Part shown: positions 1-64,000 of the stretch, one piece after another | Numbering within the stretch: the stretch's first letter is position 1 | How the letters are laid out: each line of letters starts with the position of its first letter | Made by a program: the position numbers and the translations under genes | The notes under the pieces: generated by a model | What the model was told of the DNA's origin: nothing | Seen by the model: only the letters and a program-made list of their open reading frames with translations | The model's database searches: none | Assembly: GCF_014706615.1 (NCBI RefSeq) | Contig: NZ_CP054877.1 | Location: 186,001 to 250,000, forward strand | Source: Candidatus Vesicomyosocius sp. SY067_SCS001 | GTDB lineage: Bacteria; Pseudomonadota; Gammaproteobacteria; PS1; Pseudothioglobaceae | Direction of reading: 5' to 3' | Length of the DNA stretch: 64,000 nt

Positions 1-255
1 AAAGTAGAATGCGTATTAACAGGAACTGTTGTGAGTAGCAGTCGTGACAAAACTATTACTGTTTTAATTGAACGTAAAGTAAGACATCCTATTTACAAAA
101 AATATATCAAACGTAGCACTAAAGTGCATGTACATGATGATAATAATGAATGTATATGTGGTGATTTGGTTCGAGTAGTTGAAGCAAAACCATTTTCAAA
201 AACTAAGCATTGGGCATTATTGGAAGTGGTTGAGAGATTAGTTTCTGTTGATTAA
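1..255 (+). CDS. rpsQ: 30S ribosomal protein S17 (5' end outside window)
   Basis: Primary 16S rRNA-binding protein of the small subunit. The reading frame is open from base 1 and the residues before the GTG at 31 (…[10 protein letters not shown]) align with the S17 beta-barrel start, so the true start lies upstream of the window and the GTG is internal. The core [20 protein letters not shown] and HDDNNEC segments are typical S17. About 84 residues are visible, essentially the full family length. It is first in a same-strand run of ribosomal genes, 28 bases before rplN, as in the standard spc/S10 order. Confidence 0.96.
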
Positions 256-283
256 TGTTAAATTTATTTAAAGAGAGTAAGTC

Positions 284-652
284 ATGATTCAAGTGCAAAC
301 AAGACTTAAGGTCGCAGATAATAGTGGCGGCATTAAAGCAATGTGTATTAAGGTAATAGGCGGCTCTAAGCGTCGTTATGCTAATATTGGTGATGTCATT
401 AAAGTTAGTATTAAAGAGGTTGTACCGCGTGGTAAAGTTAAAAAAGGTGACGTGTATGATGCGGTTGTTGTGCGTACCGCTCATGGTGTTCGCCGTAGTG
501 ATGGGTCTCGTATTCGTTTTGATAACAATGCGATTGTACTTTTAAATACGAAACTTGAACCAATTGGTACTCGTATTTTTGGCCCAGTGACCCGTGAATT
601 GCGTAGTGCACAATTTATGAAAATTGTTTCACTTGCACCAGAGGTTTTATAA
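284..652 (+). CDS. rplN: 50S ribosomal protein L14
   Basis: Large-subunit protein at the subunit interface that contacts 16S rRNA in bridge B5/B8. The 122 residues equal the usual length. It starts [16 protein letters not shown] and carries the L14 signature around residues 60-72 ([13 protein letters not shown]). A purine-rich ribosome site (AGAGAG) precedes the ATG. Its TAA stop overlaps the rplX start by one base (TAATG), which suggests translational coupling. Order rpsQ-rplN-rplX-rplE is the canonical one. Confidence 0.98.
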
Positions 653-963
653 TGCAAAAAATTAAATTAAATGATGAAATTATTATTATTGCTGGCAAGG
701 ATAAAGGTTCTATAGGTATAGTTACTAAGATGGTAGATTCTAAGGTTCTAGTTGAAGGGTTAAATCTTGCTAAGAAACATGTGAAGCCTAATCCAAATAA
801 GGGTGTTACAGGTGGCATCACAGAGATAGAAATGCCTTTGTCGATTTCTAATGTTGCTGTTTATAATCCAACAACTAAGAAAGCTGATAGAGTTGGAATT
901 CGTACTAGTAAAAAAGGCATTAAAGAAAGATTTTTTAAATCAAATGATAAGTCAATAGCTTGA
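652..963 (+). CDS. rplX: 50S ribosomal protein L24
   Basis: Assembly-initiator protein of the large subunit, binding 23S rRNA domain I. The N-terminal KOW motif is visible at residues 8-26 (EIIIIAGKDKGSIGIVTKM), and the KKHVKPNP segment follows. 103 residues matches the family. The start codon shares one base with the rplN stop, so the two are probably translated together. rplE follows after 22 bases with its own AAGGA-type ribosome site. Confidence 0.97.
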   Translation: MQKIKLNDEIIIIAGKDKGSIGIVTKMVDSKVLVEGLNLAKKHVKPNPNKGVTGGITEIEMPLSISNVAVYNPTTKKADRVGIRTSKKGIKERFFKSNDKSIA

Positions 964-985
964 TAAGGTATAAGGAAATATAAAT

Positions 986-1525
986 ATGTCTAGATTACAA
1001 GAGCAATACAAGAATAAAATCTCACTAATTTTACAAAAAAAATTAGGTATGTCTAATCCTATGCAAACACCTAAGATTGAAAAAATTACGATTAATATGG
1101 GACTAGGTAATGCGTTAGGTGATAAAAAAATATTGCAAAATGGTTTAGAAGAAATGAGTCTTATTTCTGGTCAGAAACCATTAATTTGTAATGCACGTAA
1201 ATCGGTAGCAAGTTTTAAATTAAGAGAGGGAAATCCAATTGGTTGTAAAGTTACTTTACGTAAGAAAAAGATGTATGAATTTCTTGATCGTTTAGTTAAT
1301 ATTACCATTCCTCGTATTCGAGATTTTCGTGGTTTAAAAACTACTGCATTTGATGGTCGTGGTAATTACAATATGGGTATTACTGAACAAATTACGTTTC
1401 CTGAAATTGATTTTGAAAAAGTAACAAAAATACGTGGGATGGATATTGCTATTACCACCACTGCAAAAAGTGATGAAGATGCTAAAAAACTATTAGCAAT
1501 GTTTAAATTTCCATTTAAAGGGTAA
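986..1525 (+). CDS. rplE: 50S ribosomal protein L5
   Basis: Central-protuberance protein that binds 5S rRNA and contacts P-site tRNA. The 179 residues are exactly the usual size. Recognisable L5 blocks: [34 protein letters not shown] and PRIRDFRGL near the middle, and [20 protein letters not shown] at the C-terminus. Ribosome site AAGGAAA is seven bases before the ATG. rpsN starts 4 bases after its stop. Confidence 0.98.
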
Positions 1526-1529
1526 GAAA

Positions 1530-1835
1530 ATGGCTAAAAAGTCTATGATGAATAGAGATATTAAGCGCACAAAGATAGTTAGAAAATATAAAGCAAAACG
1601 TCTTGAGCTTAAGAAAATTATTAAGAGTATTAACGTATCTGATGAAGAGCGTTTCCAAGCAACTATTAAGTTGCAAGCTCTTCCACGTAATGCTTCGCCC
1701 ACACGCCAACGTAGTCGTTGTAGTTTGACTGGTCGTCCGCATGGTTTTTATCGTAAGTTTGGTCTTGCTAGAAATAAACTTAGAGAATGCACTATGAATG
1801 GTGAAGTTCCAGGTTTATCTAAAGCGAGCTGGTAA
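1530..1835 (+). CDS. rpsN: 30S ribosomal protein S14, zinc-free type
   Basis: Small-subunit head protein. The 101-residue length and the ending [11 protein letters not shown] are those of the long, cysteine-poor (C-minus) S14 of most gammaproteobacteria; there is no CxxC…CxxC zinc ribbon. The conserved [20 protein letters not shown] block is present. Four bases separate it from rplE and eleven from rpsH, whose ribosome site AAGGAGA lies in that gap. Confidence 0.97.
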
Positions 1836-1846
1836 GGAGAAATTAT

Positions 1847-2242
1847 ATGAGTATGTCTGATCCTATTGCTGACATGTTAACACGTATTCGCAACGCACAA
1901 TTAGTTAAGAAAAAAGAAGTTAATGTTCCAGCATCGAATTTAAAATCTGCTATTGCAGGCGTGATGAAACAAGAGGGCTATATTGAATCTTTTAGTGTTA
2001 ATGGCGTTGTTGCTAGTAAAATATTAAAAATCAAGTTAAAATATTATGATAATAAACCAGTCATTGAAAAATTGCAGCGTGTATCAAAGCCTAGCTTAAG
2101 AGTTTATGTCGGTAATTCAAAGATACCAAGTGTAATGAATGGGTTAGGTATTGTTATTATTTCTACACCTAAAGGCTTGATGACTGGACAAGTTGCGCTT
2201 GATCAAAATGTTGGTGGCGAAGTGTTGTGTAGCATTTACTAA
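1847..2242 (+). CDS. rpsH: 30S ribosomal protein S8
   Basis: Primary 16S rRNA-binding protein; in enterobacteria it also represses the spc operon by binding a helix near rplE (known for E. coli, not shown here). 131 residues against the usual 130. N-terminus [18 protein letters not shown] and C-terminal STPKGLMTG are family hallmarks. The first ATG follows a good AAGGAG site; the third codon is a second ATG, but the MSM start matches homologues. Confidence 0.97.
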
Positions 2243-2257
2243 TATTGGAGAATTAGA

Positions 2258-2803
2258 ATGTCTAGAGTTGCAAAATCATCAATTACTATACCAACTAGTG
2301 TTGAAGTTATTATTACTGGTAATTTAATGTCTGTCAAAGGTAGATTAGGACAGTTAAACATGAGTATTCATCCTTGCGTGGCGATTGTAAATAATAATAG
2401 TAAACTTAGTTTTAATATTATTTCCATTGAAAAGAAAGAACAAAAGAAAGCTTGGGCTCAGGCTGGCACAGCAAGGGCTAATACTGCGAATCTTATTCGA
2501 GGTGTAACAGATGGTTGGAAAAAAAAGTTAACCTTAATTGGTGTTGGTTATCGTGCTAAAGTAATGGGTAAAATATTGGATCTTACATTGGGTTTTTCAC
2601 ATCCAATTAATTATAAATTTCCAGAAGATATTATAGTTGAAACCCCTTCTCAAACAGAAATTATTATTAAAGGCATGGACAAGCAAAAAGTAGGCCAAGT
2701 GGCTTCAGAAATTAGATCCTATCGTCCACCAGAACCTTATAAAGGTAAAGGTATTCGTTATATTGATGAACAAGTTATTCACAAAGAAACTAAGAAGAAA
2801 TAA
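2258..2803 (+). CDS. rplF: 50S ribosomal protein L6
   Basis: Two-lobed large-subunit protein near the factor-binding site (23S rRNA domain VI). 181 residues, slightly longer than the common 177. It starts MSRVAKSSITIP and carries the L6 signature PEPYKGKGIRY near residue 165, followed by a short lysine-rich tail. The internal duplication (two alpha/beta lobes) is the expected length. A GGAG ribosome site precedes the ATG. Position between rpsH and rplR is standard. Confidence 0.97.
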   Translation: MSRVAKSSITIPTSVEVIITGNLMSVKGRLGQLNMSIHPCVAIVNNNSKLSFNIISIEKKEQKKAWAQAGTARANTANLIRGVTDGWKKKLTLIGVGYRAKVMGKILDLTLGFSHPINYKFPEDIIVETPSQTEIIIKGMDKQKVGQVASEIRSYRPPEPYKGKGIRYIDEQVIHKETKKK

Positions 2804-2820
2804 TTGACTGAGGTATTAAT

Positions 2821-3168
2821 ATGAAACTTTTTAAAAAACAAGCCCGTTTGAGAAGAGCAACTAAATTTAGAGCCAAGCATGCTAAAAAAGATATTGAACG
2901 CTTGTGTATTCATAAAACTGCACAGCATATCTATGCTCAGATTATTAGTTCTTGTGGTACTAAAATTTTGGCTTCTGCTTCAACATTAAAATCTAAGCTT
3001 AAAAATGGTGGAAATGTAGATGCAGCAGCTAAAGTTGGTGAGGCAATTGCTAAAGCTGCTACTAGTGCAAAAGTAAAAAAGGTAGCTTTTGATCGGTCCG
3101 GATTTAAATATCATGGTCGTGTTAAAGCATTAGCCGATGCAGCAAGAGAAGGCGGTTTGGACTTCTAA
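2821..3168 (+). CDS. rplR: 50S ribosomal protein L18
   Basis: 5S rRNA-binding protein that brings 5S rRNA into the central protuberance with L5. 115 residues, near the family norm of 117. The basic N-terminal tail ([19 protein letters not shown]) and the C-terminal block [20 protein letters not shown] are diagnostic. A gap of 42 bases to rpsE is the longest in the spc block and consists of A/T-rich sequence with an AAAGGCG ribosome site just before rpsE. Confidence 0.97.
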
Positions 3169-3210
3169 GTTATTAATAAAATTAATTAAAAAAATAAAAA
3201 GGCGTAAATA

Positions 3211-3726
3211 ATGGCTGGATATAAGGAAAATAACATTATTGATAATAATTATATTGAAAAGTTAGTTAATATTCGTCGTGTTGTAAAAGTAGTTAAAGGT
3301 GGTCGTATATTTGGTTTTTCAGCGTTAGTTGTTGTCGGTGATGGTAATGGTAAAGTTGGCTATGGAACAGGAAAAGCTCGTGAAGTTCCTGTTGCTATTC
3401 AAAAAGCAATGGATAAAGCTCGTAAGGCAATGAAGAGTGTTCCACTGGTAAATGGCACACTTTATTATTCAATTATCTCAAATGTTGGTGCGGCGAAAGT
3501 TTATATGCAACCAGCTTCAGAAGGTACAGGTGTAATTGCTGGCGGCCCAATGCGTAGTGTATTGGAAGCGGTTGGCGTACATAATATCTTGGCGAAATGT
3601 AATGGTACTCGTAATCCAATTAGTGTGGTACGTGCTACTGTCGAAGGTTTGACTTCTATGTTATCCCCACAATTGGTTGCTAATAAGCGTGGTATGACTG
3701 TTGATCAAATTACTGGAGAGGAATGA
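3211..3726 (+). CDS. rpsE: 30S ribosomal protein S5
   Basis: Small-subunit protein at the mRNA entry, involved in decoding fidelity. The double-stranded-RNA-binding fold is seen around residues 30-75 ([20 protein letters not shown]…GKAREVP), followed by the C-terminal domain with [16 protein letters not shown]. 171 residues against 167 in E. coli. Its TGA stop overlaps the rpmD start region (ATGATGG), so the two genes are probably translationally coupled. Confidence 0.97.
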
Positions 3727-3968
3727 TGGCTGAAGAAAATAGAACAGTTAAAAAAGTAACAACTATCCAAAAGCCGCAAGTATCTAATAAGCATAACACA
3801 GTTAGTGTTACCTTGGTTAAAAGTTTTTATGGTCGCTTACCATCTCATCGTAAAACCATTGTAGGGCTTGGTTTAAAGCGCATTAACCATACAAAAGAGT
3901 TTAAAGATACTCCTGAAATTAGAGGTATGATTAATAAAGTGGCTTACTTACTAAAAGTAGAGGATTAG
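3726..3968 (+). CDS. rpmD: 50S ribosomal protein L30, N-terminally extended
   Basis: Small large-subunit protein. The L30 core runs from about residue 22 to the end: [19 protein letters not shown], then [15 protein letters not shown]. The usual protein has about 59 residues; this one has 80, with roughly 20 extra residues ([18 protein letters not shown]…) that look unstructured. Two ATGs lie at 3723 and 3726; the second is better spaced from the GGAGAGG ribosome site inside rpsE. No start codon lies close to the family's normal N-terminus (the nearest ATG choices are these two), so the extension appears real. Confidence 0.93.
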
Positions 3969-3973
3969 GAAAA

Positions 3974-4417
3974 ATGAATTTAATGCAATTAAATACATTA
4001 TCACCTGCACAAGGTGAAAAGAAATCAAGAAAACGCGTGGGGCGCGGTATTGGTAGCGGTTTTGGTAAAACTTGTGGTAGTGGTCATAAGGGTCAAAAAT
4101 CACGCTCTGGTGGTTTTAATAAGATTGGTTTTGAGGGTGGTCAAATGCCTTTGCAACGTCGCCTTCCTAAGGTTGGATTTTCATCAAGAATATCTATTAT
4201 CACCTCTCAAGTAACACTATCTGAAATTAATAGATTAACTGAGATTGATATTACTATTGAGGTTTTCAAAGCGCATAATTTAATTAATAAAAATATTAAG
4301 CATGTAAAAGTTATACTTTCTGGTAAAATAACTAGGCCAGTTATATTGACTGGAATTAAAGTAACTAAAGGTGCAAAGTTGGCTATTGAAGCTGTTAAAG
4401 GTTCAGTGAGCGAGTAA
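3974..4417 (+). CDS. rplO: 50S ribosomal protein L15
   Basis: Late-assembly protein of the large subunit. 147 residues (usual 144). Glycine/basic-rich N-terminal half with GRGIGSGFGKTCGSGHKGQK and FEGGQMPLQRRLPKVGF, then a globular C-terminal half. MNLMQLNTLSPAQG shows a possible internal start at the fourth codon, which would give exactly the usual MxLNTLSPA N-terminus; the upstream AGGA site favours the first ATG. The stop abuts secY. Confidence 0.97.
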   Translation: MNLMQLNTLSPAQGEKKSRKRVGRGIGSGFGKTCGSGHKGQKSRSGGFNKIGFEGGQMPLQRRLPKVGFSSRISIITSQVTLSEINRLTEIDITIEVFKAHNLINKNIKHVKVILSGKITRPVILTGIKVTKGAKLAIEAVKGSVSE

Positions 4418-4420
4418 TTG

Positions 4421-5719
4421 ATGAACCAACCTTTAGGCTTTTCTCAAGATTTATCAAAGCGTATACTTTTTTTATTGAGCGCATTAATTATTTTTAGGTT
4501 GGGTACACATATTACCATTCCATTTATTTCAAGTGTAGCATTAGCTTCTCTCGTACAAAATCAGCAAGGCACTATTTTAGATATGTTTAATATGTTTTCA
4601 GGTGGTGCACTAGAAAGATTGTCTATTTTTACTTTAGGTATTATGCCTTATATCTCGGCATCTATTATTATTCAGTTGATGACCTCTGTTGTTCCAAAAT
4701 TAGAGCAATTAAAGAAAGAAGGCGAAACAGGTAAACGTAGAATTACACAATATACACGTATAGGTACAGTGATATTAGCGGTATTTCAATCTTATGGTAT
4801 TTCTATTGCCTTACAAGAACAAAGTTCTAGTGGTGTTGCTTTAGTGACTCAAGGTGGTTTTACTTTTAGTATGGTTACTGTAGTAACATTAACTACAGGA
4901 ACTTTATTTTTAATGTGGCTAGGTGAACAAATTACAGAAAAAGGTATTGGTAATGGCATTTCAATGATTATTTTTGCTGGTATTGTTTCAGGCTTGCCTT
5001 CGGCATTTGGTTCAACTTTATCGTTAGTATCTACAGGCGAGTTAAGTATTATTTTGGTAGTAATTTTATTAATCATGACATCATTAGTAATAGCTTTTGT
5101 AGTCTTTATGGAGCGAGGTCAACGTCGTATTACAGTTAATTATGCTAAACGTCAGCGAGGTCGTAAAATGATTGGCGCTCAAAGTTCATATTTACCATTA
5201 AAAATTAATATGGCAGGTGTTATTCCACCAATTTTTGCTTCATCAATTATTTTATTTCCAGCAACATTAGGAGGCTGGTTTTCGAGAAGTGAAGGTATGG
5301 GTTGGTTGGCAGATATAACTGCAAGTATTTCTCCAGGACAACCTTTGTATGTTTTATTTTATGGATTGGCTATTGTGTTTTTTACTTTTTTTTATACGGC
5401 ATTAACATTTGATTCAAAAGATACAGCTGATAATTTACGTAAGTCAGGTGGTTTTATTCCAGGTATTAGACCAGGTAAACATTCAGCAGATTATATTGAT
5501 TCGGTTATGTCTAGGCTAACAGCATCTGGTGCGGTTTATATTACAGCTGTTTGTTTGTTGCCAGAGTTTTTAATTTTATACTGGAATGTGCCGTTTTATT
5601 TTGGTGGTACTAGTTTATTAATCATCGTTGTTGTGGTGATGGATTTTATTGCACAAGCCCAATCTCATTTGATGTCTAATCAGTATGGATCATTAATGAA
5701 GAAGGCGGGTTTAAATTAA
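4421..5719 (+). CDS. secY: Protein translocase subunit SecY
   Basis: Central pore of the Sec translocon in the inner membrane. 432 residues with ten hydrophobic segments; [23 protein letters not shown] (residues about 65-87) covers the plug/TM2 region, and the cytoplasmic loop ending in [10 protein letters not shown] with the following [17 protein letters not shown] are signature stretches. The C-terminus [12 protein letters not shown] is typical. ATG at 4421 is chosen; a TTG one codon upstream directly follows the rplO stop. Position rplO-secY-rpmJ is canonical. Confidence 0.98.
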
Positions 5720-5732
5720 AAAGGTAATCATT

Positions 5733-5846
5733 ATGAAGGTAAGAGCATCAGTTAAGAGAATTTGCAATAATTGTAAAATTATTAAGCGTCATGGAGTTGT
5801 TCGTGTTATTTGTAAAGAACCCCGTCATAAGCAAAGACAAGGTTAA
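5733..5846 (+). CDS. rpmJ: 50S ribosomal protein L36, zinc-ribbon type
   Basis: A 37-codon gene: starts [11 protein letters not shown] and ends KHQ-like [10 protein letters not shown]. The zinc ligands of the C-plus type are intact: Cys11, Cys14, Cys27 and His32. One residue shorter than the E. coli 38-residue protein. An AAGGT ribosome site sits 8 bases upstream. Fourteen bases separate it from secY; it ends the spc block and is followed by a 173-base spacer before rpsM. Confidence 0.96.
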
Positions 5847-5913
5847 TTAGAATTGATATTGAAAATTGTAAGAGTAGAATAATGGTTTTTTTAAATTTAG
5901 TATTGTACGTTAC

Positions 5914-5919
5914 TATAAT
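5914..5919 (+). promoter_or_regulatory. Possible -10 element upstream of the alpha block
   Basis: A perfect TATAAT lies in the 173-base spacer between rpmJ and rpsM, the only long gap inside the ribosomal cluster. No convincing -35 hexamer is seen 16-18 bases upstream, so this is a weak call. It could give rpsM-rpsK-rpsD-rpoA-rplQ-rpsU a promoter of its own. Confidence 0.25.
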
Positions 5920-5941
5920 AAAAAGTTACATTATGATAGAT

Positions 5942-5973
5942 AAAAATATAAAAATATAAAAATATAAAAATAT
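5942..5973. repeat. Four tandem copies of an 8-bp unit
   Basis: The unit AAAAATAT is repeated four times without change, 46 bases before rpsM. It falls in the leader of the alpha block, between the possible -10 element at 5914 and the start of rpsM. A repeat of this kind is prone to slippage and may vary in copy number between strains; a role in expression is not shown. Confidence 0.9.
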
Positions 5974-6019
5974 AAGGAATAAGCTTATGAGACAGATATG
6001 CGTTAGAGGTACAATATAG

Positions 6020-6373
6020 ATGGCTAGAATTGCAGGAATAAATATTCCAACACATAAACATATTGTGATTGGCTTACAGTCAATTTTTGGTATAGGTGAT
6101 ACAAGAGCAAGAGAAATTTGTATTACTCTAAAATTAGACCCAGTTACTAAAGTTGCCAACATTACTGAAGATCAATTGGAATTAATTCGTACAGAAATTG
6201 CTAAGTATAAAGTTGAAGGTGATCTTCGTCGTCAACTTGCTATGGATATCAAACGTCTTAAAGATTTAGGCTGTTATCGTGGTGTTCGTCATAGAAAATC
6301 ATTACCATTACGTGGTCAAAGGACAAAAACAAACGCAAGAACTCGTAAGGGTCCTCGTCGTCTAATTAAATAA
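6020..6373 (+). CDS. rpsM: 30S ribosomal protein S13
   Basis: Small-subunit head protein that contacts the P-site tRNA and forms bridge B1 with L5. 117 residues; [14 protein letters not shown] at the start, the helix-hairpin region, and the basic C-terminal signature [26 protein letters not shown] at 6006-6011 is a plausible ribosome site. It heads the alpha block, in the order rpsM-rpsK-rpsD-rpoA-rplQ known from most bacteria. In E. coli S4 represses this operon through the rpsM leader; no such structure was identified by eye here. Confidence 0.98.
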
Positions 6374-6391
6374 TTATAGGTAAATATTATT

Positions 6392-6778
6392 ATGATATCT
6401 AAATCATCTTCAAAAAAGAAATCTAAAAAAGTAATAACTGATGGTATTGCTCATATTCACGCGACTTTTAATAATACCATTGTGATGATTACAGATCGTC
6501 ATGGTAATACGGTTTGTTGGGCAACCTCAGGCGGTTCTGGTTTTAGAGGCTCAAGAAAGTCCACCCCATTTGCTGCACAAGTGGCTGCAGGTAGTTGTGG
6601 TGAGAAAGCATTGGCTTTTGGCATGAAAAATTTAGAAGTTCATGTTAAAGGCCCGGGTCCTGGTAGAGATTCAGCAATTCGCGGTCTTAATGCGCAGGGT
6701 TTAAAAATTCAATCAATCACAGATGTGACACCAATCCCTCATAATGGTTGTCGTCCTTCTAAGAAACGTAGAGTATAA
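6392..6778 (+). CDS. rpsK: 30S ribosomal protein S11
   Basis: Platform protein of the small subunit near the E site and mRNA exit. 128 residues, as in E. coli. Recognisable blocks: [19 protein letters not shown] near the N-terminus, [19 protein letters not shown] in the middle and the rRNA-binding end [18 protein letters not shown]. Spaced 18 bases from rpsM and 9 from rpsD. Confidence 0.98.
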
Positions 6779-6787
6779 GGATAAATT

Positions 6788-7414
6788 ATGGCTAGATATA
6801 TTGGACCTACTTGTAAATTAGCACGTCGAGAAGGCGCTGACTTATTTCTTAAAAGTGGTATTAGATCGTTGGATTCTAAGTGTAAGGTTACTCAACTTCC
6901 TGGTATGCACGGTGCTAACGCCCGTCGTCAAAAAGGCACAGAGTATGGTTTACAATTACGTGAAAAACAAAAAATAAGACGTATTTATGGCATTTTAGAA
7001 AAGCAATTTCGTCTATATTATAAAAAAGCTTCACAGAAGAAAGGTTCTACAGGTGAAAATTTATTATCACTGCTTGAGTGTCGGTTGGATAATGTTGTTT
7101 ATCGTATGGGGTTTTCCTCCACACGTGCCGAGGCACGACAATTAGTTTCGCATAAGTCTATTATGGTTAATGGGTTGGTTGTTAATATTCCTTCTTATCA
7201 AGTAAGTGTTAATGATAAAATTTCAATTAGAGATAAAGCTAAAAAGCAAAGTCGTATTCAATTGGCACTTGAGTTGGCTATACAATCAACTCAACCACAA
7301 TGGCTTGATGTTGATAACAAGACCCTTAAAGGTGTGTTTAAAAATGTTCCTTCTCGTGATGAATTACCATCAGACATTCAAGAACATTTAATTGTTGAAC
7401 TGTATTCTAAATAA
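6788..7414 (+). CDS. rpsD: 30S ribosomal protein S4
   Basis: 16S rRNA-binding assembly initiator of the body of the small subunit. 208 residues (usual 206). The S4 RNA-binding domain is at about residues 97-160: [23 protein letters not shown] followed by KSIMVNG. The N-terminal [15 protein letters not shown] is typical; it has a cysteine but no full zinc-finger set. AAGGAT precedes the start. Confidence 0.98.
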
Positions 7415-7424
7415 GGAATGAATT

Positions 7425-8405
7425 ATGCAAGGTAGTGCAAGAGATTTTTTAAAGCCAAAGCTAGTTGAGTCTTCTCAAACTGGTGTTAATGAATTCAAAG
7501 TCATTCTTGAGCCTCTTGAACGGGGTTTTGGTCATACTTTAGGCAATGCTATAAGAAGAACGTTGTTGTCTTCTATGACTGGCTTTGCTGTGACTGAAGT
7601 TGTAATTGATGGTGTTATGCATGAATTTTCTACAATTGATGGAGTTCAAGAAGATGTATTAGATATTTTACTTAATCTTAAAGAGGTTTCAGTTGTATTA
7701 AATACAACTGAAACCGCACAAGTTATTATTGATAAGAAAGGTCCATGTGAAATTACGGTAGCTGATATTGAGACTAATGGTATTGATATTACGACATTTA
7801 ATCCTGATAAGGTTATTGCAACAATTAATGATGAAGGTCATATGCGTATGACACTTAAAATTACTACTGGTATTGGTTATGATGCTGCTGCGTCACGTAC
7901 TGATGAAGCATCAAGTATTGGTGGTATGCAGTTGGATGCAAGTTTTTCTCCTATTAAACGCGTTAGTTTTACGGTAGATGCGGCACGTGTTAAGCAGAAA
8001 GTTAATCTTGATAAATTAAATATTATGATTGAGACTAATGGCTCAGTTAATGCGGAAGTTGCTATTAAACGTGTAGCAACAATTTTACAAGAACAATTGT
8101 CTTCATTTGTTGAGTTAGAGCTGGTCGAGGAAGAAGAATCATTACCAACATCAGAAGATTTTGATCCACAGTTATTAGCAGCAGTAGATGAGTTAGAATT
8201 AACCGTACGTAGTGCGAATTGCTTAAAGGCAGAACAGATATATTATATTGGTGATTTAATCCAAAAATCTGAGCAAGATTTACTAAGAACTCCTAATTTA
8301 GGCCGTAAATCACTTAATGAAATTAAAGAAGTATTAACTGAAAAAGGGCTTTCTTTAGGTACAAATATTGAAAATTGGCCACCAGTTGATTTAATGAGTG
8401 AATAA
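7425..8405 (+). CDS. rpoA: DNA-directed RNA polymerase alpha subunit
   Basis: Assembly platform of RNA polymerase and contact point for UP elements and activators. 326 residues against 329 in E. coli. N-terminal dimerisation domain with [20 protein letters not shown] (about residues 28-47); C-terminal domain from about residue 245 with [18 protein letters not shown], which keeps the DNA-contacting Arg, Asn and Lys, and the ending NWPPVDL. Eleven bases from rpsD and ten from rplQ. Confidence 0.98.
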
Positions 8406-8415
8406 GGAATAAAGT

Positions 8416-8811
8416 ATGAGACATAGAAAATCAGGTAGACAATTAAATCGTAATGCATCTCACCGTAAGGCAATGTTTAAAAATATGGCAAATTCATTGT
8501 TGTTATATAAGACTATTAGAACGACTTTACCTAAAGCAAAAGAGCTTAGACGCATTGTTGAACCATTAATTACTAAAGCTAAAATTGACAGTGTTGCTAA
8601 TCGTCGTAATGTGTCCTCAAAATTACGTGATAGTTTAATAGTTGCTAAGTTGTTTACTGAATTAGCACCATTCTATAAAGATCGTCCTGGTGGTTATACT
8701 CGTATTTTAAAAGCTGGTTTTCGCACTGGCGATAAAGCAGCAATGGCAATTATTCAATTGATTGACCTTGAAACTATGACAGATACAATTGCTGGAACTA
8801 CTATTTCATAA
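8416..8811 (+). CDS. rplQ: 50S ribosomal protein L17
   Basis: Large-subunit protein near the exit tunnel. 131 residues; the start [19 protein letters not shown] and the block [20 protein letters not shown] are family hallmarks. AAGGAAT ribosome site before the ATG. It normally ends the alpha operon, but here rpsU follows after only 11 bases on the same strand. Confidence 0.97.
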
Positions 8812-8822
8812 AGGAAAAATAT

Positions 8823-9038
8823 ATGCCCTCAATTAAAGTAAGAGAAAATGAACCTTTTGATATTGCACTTAGACGTTTTCGTCGTATCTGTGACAGGGCT
8901 GGTGTTATTACTGATGTAAGAAAGAAGGAATTCTTTGAAAAGCCAACTTGGATTAGTAAACGTATGAAAGCAGCTGCTGTTAAAAGAACACACAAAGAGA
9001 TGGCTAAAAATCGGGTTCATCGTAAGCGTATGTATTAG
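8823..9038 (+). CDS. rpsU: 30S ribosomal protein S21
   Basis: Small basic protein of the 30S platform, needed for initiation on natural mRNAs in E. coli. 71 residues, exactly the usual length: [19 protein letters not shown], then CDRAGV and the arginine/lysine-rich end [17 protein letters not shown] site upstream. In E. coli it heads rpsU-dnaG-rpoD; here it is appended to the alpha block, 11 bases after rplQ and before a terminator, so it is probably co-transcribed with rpoA and rplQ. Confidence 0.96.
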
Positions 9039-9146
9039 AAGTATATTTTAAATACTACAACTATATATATGATTTGATAAATATAAAATCAGTAATAAAG
9101 ACGAAAGATAAATCCGATCTCTTAATATAATACGAATCATTAGGCT

Positions 9147-9175
9147 AAAAACAAGTAATAATATTACTTGTTTTT
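9147..9175 (+). terminator. Strong hairpin terminator after rpsU
   Basis: A perfect 13-bp stem (9147-9159 with 9163-9175), loop AAT, whose right arm ends in five T residues; being A-flanked on the left it could work on both strands. It lies 108 bases after rpsU and probably ends transcription of the whole ribosomal cluster. Confidence 0.75.
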
Positions 9176-9952
9176 ATATTAGTTACAGTACGATAATAAT
9201 CCAAAAATTTTTAATTTTGGGCTAAATTAAAATGAGTTACTCATGATGGCGATGATAGTACTTATAGTACTAAATATTAATAATCAGGTTTTTAATTAAG
9301 GTGATTGGTACTTATGAAGTACTTTTTAGGTATTATTTTTAATAAAAATTATCAATACAATTATTAGATATAATAATAGAATGGATATGATATAAGGTAT
9401 GGTTAATATGATTGTCAATAGAGCTTAAAATAAATAAGCTGGTTGATTATTTTGTAAGGTGTTAATATTAAGACTGATTAGAGTTTTAAATGTGTCTACT
9501 AAAATTTATTGATATATGCTATGATTGTATAGGGTTAGACCTTATATCTAAAATAGAAATAATGCGTATCAGTAAACTTTAAATGCAAATTTTTAATTTT
9601 GTAGTTTTACATATAATTAATATTTTGATTTTGTTTGTTAAAATATGTATTCATAGGTTAGTATATTAGCTTGATATATGTCTCTCTATTTCTTATCGAT
9701 CAAGGAAGTGATGTCAGCAATACCTAGGTTAATACAATAGCGATTAATTTAAAATTCTTAGAGCTTAAAAAATTAAATCAATCTGTCCCTAATCTACCCA
9801 TAAGTTAAAGATGTGAGGCGAAAATAATACTTTTTGTAAAAATTGTTTTCTAGTAGTGTCTAATTTTTCGTAATTATAAATTGTTTTTAAGGATAATTTA
9901 TCTAATTCTATTCGTGTATTATATGCGAATTAATAAATTTTTACTATTAAGA
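9176..9952. other. Gene-free spacer, ribosomal cluster to cca
   Basis: About 780 bases of very AT-rich sequence with stops in all frames. I see a small inverted repeat at 9256-9272 (7-bp arms, 3-base loop) and two short open stretches (about 9683-9733 and 9739-9808) with protein-like composition but no recognisable homologue. Most likely the remains of lost genes. No tRNA or other structured RNA recognised. Confidence 0.6.
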
Positions 9953-11020
9953 ATGAAAATTTATTTAGTTGGTGGTGCAGTACGTGATCGCTTGTTGGGA
10001 ATTGCAGATGAAAATACTGAAAAAGATTGGGTTGTAGTTGGTTCATCTAGTACTGAAATGTTGGGTTTAGGCTATCGCCAAGTTGGTAAAGATTTTCCTG
10101 TATTTTTACATCCAGGTACACAAGAAGAATATGCCTTAGCAAGGGTAGAACGAAAAGTAGGTATTGGATATAAAAAGTTTGAATTTGATGTTTCAAGCTC
10201 AGTCACGTTAGAGCAAGATTTGTCACGTCGTGATTTGACAATTAATGCAATTGCACAAAAAGACGATGAGTTATTTGACCCATTTAATGGTCAAGAAGAT
10301 CTAAATAATGGTATTTTACGCCATGTATCTAATGATTTTAGTGACGATCCAGTGCGTGTGTTACGTGTGGCTAGATTTGCAGCATATTTTAAAAATTTTG
10401 GCTTTGAAGTAGAACAGGAAACTTACCAATTAATGAGACAAATGGTTGCTTCAGGTGAAGTTGATTCTCTAACTCCTGAGCGTGTATTTAAAGAGCTTAA
10501 TAAAGCTTTATCATATAGAACTCCATCAGCTTTTTTTAAAGTATTAACTGCTTGTGGCGCTTATCAAAAAGTTTTTCCTAGTCTTAATAATCACATATAT
10601 CAAAATTATAGTAACTCTTTTGAATTTCTAGATAATCTTAATACTAATAAGGCGCATATTAAATTTTCTATTTGGCTTAAAGATGAGAATAAGTACAACA
10701 TTAAATGTCCTAAACAGTATCAACAATTATCCGAACTTACTAGCCAGTTTTATCAATTTTCAAAGGATTTTATTAATAAATCCAGTAGAGAAATATTTGA
10801 TTTTTTCACTCAAACTGATGCTCTTAGACGCCAAGATAGATTTGAAGATTTACTTACTGTATTTAAATTATTGGAGATTGATATTGTGCCTATTAAACAT
10901 TTAAAAAATTTACTTAAAAATATTGATATATCTAGACTAGATAAATTAGATTTTGGTAAATCTATTCAAATAGAGAAAAGATTAATTATTGATTTATTTA
11001 TTAGAAGAACAAAGAAATAA
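9953..11020 (+). CDS. cca: CCA-adding tRNA nucleotidyltransferase, HD domain unrecognisable
   Basis: Adds or repairs the 3' CCA of tRNAs. The catalytic head is well kept: GGAVRD (residues 7-12), EKDWVVVG (23-30) with the metal-binding carboxylates, HEEYAL-like [23 protein letters not shown] and the neck [14 protein letters not shown]. The start at 9953 (MKIYLVGG) matches E. coli; the frame is open 24 codons further upstream but that part is hydrophobic and unlike the family. The E. coli protein has 412 residues with a C-terminal HD phosphohydrolase domain; this one has 355 and the HDLGKG motif is replaced by unrelated residues (SIWLKDENK). CCA addition should remain; the phosphatase/phosphodiesterase activities are probably lost. 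Confidence 0.93.
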
Positions 11021-11021
11021 T

Positions 11022-11045
11022 ATTACAATAATGTATTATTGTAAT
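11022..11045 (+). terminator. Possible terminator of cca
   Basis: Inverted repeat directly after the cca stop: 10-bp arms (11022-11031 and 11036-11045), 4-base loop. The stem is entirely A/T except one pair per arm, and the T-run (11056-11062) is ten bases away, so it is a weak terminator at best. Confidence 0.4.
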
Positions 11046-11707
11046 TTAGTAAAAATTTTTTTCTAAATTTTAATCTTAATTACCTCTATAATTTTCTATC
11101 TTTTACACTAATTAAACGATTTCTTTATAAAACTATTAAATATAATTTAATTTTTTTATGTGTTTTTATAGTGCTTGGAATAGCATATTTTTAAAATAGA
11201 ACTGTTAATTAGTTGGAATAACAACCTTATACGATATACAACTATAGTATTATTTGGAGTAGTGATTCTGTTAGTATTGAAGTTTGTAGTTATTAATAAT
11301 GTAACTTTATGTACCCCTAAAATAAAAGTGTGATATTATTCTACACTAGTATGGTTTTCTAGTTACTAGATTGATTACTAGATCAGTAATAATAATTTTA
11401 TATTCTATATAATGGCCTTAGTGATTATTTAATTTTAGAATTATATCAATTTGATATATTTATGTTTTAGAACTCCTTATCTTGATTATTTTGTTATTTG
11501 TAATAATTGGATTACTCAGATCTTTCTTTATTAAAAATTTATTTATATAAATATGATATCTTTTGACAAAGATTAAATTTGTATTTAATAGTAGATTACT
11601 TTTGTAAAATAATTGTTATTTGTATAATTTAGTAAATATAAAAATAAATTCAATTATTCAATTATGGAATTAGCTTATGATTAAAGTTGTAATTAGGGAT
11701 TAAATGA
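11046..11707. other. Gene-free spacer between cca and the AddB-like gene
   Basis: About 660 bases, extremely AT-rich, with frequent stops in every frame on both strands. Apart from a few short near-repeats such as GATTACTAGAT-like stretches around 11360-11385 I see nothing supportable. It lies between two converging genes, so it has no need to hold a promoter. Confidence 0.6.
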
Positions 11708-14182
11708 TTATTTTTTGACACGACAAAACAAGTAAAACTTACAATAATTACAGGCATTTTTGTTAGGTAAGACGGCGGCATTACCATTTTGAAAATCAAA
11801 ACTAGCAGTGTTTAGTATATGTTTCCAGATTTTAAGTTGTTTGTCCCAGCTTTGGCATTTTCCTTTATATTTGGATTGTTTAGGTAGGGAGTTTGAGTCT
11901 TCTGACAATCCTTTGAAATTTATTTTGTGTGAGGTTAGTTCAATAAAAGCCGCACCTTGAACATTGTTAGTAACAGCGTAAATAGGGAGTTGCGGCTTAC
12001 TAATAGCATTATCACACCAATTGTAAATTGAAGTGGAACTTGTTTTGTAATCGAAGATTATTTTATCGCCATTATTCATTTGATCAAGCCTATCTAGGCG
12101 GATTTTGAATTCTAAATTGGCAATATTAATAGTAATACTTTGTTCAGTTTTTAGTATATAAAAATCTTCTCTGAGTTTATCAACTGCAATGAAATTATGA
12201 ATAAGACGAGAAAGTCTGAGTTTTTCTATTTTTTTAAAACTAGAGCTTGGATAGTGTCTTAGTGCGGCTTTTATTGTGTTAAGAATAAGTTTGTCAAGCT
12301 CTTTAGTGCTAAGTGCTAAAAGCTGTTTCTTTGAAGTAATTTTTTGATAAATATATTGTAAGGTGTTGTGAATAATATATCCTTGCTCTAATCGATTTAT
12401 ACCGATATGTGGTGCATTAAAATTTGGGATATTCAATCGATGTACGAAGCCTTTGAAAGCACAAGCCATTTGGTCTTTTAAAATACGAACACCTGATTTT
12501 ACTTGGGTTTTTTCTAAATGAGTAGTGTTGGTATCATTAATAGATTCTAGCGCAATGGGAAATATTTTTCGAATATGGTTTGTATTAATTAATGGGTCAA
12601 ATTTTACCAGTGGCGAAGGTAATTGTTCACTGCCAAGGTGTGTTACTGCATAGGAAAAAATGACCTTACCGGCAATTGAATTTAAGCTTGCCAGTGTTTT
12701 TTTAGCATCAGTTGCAATTAGTTTGTAATCTGTGTGTGGGATATGGTGTTTTATGCTAATATCATACGTAATAAAGCGTGGTAATTTGAGTCGTGTAGGT
12801 AGAAACTGATTAGTCATACCTAGCACCCAAGCTTCGTCAAAATATAAGCCATAAGCTTCTGAAACACTTAGAATTTGAATGTTGGTTTTACTTGTTTGTG
12901 CTTGAAAAAGTATTTGTGTGGTTAAATTATTTAATTGTTTAATAGCAGATTGAGTGCTAATTTTGTCGTAATAAGATGAAAGCCGATTTAGCTCTAAACT
13001 AGTTTCTAAGTATTTTTTAAATATTTGATATTCGGTGTTGCTGAGATTTCTATCAGTAGCAAATCCCCAAGTTTTAAGTGTGTTGTTAAAGGCTAAAAGG
13101 TGTGATTCTAATGTGTCATTTGTTGGTTGTATACATTTGATGTTATTAATAATAGTTTTTAATATTGGGCATTTAGATAGAGCTTCATCAATTTTATCTA
13201 AATTAAATTTATCAGTCAATAAAGACAAAACTTGGTTTTTTAACAAATTTCTATCTGATCTTTCTTTTTGGTAGCCAAATACATAAACGCAAGTAATAAC
13301 TTGGTTAAATAACGTGCTTCTAATTTTATTGTGTTGTATTTGAGCGGATAGTGTTAATATTGATAATAAATCTTGAATTATTGGGTATTGATTTAAACGT
13401 AATCTTAAAGGTATGGTATAGGATTTTTCTTTAATTTCAGTGAGTAAATCACCAAAAACTTGATTAAAAATAGAACTTAACTGATACTGTATATCATTAG
13501 ATCTTGGATTTACAATAGCAATTGACTTGTTAGGGTTGATGTCAAAGTGTGTTTTTGCCCACTTAGCGGCTTCGAAGATTTCGCTTGTAACGGTATCAAA
13601 AGTGAAAGCTGATACATTGTGAGTGTTGATAGCGTTAATTTGTTGGTATCCAATTATATCAAATAAGAGTTGTTGTTGAGGAGTTAAAGTTTTAAATCCA
13701 TATATATGAGGTTTTGTGATTGATATTTTAGCTTTAATAATTAACTTTGGCAGGTCTTGTAAATCGATTAAATCTAAGTTTGATTTAGTATCCTGATAGG
13801 TGTTAATCCAAATGCTAAATAATTTGGATGAGTGTATTTTTGAACGATATAACTCAGATAAATCAATTAAATAATTGGTGTAATAATTATAATTTTTAAT
13901 CACTTCATCTAATAGGTGCTGGTTAGTTTTTTTCCCTAATTTTTGTATAGATTGTTTGATAAGATATCTTGATTCAATCTGTTCAATAAAGCGTAAGCTT
14001 GAGTTAGGATTAATTTTGTGCCAAGTGTGGAGTAAGTACTGTTTCCAAGATAAGATTATTGGTAATTGGGCGTTGCCATGTTGAATGTTGAATGTTTTTT
14101 TAAAAGCCACTACTTGTTGGTTATTGGCTAAAATAATAATATTTTTAGCATTAAGTTTGGTTAAATCGACATTAATCAACAT
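11708..14182 (-). CDS. AddB-like protein with PD-(D/E)XK nuclease domain
   Basis: Probable DNA-repair protein of the AddB-like family found in beta/gammaproteobacteria. The first ~600 residues correspond to a helicase-like scaffold without a readable Walker A motif. The C-terminal nuclease has RLDRLDQ followed by IIFDYKTSS (about residues 710-718), matching the D…(D/E)xK core, and a four-cysteine iron-sulfur staple: one Cys in QMACAFKGF and three in [10 protein letters not shown] near the end. ATG at 14182 chosen (824 residues); a TTG two codons earlier is possible. It overlaps the end of engB by 11 bases, so the two are co-transcribed. No AddA partner is in the window. Confidence 0.8.
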
Positions 14183-14771
14183 AACCAAAAAAAGTATCTA
14201 ATCGAGTCCACAATCTTTTTAAGCCTTGTTTTTTTAGGCTAGAGAATAACTGTACATCAACATAAGAGTATTTTTTGATTTGATCAAGGACTTTAAAATA
14301 CGTATTGCTGGCAGCGCTTTTTTTGAGTTTGTCAGACTTGGTTAGTATGATTTGTGTGGGTAAATGAATATTATGACACCACTCAAGCATCATTTGGTCA
14401 AATGGTTTAAGTGGATGGCGAACATCCATAACTAGTACTGCACCGCGAAGACAATCGCGCTGATTAAAGTACTCATTCATGTTTTTATACCATTGCATTT
14501 TAATATGTTTTGGTGCTTTAGCGTAGCCATAACCAGGTAAATCAGCTAAGCGACGATCTTTGTCAATTTCAAAAAAAACCAAGTGTTGAGTTCTGCCAGG
14601 CGTACGTGATACCTTAGCAAGTTTATTTTGTAGTGTTAGTGTATTAATGGCACTTGATTTGCCTGCATTCGATCTACCAGCAAAAATAACTTCATATCCT
14701 TGGTCTGGTGGACAATCTTTTAAAGAAGGACAGGAGAGCAGAAATTTAGCTTGGTGATAGTGTTTGCACAT
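14172..14771 (-). CDS. engB: Ribosome biogenesis GTP-binding protein EngB/YsxC
   Basis: Essential GTPase of large-subunit assembly. 199 residues with all G motifs: G1 GRSNAGKS (32-39), G3 DLPGYGYA, G4 TKSDKL and the C-terminal FSSLKKQG (G5-like SS). Translation starts at 14771 with [13 protein letters not shown], matching homologues that begin with a short YxxAxF segment. It is divergent from the cytochrome c gene; about 70 bases separate the two starts. The AddB-like gene begins inside its last codons. Confidence 0.95.
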
Positions 14772-14792
14772 TGTTAAAATGTAATGTATAAT
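14764..14792 (+). promoter_or_regulatory. Probable sigma-70 promoter of the cytochrome c gene
   Basis: TTGCAC (14764-14769), 17-base spacer, then a perfect TATAAT (14787-14792), 53 bases before the chosen start at 14846. The -35 element lies within the first codons of the divergent engB. The match is good in the -10 and partial in the -35. Confidence 0.45.
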
Positions 14793-14845
14793 AAAATTCT
14801 GCTGAATTATTTATTATTAATTTTACTATAAATATGGAGAAAGTA

Positions 14846-15136
14846 ATGAAAAGAATTTTATTAGTGGCAGTTATAGTTACATTTACAATAGGGTTTGTTC
14901 AGGCAGACGGCGCAGCAGATTATGCTAACAGTGGTTGTGGTAGTTGTCATGGTTCTACAGGTATATCAGTCGTTCCAATATATCCTAATCTTGCTGGACA
15001 AAATGCGGCTTATACTGTTAAGCAATTAAAAGCTTTTCAATCAGGTATACGCAAGGATATAACTATGAACGCAATGGCATCAATAATTGTTGGTAAAGAA
15101 CAATCAATTGCTGATTTTTTGGCAACACAAAAATAA
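14846..15136 (+). CDS. Periplasmic monoheme cytochrome c (c5/c553 type)
   Basis: Electron carrier exported by Sec. Signal peptide MKRILLVAVIVTFTIGFVQA with probable cleavage after residue 20, then one heme site CGSCH (31-35); NAMASI near the C-terminus offers the methionine ligand. 96 residues. The ATG at 14846 is chosen over 14834 because a GGAGA ribosome site lies 5 bases before it and it starts exactly at the signal peptide. The neighbouring cytochrome c4 gene shares the PNLAGQ/YTVKQLKAFQSG-like pattern, suggesting both belong to one fold family and act in the same periplasmic electron transfer to a terminal oxidase. Confidence 0.88.
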   Translation: MKRILLVAVIVTFTIGFVQADGAADYANSGCGSCHGSTGISVVPIYPNLAGQNAAYTVKQLKAFQSGIRKDITMNAMASIIVGKEQSIADFLATQK

Positions 15137-15244
15137 CCCTTTATGAATAGTTAATTGATGATTAGTTTACCTAAATTATAAAATTTTAATAAAACAAGGT
15201 TAATGTATAATTCTGGCTTATTTGTTTCAAAAATACATTTTCTT

Positions 15245-15886
15245 ATGAATAAATTAGCCTCAATTTTTATTATTGTAATTGCTTTTACATCAATCAATGT
15301 TTTTGCATCTGCTGATGTTGATAAAGGAGAGGCTCTTGCGATAACTTGTATTTCTTGTCATGGTGTTCATGGTAATTCAGTAGTAGCTGCATTTCCTAAA
15401 TTAGCTGGACAAGGCGAAGGCTATTTATTAAAACAGTTGCAGGATTTTAAATCAAATACTCGTCAAGATGCAATTATGAAAGGCATTGTTGCATCATTAA
15501 CTGATAATGATATGGAGAATTTAGCTGCTTATTTTTCTAAGCAAACTATCACGCAAGGCATTACTGTTAAAAGTGTTAATATTGATTTAGGTAAGAAACT
15601 TTATAGAGGTGGAAATAAGAGCAAAAGTATAACAGCTTGTATTGCTTGTCATGGACCTACAGGTTCTGGCATTCCTTCTGCTAAATTTCCAGCCTTGACC
15701 TATCAGAATGCAACTTATATAGCTAAACAACTTATTAATTTTCGTCAATATGCATATAATACTCAAATGGATACTAGTGCACCTGAACGTAGTAATGATT
15801 ATGAAGGTATGATGAGAAACATCACTAAACATTTAAGTAATGCAGAAATTGAGGCAGTTTCTCAGTATATTAGTAGGCTGAATTAA
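15245..15886 (+). CDS. Diheme cytochrome c4
   Basis: Periplasmic two-domain cytochrome that usually delivers electrons from the bc1 complex to a terminal oxidase. Signal peptide MNKLASIFIIVIAFTSINVFAS, then two tandem cytochrome domains with CISCH (35-39) and CIACH (132-136). Met78 and Met189/190 are candidate axial ligands. PKLAGQGEGYLLKQLQDFKS and the matching segment in the second half are typical c4. The frame is open 14 codons upstream (15203), but 15245 begins the signal peptide. Length 213, near the family norm of 200-210. Confidence 0.9.
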   Translation: MNKLASIFIIVIAFTSINVFASADVDKGEALAITCISCHGVHGNSVVAAFPKLAGQGEGYLLKQLQDFKSNTRQDAIMKGIVASLTDNDMENLAAYFSKQTITQGITVKSVNIDLGKKLYRGGNKSKSITACIACHGPTGSGIPSAKFPALTYQNATYIAKQLINFRQYAYNTQMDTSAPERSNDYEGMMRNITKHLSNAEIEAVSQYISRLN

Positions 15887-15933
15887 AGATGAGCTAAGAC
15901 TGAGAACAAACAAAACAGTCTTGATTAATAAAT

Positions 15934-15958
15934 AAAGGGTAGTTATACTGCCCTTTTT
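15934..15958 (+). terminator. Terminator after the cytochrome c4 gene
   Basis: Nine-pair stem (15934-15942 with 15948-15956, including one U-G pair), GGG/CCC core, loop TTATA, ending in five T residues. A second inverted repeat without a T-run (arms 15896-15902 and 15916-15922) lies just upstream. It separates the cytochromes from tig. Confidence 0.7.
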
Positions 15959-15982
15959 CATTGTCTGTGTTTTAGGTATAAT
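15955..15982 (+). promoter_or_regulatory. Possible promoter of tig
   Basis: TTTTCA (15955-15960), 16-base spacer, TATAAT (15977-15982), 36 bases before the tig start and directly behind the upstream terminator. No heat-shock (sigma-32) consensus was recognised by eye. Confidence 0.4.
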
Positions 15983-16018
15983 TGGTTTTTTCAAGTATAA
16001 GAAACGGATTTAAACGTA

Positions 16019-17308
16019 ATGAAAACTTCATTAGAAACATTAAAAGGTCTATTTAGATCATTAACAATAGATCTTCCTATTGATATTTTTAATCAAAAAA
16101 TGGATAAAATTCTACAAAAAATGGCATTGAGAGTGAATATTGATGGTTTTAGAAAAGGTAAGGTTCCTATTTCTATCGTACGTAAGCGTTTTGGTAATAA
16201 TGCCAATTCAGATGCAATTAATGAGATTGTGAATGAGACTTTGACTGATGCATTAGCACAGGTCAAGTTAACACCTGTTGCACAACCAGTTATCACTAAA
16301 GTTGACTCGAAAGGTAATAAGAATTTTTCTTATACAGTAGAGTTTGAAGTATTTCCTAAGATTAAAGTAGCTAATTTTTCAAATCTTTTAATTGAGCAAA
16401 CTAAGGTCAATATTACCAAAGCTGATGAGCAAAAAACATTAGATGGATTAAAAGATCGATTGACTGAATATGAAGCTGTTAAATGTAAATCTAAAATAGG
16501 TGATAGATTATCGATTGATTTTAAAGGCTTAATTAATGGTGAAACATTTGATGGTGGTGAGGCTAAAGATTTTAAAATAGTGTTAGGTAAAGGTTCAATG
16601 ATTAAAGGTTTTGAAGATGGTTTAATAGATGTAACTTATAGTAGTAGAGTTGTGTTGGATTTAACATTTCCAAAAGAATATTATATGGATAAACTAGCAA
16701 GTAAGAATGTTACTTTTGAAATAAATATTAATGAAGTAGCTTCACCTAAAGAACTAAAATTAGATGAAACATTTGCTAAGAAGTTTGGTGAAAAAAATAT
16801 GAATACTTTGCTTATTAGTATGAAAGAGCAAATGAGGGTTGAAATTGATGTACGTATTGATCATCTAAATAAAAACGCTATTTTTGATAAACTTACCACA
16901 GCAAATACGTTTGATGTACCACAACATAGTATTGATAATGAAGCACAAAACTTGTTTAAAGCAATGCAAGATCGTATGCAACATCAAGGTTTACCAACAC
17001 AAGGTGAAATGCCTGTTACTGCCTTTAATGATGAAGCGCAACGTCGTGTTAAGTTAGGTCTATTAGTTAATCAAATTTCTAGAGACTACAAATTAAGTGC
17101 CAGTATGAAACAAATTGATGAAAAATTAAAAGAGATATCTCAGACGTATGGTGAAAATGCTCAACAAATGATTGATTTTTATAACCAAGATCCAACAAGA
17201 AAATCAAGTATTGAGTTATTAGTAGTTGAAAAAATGGTACAAAATTTAATTTTAGATAAGGCTCAAGTAACTTTCAAGCAGAAAAAATTCCAAGAAATTA
17301 CACAGTAG
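16019..17308 (+). CDS. tig: Trigger factor
   Basis: Ribosome-bound chaperone and peptidyl-prolyl isomerase acting on nascent chains. The ribosome-docking signature GFRKGKVP is at residues 43-50; the FKBP-like domain follows at about 150-235 (GDRLSIDFKGLINGETFDGG, GKGSMIKGFEDGL), then the helical C-terminal arms. 429 residues, near E. coli's 432. Ribosome site before ATG is weak. tig-clpP-clpX-lon is the classical gammaproteobacterial order; clpP begins 4 bases after this stop. Confidence 0.97.
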   Translation: MKTSLETLKGLFRSLTIDLPIDIFNQKMDKILQKMALRVNIDGFRKGKVPISIVRKRFGNNANSDAINEIVNETLTDALAQVKLTPVAQPVITKVDSKGNKNFSYTVEFEVFPKIKVANFSNLLIEQTKVNITKADEQKTLDGLKDRLTEYEAVKCKSKIGDRLSIDFKGLINGETFDGGEAKDFKIVLGKGSMIKGFEDGLIDVTYSSRVVLDLTFPKEYYMDKLASKNVTFEININEVASPKELKLDETFAKKFGEKNMNTLLISMKEQMRVEIDVRIDHLNKNAIFDKLTTANTFDVPQHSIDNEAQNLFKAMQDRMQHQGLPTQGEMPVTAFNDEAQRRVKLGLLVNQISRDYKLSASMKQIDEKLKEISQTYGENAQQMIDFYNQDPTRKSSIELLVVEKMVQNLILDKAQVTFKQKKFQEITQ

Positions 17309-17312
17309 TTAA

Positions 17313-17909
17313 ATGAATATTGAAAATTTAAATCAGATCCCAATAGTGGTAGAACAGTCTGCTAGAGGTGAAAGAGCTTATGATATTTATTCGCGTCTTT
17401 TAAAAGAACGTATTATTTTTTTAGTGGGTCCAGTTGAAGATTACATGGCGAATGTGGTTGTTGCACAATTACTTTTTTTAGAGTCTGAAAATCCTGATAA
17501 AGATATTCATTTATATATTAACTCTCCTGGAGGATCAGTTTCTGCAGGTTTGGCAATTTATGATACCATGCAATTTGTCAAATCTGATATATCTACCTTA
17601 TGTATTGGTCAGGCAGCAAGTATGGGTGCTTTGTTACTAACAGCAGGCACTAAAGGGAAACGTTTCGCATTGCCTAATGTTAGGTGTATGATTCACCAAC
17701 CTTTAGGAGGGTTTTCTGGTCAAGCTAGTGATGTTGACATTCATGCACAAGAGATTCTAAAAGTGAGGTCAAATCTCAATCAAATTTTCAAATTTCATAC
17801 AGGCCAAGTGATTAAGACTATTCAAAAGGATACTGATAGGGATAATTTTATGTCAGCTGATGAAGCTACTAAATATGGGTTAATTGATAAAGTATTGGTA
17901 AAGCGCTAA
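17313..17909 (+). CDS. clpP: ATP-dependent Clp protease proteolytic subunit
   Basis: Serine peptidase forming the 14-mer chamber fed by ClpX. 198 residues. The catalytic triad is visible: Ser103 in GQAASMGA, His128 in MIHQP and Asp177 in DTDRDNF; the spacing equals that of E. coli shifted by eight. [11 protein letters not shown] precedes the serine. The start follows tig by 4 bases and clpX begins 4 bases after the stop, so the three are one transcription unit. Confidence 0.98.
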
Positions 17910-17913
17910 ATTT

Positions 17914-19179
17914 ATGAAAGATGATAATCAAGAATTAGTTTGTTCATTTTGCGGTAAAAGTAAATCTAAGGTTGAACGTTTAATTGCTGGTCCTGGTGTT
18001 TATATTTGTAATGAATGTATTGAATCGTGCCATAATTTAATTGAAAAACAAGCATTACAAGAAGTAATTGATGAATTTAAGAACTGGGATTACACACCTA
18101 AACAGTTAACCAGTTTCCTAAATGATTATGTAATTGGCCAAGAACATGCTAAGAAAGTGCTATCTGTTGCAGTTTATAATCATTACAAACGTCTCCAAAA
18201 TAATCATATATCTAATGAAGTAGAATTGGATAAATCTAATATTTTAATGATTGGCCCTACAGGTTCGGGAAAAACATTACTGGCACAAACATTGGCACGT
18301 ATTTTAGATATTCCTTTCACAGTAGCTGATGCTACCACATTAACCGAAGCAGGTTATGTAGGTGATGACGTTGAAAATGTAGTTAAGAATCTATTATCAA
18401 AATGTGATTTTGATCCAGATCGCGCTCAACGTGGTATTATTTTTATTGATGAAATTGATAAGATTTCTCGTCGTTCCGACTCACCTTCTATTACTCGTGA
18501 TGTTTCAGGTGAAGGGGTACAACAAGCTATGCTTAAATTGATTGAAGGTACTATTGCAAACGTACCTCCTCAAGGGGGACGCAAGCATCCTAATCAAGAA
18601 ACTATTGATGTAGACACCTCAAATATTTTATTTATTTGTGGTGGTGCTTTTGATGGTCTTGATAAAATTATTAACAGACGTGTTAAAAAAGTTACAGGTA
18701 TAGGTTTTTTTGTAGATGTGAAAGAGCAAAATGAAGAGAAAGCATTGAGCGATTTATTTGCATTAATTCAACCAGAAGATTTAATTAAGTTTGGTTTAAT
18801 TCCAGAGCTTGTTGGACGTTTACCAGTACAAACAGTACTAAGTGAGTTAGATGAAACTGCTTTAGTGAAAATTTTAATAGAGCCAAAAAATTCAGTGATT
18901 AAACAGTTTCAAGAAATATTTTCCATGGAGGGTGTTAAATTGATTTTTAAAAAACCATCTTTACTTGCTATTGCAAAATTGGCAATTAAACGTAAAACAG
19001 GCGCTAGAGGATTACGTTCTATTTTAGAAGATTTGTTATTAGATACAATGTTTGAATTACCATCACTTCTTGATGTGACTGAAGTGGTGATTGACAAGAC
19101 AGTGGTAGAAAGGAAGAAAAAACCACTGATTATCTATCAATCTCAAAAACGTGTAAATAACTCTAAAAAGGTTGGTTAG
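17914..19179 (+). CDS. clpX: ATP-dependent Clp protease ATP-binding subunit ClpX
   Basis: AAA+ unfoldase that recognises substrates and threads them into ClpP. N-terminal zinc domain with Cys10, Cys13, Cys32, Cys35; Walker A GPTGSGKT (114-121); pore loop GYVG (147-150); Walker B IFIDEID (176-182); ClpP-docking tripeptide region present as IGF (in [10 protein letters not shown]). C-terminal [14 protein letters not shown] is the sensor-2 segment. 421 residues against 424 in E. coli. Confidence 0.98.
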
Positions 19180-19594
19180 ATTGAGGGTTATAAAATGTTT
19201 TTGGCAAATAAGAAAGAATATCTTAGTATATGTTAAGTTTCCAACTAGTCCTAGTGAAACTTAGTTGGAAACTAATAAATGATTATTATTAGTAGGAAGT
19301 TTGATATTACTTGATCATGTATAGATTTAGAAGAAACTTGGTTTGCTATATTTTATTACATAGAGATTGGTACAAGTAATATCATTATTTATTGAGCTTG
19401 TCTTTTATTACAAATAGAAAAAATGTTAATTTTATTCATCAAGCTTTGGCTAACCATCTTAATGGTATGATGACTTGTGCAAATAGATATATTGATTATG
19501 AAAAAGTAAATGATTCTATGATTTGGGTACTTGAAATCTTTGTTACTAAGCACTATCTATCTAAATTACTAAACTTCAAAGGCGTTAGATTGTT
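19180..19594. other. clpX-lon spacer with a long inverted repeat
   Basis: 415 bases without a convincing gene. The standout element is a perfect 12-bp inverted repeat (19236-19247 and 19262-19273, loop 14 bases) with a nested 5-bp repeat in the loop; no T-run follows on either strand, so it is more like an RNA hairpin or operator than a terminator. A TTG-started frame of 79 codons (19392-19631) overlaps the lon start; it has no ribosome site or recognisable family. lon probably has a promoter in this spacer. Confidence 0.55.
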
Positions 19595-21931
19595 ATGGAA
19601 ACAGAACTCACCAACGAACAAATTGATTTAAGTAAGGGTAATATTCCATTATTACCATTGAGAGATGTGGTGGTTTTTCCACATACTGTTATGCCGTTAT
19701 TTGTTGGTAGAGAAACCTCTGTTAATGCAATTACTCGGGCAATGGCTACGAATAAATATATTTTTTTAGTTACTCAGAAAGATGATCAAGTGGAAAACCC
19801 TACTGGTGATGACTTGCATCAAGTTGGAACATTAGCAACTATCTTGCAAATGTTAAAATTGCCAGATGGTACTATTAAGGTCTTGGTTGAAGGAGTTAGG
19901 CGCGCTAAAATTGAACAGATTGTACAAACTGATGGTTTTCTTGAAGTGAGTTTAAGTGAATTTAGTTTACAGTCTAATGATGATACTGAAATAAAAGCCA
20001 TGATGCGTTTAGCATTAGATAGTTTTGAGAGCTATATCAAGTTAAATAAAAGAGTGCCAGAAGAGGTGCTTAAAATGTTACAAGAAGTTAGTAATGTTGA
20101 ACGTTTTAGTGATGTGATTATTGCTAATTTAAATCTTAAAGTATCTGAAAAACAAGCTTTATTAAGTGATGATAAGGCTCAAGATAGGCTTGATAAGATT
20201 TTATCGGTGATTCAAGGTGAAATTGACATGCTGGGAACCGAAAAGAAAATTCAATCACGCGTACGCAAGCAGATGGAGTCTAACCAACGTGATTATTATT
20301 TAAATGAACAAATGAAATCCATTCAAAAAGAGCTAGGTCAGGCTGAAGATGAAAATGAAATTGAAGAGTTACAAGTTGGTATTAATAAGGCCAAGATGTC
20401 AAAGGAAGCTAAGGAAAAAGCACAAAATGAGTTAAAGAAACTTTCACGTATGTCATCACATTCGTCTGATGCATCTATTATTCGTACTTATATTGAGAAT
20501 TTGTGTGATGTTCCATGGAGGAAGAAAACCGTTATTAATAAAGATCTTAATAAAGCGCAAAAAATTCTTGATGATGATCATTATGGTTTGAATAAAGTTA
20601 AAGAGCGTATATTAGAACACCTTGCAGTGCAAACACGTGTTACTCATAACAAGGCAAATATTTTATGTTTGGTTGGTCCTCCAGGAGTGGGAAAAACATC
20701 TTTAGGTGAATCAATCGCTAGAGCGGTGAATCGTAAATACGTTCGCATGGCACTTGGCGGTGTTAGAGATGAAGCAGAAATTCGGGGTCATAGGCGTACC
20801 TATATTGGCGCCATGCCAGGTTCAATTGTACAAAAAATGCAGAAAGTGAAAGTTAAAAATCCACTTTTCTTATTAGATGAGATTGAAAAAATGGCAAGTG
20901 ATTATCGTGGAGACCCTTCTTCGGCTATGTTAGAAGTATTAGATCCAGAACAAAATCATACCTTTAATGATCATTATTTAGAAGTTGATTATGATTTATC
21001 TCAAGTAATGTTTGTTGCCACTGCTAACTCACTTGATTTACCACAACCCCTGTTAGATAGAATGGAAATTATTGAATTATCTGGCTATACTGAAGATGAA
21101 AAAGTTGAAATTGCTAAACGCCACTTAATTAAAAAAGCAATGAATGGTAATGGTGTTAAGGATAGTGAAATTAAATTTCAAGATGATGCTATTCTAGATA
21201 TAATTCGTTATTACACACGTGAAGCAGGTGTACGTGGTCTCAGTAGAACAATTAGTACTATTTGTCGAAAAGTGGTTAAAGAAGTAATTTTAAAGAAGTG
21301 TGAAACTAAGGCTTATATTAATGCTAAGAGTTTAGAAAAGTATCTAGGTGTGAGAAAGTTTCGTTTTGGGCTAGCTGAGCAAAATAATCAAATAGGAGAA
21401 GTAACAGGACTCGCTTGGACTTCAGTGGGTGGAGATCTGTTAACTATTGAAGCTACTGCCTATAAAGGCAAAGGTAAACTTAATTATACAGGTCAATTGG
21501 GTGATGTAATGCAAGAGTCAATTCAGGCAGCAAAATCTGTGGTTAGGAGCATGGTTAAAAAATTTGGCATTGATGAGAATTTTGATGAAAAATTGGATAT
21601 TCACATTCATGTTCCTGATGGTGCAACACCAAAAGATGGCCCTAGTGCAGGCGCGGCTATGACTACAGCATTAGTATCAGTACTCACAAGTAGAAAGGTT
21701 AAAGCCGATGTTGCCATGACAGGAGAGATTACTCTTAGAGGTGAAGTTACCCCAATTGGAGGGTTAAAGGAAAAAATGTTAGCTGCATTACGTGGTGGTA
21801 TTAAAACGGTTATTATTCCTGATGATAATGAACGAGAGTTGTCTGAAGTGCCTGATAAAATTAAAGGAAAACTTAAGGTTATTCAAGTGAAATGGATTGA
21901 TGAAGTGCTAGATATTGCTTTAGAAAAATAA
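19595..21931 (+). CDS. lon: ATP-dependent protease Lon
   Basis: Homohexameric AAA+ protease that degrades misfolded and regulatory proteins. 778 residues: N-terminal substrate domain (IPLLPLRDVVVFPHTVMPL at about 17-35), coiled-coil segment near 200-290, Walker A GPPGVGKT (361-368), Walker B FLLDEIEK and the proteolytic domain with Ser684 in DGPSAG and the catalytic lysine in GGLKEK about 40 residues later. ATG at 19595 matches the family N-terminus; the ribosome site is poor. Usual neighbour of clpPX. Confidence 0.98.
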   Translation: METELTNEQIDLSKGNIPLLPLRDVVVFPHTVMPLFVGRETSVNAITRAMATNKYIFLVTQKDDQVENPTGDDLHQVGTLATILQMLKLPDGTIKVLVEGVRRAKIEQIVQTDGFLEVSLSEFSLQSNDDTEIKAMMRLALDSFESYIKLNKRVPEEVLKMLQEVSNVERFSDVIIANLNLKVSEKQALLSDDKAQDRLDKILSVIQGEIDMLGTEKKIQSRVRKQMESNQRDYYLNEQMKSIQKELGQAEDENEIEELQVGINKAKMSKEAKEKAQNELKKLSRMSSHSSDASIIRTYIENLCDVPWRKKTVINKDLNKAQKILDDDHYGLNKVKERILEHLAVQTRVTHNKANILCLVGPPGVGKTSLGESIARAVNRKYVRMALGGVRDEAEIRGHRRTYIGAMPGSIVQKMQKVKVKNPLFLLDEIEKMASDYRGDPSSAMLEVLDPEQNHTFNDHYLEVDYDLSQVMFVATANSLDLPQPLLDRMEIIELSGYTEDEKVEIAKRHLIKKAMNGNGVKDSEIKFQDDAILDIIRYYTREAGVRGLSRTISTICRKVVKEVILKKCETKAYINAKSLEKYLGVRKFRFGLAEQNNQIGEVTGLAWTSVGGDLLTIEATAYKGKGKLNYTGQLGDVMQESIQAAKSVVRSMVKKFGIDENFDEKLDIHIHVPDGATPKDGPSAGAAMTTALVSVLTSRKVKADVAMTGEITLRGEVTPIGGLKEKMLAALRGGIKTVIIPDDNERELSEVPDKIKGKLKVIQVKWIDEVLDIALEK

Positions 21932-21937
21932 AATTAC

Positions 21938-22351
21938 TTAGGGCCTAATGTAAGAATAGTCTTGTTGTTGTAAGTCTCCAATACGAACTACACCAGAAGT
22001 TACAATATTAACCCCTTCTACTAGTGTTGGAAATTTACCTTTTTTGCGTTTAATAGCTTTCATAGTGTTGCGACAAGCACTAAAGGTAATGTTATTCATT
22101 ATCATGGATTCAACACGATCAGAATTTTTATTGCTTTGAGTTAATATGCTTAAACCGGGACCGTAAGCTACAATTTCAACATCAACATTATCAATACCAT
22201 AGTATTTTTGTAAGTTGATAGCATTATTTAGAACAATTTTTTGTGTTCTAATATCATCTGTGCTGATTTGAATCACATATTTTTGATTTATTGCTTGAGC
22301 GTTTAGTGTTAATAGTATAAGTGTTGTAATACTAAATAATATTTTTTTCAT
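21938..22351 (-). CDS. Exported DsrE-family protein
   Basis: Small periplasmic protein of the DsrE/DsrF superfamily. Signal peptide MKKILFSITTLILLTLNAQA (137-residue product from the ATG at 22351; nine codons upstream are open but not signal-like). The body has YVIQISTDDIRTQKIVLNNA, the conserved VEIVAYGPGL, a single cysteine in FSACRNTM, and the ending YSYIRP typical of this secreted subfamily. Cytoplasmic DsrE proteins carry sulfane sulfur; the exported group is common in sulfur oxidisers but its role is not established. It converges on lon, 6 bases apart. Confidence 0.8.
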   Translation of the reverse strand: MKKILFSITTLILLTLNAQAINQKYVIQISTDDIRTQKIVLNNAINLQKYYGIDNVDVEIVAYGPGLSILTQSNKNSDRVESMIMNNITFSACRNTMKAIKRKKGKFPTLVEGVNIVTSGVVRIGDLQQQDYSYIRP

Positions 22352-23060
22352 CTTTTTTTCGTTATAATTAAAAAGCATTTCTTTTTGTATAAAAACATCA
22401 ATTATCTTACGCTATTTTTATGATTTTAGAGTAATAATAGTCAGTAAAATTATTTACTGACTATCAATATTTTAATCTAGTTCTATTTGTGATTTATTTA
22501 ATATTAGCTACTTAAAGCTATTGTTAACATGGTAATACAGAAGTATTTATTTAAGATGCTATGTATTTATGTATTTTGATTCTTGTGAGTTGTTCTAAAT
22601 ACAATGATTTAGTATCATATTGATTGTCGTACTGTAAAGTATGAAATTAAGTTATAGTTCTTTGAACTAAGTTGAGATATGTGTGGATGTAATAAGTTTA
22701 TTTAAGTAGATTTTTCTAGGTTAAATATTTTATTTATCATTAAAGTTTATAGTGCTATAGTGGGTTTTTAGATAAAATACTTTTTTATTGTCATTGATAA
22801 CTGTTCAAATTAAGAGAATAATGTATTGTGGATAGTCATGGGTGTTTGTGTGTTATTTTTTTTTAAATTTGCTTTAAAGTTGTTAGAATAATCTTGTTGA
22901 ATTAATTAGACTTTGCTATTTGTTGGCGTGAGTTTTCTAGTTATTATTATCAATAGCGCTGGTCTAGGTTAAATATAATGATTAATTAGATAATGTAATT
23001 TTATTAATCTTACCTTTTAGGTAAAATACCTAATATTATAGTTTTTAATAAGGTATTGAG
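22352..23060. other. Gene-free divergent spacer upstream of pepA
   Basis: About 710 AT-rich bases with no intact gene. A perfect 12-bp hairpin with a 4-base loop lies at 22437-22464, away from either neighbour's 3' end, so it looks like the orphan terminator of a lost gene. Just before pepA, 23018-23032 is a 6-bp inverted repeat (TAGGTA-AAA-TACCTA) that could be an operator. Confidence 0.55.
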
Positions 23061-24497
23061 ATGAAGTTTACATTGATTAATGAAAAAATTCAACATTTTA
23101 AGGGCGATGCTGTGGTCGTATTTTCTAAATCTAATAGGGTTTTTAATGATGATAATATTCAACAATTAATTAAACTTAATCATTTTGATTCTAAACCCGG
23201 GAAAGTGTTATTATTAAATTTGGTTTCTGGTTTTAAATCCAAACAAATTATTGTTTCCGGAATTGGTGATGCACCTATAAGCGCTAAAAACTATGTTAAA
23301 GCGTTGAATGCTGTGATTGTTATACTTGTTGAAATTAAAGCTAAAAACTTAATGGTTCAACATATTGGAATTAAAGGTTTTAATGAACTTTGGGTGCATG
23401 AAACAACTGCTAAGGTAATGTATAATGCAACTTATAAAGTACAAAAAGTAGGTAGTCATAAAAAGCAAAATAGTGGTATTGAGTGTATTACTATTCAATC
23501 AACTATGGATAGTGCATATGGCTTAATTAAAGGCCAAGCAATTGCTGATGGTATGTCTTTAACGCGGCATTTGGGGGATTTACCATCTAATATATGTACA
23601 CCTAGCTATTTGGCAGATACCGCTATGTCTTTAGCTCAAGAATTTAATCTTGAGTGTGAAGTCCTGGAAAAAGTGGACATGGAGAAACTTGGTATGGGTT
23701 CGTTATTGGCAGTTTCTAAAGGCTCGAGCGAGCCACCCAAACTTATTAGTTTGAGTTATCAAGGCAATGGAAAGGAAAAACCGATTGTACTTGTAGGTAA
23801 AGGTGTTACATTTGATAGTGGTGGTATTTCATTGAAGCCTGGTACGGGTATGGATGAGATGAAATATGATATGTGTGGCGCAGCTTCTGTATTAGGTGTA
23901 ATGCGTGTTATTGCACAAATTAAGCCAAATATTAATTTAGTTGTTGTGTTGCCAACAGTTGAGAATATGCCAGCACATAATGCCTATAAACCTGGTGATG
24001 TTGTTAAATCTATGTCGGGTAAAACGATTGAAATTTTAAATACAGATGCAGAAGGGCGTTTGATTTTGTGTGATGCACTTACTTATGTTAATAGGTTTAA
24101 TCCAGAAGTGGTTATTGATGTTGCTACACTTACAGGTGCAGTAGTTATTGCACTAGGTAAGCATAATTCAGGACTTATGAGTAATGATAAAGATTTGGCT
24201 AATGATATCATTAGTGCTTCTAAGGCTTCACTTGATGGTGTATGGCAATTACCTATTGAAGATGAGTATGATGAATTGCTGCAATCAAACTTTGCCGATA
24301 TGGCAAATATTGGAGGGAATGAAGCTGGTTCTATTACTGCTGGGTGTTTTTTGTCTAGATTTACTCAAAATTATCGTTGGGCACACTTAGATATTGCAGG
24401 TACAGCCTGGGTAAGTGGTGATAAAAAAGGCGCTACAGGTCGTCCAGTATCTTTATTAACACAATTTATTATGGATCAAGTTCAAAAGAGATTGTGA
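23061..24497 (+). CDS. pepA: Leucyl aminopeptidase (cytosol aminopeptidase, M17)
   Basis: Two-metal aminopeptidase cleaving N-terminal leucine and other residues; in E. coli also a DNA-binding protein in recombination. 478 residues. The metal-binding core is intact: VGKGVTFDSGGISLKP, MKYDMCGAASVLG and the M17 signature NTDAEGRL. The C-terminal half is well conserved (GTAWVSGDKKGATGRPV). AAGGT ribosome site before the ATG. Stands alone between two long spacers. Confidence 0.96.
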   Translation: MKFTLINEKIQHFKGDAVVVFSKSNRVFNDDNIQQLIKLNHFDSKPGKVLLLNLVSGFKSKQIIVSGIGDAPISAKNYVKALNAVIVILVEIKAKNLMVQHIGIKGFNELWVHETTAKVMYNATYKVQKVGSHKKQNSGIECITIQSTMDSAYGLIKGQAIADGMSLTRHLGDLPSNICTPSYLADTAMSLAQEFNLECEVLEKVDMEKLGMGSLLAVSKGSSEPPKLISLSYQGNGKEKPIVLVGKGVTFDSGGISLKPGTGMDEMKYDMCGAASVLGVMRVIAQIKPNINLVVVLPTVENMPAHNAYKPGDVVKSMSGKTIEILNTDAEGRLILCDALTYVNRFNPEVVIDVATLTGAVVIALGKHNSGLMSNDKDLANDIISASKASLDGVWQLPIEDEYDELLQSNFADMANIGGNEAGSITAGCFLSRFTQNYRWAHLDIAGTAWVSGDKKGATGRPVSLLTQFIMDQVQKRL

Positions 24498-24957
24498 TGT
24501 TAGATATATAAAAATATAACTGTTGTTTAAGTGACTAATGATCTATCTTGATGGAAGGAGTTAGATTACATGGGTTTATTAATACCAGTAAAAAGATATT
24601 AAGAGTATGATGAGGTTAGGTAATTATGAGTAGTGAAAACCTAGATCAAAACATTGTTTAAAGAATAATTCACCATAAACTTGAATAACTTCTTGTACTT
24701 AGTTTTGATGAGTCGACTAAATAATCTGTATATATAGATTATTTAGTGAATGCTTAATAAGTTCGCTTTTGCGTGATTAGTAAAGTTTGGATCTGGGAGA
24801 TAAAATCCTGCTGTATTAATAAAATCTTTCAATGAAATAATTAGCTGTAAAATTTTTGCGTATATGTTGTTTATTAATACAAGTGATACTAGAGTATAGT
24901 TTATATCAAATAGATTATATTCAAAAACCCGTATAAATAAGGTTTTTGAATATTTTT
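24498..24957. other. Gene-free spacer after pepA
   Basis: 460 bases with stops in all frames. It holds an inverted repeat at 24716-24747 (12-bp arms, 8-base loop, all but two pairs A/T per arm) and the terminator-like hairpin at 24918-24960 described separately. No gene or RNA recognised. Confidence 0.55.
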
Positions 24958-24960
24958 TTA
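24918..24960 (+). terminator. Hairpin terminator between pepA and the DUF302 gene
   Basis: Thirteen-bp perfect stem (24918-24930 with 24942-24954), loop of 11, followed by a T-run that reaches into the stop codon of the opposite-strand gene. Best suited to plus-strand transcripts coming from pepA 420 bases upstream; it may also help end the minus-strand operon. Confidence 0.6.
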
Positions 24961-25578
24961 AAAGTCACCTTTTGCGCCATTATTCTGAATTACAGTCATT
25001 GCTCTTTGAATAACTAAAGCCTTTTCAAGTAAGTAATTAGGCAATGGTGAACCACCATAAATCATAGCATTCATGTTTAACATGTATAGCCATCTTTGTC
25101 CAGATTTATCTTCAATAAGTGCTAGTCTACAAGGTAAGTATGCTGAAAATGCATCTGAATAATCAACCATTGTCATTGCTGTTCGTGGTGAACAATATTG
25201 ATAAATTTTTAAGAATCTTTGCTTGTCGCTAGTTTGTAATTCAACCATTTCTGATAAGGGTAACATACCTACAGAACGAATACCTTTAGCAGTTGCAATA
25301 CTTTCCATTGCCTCTTCAACATCTTCATTTGAAACATCGTCAGCTACTTTTACGCGCACAACAGAAGCCATAGCAATATCACCTGTATCAAGCAGAGTGT
25401 TGATCATTGGCATGTACACCTTAGACATAGACTTTGGGTGTAGTTTTGGTGAAATTATTTCACCAATTACTTTTCCAATTATACCATCGTATTTGATTTG
25501 TAGTGATACAGTATAATAAATTGTAATAGCGCCAATAATAATTAATAACCATTTGATTAGATTGATAATTCCACTCAT
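24958..25578 (-). CDS. Membrane-anchored DUF302 protein
   Basis: One N-terminal transmembrane segment (about residues 5-28, LIKWLLIIIGAITIYYTVSL) followed by a DUF302 domain; the diagnostic C-terminal part runs DAFSAYLPCRLALIEDKSG, WLYMLNMNAMIYGG and NGAKGDF. 206 residues. DUF302 proteins are widespread in sulfur oxidisers and have no firmly assigned biochemical role; the Cys in YLPCR and in YQYCSPR could be functional. It is the last gene of the minus-strand cluster, 102 bases after the CBS gene, so membership of the same transcript is likely but not certain. Confidence 0.75.
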   Translation of the reverse strand: MSGIINLIKWLLIIIGAITIYYTVSLQIKYDGIIGKVIGEIISPKLHPKSMSKVYMPMINTLLDTGDIAMASVVRVKVADDVSNEDVEEAMESIATAKGIRSVGMLPLSEMVELQTSDKQRFLKIYQYCSPRTAMTMVDYSDAFSAYLPCRLALIEDKSGQRWLYMLNMNAMIYGGSPLPNYLLEKALVIQRAMTVIQNNGAKGDF

Positions 25579-25680
25579 TTATTTTTCCTGTTATGCAATA
25601 TATAAAATATTTCTGCATTCTAGCAGGTTAAAAAAAAATAGTTAATCTATCACTATATCCTAATTTTCTAATATTTTTTG

Positions 25681-26085
25681 TTATACAATCCTTAAACTAT
25701 TAAAGACAATGCTAGTTAAGCTAACCATGCCAACAATCTTACCATTATCTAAAACTGGGCAACGAGACAGATTAAATTTTGTTAATAGTTTTGCACAATA
25801 ACAAATATTCATATTAGGATGGACTGAAATAGCTGGTTTGTTCATAATTTCATATACATTAACTCGATCAAGTGCTCGGTCTTTGGCAATGACTTTGGAG
25901 GCAATGTCAGAAATTAGCACTACCCCGTATTCATCATATACATGAGATTTGTCAACTAAAAGCATTTTTGTTTTCTTATGTTGCATATCATTAAGTGCAT
26001 TTTGCACTGTGCATTTTGAATTAACAATATCAACCTGTTTCCACATGACATCTTTTACTAGGGTTGTTGTTGTATTATTAGTCAT
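25681..26085 (-). CDS. CBS-domain pair protein
   Basis: 134 residues made almost wholly of two CBS repeats: the first around residues 10-70 (VKDVMWKQVDIVNSKCTVQ…YGVVLISDIAS), the second around 75-134 (VYEIMNKPAISVHPNMNI…ILDNGKIVGMVSLTSI). Such stand-alone pairs bind adenine nucleotides or SAM and regulate channels and transporters. The ATG overlaps the stop of the PII-like gene by one base, so the two regulators are translated together. No enzymatic domain is attached. Confidence 0.85.
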   Translation of the reverse strand: MTNNTTTTLVKDVMWKQVDIVNSKCTVQNALNDMQHKKTKMLLVDKSHVYDEYGVVLISDIASKVIAKDRALDRVNVYEIMNKPAISVHPNMNICYCAKLLTKFNLSRCPVLDNGKIVGMVSLTSIVFNSLRIV

Positions 26086-26435
26086 TATATTTTTTCCTTT
26101 ATAGTGTGTTCTAGTGCATTAATTTGATGCATAACGCCAACAGCATCCTCTACATCAACTTGGAAAGCAATTCCTTCTTTTGGGTTGGATTCAAAATTAC
26201 CTGTATCAGCAATTGTTTCTAATATATCCCTAGAAAGATGTTGTTCTACTAGTAACAACAAAACATCTCTAGGAGTTTCAATATTGAGTCCTAAAAATGT
26301 TTTGTTGTGTTTGAGACCTTCTCCTCGAGCTTGAGAAATAATAGTCGATCCTGTAGCACCTTTTGTTCTAGCGGCCTCAAGTATATTATCAGTTCTATCA
26401 GAATCAACAAAAGCAATAATTAATTTAAAGTGCAT
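26085..26435 (-). CDS. PII-like signalling protein
   Basis: 116 residues with the beta-alpha-beta layout of the PII superfamily: FKLIIAFVDSDRTDNILEAARTKGATGSTI (1-32) and a second half ending FQVDVEDAVGV. The classical PII T-loop with the uridylylated tyrosine is absent, and the nucleotide-binding glycine patch is altered, so this is a PII-like protein rather than GlnB/GlnK. It sits between the DUF1538 genes and the CBS gene, which suggests that it senses a cytoplasmic ligand and controls the membrane proteins, as PII-like proteins do for other transporters. Ligand unknown. Confidence 0.78.
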   Translation of the reverse strand: MHFKLIIAFVDSDRTDNILEAARTKGATGSTIISQARGEGLKHNKTFLGLNIETPRDVLLLLVEQHLSRDILETIADTGNFESNPKEGIAFQVDVEDAVGVMHQINALEHTIKEKI

Positions 26436-26443
26436 AGTGTCTC

Positions 26444-27184
26444 CTATTTTTTATTTTGTTCTAAAAATTTCATAATTTGTACATAAGTCATCACACTCAT
26501 AATAGGAAATAATGAGGCAAAAGCTATTAAACCAAAACCATCAACAAGTGTAGAACGTCCATCGATTGTACCCGCAAGTCCAAGTCCAAGAGCTGCAACT
26601 AATGGTACGGTTACGGTAGATGTTGTTACACCGCCAGAATCATAGGCAAGTGCAATAATATTTTTAGGTGCAAAGTAGGTTTGTATAAGTACGATAACAT
26701 AGCCAGAAATAATAAAGTAATATAATGGTAATCCAGTTATAATACGAAAGCTTCCGATAGTAATACCGACAGCCACACCAATAGCAACTACAATTCTTAG
26801 AGGCCATACCTTGATAAAACCGCCAGATACTTGATTGGCTTTAATGGCAATTGCTAGTAAAGCTGGTTCAGCAATGGTTGTGGCAAAGCCAATGCTGGCT
26901 GCAAAAATATAAATCCAGTAATAATCTTTCCAGCTAAGTGTGTCATTACCGATAAAATCACTTGATGTTAGTTGCTGTGCCATTAGCTTTCCTAAAGGAA
27001 ATAGTGCTTTTTCTAATCCAACAATAAATAAAGTGAGCCCTATCCAAACTAAAATAAATCCTGCAATAATTTTCTTTAAATATGGTATCTTTTGTTTAAG
27101 GATAATTATCTGAAAACCAAGTAATACCACTGCAATAGGCATAATATCCCAGAACATATTTATAAAATTATCTATTAAATTCAT
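26444..27184 (-). CDS. DUF1538 membrane protein, second copy
   Basis: 246 residues with six to seven predicted transmembrane segments. Two conserved blocks are shared with the preceding gene: [12 protein letters not shown] (mid-protein) and [17 protein letters not shown] (about two thirds along), followed by [21 protein letters not shown]. The family is annotated only as DUF1538; the motif-rich membrane halves and internal pairing resemble a transporter. Its start overlaps the previous gene's stop by 4 bases (ATGA). In other bacteria DUF1538 also occurs as one long protein with two such halves. Confidence 0.8.
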
Positions 27185-27912
27185 TGTAATATACCAAATA
27201 ACATTACTGCAATAATAGGTAGAAGTGAGGCAATGGCAATCATTCCAAAACCATCTGTTAAAGGATTTCTGCCACTAATTGAACTAGCAAGGCCTACACC
27301 AAGTGCAGTGAGTAATGGTACAGTAATGGTACTTGTAGTTACACCGCCTGAATCATAAGCTAAGCCTATGATAAAATCTGGCGCAAAGAAAGTAGTAGCA
27401 ATTACTAGAAGATAGCCGCTAATAATTAAATATTGTATTGGCCAACCTTTTAAAATTCTTAGTACACCAATTACTACAGCTAAACCTACAGAAATAGCTA
27501 CAGTAAAACGTAAGGTTTTTGCATAATTATTAATTTCTGTTTGTGTATTGACAATACCACCCAGTTTTGCAATTTTAGCTGCTTCATTAGTAATTGCTAT
27601 GAGAGCGGGTTCGGCTACTGTAGTACCAAATCCTAAGGCAAATGAAAATAAGAGTAGCCAAAAAATTGAACCTTTTTTAACAAAACCATAGGCTAATGCT
27701 TCACCAATAGGAAATAATCCTAGTTTGAGCCCGTATACAAATAAAGTCAAACCTAATAAAACAAATCCTGTCCCCATGATAATATCCATCAAGTTTGGTA
27801 TGCTTTGTTGAAGTACAATAATTTGGAAAAAACTAACTACGCCTATTATAGGAGCTAAATCTTTAGAACTATCAATTAGATTGTTAATAAACTGTTTAAT
27901 AGTTTTTTTCAT
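27181..27912 (-). CDS. DUF1538 membrane protein, first copy
   Basis: 243 residues, paralogue of the next gene: [11 protein letters not shown] and [22 protein letters not shown] align block for block, with [23 protein letters not shown] after them. Six to seven hydrophobic segments, a short basic N-terminus (MKKTIKQF) and no signal peptide. The pair probably forms a heterodimeric or pseudo-symmetric membrane complex. It is the first gene of the minus-strand cluster and is divergent from pabC. Confidence 0.8.
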
Positions 27913-27960
27913 AAAGACTTTAAGATTTGTGTTATTTTTTTTGATTAAAATATTGATCTA

Positions 27961-27988
27961 ATAATAAAAATTTATCTTCAGGTAACAA
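27961..27988 (-). promoter_or_regulatory. Possible promoter of the DUF1538 cluster
   Basis: On the minus strand TTGTTA (27983-27988), 16-base spacer, TATTAT (27961-27966), about 48 bases before the first DUF1538 start. It lies in the 103-base divergent region shared with pabC. Confidence 0.35.
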
Positions 27989-28015
27989 TATTATTTAGAA
28001 TTATAATACCATTTC

Positions 28016-28945
28016 ATGGTTACTATTTTATTAATTAACGGGAAAAAACAAACTAAACTTAGTATATTTAATCGTTTAGTGCAATTTGGCGATGGTTTGT
28101 TTGAAACTTGTTTAATTGAAGATTCTAGATTGTTATTTTGGTCTAAGCACTTTTTAAGACTAGAAAAAGGTTGTGATAAGTTAAGAATTCATAAAGTAAA
28201 TGAGGATATTTGGCTTAAAGAAGTTGCTAAAGCATTTGCTCTTTCTAGATTAAACCAAGCAGTGGTTAAAATTATTCTTTCTCGCGGTGAAAGTATAAGA
28301 GGTTATGGTTATGAGAAAAACATTAAGTCAACCCGTATTATAATTATTTATCCTATGCTTGACTTACCTTGGAAATATGAGTTAGGTGTGTGTTCTAGCG
28401 GTTATTTTGGTAATCAATTGTTATCTGAAATTAAACATTGTAATCGTTTAGAACAAATTTTTGCAAGGTCAGAATTACAAAAGCAAGAGTGTATTATGTT
28501 AGATGAAAATGCTTTAGTTATTTCAGTTACTCAGGGTAATATTTTTGCTATTCGTAATCAAGTAATTCTTACTCCTAGTTTGATTAATTGTGGTATTGAG
28601 GGTACTAGAAGGTCTGTAGTTTTTGATTTAGCAAAAGAATTAGAATTGCAATTTAAGATTTGTTCTTTATCATTACTTGAGTTGCTTGAAACAGATGAAG
28701 TATTTATTACCAATAGTGTAATTGGTATTAAACCTGTGTCTAAAATTAATCATAAATTATTTAATAATCATCAAATTACGGATCAATTAATTAGTGCTTT
28801 TGTATGCTCCAAGAATAATCATTCATTGTCAGTTCTACTTAAATCAAAACCATCTTATTTTAAGTTTATCTTTATATTGATTGATATTTTTTTTACTATT
28901 CTGGATGTATTTGGAAAATGGTATCAAAATATCTCAAGACGTTAG
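28016..28945 (+). CDS. pabC: Aminodeoxychorismate lyase with hydrophobic C-terminal tail
   Basis: PLP enzyme that releases pyruvate from 4-amino-4-deoxychorismate to give p-aminobenzoate for folate. Fold-IV features: QFGDGLFET (23-31) and the PLP lysine Lys140 in EIKHCNRLEQ, the same position as in E. coli; ITNSVIGIKPV near residue 240. 309 residues against 269 in E. coli; the extra ~45 C-terminal residues include a membrane-like stretch (YFKFIFILIDIFFTILDVF). In E. coli pabC is followed by mltG, whose product starts with a membrane anchor; mltG is missing here, so the tail may be read-through into its remains. Confidence 0.88.
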   Translation: MVTILLINGKKQTKLSIFNRLVQFGDGLFETCLIEDSRLLFWSKHFLRLEKGCDKLRIHKVNEDIWLKEVAKAFALSRLNQAVVKIILSRGESIRGYGYEKNIKSTRIIIIYPMLDLPWKYELGVCSSGYFGNQLLSEIKHCNRLEQIFARSELQKQECIMLDENALVISVTQGNIFAIRNQVILTPSLINCGIEGTRRSVVFDLAKELELQFKICSLSLLELLETDEVFITNSVIGIKPVSKINHKLFNNHQITDQLISAFVCSKNNHSLSVLLKSKPSYFKFIFILIDIFFTILDVFGKWYQNISRR

Positions 28946-29234
28946 TTTTTATTTGATTGTAAATAATTTAGAGTGTTTAGTTTATATCAATTCTAGTATT
29001 ATATATGTGATTGCTTGCTAAATCATTCAAAATAAGATTTAAAAATTAAATTATATTATTATGATAATAATGTGAATATAAATGTTGTTGATTGTTATAA
29101 ATTATTTTATTGCTATGAAAGTAAAAATTAGAAGTATTTTTCTAATTGATAAAAATACTATTATTGTTTTTATTAATAATTAGATTAATATAAAAGTACT
29201 AAAATATATACATAATCTATATAAAATATTCGGT

Positions 29235-29852
29235 ATGCAAAGAGGAAAATTTATCACTATTGATGGTGTTGAAGGTGCTGGGAAGAGTACACAAATTGAT
29301 TTTATTTGTAGTTATTTAGCTAAAAAAAATATTAATGTTGTTTTAACGCGTGAACCAGGCGGTACTAAACTGGGCGAGAAAATAAGAGCATTATTATTAA
29401 GTATTGATACCCAGTTAATGGACAATAATACTGAGTTGTTATTAATGTTTGCTGCTAGAAATGAGCATATTAAGACTAAAATTATTCCGGCGCTTAATAA
29501 GGGAGATTGGGTATTAAGCGATCGTTTTACGGATGCTTCGTATGCTTATCAAGGTGATGGTAGAGGTTTGAGTATTGAACGTATTGCACTTTTGGAGCGA
29601 TGGGTATTGCAAGATTTTTCTCCTGATGTAACTTTATTATTAGATGTGCCAGTTGTATTGGGTATGTTACGGATTAAATCTAGAAGCCGTAAGGATAGAA
29701 TTGAACTTGAGACTAATGATTTTTTTAATCGTGTGAGAGCCGGCTATATTAAAAGATCTAAGCAATTTCCTGAACGTATTAAGCTTATTGATGCCTCACA
29801 AACACTTAAGGAAACAACTCAGCAAATTAAAGTTATTTTACAAGCGTTATGA
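29235..29852 (+). CDS. tmk: Thymidylate kinase
   Basis: Phosphorylates dTMP to dTDP. 205 residues; P-loop GVEGAGKS (11-18), the DR(Y/F)-type motif SDRFTDASYAYQG, TREPGGT and a LID segment with RSRKDRIE. The ATG follows 289 bases of non-coding sequence after pabC where mltG would be expected. holB starts inside its last codon (ATGA overlap), the usual tmk-holB coupling. Confidence 0.96.
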   Translation: MQRGKFITIDGVEGAGKSTQIDFICSYLAKKNINVVLTREPGGTKLGEKIRALLLSIDTQLMDNNTELLLMFAARNEHIKTKIIPALNKGDWVLSDRFTDASYAYQGDGRGLSIERIALLERWVLQDFSPDVTLLLDVPVVLGMLRIKSRSRKDRIELETNDFFNRVRAGYIKRSKQFPERIKLIDASQTLKETTQQIKVILQAL

Positions 29853-30862
29853 TGAACCTTCCTTGGCACAAAAATGCATGGTCTAAATTACAAAATATGA
29901 TTGATCAAGATTGCCTACCACATGCATTGTTAATAACAGGTGTTGAAAGGATTGGTAAATTTGAACTTATGCAACAATTAGTTAGCGTTTTGTTAAAGGA
30001 TGATATTATCATTAGAAAAGATAATATTAGATCTAATTTAGATTATCCCGTGTTAATTAGGCGCTCAAATTATCCTAATATGGTTTATTGTCGTGCAGAA
30101 GAAATAGTTGAAAAAAATAAAAACAGATCTATGGATATTCGTATTGATCAAGTACGTGTATTTTGTGATGCTTTGAATAAAACTGCCGATGAATTACAAA
30201 TTGGAGTTATTTTTTACGGAGATCAAATGAATATAGGTGCTGCCAATGGTTTGTTAAAAACTCTTGAGGAACCTAGAAAAAATACGTTAATTATTATTTT
30301 AGCGCATCATGTTGAAAACATGCCAATTACTATTGTATCAAGGTGTCAGAATATACATATTGCTCCGACGTATAGTCAACAAACTTGTCAGTGGCTAATT
30401 GAACATATTGGCAAAACTCAAAAAAAAGATTATAATATTAAACAGCTATTAGAGAGTACGCATGGTGTTCCGTTTAAAGTATTGTCTGATTTGTCTGATG
30501 GTAGTTTTATTCATTATCAGAATTATCAAAACCAGTTGCTTAATATTGTTGCTAATCCATTAATGATAGTACAATTTAAAGATTTTAAGGGTAATGAATT
30601 GGTTATTTTAAATTGTTTGCAAAATATTATTATTGAAGTAATTAGATTAAAAACTGTACATCAAGAAAGTGCTATTACTGAACTTTATCAAGTTATTATA
30701 ACAGTTAAATTTGAATTTTTATTCAAATTTCTTGATGATATTTATCATGCTATTAAACTATTAAAAACCACTGTTAATATTAGCTTATTAATGGATAATA
30801 TTTTAACCGTTTGGTCACATATTGTTCATTTAAAAAAATATCCACAAATTATAAACATGTAA
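29849..30862 (+). CDS. holB: DNA polymerase III delta' subunit
   Basis: Clamp-loader subunit that opens the beta clamp with delta and gamma/tau. 337 residues; PWHKNAWSKLQNMI at the start, the remnant P-loop ITGVERIGKFEL, ANGLLKTLEEP and the SRC motif (SRCQNIHI). Delta' normally carries four zinc-binding cysteines in the first domain (CGHCRGC in E. coli); that segment is shortened here and has none. C-terminal collar domain is divergent but present. Start overlaps tmk by 4 bases. Confidence 0.88.
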   Translation: MMNLPWHKNAWSKLQNMIDQDCLPHALLITGVERIGKFELMQQLVSVLLKDDIIIRKDNIRSNLDYPVLIRRSNYPNMVYCRAEEIVEKNKNRSMDIRIDQVRVFCDALNKTADELQIGVIFYGDQMNIGAANGLLKTLEEPRKNTLIIILAHHVENMPITIVSRCQNIHIAPTYSQQTCQWLIEHIGKTQKKDYNIKQLLESTHGVPFKVLSDLSDGSFIHYQNYQNQLLNIVANPLMIVQFKDFKGNELVILNCLQNIIIEVIRLKTVHQESAITELYQVIITVKFEFLFKFLDDIYHAIKLLKTTVNISLLMDNILTVWSHIVHLKKYPQIINM

Positions 30863-30892
30863 AGATTATTTTTTAATAAAATAGGAGGAGAT

Positions 30893-32179
30893 ATGAATCA
30901 ATCAGAAGTTTTATTCGCACAAGCAAAAACTGTTATTTCTGGTGGAGTGAATTCACCAGTTAGGGCATTTAATGGCGTAGGCGGTAATCCTATTTTCTTT
31001 ACTCGTGGTGAAGGTGCTTATCTTTTTGATGTGGATGATAATAAGTATATTGATTATGTTGCTTCTTGGGGTTCAATGATTTTAGGTCACGCTAATCAAG
31101 AGGTTATGAATGCTATTAGAACTAACTTGGAAAATGGTCTTGGTTTTGGCGCCCCTACTCACATTGAAACAATATTGGCAGAAAAGATATGTGAACTAAT
31201 GCCTTCAATTGAATTGGTTCGTATGGTAAGTTCAGGTACGGAAGCAACTATGAGCGCTATTCGTTTGGCGCGTGGTTATACTGGTAGAGATAAAATTATT
31301 AAATTTGAAGGTTGTTATCATGGACATTCTGATTCATTATTAGTCAAAGCAGGCTCTGCTACTTTAACGTTGGGTGTACCTACTTCACTTGGTGTACCTA
31401 AAGATTTTGCAAAGCACACACTGACTTTGGAATACAATAATATTGATCAAGTATATGAAATACTCAATGAAGTAGGTACTGAAGTGGCTTGTATTATTGT
31501 TGAACCTGTGGCAGGTAATATGAATTGTATTCCACCTATTGATGGTTTTTTGCAGGGTTTACGCAAGTTGTGTGACGAGTATGGGATTATTTTAATTTTT
31601 GATGAAGTTATGACAGGTTTTCGTGTTGCCCTTGGAGGGGCACAAGAATTGTATAACGTAAAACCTGATTTAACAACACTAGGTAAGATTATTGGCGGTG
31701 GTTTACCAGTGGGTATATTCGGTGGTAAGTGTGAAATTATGAAATTTATTGCACCACTAGGACCTATTTATCAAGCAGGAACGCTTTCAGGTAACCCAAT
31801 ATCAATGTCAGCAGGATTGGCAATGTTAAACGTATTATCAAAAGACAAAAATTTTTATACTACTTTAAATATTAAGGTTAAAAAATTAACAAAAGGTTTT
31901 TTAGCTAAGGCTAAGGAAAATAATATTGGTATGACTGCTAATGTTGTGGGCGGTATGTTTGGTTTATTTTTTACGGATGCTAAATCAGTGACTAATTTTA
32001 AAGAAGTCTCTCAGTGTAATGTTAAATTGTTTAAAAGATTCTATCACCTAATGTTGAAAGAGGGAGTGTATATGACACCTTCTGCTTATGAAGCAGATTT
32101 TGTTTCTAGTGCTCATAGCGACATGGACATTCAAAATACTATTGATGCAGCTGGATGTGTATTTGCAAAATTGGTATAA
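30893..32179 (+). CDS. hemL: Glutamate-1-semialdehyde 2,1-aminomutase
   Basis: PLP enzyme giving 5-aminolevulinate for heme and siroheme by the C5 pathway. 428 residues; [32 protein letters not shown] and Lys265 in [14 protein letters not shown], the PLP lysine at the same number as in E. coli. It has an excellent ribosome site (AGGAGGAG) 5 bases before the ATG, the strongest in this region. Thirty bases after holB, then a long spacer. Siroheme supply matters for a dissimilatory sulfite reductase, if present elsewhere. Confidence 0.97.
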
Positions 32180-32750
32180 ATTCTTATGAAGATTGATGTA
32201 GTTGAGTTTTAATTGATTAATACTACTAAGTTATTGGTTAATTTTAGTAACAATATTACTATTTTTAGCTTCGTAAGAAATAACATGACTTAATAAAAAG
32301 TTTATTCATTTAGTGAATTATTATCTAATGATAGAATATTAAGTTATGATATTGATATTATACAAGTTGTAAATTAGGTTATTTTAAGGATAAATTAATA
32401 AGTAAATTACCTAATGAATAATATTTAAACCTATATTTAAATGAGTGGCTACACTATTTGAGTATCTTTTTGATACTAAAAGTAGTCTTGATTAGATATG
32501 AAGATACTTGTATATTTTTCCTTGTTGTGGTTTTAGTATATTTGACGAGTTAATAGGAGTATTAATATTAGTGTGAATAAAAAAAGATAAATGTATTAAA
32601 ATTTTATTGCTAGGTATATTATTTTGATTAGCAGTCATTGCTGGTTTAAAACACTTATATAGTTGGTTGTACTGATCAACAAGATTTAATCCTATTTTGT
32701 CTTATGTATGTGAGATAGTAAAAATACTAAGTAGTGTTATGGAGAATGTA
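32180..32750. other. Gene-free spacer after hemL
   Basis: About 570 bases, AT-rich, stops in all frames. A small hairpin (AGTATC-TTTTT-GATACT, 32461-32477) is the only structure noted. The last 50 bases contain an in-frame ATG at 32697 that would lengthen the next gene, but its ribosome site favours 32751. Confidence 0.55.
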
Positions 32751-33404
32751 ATGGCGCTTGCAATTTTTGATTTAGACAGAACTCTAATTAAGGGTGACAG
32801 TGACTTTCTTTGGGGGGAATTTTTAAGTGAAATTGGTGCTGTTGATGTAAATATTTATCAAAGTAAAAATCAGTATTTTTTTGATCAATATATGCTTAGA
32901 AAATTAGATATTCATGAGTATTTAGAATTTTGTTTAGAACCTTTATCTCAATACTCTATGGAAATATTAAATCAATGGCATCAGCAGTTTATGAATCAAA
33001 AAATTGATCAAATTTTATTACCTAAAGCTCAATTAGTGGTCGATGGACATAAAGAAAAAGGTGACATATTGATGGTGATTACGTCTACCAATCGCTTTGT
33101 TACTGAACCGATTGTGGCTAGATATGGAATTAAGCAGCTACTAGCTACTAATCCTGAAATAAAAGAAGGTCAATATACAGGTAAAGTTAAGGGTGAACCT
33201 TGTTTCCAATTTGGAAAAATTAATCATCTTAATAAGTGGTTAGAAAAAACCGGTGTAAGTATTAAAGGTGCAAGTTTTTATTCAGACTCTTATAATGATT
33301 TACCAATGTTGGAATTAGTAGATTACCCTATTGTTGTTCATGGTGATGATAAACTTAATGTCATTGCAATTGAGAGAGGTTGGAGATGTTTAGATTGGAC
33401 ATAA
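32751..33404 (+). CDS. HAD-IB family phosphatase (SerB-like)
   Basis: Haloacid-dehalogenase phosphatase with motif I DLDRT (Asp7 nucleophile, Asp9), motif II region ITSTNRF and motif III/IV SDSYNDLPML. AIFDLDRTLIKGDSDFLWGE is typical of the HAD-IB subfamily (TIGR01490-type) rather than true SerB; substrates in this group include phosphoserine, histidinol phosphate and lipid phosphates, so none is assigned. ATG at 32751 is chosen because GGAGAATG stands just before it; an in-frame ATG 18 codons earlier lacks a site. 217 residues. Alone, facing tusA-dsrE2. Confidence 0.8.
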   Translation: MALAIFDLDRTLIKGDSDFLWGEFLSEIGAVDVNIYQSKNQYFFDQYMLRKLDIHEYLEFCLEPLSQYSMEILNQWHQQFMNQKIDQILLPKAQLVVDGHKEKGDILMVITSTNRFVTEPIVARYGIKQLLATNPEIKEGQYTGKVKGEPCFQFGKINHLNKWLEKTGVSIKGASFYSDSYNDLPMLELVDYPIVVHGDDKLNVIAIERGWRCLDWT

Positions 33405-33454
33405 TGTTTTTGTTTTTATAAAAATTACGAACTTTGTATTTATTTTAGAAAGCA

Positions 33455-33480
33455 CAAAAGCCTCCTTTCGGAGGCTTTTG
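33455..33480. terminator. Bidirectional terminator between HAD gene and dsrE2
   Basis: Perfect 11-bp stem (33455-33465 with 33470-33480), TTTC loop, GC-rich core GCCTCC/GGAGGC with flanking A and T runs on both sides. Lies midway between two converging genes and can stop both. It is the most GC-rich structure in the window. Confidence 0.85.
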
Positions 33481-33501
33481 TTGATGGGTAAACATGAGTT
33501 A

Positions 33502-34017
33502 TTACATATAAAGGTTATGGTTTGAGTCATTACATTCATCAAAGTAAGTGGCTGCACCTGCAAACTCCACTCCATCAATAAAGTCATTTTTGTTGTAACC
33601 AAATAAATCAACCGTCATTTCACAAGCGATAAATTTAACATCAAATTCCTGACATATGGAACGTAGTTCATCAAGCGTTGCAACCCCGTTTTTCTTCATA
33701 GTTTTCTTCATTAAATAAGTGGCTAAATATTCTGTAAATGGCAATAACCAAAATATATTTGGGATTTTAGGGCTAAAATCAATTTTTTGTAACCATTCCG
33801 GTCCTATAGGTAGTTTCATTGGCATGGCTGGATTACCTATAGGAGATATACGTAATTTAGAAGTGTCTTTTAATAAAAGATTAAGCCCGTAAAAGGTAAA
33901 GAATATGGTAACTTCTTTATCCATTGCAACTCCAGTAGAAGCAATAATGAAAGGTGGAAAGGCCCAATCAAAAGTTCCTTTAGTGGCGATAATAGTCATT
34001 TTTTTATTATCTGACAT
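33502..34017 (-). CDS. dsrE2: DsrE2-type sulfur-relay protein
   Basis: DsrE/DsrF/DrsH-like protein (DsrE_2 family) that in sulfur oxidisers hands sulfane sulfur between TusA and downstream proteins. 171 residues; starts NKKMTIIATKGTFDWAFPP, contains the conserved LPFTEYLATYLMKK region and the active-site candidate Cys132 in FIACEMTVDLFG, with Cys122 nearby. Immediately downstream of tusA (28 bases), the arrangement known from rhd-tusA-dsrE2 clusters. A rhodanese gene is not in the window. Confidence 0.85.
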   Translation of the reverse strand: MSDNKKMTIIATKGTFDWAFPPFIIASTGVAMDKEVTIFFTFYGLNLLLKDTSKLRISPIGNPAMPMKLPIGPEWLQKIDFSPKIPNIFWLLPFTEYLATYLMKKTMKKNGVATLDELRSICQEFDVKFIACEMTVDLFGYNKNDFIDGVEFAGAATYFDECNDSNHNLYM

Positions 34018-34045
34018 AATAATTCTCCTGTAAAATGTTTAGTGT

Positions 34046-34270
34046 TTAAGTCTTTTCAATGGTGAAGATATATTTACCGCTTTCTTCAACAGAGGACATA
34101 AGTTTATTACCTGTTTGATTGCAAAAAGCTTCAATATCTTTTACTGAACCAGCATCAGTTGAAATTACGTCTAAAATCTTGCCTATATCCATTTTAGATA
34201 ATACTTTTTTAGTTTTTAAGATTGGTAATGGGCAGTTTAAGCCTGATGCATCTAAAGTTTCGTCAGCCAT
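34046..34270 (-). CDS. tusA: Sulfur carrier protein TusA
   Basis: Small cytoplasmic sulfur carrier forming a persulfide on one cysteine. 74 residues; the active-site motif CPLP is at 13-16 (ASGLNCPLPILKTKKVLSKM), and the beta-alpha-beta-alpha-beta2 pattern is complete. AAGGAGT ribosome site upstream on the minus strand. Coupled with dsrE2 it probably feeds sulfur into an oxidative dissimilatory pathway (rDsr or sHdr) as well as tRNA thiolation; which one cannot be told from this window. Confidence 0.93.
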   Translation of the reverse strand: MADETLDASGLNCPLPILKTKKVLSKMDIGKILDVISTDAGSVKDIEAFCNQTGNKLMSSVEESGKYIFTIEKT

Positions 34271-35085
34271 TTGTGGACTCCTTATATTTTTTAAAGTTTA
34301 AAATAATATACATATTAGAAATAACTAATAAGATTAGACTATTTTAGTCGTCCATCAGTAAAGAGTCAAATATAATAAGTATATGATTAAATATTTAGTA
34401 ATGTATGTATTGATAATTTTATCCACGTTTAGATTAGATATGTCTTAGTCGTCCTTTTTAAGTTGTTATAAGAGTAATAAGTTTTTATATATTATTTGAG
34501 ACAGCAATTTTGTAGTATCTGTTATTGAAACTCAAGTTTATTTAAAAAAATTAGGATATGAACTTTTTGTTTATAGTGAGAATTCATCTAAGAGTTTTGA
34601 TGTTCTACATGTTGATAGTGTTAATCTTGTTTTTGATTATAAATGGAGGAAGATCTAATAGATACTAAGATAGTATCAAGATCTGGTTTTAGTCCTAAAA
34701 ATATATCATATTTTTTGAAAAATTTAAAGATAATTTATATGTAAATTTTTTCCGTACTTATTATATATTAGCATTAATAGAATTTTTGCTTGTATTGTTA
34801 TTAATATAAGATTTTATATTGGAAATAAAGTACTTAACTATGATGTTTTGGGGAAATAAAAAGTATCAAAATGATAAAACATATTTGATTAACTTTTGTT
34901 ATTAATACGTAACAATTTAACATAGGTATTTACTATCCTCATGAATTATGTAATAGATCTTATAACGACAAGGTAAGTGAGTGTTATTTGTTATCAGTAA
35001 GTAAAGATTATTATTCTAGATCGAAAGATTAATATGATACCTAATAAAGGTATCATAGATTGTTTAGAAAAATTGATAGAGTTAT
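34271..35085. other. Gene-free spacer between tusA and rpiA
   Basis: About 815 bases. It contains the probable frameshifted relic at 34500-34744 and, just past the rpiA stop, an inverted repeat at 35033-35057 (9-bp arms, 7-base loop) that may end rpiA transcripts but has no T-run. Otherwise nothing recognised. Confidence 0.55.
34500..34744 (+). pseudogene. Possible relic of a protein gene, frameshifted
   Basis: Two overlapping open stretches in different frames read like protein: 34500-34658 (FVVSVIETQVYLKKLGYELF… ending DYKWRKI, stop) and 34643-34744 (MEEDLIDTKIVSRSGFSPKN…). The first has the pattern xETxxYLKKLGYExxVYS, reminiscent of the N-terminal fold of family-1 glycosyltransferases (xELAxYLxxLGHEVxV). 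There is no start codon or ribosome site. The family assignment is a guess from pattern; that it is degraded coding sequence is somewhat more likely. Confidence 0.25.
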
Positions 35086-35748
35086 TTAAGTGGTTATTAC
35101 TTTTACGCCATTTGGCGTTCCTAGTAATAAAATATTTGCACCACGATTAGCAAAGAGCCCATTGGTTACTACACCAATAATGCTGTTTAATTTTGTTTCC
35201 ATTGCTTTTGGATTAGTGATTTTTAAGTTCTTAATATCAAGAATAAAATTACCATTATCAGTTATAAAGTTTTTTCTAACTTCAGGCATACCACCAATTT
35301 CTTGGCTTATCTGATTTTTAACATAATTAGTTGCCATTGGAATAACCTCAACAGGTAGTGGAAAACTACCCATAATCGAAACTAATTTTGATTCATCGGC
35401 AATGCAAATAAATTGATGAGCTACTGCTGCAATAATTTTTTCTCGTGTTAGTGCACCACCACCACCTTTGATAAGGTTTAAATCGTTGTCTGATTCATCA
35501 GCACCATCAATGTAAGTTGAAATAGTTTCTACCTTATTAAGGTCAAATACTTTAATACCATGATTTTCTAAACGTTGTGCAGTTGCTTTAGAACTTGCAA
35601 CAGTTCCCTTAATGTTGTTTTTTATAGTGGATAGGGCATCAATAAAAAAATTAGTAGTAGAGCCGGTTCCTACGCCTATAATGGTATTTTTTATTACGTA
35701 CTTGAGCGCTGTTTGTGCCACAGTGAATTTCATTTCGTCTTGAGTCAT
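35086..35748 (-). CDS. rpiA: Ribose-5-phosphate isomerase A
   Basis: Interconverts ribose-5-phosphate and ribulose-5-phosphate; in an autotroph it supplies the Calvin cycle. 220 residues from the ATG at 35748 ([18 protein letters not shown], identical in start position to E. coli); four codons upstream are open but GGAA spacing favours 35748. Motifs [21 protein letters not shown]-like [20 protein letters not shown] and [14 protein letters not shown] are intact. Divergent from rdgB with about 43 bases between starts. Confidence 0.96.
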
Positions 35749-35791
35749 AATGAGTTCCATGGAATCTAAATATTAGGCTAAATTATACACT

Positions 35792-36382
35792 ATGAAAGAG
35801 ATTATTCTTGCTAGCAATAACCAAGGCAAAATCAAAGAGTTTAACACTATGTTAAGAGGTATTTATAATGTTATATCAATGAAGGATAGGCAGATTAAAG
35901 AGGTTCCAGAAATAGGACTAACCTTTGTTGAAAATGCACTGATTAAAGCACGAAATTCTAGTGAACAGTCTGGGTTACCAGCATTGGCTGATGATTCAGG
36001 TATTGTAATTGATGCATTAGGTGGTAATCCTGGTATTTATTCTGCACGTTATGCGAATTGTCATAGGGATGATGAGGCAAATATTCAAAAAGTATTAATT
36101 GATATGAAGGACATAGCAGATGGTGAGAGAACTGGACGATTTTGGTGTGCGATTGTTTTTGTTGAACATGCTAGTGATCCAACGCCTATTATAATTCAAC
36201 AAAAATGGGAAGGCGAGATATTACGTGAAAAAAGAGGTAATAATGGTTTTGGTTATGACCCAATTTTTTATATACCAATCCATAATTGCACTTCTGCCGA
36301 GCTTTCATCTGTAACAAAAAATAAAATTTCTCACCGAGGAAAGGCTTTATCGACGTTGCTTAAAGTACTCAAAAAAAAATAG
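35792..36382 (+). CDS. rdgB: dITP/XTP pyrophosphatase (RdgB/HAM1)
   Basis: Nucleotide-pool sanitising enzyme hydrolysing dITP and XTP. 196 residues; EIILASNNQGKIKEF at the start, LADDSGIVIDALGGNPG with the catalytic Asp, GNNGFGYDPIFYIP and SHRGKAL at the end. The stop codon TAG shares its last base with the GTG start of hemW, so the two are coupled, an arrangement common in gammaproteobacteria. Confidence 0.96.
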   Translation: MKEIILASNNQGKIKEFNTMLRGIYNVISMKDRQIKEVPEIGLTFVENALIKARNSSEQSGLPALADDSGIVIDALGGNPGIYSARYANCHRDDEANIQKVLIDMKDIADGERTGRFWCAIVFVEHASDPTPIIIQQKWEGEILREKRGNNGFGYDPIFYIPIHNCTSAELSSVTKNKISHRGKALSTLLKVLKKK

Positions 36383-37500
36383 TGGGTTGTATATTAGAAT
36401 TACCGCCATTATCGTTATATATTCATTATCCATGGTGTGTTAAAAAATGTCCTTATTGTGATTTTAATTCTCATGATTGTGATCAACGAAGTGGCTATAT
36501 TGAGTCATTATTAGAAGATCTTAATGAGGACTTAGATTATATTCAAGGTCGTACTATTCAATCTATTTTTTTAGGTGGCGGTACACCTAGTTTAATGAGT
36601 GAGCAAGAACTTTTTAAGTTATTTACTGGTTTAAAAAAGAGGTTGAAATTTGCAAATAATATTGAAATTACGTTAGAAACTAATCCTGGTATTTTTGAGA
36701 CTGAAAAGTTTAAATTATTTAAGCATATTGGTATTAATAGGCTTTCAATTGGTGTGCAGTCTTTTAATGATAAACATCTGAAATCATTGGGTCGTATTCA
36801 TAATGCTGATGAAGCGATTTATGCCTGTGAACAAGCTAATCAGGTTGATTTTAAATGTTTTAATATTGATATTATGTATGGATTAGAGAGACAAACATTA
36901 GATGAATGTTTGTCTGATGTTCATCAAGCTATTAATTTAAAACCTGACCATATTTCTTTTTATCAATTAACTATTGAGCCTAATACTTATTTTGCTAAAT
37001 ATACACCGATTTTGCCAAGTGATGAGGTTATTTGGCAGATGGGTAATATAGGTGTAAGTTTATTAGAAAGAAATGGTTATACTCGCTACGAGGTGTCTGC
37101 TTTTGGAAAAACACCTTCAAAGCATAATTTAAATTATTGGCAATTTGGTGATTATATTGGTATAGGTGCTGGTGCTCATGGTAAAATTACTTTACTAAAG
37201 GAGTTTTTACCGTTTAGAACGATAAAGGCACGTTTGCCAAATGACTATCTAGAAAACAGACAAAAACAAGTTAATCAGATTAAAAATTTAAGTTTTGATT
37301 TTATGCTTAATGCACTGAGGTTAAAACATGGATTTGATTTGAAATTGTTTGAGCTAAGAACAAGGCAACCAATACAAGTAATTGAGTATCAATTAAATAA
37401 GGCCAAAGCACTTGGCTTGTTTGAATTAGATGGCAAGCTGGCGAAACCTAGTAAAAAAGGTTTTGATTTCTTGAATGATTTACAAGCTATTTTTTTATGA
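36382..37500 (+). CDS. hemW: Radical SAM heme chaperone HemW
   Basis: Radical SAM protein related to coproporphyrinogen dehydrogenase but acting as a heme chaperone for respiratory enzymes. 372 residues. The cluster motif is C19-x3-C23-x2-C26 in HYPWCVKKCPYCDFNS, with the following GGGTPSL. C-terminal HemW domain is present (LNALRLKHGFDL). GTG start overlaps the rdgB stop by one base; no separate ribosome site. Relevant partners here are the cytochromes. Confidence 0.93.
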   Translation: MGCILELPPLSLYIHYPWCVKKCPYCDFNSHDCDQRSGYIESLLEDLNEDLDYIQGRTIQSIFLGGGTPSLMSEQELFKLFTGLKKRLKFANNIEITLETNPGIFETEKFKLFKHIGINRLSIGVQSFNDKHLKSLGRIHNADEAIYACEQANQVDFKCFNIDIMYGLERQTLDECLSDVHQAINLKPDHISFYQLTIEPNTYFAKYTPILPSDEVIWQMGNIGVSLLERNGYTRYEVSAFGKTPSKHNLNYWQFGDYIGIGAGAHGKITLLKEFLPFRTIKARLPNDYLENRQKQVNQIKNLSFDFMLNALRLKHGFDLKLFELRTRQPIQVIEYQLNKAKALGLFELDGKLAKPSKKGFDFLNDLQAIFL

Positions 37501-40213
<2,713 letters not shown>

Positions 40214-40217
<4 letters not shown>

Positions 40218-40852
40218 TTAAAGATAATTTAATAAAAGTCCAGTTAAGAATTAATCAGGTTAATCATACTCAGTCTGTTACTTTAGTTGCGGTGAGTAAA
40301 ACTAGATCAGTATATGAGTTACAACAAGCAATTGATGTAGGACAACAGCATTTCGCTGAAAACTATCTTCAAGAAGCACTTATAAAAATTAATCATCTAA
40401 AAGGCCAAAACTTAATTTGGCATTTTATTGGGCCTATTCAGTCAAATAAAACCTTAAAAATTGCCAAAAATTTTGACTGGGTAGATAGTATAGGCCGATT
40501 AAAAATTGCACAAAGACTTAACGATCAACGCCCAAAAAACTTACCTAAATTAAAGGTACTTTTACAAATTAACATTGATAATGAACCTACTAAATCAGGT
40601 GTATTAGTTAGACAAATTGATGAACTAATTACTCATTTTGAAAGTCTAAAAAATCTCACTTTAAGAGGTTTTATGTGTGTTCCAAGTCCTTTTAGCTCAG
40701 CACAAAGTTTTTCTAGAATGGAAAATATTATTAAGAAATATTCTAATTTAGATGTTTTATCGATGGGTATGAGTCATGATTTAGAATTAGCTATTGAGAA
40801 TGGTGCTACTTCTGTACGTATTGGTGCAGATATTTTTGGAAAAAGAACTTGA
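40214..40852 (+). CDS. yggS: PLP homeostasis protein YggS (PLPBP/PROSC)
   Basis: Non-catalytic PLP-binding TIM barrel that buffers pyridoxal phosphate. 212 residues against about 234 in E. coli. PLP lysine Lys29 in LVAVSKTRSVYEL; HFAENYLQEAL, WHFIGPIQSNKT and the closing MGMSHDLELAI…VRIGADIFGKR are family signatures. The start is a TTG that overlaps the pyrK stop (TTGA); no ATG in frame fits. Translation is probably coupled to pyrK. Confidence 0.92.
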
Positions 40853-41089
40853 ATATAATCATTTTTATTGTTAAATGAAGTACTTTATAACTGATTTTAG
40901 AAAAGGAATATGGTTAAAATTTAATGTTTTAGTTTTTATAGAAACACCTAAATTATATTGTAAATGTAGAGTTTTTAAGAATAATTTTTTATTTCTATAA
41001 ATAAACATATTAGATAGATTGTCTTTTTTCTTTTGAAGAATATAAATTTACCTTATTATATTTAAGTTTAAACAAAGTATGATTTTATC

Positions 41090-41575
41090 ATGAGAATCAA
41101 ATTATTAATTACTGGCGGTACAATTGATAAAGTTTATGATGAATTGATTGGTAAGTTAGTGTTTCAACAAACTTATCTTATTGATATGCTTAATCGGTCT
41201 AGGTCGATGGTCGATACTTTATCTGAGGTGTTGTTTTTAAAAGATAGTTTAGATATGAGCGATATTGATCGAGCGTTAATTGTGAAAAAGTGTCAGGAAA
41301 GTGACACAAGACATATTTTAATTACTCATGGTACTGATTCTATGGTTAGAACTGCAAAATTATTAGCCAAAGAGGTTAATAATAAAACTATTGTTTTATT
41401 TGGATCCATGATCCCTTATTCTATTAATTATTCTGATGCACTGTTTAATTTAGGTGTAGCTTTAAGTGCAGTACAAATCAAAGAATATGGTGTTTATATT
41501 ACTATGAATGGGCAAGTGTTTGATTTTGACAAGGTAAAAAAAAATAAAGAGATAGGTATTTTTACATTGCTATAG
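41090..41575 (+). CDS. Single-domain asparaginase homologue
   Basis: 161 residues covering only the N-terminal domain of type I/II asparaginases: KLLITGGTIDK (threonine nucleophile region, 4-14) and THGTDSMV (second catalytic Thr and Asp). The C-terminal domain (another ~160 residues) is absent and the stop is followed by non-coding sequence. Short stand-alone versions of this domain occur in other gammaproteobacteria, so it may be a normal family member rather than a truncation; enzymatic activity is uncertain. Confidence 0.75.
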   Translation: MRIKLLITGGTIDKVYDELIGKLVFQQTYLIDMLNRSRSMVDTLSEVLFLKDSLDMSDIDRALIVKKCQESDTRHILITHGTDSMVRTAKLLAKEVNNKTIVLFGSMIPYSINYSDALFNLGVALSAVQIKEYGVYITMNGQVFDFDKVKKNKEIGIFTLL

Positions 41576-41921
41576 CATTTCGAATGTAATTAATGGTATT
41601 TATTTTATCGTATATTCAGATGACTACTTTTAGCCAATTATGTGAATAAATCTATACAAGTACTTTTTGGTAACGTCAAATCATTTTTTAAATATATTTT
41701 ATATATATGTTTAATTGTTTAATTGAATAATTAGAAAACGTATTAACGTAAATAATAAGACATATACATTATTATAATTGACGTTAAACTTTTAAGTATA
41801 TGGTTTTTCTTATATTTTTAATATGGTTTTGTATCAATATCAATAAATAACTTATTTGTAAAAATAAGTTATAATTTCCCAAGGTCGGTGTTATATTGAG
41901 AATACATTGATAAGTTTAATA
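41576..41921. other. Spacer before yhdP with a hairpin
   Basis: About 345 AT-rich bases. The only clear structure is an 11-bp perfect hairpin (41847-41857 with 41862-41872, loop GTAA) that ends in AATTT, a weak terminator 270 bases after the asparaginase-like gene. Any promoter for yhdP-tldD must lie in the last 50 bases or upstream of this hairpin. No gene seen. Confidence 0.5.
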
Positions 41922-44393
41922 ATGATTAAAAGAACACTTTATGGCGGTATTAAAGTATTAAAAATAAGCACTTGGGTTAGTGTTATTTTTTCGCTCATTA
42001 TTGTACTAGTAGTGTTATTTTTTGTGACATTTCCAATATTATTAAAAGCGCCGATTGAAAACCAATTATCAAGTTTAACTGGTCTTGATGTTCGACTATC
42101 TAAAATTACATTTTATTTTGAAAATATAGGAATCGCTTTAAAAGTACATGATATTGCTATCTTATCAAATAAAAATCAGCAGAAAATAGCTATTATTAAG
42201 AAATTATCTTGGCATGTGAATTTATTAAATTTGTTTGATAATATTTATCATCCTAGCAAAATTTATATTGATACTTTAATGCTTTATTCTAATCCTAATG
42301 GTGCTAATATAAATAATATTAACAATATAGCTTCACTTGACATGTTAGAAAAGCTATATTTCTTTGAATCTTTACATATCAATAAAATAATTATTAAGCA
42401 TGCAATTAAAATGGCACCTTTGACTCTTGAAAGAGATGGAGTACAGCTCTTATTAACAATTCCTAAACAGGGTCTTGTAACTCAATATTTTAATGTTACA
42501 ATTTTCTTATCTAATGTTCAAGTAAGTTGTGATGGTTGTTTAACATGGCTAATTACTGTGAGTAATGATGACTTTAAACTTGTATTAAGACTTAAGTTAT
42601 ATAACCATAAAAATGATGATTTTATCCAGATTACTGGCCTTATCAAACGTATGAATGTAGTTAAAATTAGTGATTATTTACCCTTAGTATTAATAGGTAG
42701 TGCAACTTATCAATGGATCGAACAAGCTTTTCGATCAGGTACGATAGATAATATTAATATTAATATTAAGAAGAATCTTTCAAAGGAATTGCCAGCAAAG
42801 ATAAAACTTGATGCACACCTAACTAATACCGAGTTATTGTTTAATGCCGATTGGCATAATCTTAAACAGTTAGATGCAGATATTTATATTGATGATAAGC
42901 AAATTACAGTTACAGTTAATCACGCTACGTTAAATGAAATGTTTTTGCAAGGTATTAAAATTCAAATGCTGTATATGAGTAAAGATGAATTAGAAGTTAG
43001 TGTAGTTGGTAAAATTAACACCTATAGCGAAGTGTTGATTCGCTTTTTAAAAGAGGCACCACTAGATAGTAATGTGAATAATGTACTAAAACATTTTAGT
43101 TTATCTGGTAAGGTATTTGCTGATGTGGAGTTAACAATACCACTAAATAAAACAGATCCGGCATTAGATATTGATTTGAATATCAAAGACAATCGTTTGA
43201 CTATATTGGGAGGTTCAATTGTTGTTAAGAACTATAATGCACATTTGGTATTACATAATAATCAAATTATTTCATATGGTATGGGTAATATTCGAGGTAA
43301 GTCGTTTAATATTCATATGAATTCTAATAATCAAGATAGCGGTTTAGATGCATTATTTGCCATAGTACTTACCAATAGTAGTGATAATTTTGAGTTTTAC
43401 TTAGCTAAATATTTAAATCAATCATGGCAGGTAAATATTAAGTCTGATGCTTTAAAAATTGATGCAAATATTATACTAAATAATGGTGTTTTACCTGAGG
43501 TAAAATTAACAAATCTTCAAATAACAGGACTAGATAAAATAAAAGGTAATTGGGATATTAGGGTAAAAGATATCCCTAGTATGCATTTAAGTATACAAGA
43601 CATTCAAGTAGGTGAAAGAAAGATACCTAATTTTCATGCTACGTTTAAATCACAAGATAAAATGCTAAAAATTATTAATTTAGAGTTTTCAGGTGTTGGT
43701 TTTGGTACTCAAAATCTGAGTTTTAATGGTGTTTGGATTAATGGTAGAACTAAGCTTTTTGCTAAAGTAAAAGGTAATAAATTGAGCGAATTTCTTGATA
43801 AACTAAATATTAAAGGGAAGGTTCGTGGTGGTCAATTTGAGTTTGATGTACGTCTATTCTGTAATTGTGCTCCGTGGAACATGAGTTCTGAAGATATCAG
43901 TGGTTTGATTAAAGTTAAAGTTAAAGAGGGTGTATTTACTAATGAAGACCTTAATATTGGATTAGTTTTATCATTGCTCAATATTAAATCTATTGCTAAG
44001 CGTTTGGAACTAAATATCACTGATTTGATTAGTAAAGGGTTTGCCTATGATACAATTGATGCACAAATTTATATTAACAATTCTATGGCGACTATTGTTC
44101 ATTTTGAACTCAACTCAAGCTCAAGTATAATTACTTTAACAGGTTCAAGTAAATTTGTTGAACAAACCTATCATTTAGAAGCAAAGGTATTGCCTGCTAT
44201 TGGTGATGCTGTGCCGATTGCTACTTATTTAGCTGGCGGTGGTTTAGCAGGTTTGGGAGTTTGGTTAACAGATAGGATGTTATTTAAAGGAGAACTGATT
44301 AATAATATTGTTGATAAAGTTGTTGAATTTAAATATAAAATAACGGGTCCATGGAATAAGCCTGTTATTGAGAAGATATCAACTGTATTATGA
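41922..44393 (+). CDS. yhdP: YhdP-family AsmA-like envelope protein, short form
   Basis: Inner-membrane-anchored repeating beta-groove protein; in E. coli YhdP carries phospholipids toward the outer membrane together with TamB and YdbH. One N-terminal membrane segment (about residues 14-42), then a long periplasmic region; the C-terminal AsmA-like block is clear (LSLLNIKSIAKRLELN, KGFAYDTIDA, GDAVPIATYLAGGGLAGLGV). 823 residues from the ATG at 41922 against about 1266 in E. coli, so the central part is shortened. A TTG five codons upstream is an alternative start. tldD overlaps its stop by 4 bases, as in the conserved yhdP-tldD pair. Confidence 0.82.
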   Translation: MIKRTLYGGIKVLKISTWVSVIFSLIIVLVVLFFVTFPILLKAPIENQLSSLTGLDVRLSKITFYFENIGIALKVHDIAILSNKNQQKIAIIKKLSWHVNLLNLFDNIYHPSKIYIDTLMLYSNPNGANINNINNIASLDMLEKLYFFESLHINKIIIKHAIKMAPLTLERDGVQLLLTIPKQGLVTQYFNVTIFLSNVQVSCDGCLTWLITVSNDDFKLVLRLKLYNHKNDDFIQITGLIKRMNVVKISDYLPLVLIGSATYQWIEQAFRSGTIDNININIKKNLSKELPAKIKLDAHLTNTELLFNADWHNLKQLDADIYIDDKQITVTVNHATLNEMFLQGIKIQMLYMSKDELEVSVVGKINTYSEVLIRFLKEAPLDSNVNNVLKHFSLSGKVFADVELTIPLNKTDPALDIDLNIKDNRLTILGGSIVVKNYNAHLVLHNNQIISYGMGNIRGKSFNIHMNSNNQDSGLDALFAIVLTNSSDNFEFYLAKYLNQSWQVNIKSDALKIDANIILNNGVLPEVKLTNLQITGLDKIKGNWDIRVKDIPSMHLSIQDIQVGERKIPNFHATFKSQDKMLKIINLEFSGVGFGTQNLSFNGVWINGRTKLFAKVKGNKLSEFLDKLNIKGKVRGGQFEFDVRLFCNCAPWNMSSEDISGLIKVKVKEGVFTNEDLNIGLVLSLLNIKSIAKRLELNITDLISKGFAYDTIDAQIYINNSMATIVHFELNSSSSIITLTGSSKFVEQTYHLEAKVLPAIGDAVPIATYLAGGGLAGLGVWLTDRMLFKGELINNIVDKVVEFKYKITGPWNKPVIEKISTVL

Positions 44394-45817
44394 TTGAACA
44401 ACTATTAGATGATCATCATTTAAATCAAGAAATAATAACCACTTTACTATCCTCTTTAGCAGCTAAAGGTATTGATTATGCAGATTTATATTTTCAACAT
44501 TCAGCGGTTGAATCTTGGTTTTTGGAAGAAAGTATTGTTAAGTCTGGCACCTATCATATTAGCCATGGCGTAGGTGCTAGAGCTGTAAGTTTTGATCAAA
44601 CTGGTTTTGCTTATTCAAATGATTTAAACCTAAGATCGATTGAAAAAGCCATTAATTTTGCCAAGGGTGTATCAATGTATCAGACTACTGTAGGAAAAAT
44701 TCAGGATTTTCAATCTATTCCACAAGTTGCTAAATATAGTGGTTTAAACCCGCTTAATAGTTTTAGCTCACAAGAAAAGGTTGATTTTCTAAATAGAATT
44801 GATAAGATTGCTAGAAAGGAGTCTAAGGTTATACAAGTTAGTGCTTCTATTTCTGGCGGGTTTAGTGAGATATTAATTACTTCAACTGATGGTGTATTTG
44901 CTAAAGATTATCGCCCAATGGTACGTGTTAGTGTAAATGTTATTGTTGAGTGTAATGGCAGAATTGAATCTGCCTCAAGCGGTGGTGGTGGTCGGTATGA
45001 TTATCAATACTTTGTTAATCATGCTTTGGATGAAATTTATGTTAATGAAGCTATTAGACAGGCATTATTAGCGTTGGAGTCAAAGAACGCACCTGCTGGA
45101 AACATGCCCGTGATACTAGGTTCTGGCTGGCCAGGGGTATTGTTGCATGAGGCTATTGGCCATGGCTTGGAAGGTGATTTTAATCGTAAAAAATCATCAG
45201 TATTTACTAATAGAATTGGTGAGCAAGTAGCTAGTGACAAATGTACTATTGTTGATAATGGTACTTTGGTAAATAGACGTGGTAGCTTGACAATTGATGA
45301 TGAAGGTACACCAACACAAAATACTTTATTAATTGAAAATGGTATTTTAAAAGGTTATCTATTTGACAAAATTAATGCTAAATTAATGGATACTGTATCA
45401 ACTGGTAATGGTAGACGTGAGTCTTATGCTCATATTCCTATGCCAAGAATGACTAATACTTATATGTTAAATGGACAAGATTCTTTAGATGATATGATTG
45501 CTTCTGTTGATTATGGTATTTATGCTATTAATTTTGATGGTGGTCAAGTTGATATTACTTCAGGTAAATTTGTTTTTAGTGCTAATGAGGCTTATTTGAT
45601 TAAAAATGGAAAAATTATGCACCCTGTTAAAGGCGTAACATTGACAGGTTCTGGCGATAAGGTATTAAAAAAAATATCTATGGTGGCGAATGATTTAAAA
45701 CTTGATAATGGTGTTGGTATATGTGGCAAAGATGGCCAAAATGTTCCTGTTGGAGTGGGTCAACCTAGTCTAAAAATAGACCAGTTGACCGTAGGTGGCA
45801 CTGAAGTTAATGTATAA
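44390..45817 (+). CDS. tldD: Metalloprotease TldD
   Basis: Zinc protease subunit that with TldE/PmbA forms a heterodimer degrading unfolded peptides and trimming modified peptides. 475 residues; the zinc motif HEAIGH (HExxxH) lies in LLHEAIGHGLEGDFNR, and the C-terminal GQNVPVGVGQPSLKIDQLTVGG is conserved. Start ATG overlaps the yhdP stop (ATGA). The TldE partner is not in the window. Confidence 0.96.
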   Translation: MIEQLLDDHHLNQEIITTLLSSLAAKGIDYADLYFQHSAVESWFLEESIVKSGTYHISHGVGARAVSFDQTGFAYSNDLNLRSIEKAINFAKGVSMYQTTVGKIQDFQSIPQVAKYSGLNPLNSFSSQEKVDFLNRIDKIARKESKVIQVSASISGGFSEILITSTDGVFAKDYRPMVRVSVNVIVECNGRIESASSGGGGRYDYQYFVNHALDEIYVNEAIRQALLALESKNAPAGNMPVILGSGWPGVLLHEAIGHGLEGDFNRKKSSVFTNRIGEQVASDKCTIVDNGTLVNRRGSLTIDDEGTPTQNTLLIENGILKGYLFDKINAKLMDTVSTGNGRRESYAHIPMPRMTNTYMLNGQDSLDDMIASVDYGIYAINFDGGQVDITSGKFVFSANEAYLIKNGKIMHPVKGVTLTGSGDKVLKKISMVANDLKLDNGVGICGKDGQNVPVGVGQPSLKIDQLTVGGTEVNV

Positions 45818-45914
45818 TTCAACCTCTAAAAATGTATTTGTTGGTTATAGGTAGATTTGTCAATTTAATTAGATATAATACTTAGAAGTCTATTTTTTAG
45901 TTGGGAGAAATTAG

Positions 45915-46271
45915 GTGTTAGAAAACTATTTACCTATTGTTGTATTTATATTTTTAGGACTTTTTTTTGGTATTGGGCCAATGTTAATTGGCTATTTACT
46001 AGGTCCGAGTAAACCAAATGAAGAAAAAAATACTCAATTTGAATGTGGTTTTCCTGCCTTTAATGATTCGCGTACGTATTTTAATGTACGTTATTATTTA
46101 GTAGCTATTCTATTTATTTTGTTTGATTTAGAAGTTGCCTTTGTTTTTCCATGGGCGGTAGTTCAGTCCCAACTTGGTTGGTTTGGTTTTGTTGTAATGA
46201 GTATTTTCTTATTTTTATTGATAGTGGGTTTTGTTTTTGAATGGAAAAACGGCGCACTTGAATGGGAATAA
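45915..46271 (+). CDS. nuoA: NADH-quinone oxidoreductase subunit A
   Basis: Small membrane subunit of complex I near the quinone site. 118 residues, three transmembrane segments; FECGFPAFNDSRTYFNVRYY and FLLFD-type ILFDLEVAFVFPW are the signatures. GTG start chosen because GGGAG stands 7 bases before it. A TATAAT at 45874-45879 is a possible -10 for the whole nuo operon but lacks a well-spaced -35. First of fourteen tightly packed genes nuoA-N. Confidence 0.96.
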   Translation: MLENYLPIVVFIFLGLFFGIGPMLIGYLLGPSKPNEEKNTQFECGFPAFNDSRTYFNVRYYLVAILFILFDLEVAFVFPWAVVQSQLGWFGFVVMSIFLFLLIVGFVFEWKNGALEWE

Positions 46272-46274
46272 CTA

Positions 46275-46754
46275 ATGGCAATTGAGGGTTTAATAAAACA
46301 AGGTTTTATAACCATGTCGCTTGACAAAGTCATTAACTGGGCACGAACAGGTTCGCTTTGGCCAATGACTTTTGGCTTAGCTTGTTGTGCGGTAGAGATG
46401 ATGGAAGCAGGGTCTTCTCGTTATGATTTAGATCGTTTTGGTATTGTTTTTAGGCCTACGCCACGTCAATCAGATTTAATGATTGTAGCGGGTACACTTA
46501 CTAATAAAATGGCTCCAGCTTTACGTAAAGTTTATGACCAAATGCCTGAGCCAAAGTGGGTTATTTCTATGGGTTCATGTGCAAATGGTGGTGGTTATTA
46601 TCATTACTCTTATGCAGTTATTAGAGGTTGCGATCGTATTGTTCCAGTTGATATTTATGTTCCAGGTTGTCCTCCAACGGCAGAAGCATTGTTATACGGT
46701 ATTATGCAATTACAAGATAAAATTCGACGCACTAACACTATTGCAATAACATAA
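46275..46754 (+). CDS. nuoB: NADH-quinone oxidoreductase subunit B
   Basis: Peripheral-arm subunit that holds the terminal [4Fe-4S] cluster N2, the electron donor to quinone. The four cluster cysteines are present: tandem Cys37-Cys38 in [10 protein letters not shown], Cys102 in GSCANGG and Cys132 in VPGCPP. 159 residues. Three bases after nuoA; its TAA overlaps the nuoC ATG by one base. Confidence 0.98.
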
Positions 46755-47368
46755 TGCAAAATTTAAAGACATCATTAATTGAGGTTTTTGGAAAGACCCA
46801 TTTAGTTGAAGCTTTTGATGAGTTAACTTTAACAGTTAGTTCTCAGAATATTATTAAAACCTGTTTGAAATTAAGAGATTTTTTTTCTTTTGATACGTTA
46901 ATAGATTTATGTGGTGTTGATTATTTAACTTATGGACAATCAGATTGGAATGGCAATGCCAGTGCTTCTGGTTTTTCTAGAGGACGTAATCATCAAGGTG
47001 TAAAAGATATACATGAAAAACGTTTTGCTGTGGTATATCATCTGTTATCTGTCAGTAAAAACAAACGTATTAGAGTAAAATCATTTGTCGATGAAGTAGA
47101 GCCTATTATCAAGTCAGTCACTGATATCTGGGCATCTGCTGATTGGTATGAACGAGAAGCCTTTGATTTAATGGGTATCTTGTTTGAAAATCATACAGAT
47201 TTACGTCGAATTTTGACTGATTATGGCTTTACAGGTCATCCATTACGTAAAGATTTTCCCATGATTGGTGAAGTTGAAATGCGTTATGATGAGGATTTGG
47301 GTCGGGTGATTTATGAAAAAGTAAGCATTGAACCAAATATTAATGTACCAAGAGTAATTAGGAAATAA
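46754..47368 (+). CDS. nuoC: NADH-quinone oxidoreductase subunit C
   Basis: 30-kDa subunit of the peripheral arm, contacting NuoD and NuoI. 204 residues; [22 protein letters not shown] and [20 protein letters not shown] are diagnostic. It is a separate gene from nuoD, unlike the fused nuoCD of E. coli, and one base separates the two. A 20-residue insertion (about residues 59-79, [20 protein letters not shown]) before the conserved [10 protein letters not shown] is richer in Gly/Ser/Asn than the rest. Confidence 0.96.
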
Positions 47369-47369
47369 A

Positions 47370-48623
47370 ATGGCTGAAATTCGTAACTATACTCTTAATT
47401 TTGGTCCTCAACATCCTGCAGCTCATGGTGTACTCCGCCTTATTTTAGAAATTGATGGTGAGGTTATTGAACGGGCTGATCCGCATATTGGCTTGTTACA
47501 CCGTGGTACAGAAAAATTGGTAGAATCCAAGCCATATAATCAATCAATTGGTTATATGGATAGGCTTGATTATGTTTCGATGATGTGTAATGAACATGCT
47601 TATGTAATGGCAATTGAAGCTATGTTGAATTTAAAGGTACCTGAACGTGCTCAGTACATTCGAGTAATGTTTGACGAAATTACTAGAATTCTTAATCATT
47701 TAATGTGGTTAGGTACGCATGGGCTTGATGTTGGAGCTATGAGTATTTTTTTATACGCATTTCGTGAACGTGAAAAATTGATTGATTGTTATGAGGCGGT
47801 ATCAGGTTCACGCATGCATGCAACTTATTATCGTCCAGGTGGTGTTTATCGAGATTTGCCAGATAAAATGCCTCAGTATTTAGCTTCAGATTTCCGAACA
47901 AGTAAAGAGTTAGAAACTATGAACGAAAATCGTCAAGGCTCATTATTAGATTTTATTGCTGATTTTGTTAAAGAGTTTCCTAAAAGTATCAAGCAATATG
48001 ATGATTTATTAACGGATAATCGTATTTGGAAACAGCGTTTGGTGAATATTGGCGTTGTTTCTGCAAATCGCGCTAAACAGTTAGGATTTACAGGACCTAT
48101 GCTTAGAGGCTCTGGTGTGGAGTGGGATTTGAGAAAAAATCAACCTTATGCAATTTATGATCAATTAAAGTTTGATATACCAATAGGTATGACAGGTGAT
48201 AGTTATGATCGTTACTTAGTACGTATGGAAGAAATGCGTCAATCAAACCACATTATTAAACAATGTGTTAAGTGGTTACGAGAAAATCCAGGTGCAGTTA
48301 TGAGTGATGATCACAAGGTATCACAACCCAAACGTACTAATATGAAAAATGACATGGAATCTTTAATTCATCACTTTAAATTATTTACTGAAGGCTATTG
48401 TTTGCCAGAGGGTGAGGTTTATCGTGCTGTTGAGCACCCAAAGGGTGAATTTGGGGTGTATCTCATTTCTGATGGAGCTAATAAGCCTTATAGAGTTAAA
48501 ATTAGAGCGCCTGGTTTTTCTCATTTGGCTTCTATGAATGAAATGACAAGAGGACATATGTTGTCAGATGTTGTGACTATTATTGGTACACAAGATGTTG
48601 TATTTGGTGAAATAGATAGATGA
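47370..48623 (+). CDS. nuoD: NADH-quinone oxidoreductase subunit D
   Basis: 49-kDa subunit lining the quinone pocket. 417 residues; starts with the [18 protein letters not shown] block, followed by [32 protein letters not shown] and the C-terminal DVVFGEIDR. Homologous to hydrogenase large subunits but without the nickel cysteines, as expected. The stop overlaps nuoE by 4 bases (ATGA). Confidence 0.98.
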
Positions 48624-49093
48624 TTTCAATTAGAGCAAAAAATCAAATTGATGTCTGGATTGCAAAATATCCAAAAGATAGACAAAGTTCTGCCGTTATG
48701 CAAGCTTTAAAAATTGTTCAAGCAGAAAATGAAAATATATTAAGTGCTAGTATTATCCAAGAAGTGGCTGATTATTTAGATATGCCAGGTATGGCTGTTC
48801 AAGAAGTAGCTACTTTTTATGAAAATTACAATTATAAAAAAGTTGGCAAGCATGTAATTCGTTTTTGTCATAATATTTCATGTATGTTAAATGGCGCTGA
48901 TGATTTAATTAAGCATCTAGAAAATAAACTAGGTGTTAAAACAGGTGAAGTAACCTTAGATGGTTTAATAAGTGTTAAAAAAGTTGAGTGTTTAGGGTCT
49001 TGTGTGGGTGCTCCAATGTTTCAGATTAATGAAAAGTATTTTGAAAATCTTACTATTGATAAGATTGATAAGATTGTGGATAATCTCAAATGA
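48620..49093 (+). CDS. nuoE: NADH-quinone oxidoreductase subunit E
   Basis: 24-kDa thioredoxin-like subunit with [2Fe-2S] cluster N1a. The four ligands are Cys83 and Cys88 (CHNISC) and Cys124 and Cys128 (CLGSC). 157 residues. It pairs with NuoF in the NADH-oxidising tip. Overlaps both neighbours by 4 bases, indicating strict translational coupling nuoD-E-F. Confidence 0.97.
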
Positions 49094-50364
49094 ACGAAGT
49101 TTGCTTTAAAAATCTGACAAAAGATCAATGTTGGTCATTTAAAGTTTATGAAGCCAGTGGTGGTTATTTAGTATGGCGTAAAATCCTCAAAGGTGAATTG
49201 ACACCTGATCAAATCGTTGACGAATTAAAGTTGTCAGGTTTACGTGGTCGGGGTGGTGCTGGATTTCCTACTGGACTTAAATGGAGTTTTATGCCACGTC
49301 ATTCTGATGGACAAAAATACGTAGTTTGTAATTCAGATGAAGGAGAACCAGGTACTTGTAAAGATAGAGATATTTTAAGATTTAATCCTCATGCAGTGAT
49401 TGAAGGTATGGCAATTGGTGGTTTTGTTATGAACGCCAGTGTTGGTTATAACTATATTCGTGGGGAATTTATGGAGCCTTTCAAACGTTTTGAAGGTGCG
49501 TTAAAAGAGGCTTATAAGGCAGGATTGTTAGGTCAAAATATTAATAACAGTTCTATTAATTTTGATTTATATACACACCTAGGTGCAGGTGCTTATATTT
49601 GCGGTGAAGAAACTGCTTTATTAGAATCCATTGAAGGCAAAAAAGGTCAGCCTAGATTTAAGCCACCATTTCCTGCTAATGTAGGATTATTTGGTAAACC
49701 CACTACGATTAATAATACTGAAAGTTTTGCAAGCGTACCTGAGATTTTAAGATGTGGCGGTCAATGGTTTGCAGATATTGGTGTTAAAAACTCTGGAGGT
49801 TGTAAATTATTTTCAGTCTCAGGACATGTTGTAAATCCAGCAAATTTTGAAGTGCCTATGGGTATATCTTTTAAAGATTTACTTGAGATGGCAGGTGGTA
49901 TGCGTGACGACACTAAGTTAAAAGCCGTGATTCCAGGAGGTTCATCAACCCCGGTATTAACTGCAGAAATTGTAATGAATATGACTATGGATTATGATGG
50001 TATTGAAAAAGCAGGTTCAATGCTTGGTGCAGGTTCAGTGATTATTATGAATGAATCAACTTGTATGGTAAAAGTATTAACAAGGTTGGCGCATTTCTAT
50101 TATGATGAATCTTGCGGGCAATGCACTCCTTGTCGTGAAGGAACGGGTTGGTTGTATAGAGTATTAAAGCGTATTCTTGATGGTAATGGTAGGAAGGGAG
50201 ATATTGACTTATTATTGAGCATACAAAATAAAATTATGGGAAATACTATTTGTGCATTAGGTGACGCTGCAGCAATGCCTGTTGAGAGTTTTTTACGTAA
50301 TTTTCGTGAGGAATTTGAGTATTATATTAAACATGGAAAGTCAATGGTAAGGGGTAGTCGATGA
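49090..50364 (+). CDS. nuoF: NADH-quinone oxidoreductase subunit F
   Basis: 51-kDa subunit that binds NADH and FMN and carries cluster N3. NADH-site GRGGAGFPTGLKW (about 53-65), FMN-site GEPGTCKDRDI and GAGAYICGEETAL, and the [4Fe-4S] motif ESCGQCTPCREG with the fourth Cys in NTICALGDAA. 424 residues, standard length. nuoG overlaps by 4 bases. Confidence 0.98.
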   Translation: MNEVCFKNLTKDQCWSFKVYEASGGYLVWRKILKGELTPDQIVDELKLSGLRGRGGAGFPTGLKWSFMPRHSDGQKYVVCNSDEGEPGTCKDRDILRFNPHAVIEGMAIGGFVMNASVGYNYIRGEFMEPFKRFEGALKEAYKAGLLGQNINNSSINFDLYTHLGAGAYICGEETALLESIEGKKGQPRFKPPFPANVGLFGKPTTINNTESFASVPEILRCGGQWFADIGVKNSGGCKLFSVSGHVVNPANFEVPMGISFKDLLEMAGGMRDDTKLKAVIPGGSSTPVLTAEIVMNMTMDYDGIEKAGSMLGAGSVIIMNESTCMVKVLTRLAHFYYDESCGQCTPCREGTGWLYRVLKRILDGNGRKGDIDLLLSIQNKIMGNTICALGDAAAMPVESFLRNFREEFEYYIKHGKSMVRGSR

Positions 50365-52622
50365 CTGATATTGAAATTGACATTAATGGTAATATTGTGA
50401 GTGCTAAAGCAGGTGAAATGCTAATCGTTGTCACTGATAGAGAAAATATTAGCGTGCCAAGATTTTGTTATCATAAAAAACTCTCAGTAGTTTCTTCTTG
50501 TCGGATATGTTTGGTGGATATTGAGGGTGCTCTTAAGTCGCAACCAGCTTGCTCAACCCCAGTTGTACAAGGTATGAAAGTCCAGACACGGAATGTAAAA
50601 ACTAAGAATAGTCAAAAATCAGTGATGGAATTTTTACTCATTAATCATCCGCTTGACTGTCCAGTTTGTGATCAAGGTGGTGAGTGTGAATTACAAGATG
50701 TGGCCGTTGAATATGGCTCAGATATTTCTTCTTTTTCAGAAGGTAAACGTATTGTGACAGATAGTGATATTGGTGTGTTGATTCAAACAGATATGACACG
50801 TTGTATTCATTGTACACGTTGTGTACGTTTTGGTGTTGAAATTGCTGGTATAATGGAAATGGGTGGAACTGGGAGAGGCGAAAATTTAAAGATTGAACCA
50901 TTTTTAGAGCAAGGTATTCAGTCTGAATTATCAGGTAATATGATTGATATATGTCCAGTAGGAGCACTTACTTCTAAGCCATTTAAATATGAATTAAGAT
51001 CATGGCAAATGAACTCAATTCCTAGTATCGCAAGACATGATTTAGTGGGTTCAAATTTATTGGTACAATCCTACAAGGGTAAGGTAAAGCGGGTTGTATC
51101 TGCTGATAATGATTTGGTTAACGAAATTTGGATTTCTGATCGTGATCGCTTCTCGTATGAAAGTCTAACGCATGAAAATAGATTGTTACAACCTCAAATT
51201 AAAGTACAAGGAGGGTGGAATCAAGTAAGCTGGGAAGTGGCATTGGATTATGCTGTAAAAGGACTTAATAGTCATATTTTAAAGCATCAAAGAGCCGATC
51301 AATTAGGCGGATTAGTATCAAATACAGCGACTATGGAAGAGTTTTATTTATTTAAAAAGATTCTAACAGAAGTTGGTTGCGACAATATTGACTATCGTTT
51401 AAATGTTAAGAACTTAGATAATACCATTATACTTGATTCTAATATCAAACTAGACGAACTAGAAGAGATAGATTATGCCTTAATTATAGGGGCTAACATT
51501 CGATTAGAACAACCAATGATTAATCATTGGTTGCGTAAAGCTACAAAAAAAGGTGCAGATATCGATGTGTTAAATGTAATGGTATTTGATTTTAATTATT
51601 CGCTTCATACCGAAAATATTATTGCACCAAATAAAATAGCATTTACATTAGCAGGTGTTCTTAAGTTAATCATGATTAACAATATTCAAGAATTACCTGA
51701 CTACTTGATAGCTATTGATGTTGATGAAGTGGCTAATAATATAGCTTATAAAATGTTAAATTCTGATAGTTCAGTTATTATTTTAGGTGAACATATTATT
51801 AATAATGTAGATGCTTCTACTATTGCTAATTTAGTTACTAAAATTTCTCAAAGTACCAATAGTAGAACACTAAATTTGAGTATAACGGCAAATACTATAG
51901 CAGCTGATTTAGTTGGATGTGTACCCCAAAACTCTGGTATGAATGTTAATACGATGCTTGCGTCTGATATGCGAGGCTTTATTTTGTTAGACATTTATCC
52001 ACAGTATAATTTTCATAATTTAGGAGCGGCTATTAAAGCTTTTGAAAAAGATAATACTTTTGTTATTTCTTTAAATAGTTTTAAAGACGATATTGTTGTT
52101 GGTTATTCAGATGTTATTTTGCCGATCGCCAGTATTTATGAAACCTCAGGAACGCATTTAAATATTAACAATGATATTCAATCCTATACAGCTGCAGTTA
52201 AAGCACCAAATGAGGTTAAACCTGCTTGGAAAGTTTTAAAAGTCATAGCTGATTTATTAGAATTACCAGGATTTAATTATGAAGATTCCACTCAAGTTTT
52301 GGCTGAAATATCTTATCAATCACATGCAATTCAAACTCATGATATAAATGGCAATCTCGCCAGTCATCATAATGGTATTAGTGTAATTTGGCAAAACTCA
52401 CCTTATAGTATTGACGCTGTATTAAGACACAGTGGAACATTACAAAAAACTAAAATAGGACAGATGAATAATGCTTATATGAATCAAACAACCGCTAAAA
52501 TATTAAAAGTATCAGTTGGTGATAAATATTTAGGTGTACTTGTGATAATTACTGACACAGTAGCAGATGGTTGTGTATTTATCAATACTAATCAAACAAC
52601 TAATATTCAGGGACAAGCATAA
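50361..52622 (+). CDS. nuoG: NADH-quinone oxidoreductase subunit G
   Basis: 75-kDa iron-sulfur subunit. N-terminal [2Fe-2S] ligands Cys36, Cys47, Cys50, Cys64; His96-Cys100-Cys103-Cys109 for cluster N5; Cys148, Cys151, Cys154 and Cys198 for N4. The extra N7 cluster cysteines found in E. coli are absent (ARHDLVGSN at that place). The C-terminal molybdopterin-like domain is shorter and divergent: 753 residues against about 900 in E. coli. Confidence 0.96.
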
Positions 52623-53695
52623 TGGAACTTTGGCAAACTTTTGTGAAAATGGTACATGCACTTGTTCCATGGTTTGACGGTACAGTAGCTATTATTTTAA
52701 TAATTTTTATTAAAGCAATGGCTTTGCTAATACCACTAATGCTAGTGGCAGCCTATTTTACCTATGCTGAACGTAAAGTGATTGGTTATATACAATTACG
52801 TATCGGCCCTAATCGTGTTGGTCCAAAAGGTTGGTTACAACCTATCGCCGATGCTTTAAAATTAATGACTAAGGAAATTATTTTTCCTACTAAAGCAAAT
52901 ATTTATTTATTTTTATTAGCGCCTGTATTAGCTATTGCACCTGCTATTGCAGTATGGGCAGTGATTCCATTTGACGAGAGTATTTATATTACTAATTTAG
53001 ATATTAGCTTATTGTATGTTTTAGCGATTGGTTCTATCGGTGTTTACGGTATTATTTTAGCAGGTTGGGCGTCTAATTCAAAATATCCATTATTAGGCGC
53101 ACTTAGAAGTGCAGCATTGCTAGTTTCGTACGAAATTGTTATTGGTTTTGCACTAGTAACAGTTGTTATGATTGCTGGTAGTGTAAACTTAAACACTATT
53201 GTTCAAGCACAGCAAGGCGGGATTATCTATTGGTATTTTATTCCTTTATTTCCCATAATGGTTATCTTTTTTATTTCATCTCTTGTAGAAACAAATCGTG
53301 CACCTTTTGATGTTGTAGAGGGTGAATCAGAGATTGTTGGAGGTACGCATGTTGAATACTCAGGTATGACGTTTGCAGTATTCTTTTTAGCAGAATATTC
53401 TAATATGATTTTAATGGCAGTTCTTTCTGTGATAATGTTCTTTGGTGGTTGGCATTCTCCTTTTGAGGCTATTCCTTATCTTGAAAATATATTTTCTTGG
53501 ATACCTGGTATAATTTGGTTACTAGCAAAAACGACTTTTTTTATGTTTTTATACTTATGGGTACGTGCTACCTTTCCACGTTTTAGATATGATCAAATTA
53601 TGCGTTTATCTTGGAAGGTATTTTTACCAATTACTATTATTTGGATATTTGTTGTGGCATTGATGACCCAATTACAACTTAGTCCGTGGTTTTAA
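52622..53695 (+). CDS. nuoH: NADH-quinone oxidoreductase subunit H
   Basis: Membrane subunit linking the quinone chamber to the proton path. 357 residues, eight transmembrane segments; [20 protein letters not shown] and the charged loop [19 protein letters not shown] are signatures. Its ATG overlaps the nuoG stop by one base. Confidence 0.98.
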
Positions 53696-53708
53696 GTTAA
53701 CATATCTT

Positions 53709-54200
53709 ATGATTAAAAAATTAAATAAGTTAATTAAGGATTTTACCCTAAATGATTTACGAATTGGGCTAAAGATTACTGCTAAAGAGTTGGTTAACAA
53801 AAAAATTACCGTACAATTTCCAGAAGAAAGAACTCCAATATCGTCACGTTTTAGAGGATTACATGCGTTACGTCGCTATCCAAATGGTGAGGAGCGCTGT
53901 ATTGCTTGTAAATTGTGTGAAGCTGTTTGTCCTGCTAATGCTATTACCATTGAATCTGAGATGCGTGATGATGGCACACGTCGAACCACCCAATACGATA
54001 TCGATTTATTTAAGTGTATTTTTTGCGGATTTTGCGAAGAAGCCTGTCCCGTTGATGCGATTGTTGAGACACAAATTTTTGATTATGTGTTTGAGTCAAG
54101 GCAAGGTAGTATTATGACTAAAGAGCGTCTTTTGGAAGTAGGTAGTCAACATGAGCAAGTCATTAATCAAACTAAGCTTGAAGATGCTAAGTATAAATAA
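53709..54200 (+). CDS. nuoI: NADH-quinone oxidoreductase subunit I
   Basis: TYKY subunit with two [4Fe-4S] clusters (N6a, N6b). The eight ligands are Cys64, 67, 70, 74 ([12 protein letters not shown]) and Cys103, 106, 109, 113 ([12 protein letters not shown]). 163 residues, typical length. Fourteen bases after nuoH, the largest gap in the first half of the operon. Confidence 0.98.
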
Positions 54201-54209
54201 AAGTAGATA

Positions 54210-54821
54210 ATGGGATTCGAACAAATAATATTTTATATATTTTCATTTTGGTTTGTTGTTAGCTCTTTGGCGATGATTTTTTCACGTAATGCAGCAAAGT
54301 CGGTTTTATTTTTAGTTTTGGCATTTTTTAGTGCTGCTAGCATTTGGATTTTGCTTGAGGCTGAATTTTTAGCTATTATTTTGATTTTGGTTTATGTTGG
54401 TGCGGTTATGGTATTATTTTTATTCGTAATCAAGATGCTTAATATTGATAAATCAACAATCAATGCAAGATTCACTGGATATTTACCGTTACGGCTTATT
54501 GTTGCTATTATTATTATTGCTGAGATGAGTTTAGTGCTAGGTTCTAATCAATTTGGGTTAGATGTATTTAGTGTTCCAGAGCGTCACAGTGAAGGTTATA
54601 GTAATATTACTGTATTGGCAATACAATTTTATACCACTTATGTTTATCCATTTGAACTTGCGGCAGTTTTGTTACTTATTGCAATCATTGCTGCTATTAC
54701 ATTAGTACATAGAAATGATACAAGCCGCAAAAAACAATCTATTTCTGAACAAGTAAATGTTCAAGCCAAAGATAGAGTAAAACTTGTCTCAATTATTTTA
54801 CCTGATAAGAAGGAGAAATAA
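54210..54821 (+). CDS. nuoJ: NADH-quinone oxidoreductase subunit J
   Basis: Membrane subunit with five transmembrane segments. 203 residues; LEAEFLAIILILVYVGAVMV and FLFVIKML carry the conserved pi-bulge region of TM3. The C-terminal tail after the last membrane segment is charged (RNDTSRKKQ) and longer than usual. nuoK's ATG directly follows the stop; AAGGAGA inside the last codons serves as its ribosome site. Confidence 0.95.
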   Translation: MGFEQIIFYIFSFWFVVSSLAMIFSRNAAKSVLFLVLAFFSAASIWILLEAEFLAIILILVYVGAVMVLFLFVIKMLNIDKSTINARFTGYLPLRLIVAIIIIAEMSLVLGSNQFGLDVFSVPERHSEGYSNITVLAIQFYTTYVYPFELAAVLLLIAIIAAITLVHRNDTSRKKQSISEQVNVQAKDRVKLVSIILPDKKEK

Positions 54822-55127
54822 ATGGTTAGTCTAAGTGAATATTTAATACTAAGTAGTACTATTTTTTGTATTGGATTAGTGGGTATTTTTATTAATCGTA
54901 CTAATATTATTACATTATTAATGTGTGTAGAGTTAATTCTGGTTGCTGTCAATACTAATTTTGTTGCTTTTTCGCATTTTTTAGGAGATGAAGCAGGACA
55001 AATTTTTGTTTTCTTTATTTTGACAGTAGCAGCATCTGAAGTTGCTATTGGTCTAGCTATTTTAACCTTGTTATTTAGAGGTAGTGGGTCTATTAGTGTT
55101 GATGTTACTAACAGTTTAAAGGGTTAG
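54822..55127 (+). CDS. nuoK: NADH-quinone oxidoreductase subunit K
   Basis: Three-helix antiporter-like subunit. 101 residues. It keeps the two membrane glutamates in the segments [11 protein letters not shown] and [13 protein letters not shown] that form the proton channel. Lies flush against nuoJ and two bases before nuoL. Confidence 0.97.
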
Positions 55128-55129
55128 TA

Positions 55130-57091
55130 ATGGAAAAAATTTACTTAACAATTGCACTTTCACCTTTAGTAGGAGCTGTTATTGCAGGATTTTTTGGTAC
55201 CATGCTTGGTAAAACAGCAACACATAGGTTGACTATTTTAGGTTTATTAATTTCAACTGTATTATCCCTATATGTGTTTAATTATCATATTTTAGAGCGG
55301 GGTGAAGTGTTTAATCAAAATCTTTATACCTGGATACAAATTAATAATTTAAATATTAGTGTTGGTTTTTTAATTGATAATTTAACAGCAGTGATGCTAG
55401 TAGTTGTATCTTTTATCTCATTTATGGTACATATTTATACTATTGGTTATATGTATAATGATGCAGGTTATACTAAGTTTTTTAGTTACATTTCATTGTT
55501 TACATTTTCAATGTTCATGCTGATAATGAGTAATAATTTTATGCAGCTTTTTTTTGGTTGGGAAGCAGTTGGATTAGTTTCATACTTATTAATTGGCTTT
55601 TGGCATCATAAAGAAAGAGCGGTGCAAGCAAATTTGAAAGCTTTTTTAGTTAATCGCGTTGGTGATTTTGGCTTTTTATTAGGAATTAGTTTGGTATTGG
55701 TATTTAGTGGCTCATTGGATTATACGGAGGTATTTTTGAGTCTTGAAAAGACGATAGGCCAACAGCTTTGGGGGTTAGATCTTATTACTGTTATTTGTTT
55801 ATTGCTATTTGTCGGTGCAATGGGAAAGTCTGCACAAGTACCACTACATGTTTGGCTACCAGGATCAATGGAAGGTCCTACACCGATTTCAGCTCTAATT
55901 CATGCAGCTACTATGGTAACTGCAGGTATTTTCATGGTATCACGTATGTCACCTATGTTTGAACTAAGTGATACTGCTTTAACAGTAGTTATGATTGTAG
56001 GTGCAATTACTGCTTTATTTATGGGATTACTCGGTATTGTACAAAATGATATTAAAAAAGTGGTAGCTTATTCAACTTTGTCACAATTGGGTTATATGAC
56101 AGTTGCTTTAGGAGTTAGTGCTTATTCAGTTGCTATTTTTCATCTAATGACACACGCATTTTTTAAAGCATTATTATTTTTAGTTGCGGGTTCAGTTATT
56201 GTTGCTATGAATCATCAGCAGGATATTCGTAAGATGGGTGGATTGCGTAAAAAAATGCCAATTACTTATTGGACTGCACTTATTGGCACATTGGCCCTGG
56301 TTGGCTTTCCAGGTTTTTCAGGCTTTTATTCAAAAGATATGATTATTGAAGCGGTGTATTTTTCATCATTATCGTATTCAAGTTGGGTTTATGTTGCAGT
56401 AGTAGTAGGTGTATTTATTACTTCTTTTTATTCATTAAGAATGTTTTTCTTGGTATTTCATGGAGAGTCTAGGATAGATGTACATACTTCTACTCATCTG
56501 CATGAGTCTGCATCTTCAATTATTTTTCCATTAATTATATTGGCTATTCCATCTTTAATGATTGGATATTTGACGATTGAATTTATGTTGTTTAATGGTT
56601 GGTTAGATAATGCCATTACTGTTGCTTCAAGCCATATTTCTATGGCTAAATTGAAACATGAATTTCACAGTGCAGCTTCAATGATTCCTCATGCGATACA
56701 AACTTTACCATTTTGGATGATGATAAGTGGTATTGCCATTGCCTGGTTGTTTTCAATTTATAAAGTACAGTGGGCTGGCTGGGTACAAAAGAAATATTAC
56801 CGTACTAACTATGTTCTTGAATCTTTGTATGGTTTTGATCGTTTTAATGATCTTATTTTTGTTAGTGGGGCTAAGAAACTAGGAAACTTCTTATATAAGG
56901 TGTCAGATACTAGTTTAATTGATAAGTTACTAGTTAATGGTAGTACCAAACTCATTGTCTTATTTGGTAAAATTTTACGTCTCATTCAAACAGGTTATGT
57001 TTATCACTACGCTTTTTTGATGATTTTTAGTTTATTAATTATTTTAACTTGGTTGCTGTTTACGGGTGAAAGCCCATTAATTGAGCTTTAA
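55130..57091 (+). CDS. nuoL: NADH-quinone oxidoreductase subunit L
   Basis: Distal proton-pumping, antiporter-like subunit with the long lateral helix. 653 residues, about 15-16 membrane segments; GWEAVGLVSYLLIGFWHHK, HVWLPGSMEGPTPISALIHAATMV and STLSQLGYM contain the channel Lys/His/Glu residues. The C-terminal amphipathic helix and anchor are present. nuoM begins two bases after the stop. Confidence 0.97.
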   Translation: MEKIYLTIALSPLVGAVIAGFFGTMLGKTATHRLTILGLLISTVLSLYVFNYHILERGEVFNQNLYTWIQINNLNISVGFLIDNLTAVMLVVVSFISFMVHIYTIGYMYNDAGYTKFFSYISLFTFSMFMLIMSNNFMQLFFGWEAVGLVSYLLIGFWHHKERAVQANLKAFLVNRVGDFGFLLGISLVLVFSGSLDYTEVFLSLEKTIGQQLWGLDLITVICLLLFVGAMGKSAQVPLHVWLPGSMEGPTPISALIHAATMVTAGIFMVSRMSPMFELSDTALTVVMIVGAITALFMGLLGIVQNDIKKVVAYSTLSQLGYMTVALGVSAYSVAIFHLMTHAFFKALLFLVAGSVIVAMNHQQDIRKMGGLRKKMPITYWTALIGTLALVGFPGFSGFYSKDMIIEAVYFSSLSYSSWVYVAVVVGVFITSFYSLRMFFLVFHGESRIDVHTSTHLHESASSIIFPLIILAIPSLMIGYLTIEFMLFNGWLDNAITVASSHISMAKLKHEFHSAASMIPHAIQTLPFWMMISGIAIAWLFSIYKVQWAGWVQKKYYRTNYVLESLYGFDRFNDLIFVSGAKKLGNFLYKVSDTSLIDKLLVNGSTKLIVLFGKILRLIQTGYVYHYAFLMIFSLLIILTWLLFTGESPLIEL

Positions 57092-57093
57092 TT

Positions 57094-58599
57094 ATGGGGA
57101 TTTCGTTACTTAGTTTACTAATTTGGTTGCCAATTTTTTCTGGCGTATTAGTTATATTTATTGGTAACGATCGTGCTAATATAGCACGTTGGGTAAGTTT
57201 GATACTTTCAATTCTTATTTTCGTTATATCATTAAGTCTTTATACATCTTTTGATTCCTCAACACATTTAATGCAGTTTGTTGAAAAATCGTCTTGGATA
57301 TCACAATTTAATATAAATTATCATATTGGCGTAGATGGTATCTCTGTACCACTTATTATCCTTACAACCTTTTCAACAATTTTAGTTATTATTGCAGGTT
57401 GGGAAGTAGTTACTAAAAGATGCTCTCACTATATGGCGGCATTTCTAATGATGGAGGGTTTTATTATTGGTGTATTTTCTTCATTAGATGCTATTTTGTT
57501 CTATGTATTTTGGGAAGCATCATTAATTCCTATGTTGTTGATTATTGGTGTTTGGGGTGGTGTTAATCGTGTGTACGCATCTATTAAGTTTTTCCTATAT
57601 ACATTCTTTGGTTCAGTATTTATGTTATTATCTGTAATTTATATGTATAACAAAGGTGGCTCATTTGCAATCATTGATATGCATAACTTAAAATTAAGTT
57701 TTACGGAACAAAGCTATATTTTTTGGGCATTTTTTATGGCATTTGCTGTCAAAGTACCTATGTTTCCTATGCATACTTGGTTACCAGATGCGCACGTACA
57801 AGCACCAACAGGTGGTTCTGTTATTTTAGCTGCAATTATGCTTAAAATGGGTGGTTATGGTTTTTTTCGTTTTTCCCTTCCTATTATACCTGATGCTTCA
57901 TTAGAATTTTCAGAAATCATAATTATATTGTCACTTATTGCCATTGTTTATATTGGTTTTATTGCACTTGTGCAACGTGATATAAAAAAGCTTATAGCTT
58001 ATTCTTCAATCTCTCATATGGGTTTTGTAACATTAGGAATATTTACCTTATTCTTGAGTTATAAGCAAGACATAATAGAAGGATCATTATTAGGTCTTGA
58101 AGGTGCTATGGTACAAATGATTTCACATGGTTTTATCTCAGCTGCTATGTTTTTGGTAGTTGGTGTATTGTATGATAGGTTGCATTCAAGAGAGATATCA
58201 ACCTATGGAGGTGTGATTAACACTATGCCTAAATTCACAGGATTCGTTATATTATTTGCAATGGCCAATGTGGGATTGCCAGGTACTTCAGGATTTGTAG
58301 GGGAATTTATGGTTATTTTAGGTGCTATTCAAGCAAATATCTGGTATGGTGTGTTATCGGCAAGCACATTGATTATAGGCGCAGCATATACATTATGGAT
58401 GGTAAAAAGAGTATTTTTTGGAGTTATTACTAATCCTGCTGTATCAATGTTAAAAGATATTAATGCTCGTGAGTTTTCAATTTTTGCAATTTTGGCAATA
58501 GTAGTATTAGTTATTGGCTTATATCCACAACCAGTGATTGAGTTAATGCACATTTCAATTGAACATTTATTACACCAAGCTTTAACGTCTAAACTTTAA
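57094..58599 (+). CDS. nuoM: NADH-quinone oxidoreductase subunit M
   Basis: Antiporter-like proton-pumping subunit. 501 residues, fourteen transmembrane segments. FWEASLIPMLLIIGVWGG, PMHTWLPDAHVQAPTGGSV and AYSSISHMGFV are signature stretches with the conserved Glu and Lys residues. Ten bases separate it from nuoN. Confidence 0.97.
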   Translation: MGISLLSLLIWLPIFSGVLVIFIGNDRANIARWVSLILSILIFVISLSLYTSFDSSTHLMQFVEKSSWISQFNINYHIGVDGISVPLIILTTFSTILVIIAGWEVVTKRCSHYMAAFLMMEGFIIGVFSSLDAILFYVFWEASLIPMLLIIGVWGGVNRVYASIKFFLYTFFGSVFMLLSVIYMYNKGGSFAIIDMHNLKLSFTEQSYIFWAFFMAFAVKVPMFPMHTWLPDAHVQAPTGGSVILAAIMLKMGGYGFFRFSLPIIPDASLEFSEIIIILSLIAIVYIGFIALVQRDIKKLIAYSSISHMGFVTLGIFTLFLSYKQDIIEGSLLGLEGAMVQMISHGFISAAMFLVVGVLYDRLHSREISTYGGVINTMPKFTGFVILFAMANVGLPGTSGFVGEFMVILGAIQANIWYGVLSASTLIIGAAYTLWMVKRVFFGVITNPAVSMLKDINAREFSIFAILAIVVLVIGLYPQPVIELMHISIEHLLHQALTSKL

Positions 58600-58609
58600 A
58601 TATTAACTT

Positions 58610-60064
58610 ATGCATAATTTTATCGAATTTGACACATCATCTTTATGGGTTGTGTTACCAGAAATATTTTTACTCAGTGCAATTGTAGTAATTTTATTAT
58701 TAGATTTATTTTTAAATAAATATTCTCAACAAGTTACATATTACCTAACCCAACTAAGTTTATTAATTAGTGGATTACTAGCATTCAATTTAATTGATCA
58801 TCCTCAGGTAATTATTTTTAGTGGCTCATTCATATTAGATAATATGGCATCAGTATTTAAAGTATTTATGATGATTGCTACTATGATTGCTATGGTTTAC
58901 TCACGTCATTATTTAAGGGCACACTTACTTTTTAGGAGTGAGTATTTTATTCTGGTTTTATTATCAATACTAGGTATGATGGTAATGGTGTCTGGATATA
59001 GTTTATTAACACTATATCTAGGGTTAGAAATCCTATCTTTGTCATTATACGCATTAATTGCTATTGCACATGAAAGGGTATATGCTATTGAAGCTGCACT
59101 TAAGTACTTTATATTAGGCGCAATTGCATCTGCTTTGTTATTGTATGGTATGAGTATGATTTATGGTATTAGCGGCAGTCTTAATATTAACGAAATTGCT
59201 AATTTTGTATCTAATACAAATCTTACTTCAAGAAAAACTCTGATTATTAATTTTGGCTTAGTGTTCTTAGTTATTGGTATTGCTTTTAAATTAGGTTCTG
59301 TTCCTTTTCATATGTGGGTACCAGATGTATATCAAGGCGCACCTACTTCAGTCACACTTTTTATCTCAACCGTACCTAAAATTGCAGCGATTTCTATATT
59401 GATACGTATTTTAGTTAATGGCCTAGGTAGTATGCACTCCTATTGGTCAGATTTATTTATGGTATTGTCTATTTTATCCATTACACTAGGTTCTGTAGTT
59501 GCGCTTATGCAAACAAATATCAAACGTATGTTAGCTTATTCAACAATTTCACATGTTGGTTTTATCATGCTTGGTTTTGTAACTGGAACATTAACTGGTT
59601 ATAGTGCAGCAATATTTTATACGTTGGTATATATATTAATGAGTTTGGCAGCCTTTGGTATGATTATTCTATTGAATAAACAAGGTTTTGAAGTAGATCA
59701 AATTTCTGATTTTAAAGGTCTTAGTAAACATTCACCATGGTTTGCACTAATGATGTTAATTGTCATGCTATCTATGGCAGGTATTCCTCCATTTCTTGGT
59801 TTTTATTCAAAATTCTTTATTCTCCAACAAATAGTATCATCCGGCTTTATAACTATTGCGATTTTTGCTGTTATTTTTGCTGTTATTAGTACCTACTATT
59901 ATTTACAAATTATTAAATTTATGTATTTTGATGAAATTGATAACAATATAACTATTAATGCATCAATGGATATACAATTAGTTTTATCAATGAATGTCAT
60001 TTTAATACTTGTAGTTGGTTTGTTTCCAGATTTATTGATACAATTAGTATTGTCACTATTCTAA
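58610..60064 (+). CDS. nuoN: NADH-quinone oxidoreductase subunit N
   Basis: Antiporter-like subunit closest to the peripheral arm. 484 residues, fourteen membrane segments. LEILSLSLYALIAIAHER, FHMWVPDVYQGAPTSVTLF and AYSTISHVGFIMLG are typical. It ends the operon; the 147-base stretch between its stop and the convergent bioC has no clear hairpin terminator. Confidence 0.97.
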   Translation: MHNFIEFDTSSLWVVLPEIFLLSAIVVILLLDLFLNKYSQQVTYYLTQLSLLISGLLAFNLIDHPQVIIFSGSFILDNMASVFKVFMMIATMIAMVYSRHYLRAHLLFRSEYFILVLLSILGMMVMVSGYSLLTLYLGLEILSLSLYALIAIAHERVYAIEAALKYFILGAIASALLLYGMSMIYGISGSLNINEIANFVSNTNLTSRKTLIINFGLVFLVIGIAFKLGSVPFHMWVPDVYQGAPTSVTLFISTVPKIAAISILIRILVNGLGSMHSYWSDLFMVLSILSITLGSVVALMQTNIKRMLAYSTISHVGFIMLGFVTGTLTGYSAAIFYTLVYILMSLAAFGMIILLNKQGFEVDQISDFKGLSKHSPWFALMMLIVMLSMAGIPPFLGFYSKFFILQQIVSSGFITIAIFAVIFAVISTYYYLQIIKFMYFDEIDNNITINASMDIQLVLSMNVILILVVGLFPDLLIQLVLSLF

Positions 60065-60211
60065 ACTACTACCATAAAGTTTTATTGCATATAGTGATAA
60101 TTTTATCTAAATTACTAGTTAGTAAAGGTGAATATATTTTAGAAAAAACATATACTATTACTTAATTAGCTTAATTATTTTTTATTGGTTTTTAAGAGTA
60201 ATATTACTTGT

Positions 60212-60961
60212 TTATTTCCATGCATGTCCATAAATTACTTCATAAGTGACTGGTAATTTTCCATTATTTTTGTAAGATTCATACATTTTAATCATTAGTT
60301 GGAACTTATTTTTACCAGTTAGTGATTTTGAACGTTTGATAACTGTTTGAGCGCCAATGGCTTTAAGATCATGTAATAAGTCAATGACTGTTTGATAAGT
60401 TAGTGTCCAAGTTTCCATTTCCATTACAGGATTTTTGAATCTATTTAATAACATTTGATCACCAATATCATGCATATCAATAAAAGTATTGACATGCATT
60501 TTATCATCCACAACTGACCAACTGTTTTTTAATTCTTTTAGTGTATCTGGTCCAAAGGTAGAGAATAAAAATAATCCATCATTTTTAAGCACACGAAAAC
60601 ATTCTGAGAATAAAATATTAAGATCTGGACACCATTGCATCATCAAATTAGAAGTAATTATATCAATACTATTGTTTAGGAGTGGTAAATAATTAGCATT
60701 AGCACAAATCTTGTTACTAGATGGGTTGTATTTTAAGGATTTCTGAGAAAAGTCTATGCAAATAATTTTTGATTTTAAAAAGCACTTAGTTAACTGTTTG
60801 CTGAGTAAACCAGTACCAGCACCAAGATCAAGAATGATATCAGCTTTGGATGAAATAGTATTAAGTTTTTTATCTAACCTAATAGCAATTTCTTTTTGTA
60901 AAAATGCGTGATTATCGTAATTATTTGAGGCTTTATTAAATGAGAGTCTTATTTTAGACAT
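60212..60961 (-). CDS. bioC: Malonyl-ACP O-methyltransferase BioC
   Basis: SAM-dependent methyltransferase that methylates malonyl-ACP to start pimeloyl synthesis for biotin. 249 residues; RLSFNKASNNYD at the start, SAM motif DLGAGTG (45-51), the SNLMMQWCPDLN block and the BioC-specific ending VTYEVIYGHAW. The start lies inside the last codons of the upstream ZnuA-like gene (13-base overlap), so the two are co-expressed even though their functions are unrelated. No other bio gene is in the window. Confidence 0.9.
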   Translation of the reverse strand: MSKIRLSFNKASNNYDNHAFLQKEIAIRLDKKLNTISSKADIILDLGAGTGLLSKQLTKCFLKSKIICIDFSQKSLKYNPSSNKICANANYLPLLNNSIDIITSNLMMQWCPDLNILFSECFRVLKNDGLFLFSTFGPDTLKELKNSWSVVDDKMHVNTFIDMHDIGDQMLLNRFKNPVMEMETWTLTYQTVIDLLHDLKAIGAQTVIKRSKSLTGKNKFQLMIKMYESYKNNGKLPVTYEVIYGHAWK

Positions 60962-61827
60962 TGAATAACTTTATTGGTAATATTATGCATCAGTTTAAAA
61001 TAATTATTATATTTTTGTTGAATATTAAAACCTATAATATCAATATTTACTGAATTTATATTTAAATCTTTAATCAGTGTATTGGTTCGTTTTTCTGATA
61101 CTTCTATGGTAGAAAGTAAACATTTTGTTTGTGTATTTTTCATTATTTTTTTAGCTTTAAGTATTTTAGATATACTTAATCTTTCTCCGTGGTAATTCGT
61201 AATATTAATTGATTTTTTTAACTGATTAGCATTAATAAAATAATCAAAGGTATTAGAATAACTTGCAAGAATTTTAGACTTGTAAAAAAATAATTTTTGA
61301 TTAATATCTTTTTTAAGTTTATTTAAATTTTTTTTAAGTTTGTTTAAATTATTTGTGTAGTTTAACTGGTTATTGGGGTCAATTTTAATCAATTTTTTAA
61401 TTAATTCTTTTGCAAATATTTGCATATTATTTATGTCTAGCCAAAGATGATAGTTAGTTGTTTTTTGATGTTCATCAAGTCCGTACTCATTGTATTCTTT
61501 ATTATGTATAAGATGAATATCTTTTATGTTACCAATAATTAGTTTTTTACTATCACTAAGATTATTTAATATTTTTTTAAGCCCATTTTCAAGGTTAGGA
61601 TGAATAAAAATAGCTAAGTCTGCATGATTTAATAACGATAACTGGGATGGTTTTAGATGAGTATGATGCGCTGATTGATTGGTTGTTAGTAATAATTTTG
61701 GCGTTGTTATTCCTTGAGTTAAGCTACTAACAATAGAGTGAATAGGTTTAATACTAACTACAATATTTGGCTCTGCAAAGATATTTATAGAAAATAATAG
61801 CGTTGTTAAGAGAAAACGAGGAATCAT
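60949..61827 (-). CDS. znuA: ZnuA-like metal-binding lipoprotein-fold protein with an altered ligand
   Basis: Periplasmic solute-binding protein of the cluster A-I zinc/manganese family. Signal peptide MIPRFLLTTLLFSINIFA, then IVVSIKPIHSIVSSL; ligand His candidates are His54/55/57 in SAHHTHLKPS and His127 in YHLWLDI. Where homologues have the third His (FHDAYxYF), this protein reads SYSNTFDYF with Ser191, so one ligand appears lost. Residues 160-180 are a lysine/asparagine-rich near-repeat. 292 residues. No ZnuB/ZnuC genes are adjacent. Confidence 0.75.
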   Translation of the reverse strand: MIPRFLLTTLLFSINIFAEPNIVVSIKPIHSIVSSLTQGITTPKLLLTTNQSAHHTHLKPSQLSLLNHADLAIFIHPNLENGLKKILNNLSDSKKLIIGNIKDIHLIHNKEYNEYGLDEHQKTTNYHLWLDINNMQIFAKELIKKLIKIDPNNQLNYTNNLNKLKKNLNKLKKDINQKLFFYKSKILASYSNTFDYFINANQLKKSINITNYHGERLSISKILKAKKIMKNTQTKCLLSTIEVSEKRTNTLIKDLNINSVNIDIIGFNIQQKYNNYFKLMHNITNKVIQCLK

Positions 61828-61852
61828 AATTATTTTTTAAAAAAAGGAAATA

Positions 61853-61880
61853 ATTATACTGCTCAATTTGTTCTTAACAA
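61853..61880 (-). promoter_or_regulatory. Possible promoter of the znuA-like/bioC pair
   Basis: Minus strand: TTGTTA (61875-61880), 16-base spacer, TATAAT (61853-61858), 25 bases before the start codon. No Zur-type palindrome was recognised around it. Confidence 0.4.
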
Positions 61881-62801
61881 ACAAAAATTATATGTTTAAT
61901 TGTTGTAAATCTGGTTATTATTCTGGAACTTGAAAAATTTCTCAAGAGGTTGTGTTTTATCGTTTTTACTTAGGTATATTTTTAATTATATCTAGGAACT
62001 TAATGTTTTTAACATTCTGTATTTTCAAACTAAACATGTAGCGTTTTTTTAATGATAAGAAATAAATATTTCGAATTTTATCATAGTATTCTTGGGGCTA
62101 TTCTTTAACTCTTTTCTAATCAGTAATAAGTGTGTCTAGAGGTATTTTATATTTGGATTAACTGATATTTACTAATTTTTTAAATACAATCTTGGTTTTT
62201 GGTGATATAAAACACCTGTAAAACATACTGTGTTAAAAAAATATTTTTTATTTTTTATTCTAGAAATAATGGCAATAATGAATGCATTTGTTGGATTGTT
62301 AATTAATGTGTAAATAACTTGAGAATAATAATTAAAATAATAAGAACGATTCATTACTTGTGTAATTTTAGTATGCGGTATAGTAGTAAAGATAGATATT
62401 TCATTATGATAGGTTACATTAAGCACAGATTTATTTTTTAAGTGTCTGCCACGGTGAACTATCAATATGATTGGGTATTATGCTAAATAATGGGTTATAT
62501 TAGCGATTTTTATAAGGCGAAATAATTAATTTTATGAGAATTAATATTCAAATAAGGTATTATATTTTCAAGAATGTTTATATTTTAGATTATAATAATC
62601 TTGTTTTTACTATTGTTGTTTACATATGAATGTACAGGGTAAATAAGTTGAAGATTAAATTTAATTGTATTGATATAGTACATTTGTAAAAATTACTCAT
62701 CATAAATTCATGTAAGAATGGTTATTCTATAATAAGTAGTTTAAAATAAAGGTTCAAAAAATGTGGATAAGTTAATTTATTGAATAATTTGGAGGTATAA
62801 A
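61881..62801. other. Gene-free spacer upstream of the exported 128-residue protein
   Basis: About 920 bases, AT-rich. One minus-strand frame is open for 97 codons (62172-62465) but has no ribosome site and no recognisable family, and its composition (many Ile, Asn, Tyr, Phe) is what AT-rich non-coding DNA gives. No structured RNA or repeat seen. Confidence 0.5.
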
Positions 62802-63188
62802 ATGATAAGTAAAATACTTAGTTTTGCTATAATATTTATATTAGTAGGGGGTGTAATAGCTGGTGGAGATGGTCATAATATTGGGCTTATTGAACCGATT
62901 TTTAATAAAATTGTAGTAAATAGTGAGTACAATCTTGATACAATGCCGCTAATTGAAACTTCTAGAGTAGTTGGACAACAAACTGTAGTTGATTCTTCAG
63001 GGGTATTAGTAGTACATGAAGCTTGTAAGAATAGATTTAATTTGCCCAATGATAACATAAAAAGATTTGAACAAGCGTTAGCTAGTGGTATTTTGTACAA
63101 TACAGGTCCAATTGATGAAATTGGTACATTATTTTCTCCTAATAGATGGGAAGATTATTTTATTTGTATAGAAAATTACCAAAATTAA
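62802..63188 (+). CDS. Small exported protein of unknown family
   Basis: Not recognised. 128 residues with a clear signal peptide (MISKILSFAIIFILVGGVIA, cleavage near residue 20-21), so probably periplasmic. The mature part has two cysteines (Cys75 in HEACKNRF and Cys122 in YFICIENY) that could form a disulfide, a hydrophilic segment LPNDNIKRFEQALASG and an aromatic C-terminus (NRWEDYF). An excellent ribosome site (TTGGAGGT) and its own terminator argue that the gene is expressed and under selection. It is bounded by a 0.9-kb spacer on one side and frr on the other. Confidence 0.8.
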   Translation: MISKILSFAIIFILVGGVIAGGDGHNIGLIEPIFNKIVVNSEYNLDTMPLIETSRVVGQQTVVDSSGVLVVHEACKNRFNLPNDNIKRFEQALASGILYNTGPIDEIGTLFSPNRWEDYFICIENYQN

Positions 63189-63192
63189 TGTT

Positions 63193-63226
63193 TATTAGTC
63201 AATAAGACGAGCTTTTTATTGACTAA
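63193..63226. terminator. Bidirectional terminator between the exported protein gene and frr
   Basis: Perfect 12-bp stem (63193-63204 with 63215-63226), 10-base loop, followed by a T-run on the plus strand (63229-63233). It begins 5 bases after the upstream stop and sits 24 bases beyond the frr stop on the other strand. Confidence 0.75.
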
Positions 63227-63249
63227 TCATTTTTAATGCTATATATAGA

Positions 63250-63807
63250 TTAAATTTCTAGTAAAGAATCTTCTTTTTTATTAAGGTTAATCTCTATTTT
63301 TTTAATATATTCGTCAGTAATTTTTTGAATATCGTATTCTGCTTTTCTAGCCTTATCTTTTGATATTTCTTTTTCTTTTAATAATTCTTTAAAATTAGAA
63401 TTGGCATCACGACGAATATTGCGAATAGCAATTTTGGCTTTTTCTGCTTCATCTTTGACGACTTTTACTAGTTCACCTCGACGCTCTTGAGTAAGTGGTG
63501 GTAAATGAATACGTATCACTTGACCTATGGTTTGTGGGTTAAGTCCTAAATCTGATGTCATAATAGCTTTTTCAATTACAGATACCATATCCTTTTCCCA
63601 TGGGGATGCCTTAAGTGTTCGTGAATCCTCTGTACTGATATTAGCTACTTGAGATAGTGGTACCATAGAACCATAATAATTTATATGAATTTGTTCAAGT
63701 AATGACGGGTGTGCACGACTAGCTCTAATTTTACTAAAAGCATTTCCAAGTGAGTTGATACTTTTATTCATTTTATTTTGGGCATTTTGTTGTATTTCAT
63801 TTAACAT
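63250..63807 (-). CDS. frr: Ribosome recycling factor
   Basis: Splits post-termination ribosomes with EF-G. 185 residues, exactly the E. coli length. [48 protein letters not shown] and [17 protein letters not shown] are family blocks, and the three-helix bundle pattern is complete. It follows pyrH by three bases in the usual pyrH-frr order. Confidence 0.98.
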
Positions 63808-63810
63808 AGT

Positions 63811-64000
63811 TTATTTCCTTACAATAGTGCCTAAAAGTTTTCCTTTTAATAAGTCTGACAATGTGTTGGTGTTTTCTAGTATGCTAAATACACAAATTTC
63901 TAAATCATGTTTGCGGCATAGTGCAAATGCAGATACGTCCATAATTTGAAGATTTTTTTCAATTGCTTCATCAAAACTTAATGAATTATAACGTCTTGCA
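63811..64000 (-). CDS. pyrH: Uridylate kinase (5' part outside window)
   Basis: UMP kinase of the amino-acid-kinase fold. Only the last 63 codons are in the window: they read ARRYNSLSFDEAIEKNLQ, then IMDVSAFALCRKHDLEI and CVFSILENTNTLSDLLKG, ending GTIVRK, which matches the C-terminus of PyrH (ARRYxxLSFDEAL…MDxTAFxLCRE). The gene continues past base 64000 and is followed, three bases after its stop, by frr. Confidence 0.93.
   Translation of the reverse strand, partial: ARRYNSLSFDEAIEKNLQIMDVSAFALCRKHDLEICVFSILENTNTLSDLLKGKLLGTIVRK

Follow-up and report, generated by a model that had tools for sequence, protein, structure and literature searches.

A locus of Candidatus Vesicomyosocius sp. SY067_SCS001, a symbiotic sulfur bacterium, raises the question of what two adjacent DUF1538 membrane proteins do and whether the small regulator-like proteins encoded beside them control their activity. 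We examined this locus within the window, by which we mean the whole 64,000-nucleotide stretch of DNA analyzed. A first-pass annotation had described five genes on the same strand, four of them tightly spaced, and open reading frames and Pfam matches bore this out:

27181..27912, minus strand, umpA-like gene, DUF1538 membrane protein of 243 aa (Pfam DUF1538, 6.5e-67)
26444..27184, minus strand, umpB-like gene, DUF1538 membrane protein of 246 aa (Pfam DUF1538, 2.4e-66)
26085..26435, minus strand, PII-like gene encoding a partner dedicated to the DUF1538 pair, 116 aa (Pfam P-II, 3.3e-9)
25681..26085, minus strand, gene for a CBS-pair protein of 134 aa that probably senses adenylates (two CBS stretches, 1.6e-16)
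24958..25578, minus strand, DUF302 protein with an N-terminal membrane helix, 206 aa (Pfam DUF302, 5e-8)

The umpA-like and umpB-like reading frames overlap by 4 bases, the PII-like gene follows after a gap of 8 bases, and the PII-like and CBS-pair genes have 1 base in common. The DUF302 gene is separated from the CBS-pair gene by 102 bases, and because of this gap we regarded its attachment as looser. Scanning for promoters and terminators against shuffled sequences revealed no clear excess of either, with 12 promoter-like (20.3 expected) and 2 terminator-like (1.5 expected) elements. The arrangement itself is beyond chance: at the 80 best PII-like loci, the gene immediately before the PII-like one is a same-strand DUF1538 gene in 79 (the contig of the 80th starts too late to show the upstream gene) and a CBS gene lies directly downstream, again on the same strand, in all 80.

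Both membrane proteins match DUF1538 (PF07556) over its full length, at 225 and 223 bits against a gathering cut-off of 22.6, and, as in UmpAB, they are paired paralogues from adjacent genes, here 50% identical. Each paralogue indeed contains the two motifs that had been quoted as common to both, TT(V/I)[15 protein letters not shown](I/V)TVPL. The best NCBIfam match of the first protein is UmpA (NF041627; 343 bits, below the 490-bit cut-off) and that of the second is UmpB (NF041628; 314 bits, below the 500-bit cut-off), so that the best matches fall in the same A-B gene order as the operon. When 369 gammaproteobacterial genomes were searched, with the UmpA model only, none passed 490 bits and the best reached 423, which makes this cut-off very narrow. 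By these sequence matches, the pair is homologous to UmpA and UmpB of Halomonas zhaodongensis.

The available text of the UmpAB paper (PMC5484666) describes UmpA and UmpB as an Na+(Li+,K+)/H+ antiporter that works as a heterodimer. The Halomonas proteins co-precipitated as a heterodimer, umpAB restored Na+/Li+ tolerance to E. coli KNabc, and everted vesicles displayed Na+(Li+,K+)/H+ antiport. Since a DUF1538 pair had already been assayed, the label "uncharacterised" in the first-pass annotation was wrong. According to the same text UmpAB is active alone in E. coli, and PII and CBS partners are therefore not needed for transport. UmpAB homologues have also been tied to salt adaptation in cable bacteria (available portions of PMC12093952 and PMC10030654), and DUF1538 is among the growth-pH-predicting genes in the accessible part of a machine-learning paper (PMC13255231). 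The antiport evidence for DUF1538 comes from a single paper on a single species. By homology to this one assayed system we infer that the Candidatus Vesicomyosocius pair is a Na+(K+)/H+ antiporter. It would not be the sole sodium/proton antiporter of its genome, a candidate role that we rejected because an NhaD gene is also encoded there; a profile search of the same genome found no NhaA, and PF00999 had no match in any of 12 genomes of the genus.

The substrate had earlier been guessed to be bicarbonate, another anion or a sulfur compound, and we found nothing for any of these. We nevertheless considered an explanation in which an UmpAB-type pair moves an anion or a carbon or sulfur compound (e.g. 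bicarbonate) and the PII-like protein serves as an SbtB-like carbon sensor. The host clade is chemoautotrophic, which speaks for such a role. Against it, Na+, Li+ and K+ are what the sole assayed DUF1538 pair transports (available text of PMC5484666), and by record titles the module also occurs beyond autotrophs, in methanotrophs, Shewanella and Clostridia.

To describe the likely orientation of the pair in the membrane, we compared lysine and arginine content in 61 of the 80 loci, those giving two usable full-length reading frames. In UmpA the mean K+R count was 3.20 at the N-terminus and 0.51 in the first loop, while in UmpB it was 0.28 at the N-terminus, 3.74 in the first loop and 3.80 in the C-tail. 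This opposite charge bias was seen in 56 of the 61 pairs and was absent in 5, and it suggests that UmpA and UmpB are inserted in opposite orientations, with the N-terminus of UmpA probably cytoplasmic. Fused UmpA-UmpB forms had C-tails mixed in charge. In the UmpA model (pLDDT 87) helices are broken at A100-E101-P102 and again, past the D187-SGG motif, between residues 193 and 197, and both E101 and D187 were kept in 41/41 aligned rows. As candidate ion- or proton-binding residues we name the invariant Glu in the AEP break and the invariant Asp in the YDSGG motif. Foldseek returned no match of the model to solved structures at E <= 0.001, the best VIA hit (Z 6.3, rmsd 2.6) was a partial match over 57 residues, and the sequence profile found only one solved structure, a chance-like match at E 0.38. 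The UmpA model offered no usable match to a solved transporter, such as one of the NhaA or NHE/CPA fold, and the fold therefore gives antiport no independent support.

The earlier proposal, a transporter pair that has a PII-like protein of its own, held far outside this lineage. Across the 369 Gammaproteobacteria, DUF1538 was detected in 125 genomes, the PII-like gene in 119 and both in 116, that is, in 116/125 DUF1538 genomes, and the two were adjacent in 96 of the 98 genomes with coordinates that were compared. Nine DUF1538 genomes fell below the PII threshold, and 8 of them have a divergent PII-like gene adjoining DUF1538. Two genomes, G343 and G125, carry the UmpA nearest the Halomonas model, and in both a PII-like gene sits on the same contig, ~0.8 kb past umpA. 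Other classes of the phylum gave a similar result: 79 of 80 DUF1538 genomes searched (out of 104) had a PII-like match at E <= 1e-8, which in 78 fell below 1e-20, and the genes were adjacent in 57 of 60 compared. A PF00543 gene lay next to DUF1538 in all 7 plasmid records inspected (of 9) from Clostridia and Alphaproteobacteria, and in 5 of these 7 it was annotated "P-II family nitrogen regulator"; the five clostridial records encode a fused UmpA-UmpB followed by a double-length PII. The module was kept in all 12 genomes of the genus that were searched, in agreement with the earlier remark on its survival in an eroding genome. Related genomes enter all of these linkage figures and do not count as independent. 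The words "PII" and "CBS" are absent from the available text of the UmpAB paper (PMC5484666), and in the literature searched, as far as its text was available, we found no paper that links DUF1538 with PII or CBS or describes a regulator beside the pair.

The trio of DUF1538, PII-like and CBS genes that had been put forward fared unevenly. Its PII part proved near-universal, but the CBS gene, found at 80/80 close loci, was absent from all 7 plasmid records inspected and from all 12 divergent gammaproteobacterial stretches (L121-L132). We consequently rejected CBS as a marker of Gammaproteobacteria as a whole. The CBS-pair protein has two CBS domains by Pfam, as adenylate sensors do, and D60 in the first of them was invariant in 34 sequences. 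We take this Asp to have a ligand-site role, and its invariance therefore suggests a retained ligand site; the protein is a probable adenylate sensor. The best solved-structure match of the family profile was CBS-CP12 (5nmu, 1.4e-33). This nearest solved structure lends something to the anion or carbon reading, as CBS-CP12 can inhibit the Calvin-cycle enzyme PRK (available text of PMC9514657).

The DUF302 gene did not hold up as a partner. It lies downstream in only 8 of the 80 loci (L032-L039), all of SUP05/Thioglobus type, and we rejected it as a module member and regard it as a lineage-specific neighbor. At one further locus, L088, a DUF302 gene lies upstream instead. Strand counts taken from mechanical reading frames at 72 loci (L040-L111) placed the next frame beyond CBS on the same strand in 35/68 and the next frame upstream of the unit on the same strand in 18/58. 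Downstream, 47 of 68 flanking proteins had Pfam matches, to 68 families in all, and the most frequent family was shared by 8. With flanking genes so mixed in strand and family, we take the conserved unit to be four genes. No carbon-fixation gene recurred among the 47 downstream proteins scanned (among the matches listed, 25/68 families), which argues against a carbon substrate.

The predicted structure of the PII-like protein (pLDDT 79, falling to ~53 around residues 41-50) has the ferredoxin-like fold of classical PII (GlnB/GlnK), with a Foldseek E of 7.9e-6 and a VIA Z of 11.4 (rmsd 3.9, 94 residues) for the modeled match. Two other P-II matches in the same genome are strong, whereas that of this protein is weak. 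Positions 90, 101 and 103 of classical PII, which we take to be the basic residues that bind ATP phosphates, align to I89, G100 and M102; across the alignment I89 is found in 40/41 rows and G100 in 41/41, and position 102 is basic in 5/41. By alignment, then, the basic ATP-phosphate residues of GlnB/GlnK are absent. SbtB and CPII, both carbon-supply proteins, are among the structural neighbors of the model and could be read in favor of a carbon sensor, but they score no better than classical PII. The C-terminal CGPxGC redox hairpin given as an SbtB feature in the available text of PMC13249358 is absent from the PII-like protein, which has no cysteine at all, and the genes preceding it are DUF1538 genes, as in 79/80 related loci, not SbtA. 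On balance we consider it unlikely that the pair moves an anion or a carbon or sulfur compound.

We think it likely that the unit encodes an UmpAB-type antiporter exchanging monovalent cations for protons, and that the dedicated PII-like protein sets its activity while the CBS-pair protein acts as another sensor. UmpA and UmpB would form one inverted-pair antiporter, moving Na+ (or K+) out against H+. The PII-like protein, which would be a trimer if it resembles other PII proteins, would attach to UmpAB on its cytoplasmic face, where its bound metabolite would decide between block and release, by analogy with GlnK on AmtB and SbtB on SbtA, and the CBS protein may add an adenylate (energy-charge) signal. 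Gating of UmpAB by PII and CBS is plausible from the gene linkage, but such linkage can also mean co-expression without contact; direct PII binding, the direction of control and the ligands are likewise inferred.

Control could also run in reverse, with the antiporter tethering its PII-like and CBS partners to the membrane and thereby regulating other targets, and AmtB does sequester GlnK at the membrane. The same linkage and fold evidence would fit, as would the activity of UmpAB without PII in E. coli, but the surroundings of the unit, mixed in strand and family, suggest no second target, and we hold this to be improbable. The PII-like and CBS proteins might instead sense nothing and act as assembly or stability partners of the oppositely oriented pair, as an almost absolute PII linkage and the missing classical ATP-phosphate residues would allow. 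We judge this very unlikely, since the UmpAB heterodimer forms and works in E. coli without PII or CBS (available text of PMC5484666) and the invariant D60 of the CBS protein points to a retained ligand site.

Antiport by a DUF1538 pair was already known, and what seems to be new here, as far as the available literature searched goes, is its linkage to PII (and CBS). PII proteins are known mainly for nitrogen and carbon supply. Through a PII-gated UmpAB, metabolite sensing by PII would be coupled to pH and to the balance of sodium and potassium, and the linkage offers a lead on the function of DUF1538-adjoining genes annotated "P-II family nitrogen regulator", which may have little to do with nitrogen. 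A broader statement, to which we give roughly even chances, is that DUF1538 antiporters are PII-controlled family-wide and across phyla. They would then be a further large PII-gated class beside AmtB and SbtA, marked by an inverted pair of opposite orientation, a PII-like group without the classical ATP-phosphate site, and CBS or a second PII copy as added sensor.

Among known systems, the unit resembles Halomonas UmpAB in its overlapping paralogous genes, full-length DUF1538 domains, A-B order and longer second loop of UmpB, and differs in that its proteins fall below the equivalog cut-offs; the Halomonas pair is known here from the published clone. PsmrAB, a two-gene Na+/H+ antiporter compared in the available text of the UmpAB paper, is likewise a homologous gene pair but shows no similarity to UmpAB and has subunits of three segments each (PMC5484666). 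The CBS-pair protein is like CBS-CP12 (5nmu) in its CBS pair, although that match covers the CBS part only and the gene here sits in an antiporter operon. AmtB-GlnK also joins a transporter to a partner of PII fold, but GlnK is a classical PII whereas the PII-like gene here is a weak P-II match. In SbtA-SbtB, too, a small, divergent PII-like protein of PII fold partners a transporter, but that transporter belongs to another family, and here the transporter is a paralogous pair, joined in close relatives by a CBS protein.

An ORF scan of the window and Pfam matches bore out the five-gene arrangement of the first-pass annotation at 24958-27912 on the minus strand. The genes, in transcription order, are as follows.

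Gene 1, minus strand: DUF1538 protein, 243 aa
Gene 2, minus strand: second DUF1538 protein, 246 aa
Gene 3, minus strand: PII-family (PII-like) protein, 116 aa
Gene 4, minus strand: CBS-pair protein, 134 aa
Gene 5, 24958-25578, minus strand: DUF302 protein, 206 aa, hydrophobic N-terminal helix

Genes 1-4 overlap or lie no more than 8 bases apart, and the DUF302 gene is set apart from this four-gene block by 102 bases. Elsewhere on the minus strand, 21938-22378 encodes a lone protein of the DsrE family (Pfam DsrE, 2e-5) whose N-terminus is signal-like, flanked by an M17 aminopeptidase gene and a gene recognised by eye as presumably Lon-like. The ∼680 bases at 22379-23060 hold no ORF of 60 aa or more and may be a decayed gene.

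The membrane pair belongs to a known kind. Its top NCBIfam models were UmpA at 343 bits for the first gene and UmpB at 314 bits for the second, matching the order of umpA and umpB. Neither score reaches its equivalog cut-off (490 and 500 bits), and we therefore call the two proteins UmpAB-family homologues and not proven equivalents; the UmpA cut-off was reached by no match in 369 gammaproteobacterial genomes, where the top score was 423 bits. The pair had been called uncharacterised, which does not hold: according to excerpts of PMC5484666, UmpA and UmpB of Halomonas zhaodongensis form a heterodimer, and UmpAB returned salt tolerance to antiporter-deficient E. coli and, in everted vesicles, carried out Na+(Li+,K+)/H+ antiport that depended on pH. 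Excerpts of other papers regard UmpAB homologues in cable bacteria as a salt adaptation (PMC12093952, PMC10030654) and place DUF1538 among genes predictive of growth pH (PMC13255231). The suggestion of an anion substrate found no support.

The regulators are the new part of the system; literature searches, which left aside one key PII-like review, returned no description of a link between DUF1538 and PII or CBS proteins. We searched the PII-like alignment against one genome per species and took the best 80 of 504 confirmed loci, among which the closest named locus, a Candidatus Vesicomyosocius, shared 98% identity with the window's PII-like protein. Within these best 80, a DUF1538 gene lay immediately upstream of the PII-like gene in 79, the remaining contig (L073) starting only 176 bases before it, and a CBS gene lay immediately downstream in all 80, in most with a 4-base overlap. 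At 72 of these loci (L040-L111), with ORFs called mechanically, the next gene beyond CBS shared the operon's strand in 35 of 68 cases and the next upstream ORF did so in 18 of 58. A Pfam scan of 47 of the 68 downstream proteins matched 68 families in all, the commonest shared by 8. Since strand is mixed and families are scattered, the outer flanking genes are outside the unit.

The reverse comparison, starting from DUF1538, gave the same linkage. Among the 369 Gammaproteobacteria, which are related so that the counts are not independent, DUF1538 was present in 125 and this PII-like type in 119 (both 116, DUF1538 only 9, PII only 3, neither 241). Of 98 genomes that had both with listed coordinates, 96 carried the two on a single contig, no more than 4 kb apart. 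The other two genomes carry them on separate contigs: in G231 each lies ∼350 bases or less from a contig end, and in G068 the pair is at a contig end and the PII-like gene is preceded by 1.5 kb of other sequence. A broader profile run on DNA placed a PII-like gene right after DUF1538 in 8 of the 9 DUF1538-only genomes, as a single gene in three, as two genes in G154 and G267, and in G179, G269 and G329 as one protein of 384-392 aa that contains two PII-like stretches. The sole genome in which this profile found none, G319, has a shortened DUF1538 gene. As for the PII-only genomes, G226 retains just 24 residues that resemble the end of UmpB, G134 has its PII-like gene at a contig end, and the G352 match spans only 138 bases at the start of a contig.

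In divergent gammaproteobacterial stretches, the 384-392 aa proteins (L124:4159-5313, L127:4087-5265, L129:986-2161) have ∼160 C-terminal residues matching no Pfam family and follow divergent DUF1538 genes that are fusions of 635 and 731 aa or, in L127, split into two ORFs. L122 (genome G115) has two consecutive DUF1538 fusions with a PII-like gene between, the second fusion cut at the contig end.

DUF1538 occurred in 126 of 398 sampled genomes of the phylum. We searched 80 of the 104 DUF1538 genomes outside the Gammaproteobacteria, and a PII-like match with E ≤ 1e-8 turned up in 79. E was under 1e-20 in 78; the weaker one (G628) may be a classical PII, and G556 gave no PII-like match. The match adjoined DUF1538 in 57 of 60 comparable genomes outside the class.

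Nine plasmid records carried a DUF1538 relative. We inspected seven, the other two being second strains of the same species, and in all seven a PF00543 (P-II) protein immediately followed the DUF1538 gene or genes. Five clostridial records (L112, L113, L116, L117, L118) carry an UmpA-UmpB fusion of ∼500 aa followed by a PII protein of 217-239 aa, double the normal length; pair fusion and PII duplication thus coincide there. The halves of this PII protein can be aligned with each other and with single PII-like proteins, and Pfam detects both in only one of the five. The CBS family profile found no CBS gene in the seven plasmid stretches or in twelve divergent gammaproteobacterial ones (L121-L132, some cut by contig ends), and a CBS gene adjoining two fused DUF1538 forms (L139, L140). 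From these absences, PII is the core partner of the DUF1538 pair and CBS an addition in many Gammaproteobacteria. Conservation of the DUF1538-PII-CBS trio beyond this lineage, which the first-pass annotation put up for checking, thus stands for PII, in the 125-genome set and the plasmids, and fails for CBS in the divergent loci L121-L132 and the plasmids. Nor is DUF302 part of the module as first thought: of the 80 loci, just eight (L032-L039, all of SUP05/Thioglobus type) have this membrane-anchored gene after the operon, as an addition.

We counted charges in 61 UmpA-UmpB pairs, one from each of the 80 loci where both ORFs were usable and full-length. Mean Lys+Arg in UmpA was 3.20 ahead of the first membrane segment and 0.51 behind it, versus 0.28 and 3.74 in UmpB, whose C-tail had 3.80; the bias was opposite in 56 of the 61. 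By the positive-inside rule UmpA would start inside and UmpB outside, and we infer an inverted pair. The opposite topology agrees with the seven segments per subunit predicted in PMC5484666, and with the clostridial fusions, whose linker is acidic and whose first loop is basic in the second half and not in the first; their C-tails have mixed charge. In the predicted UmpA model (pLDDT 87) one helix is broken at residues 100-101 and another somewhere from 193 to 197, with E101 at the first break and D187 in a motif ahead of the second. E101, D187, R135, R215 and D220 were present in 41 of 41 UmpA sequences. E101 and D187 are our candidates for ion/proton sites, on sequence grounds because a fold search found no solved fold similar to the model.

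The host genome is 1.03 Mb. The DUF1538 pair and the PII-like gene are kept in all 12 searched genomes of its genus, and DUF1538 in 18 of 25 other sampled family members. NhaA (PF06965) is intact in two of the 12 (G004, G007), partial or stop-broken in two (G009, G011) and was not found in eight, so that it seems to be decaying while DUF1538 is retained. PF00999 was not found in any of the 12, and the window's own genome does carry an NhaD gene. UmpAB is therefore among the few retained antiporters and not the sole one.

The PII-like protein is predicted to have a PII fold (pLDDT 79), and its family profile sees classical PII at E ∼0.1 only; its own P-II match is weak, and the window's genome contains two further, strong ones. 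In the T-loop region, A36-R37-G38-E39-G40 and K45 are invariant in 41 of 41 PII-like sequences. Classical PII has basic residues at positions 90, 101 and 103 that hold the ATP phosphates, whereas the PII-like protein has, at the aligned positions, I89 (40 of 41), G100 (41 of 41) and M102 (a position basic in 5 of 41). Because these basic residues are replaced, the ligand is likely bound differently or is another molecule. The CBS family is closest to the CBS-CP12 structure, with Asp60 invariant, and, going by the family, likely senses adenylate.

Of the regulated paired transporter first proposed, the pairing and the PII linkage stand, and PII gating of the antiporter we infer. The best explanation, which we consider reasonably probable, is a cation/proton antiporter that would be gated by its dedicated PII-like protein, with the CBS protein in this operon acting as an additional sensor. 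The window pair keeps the A-B gene order of UmpAB in Halomonas zhaodongensis.
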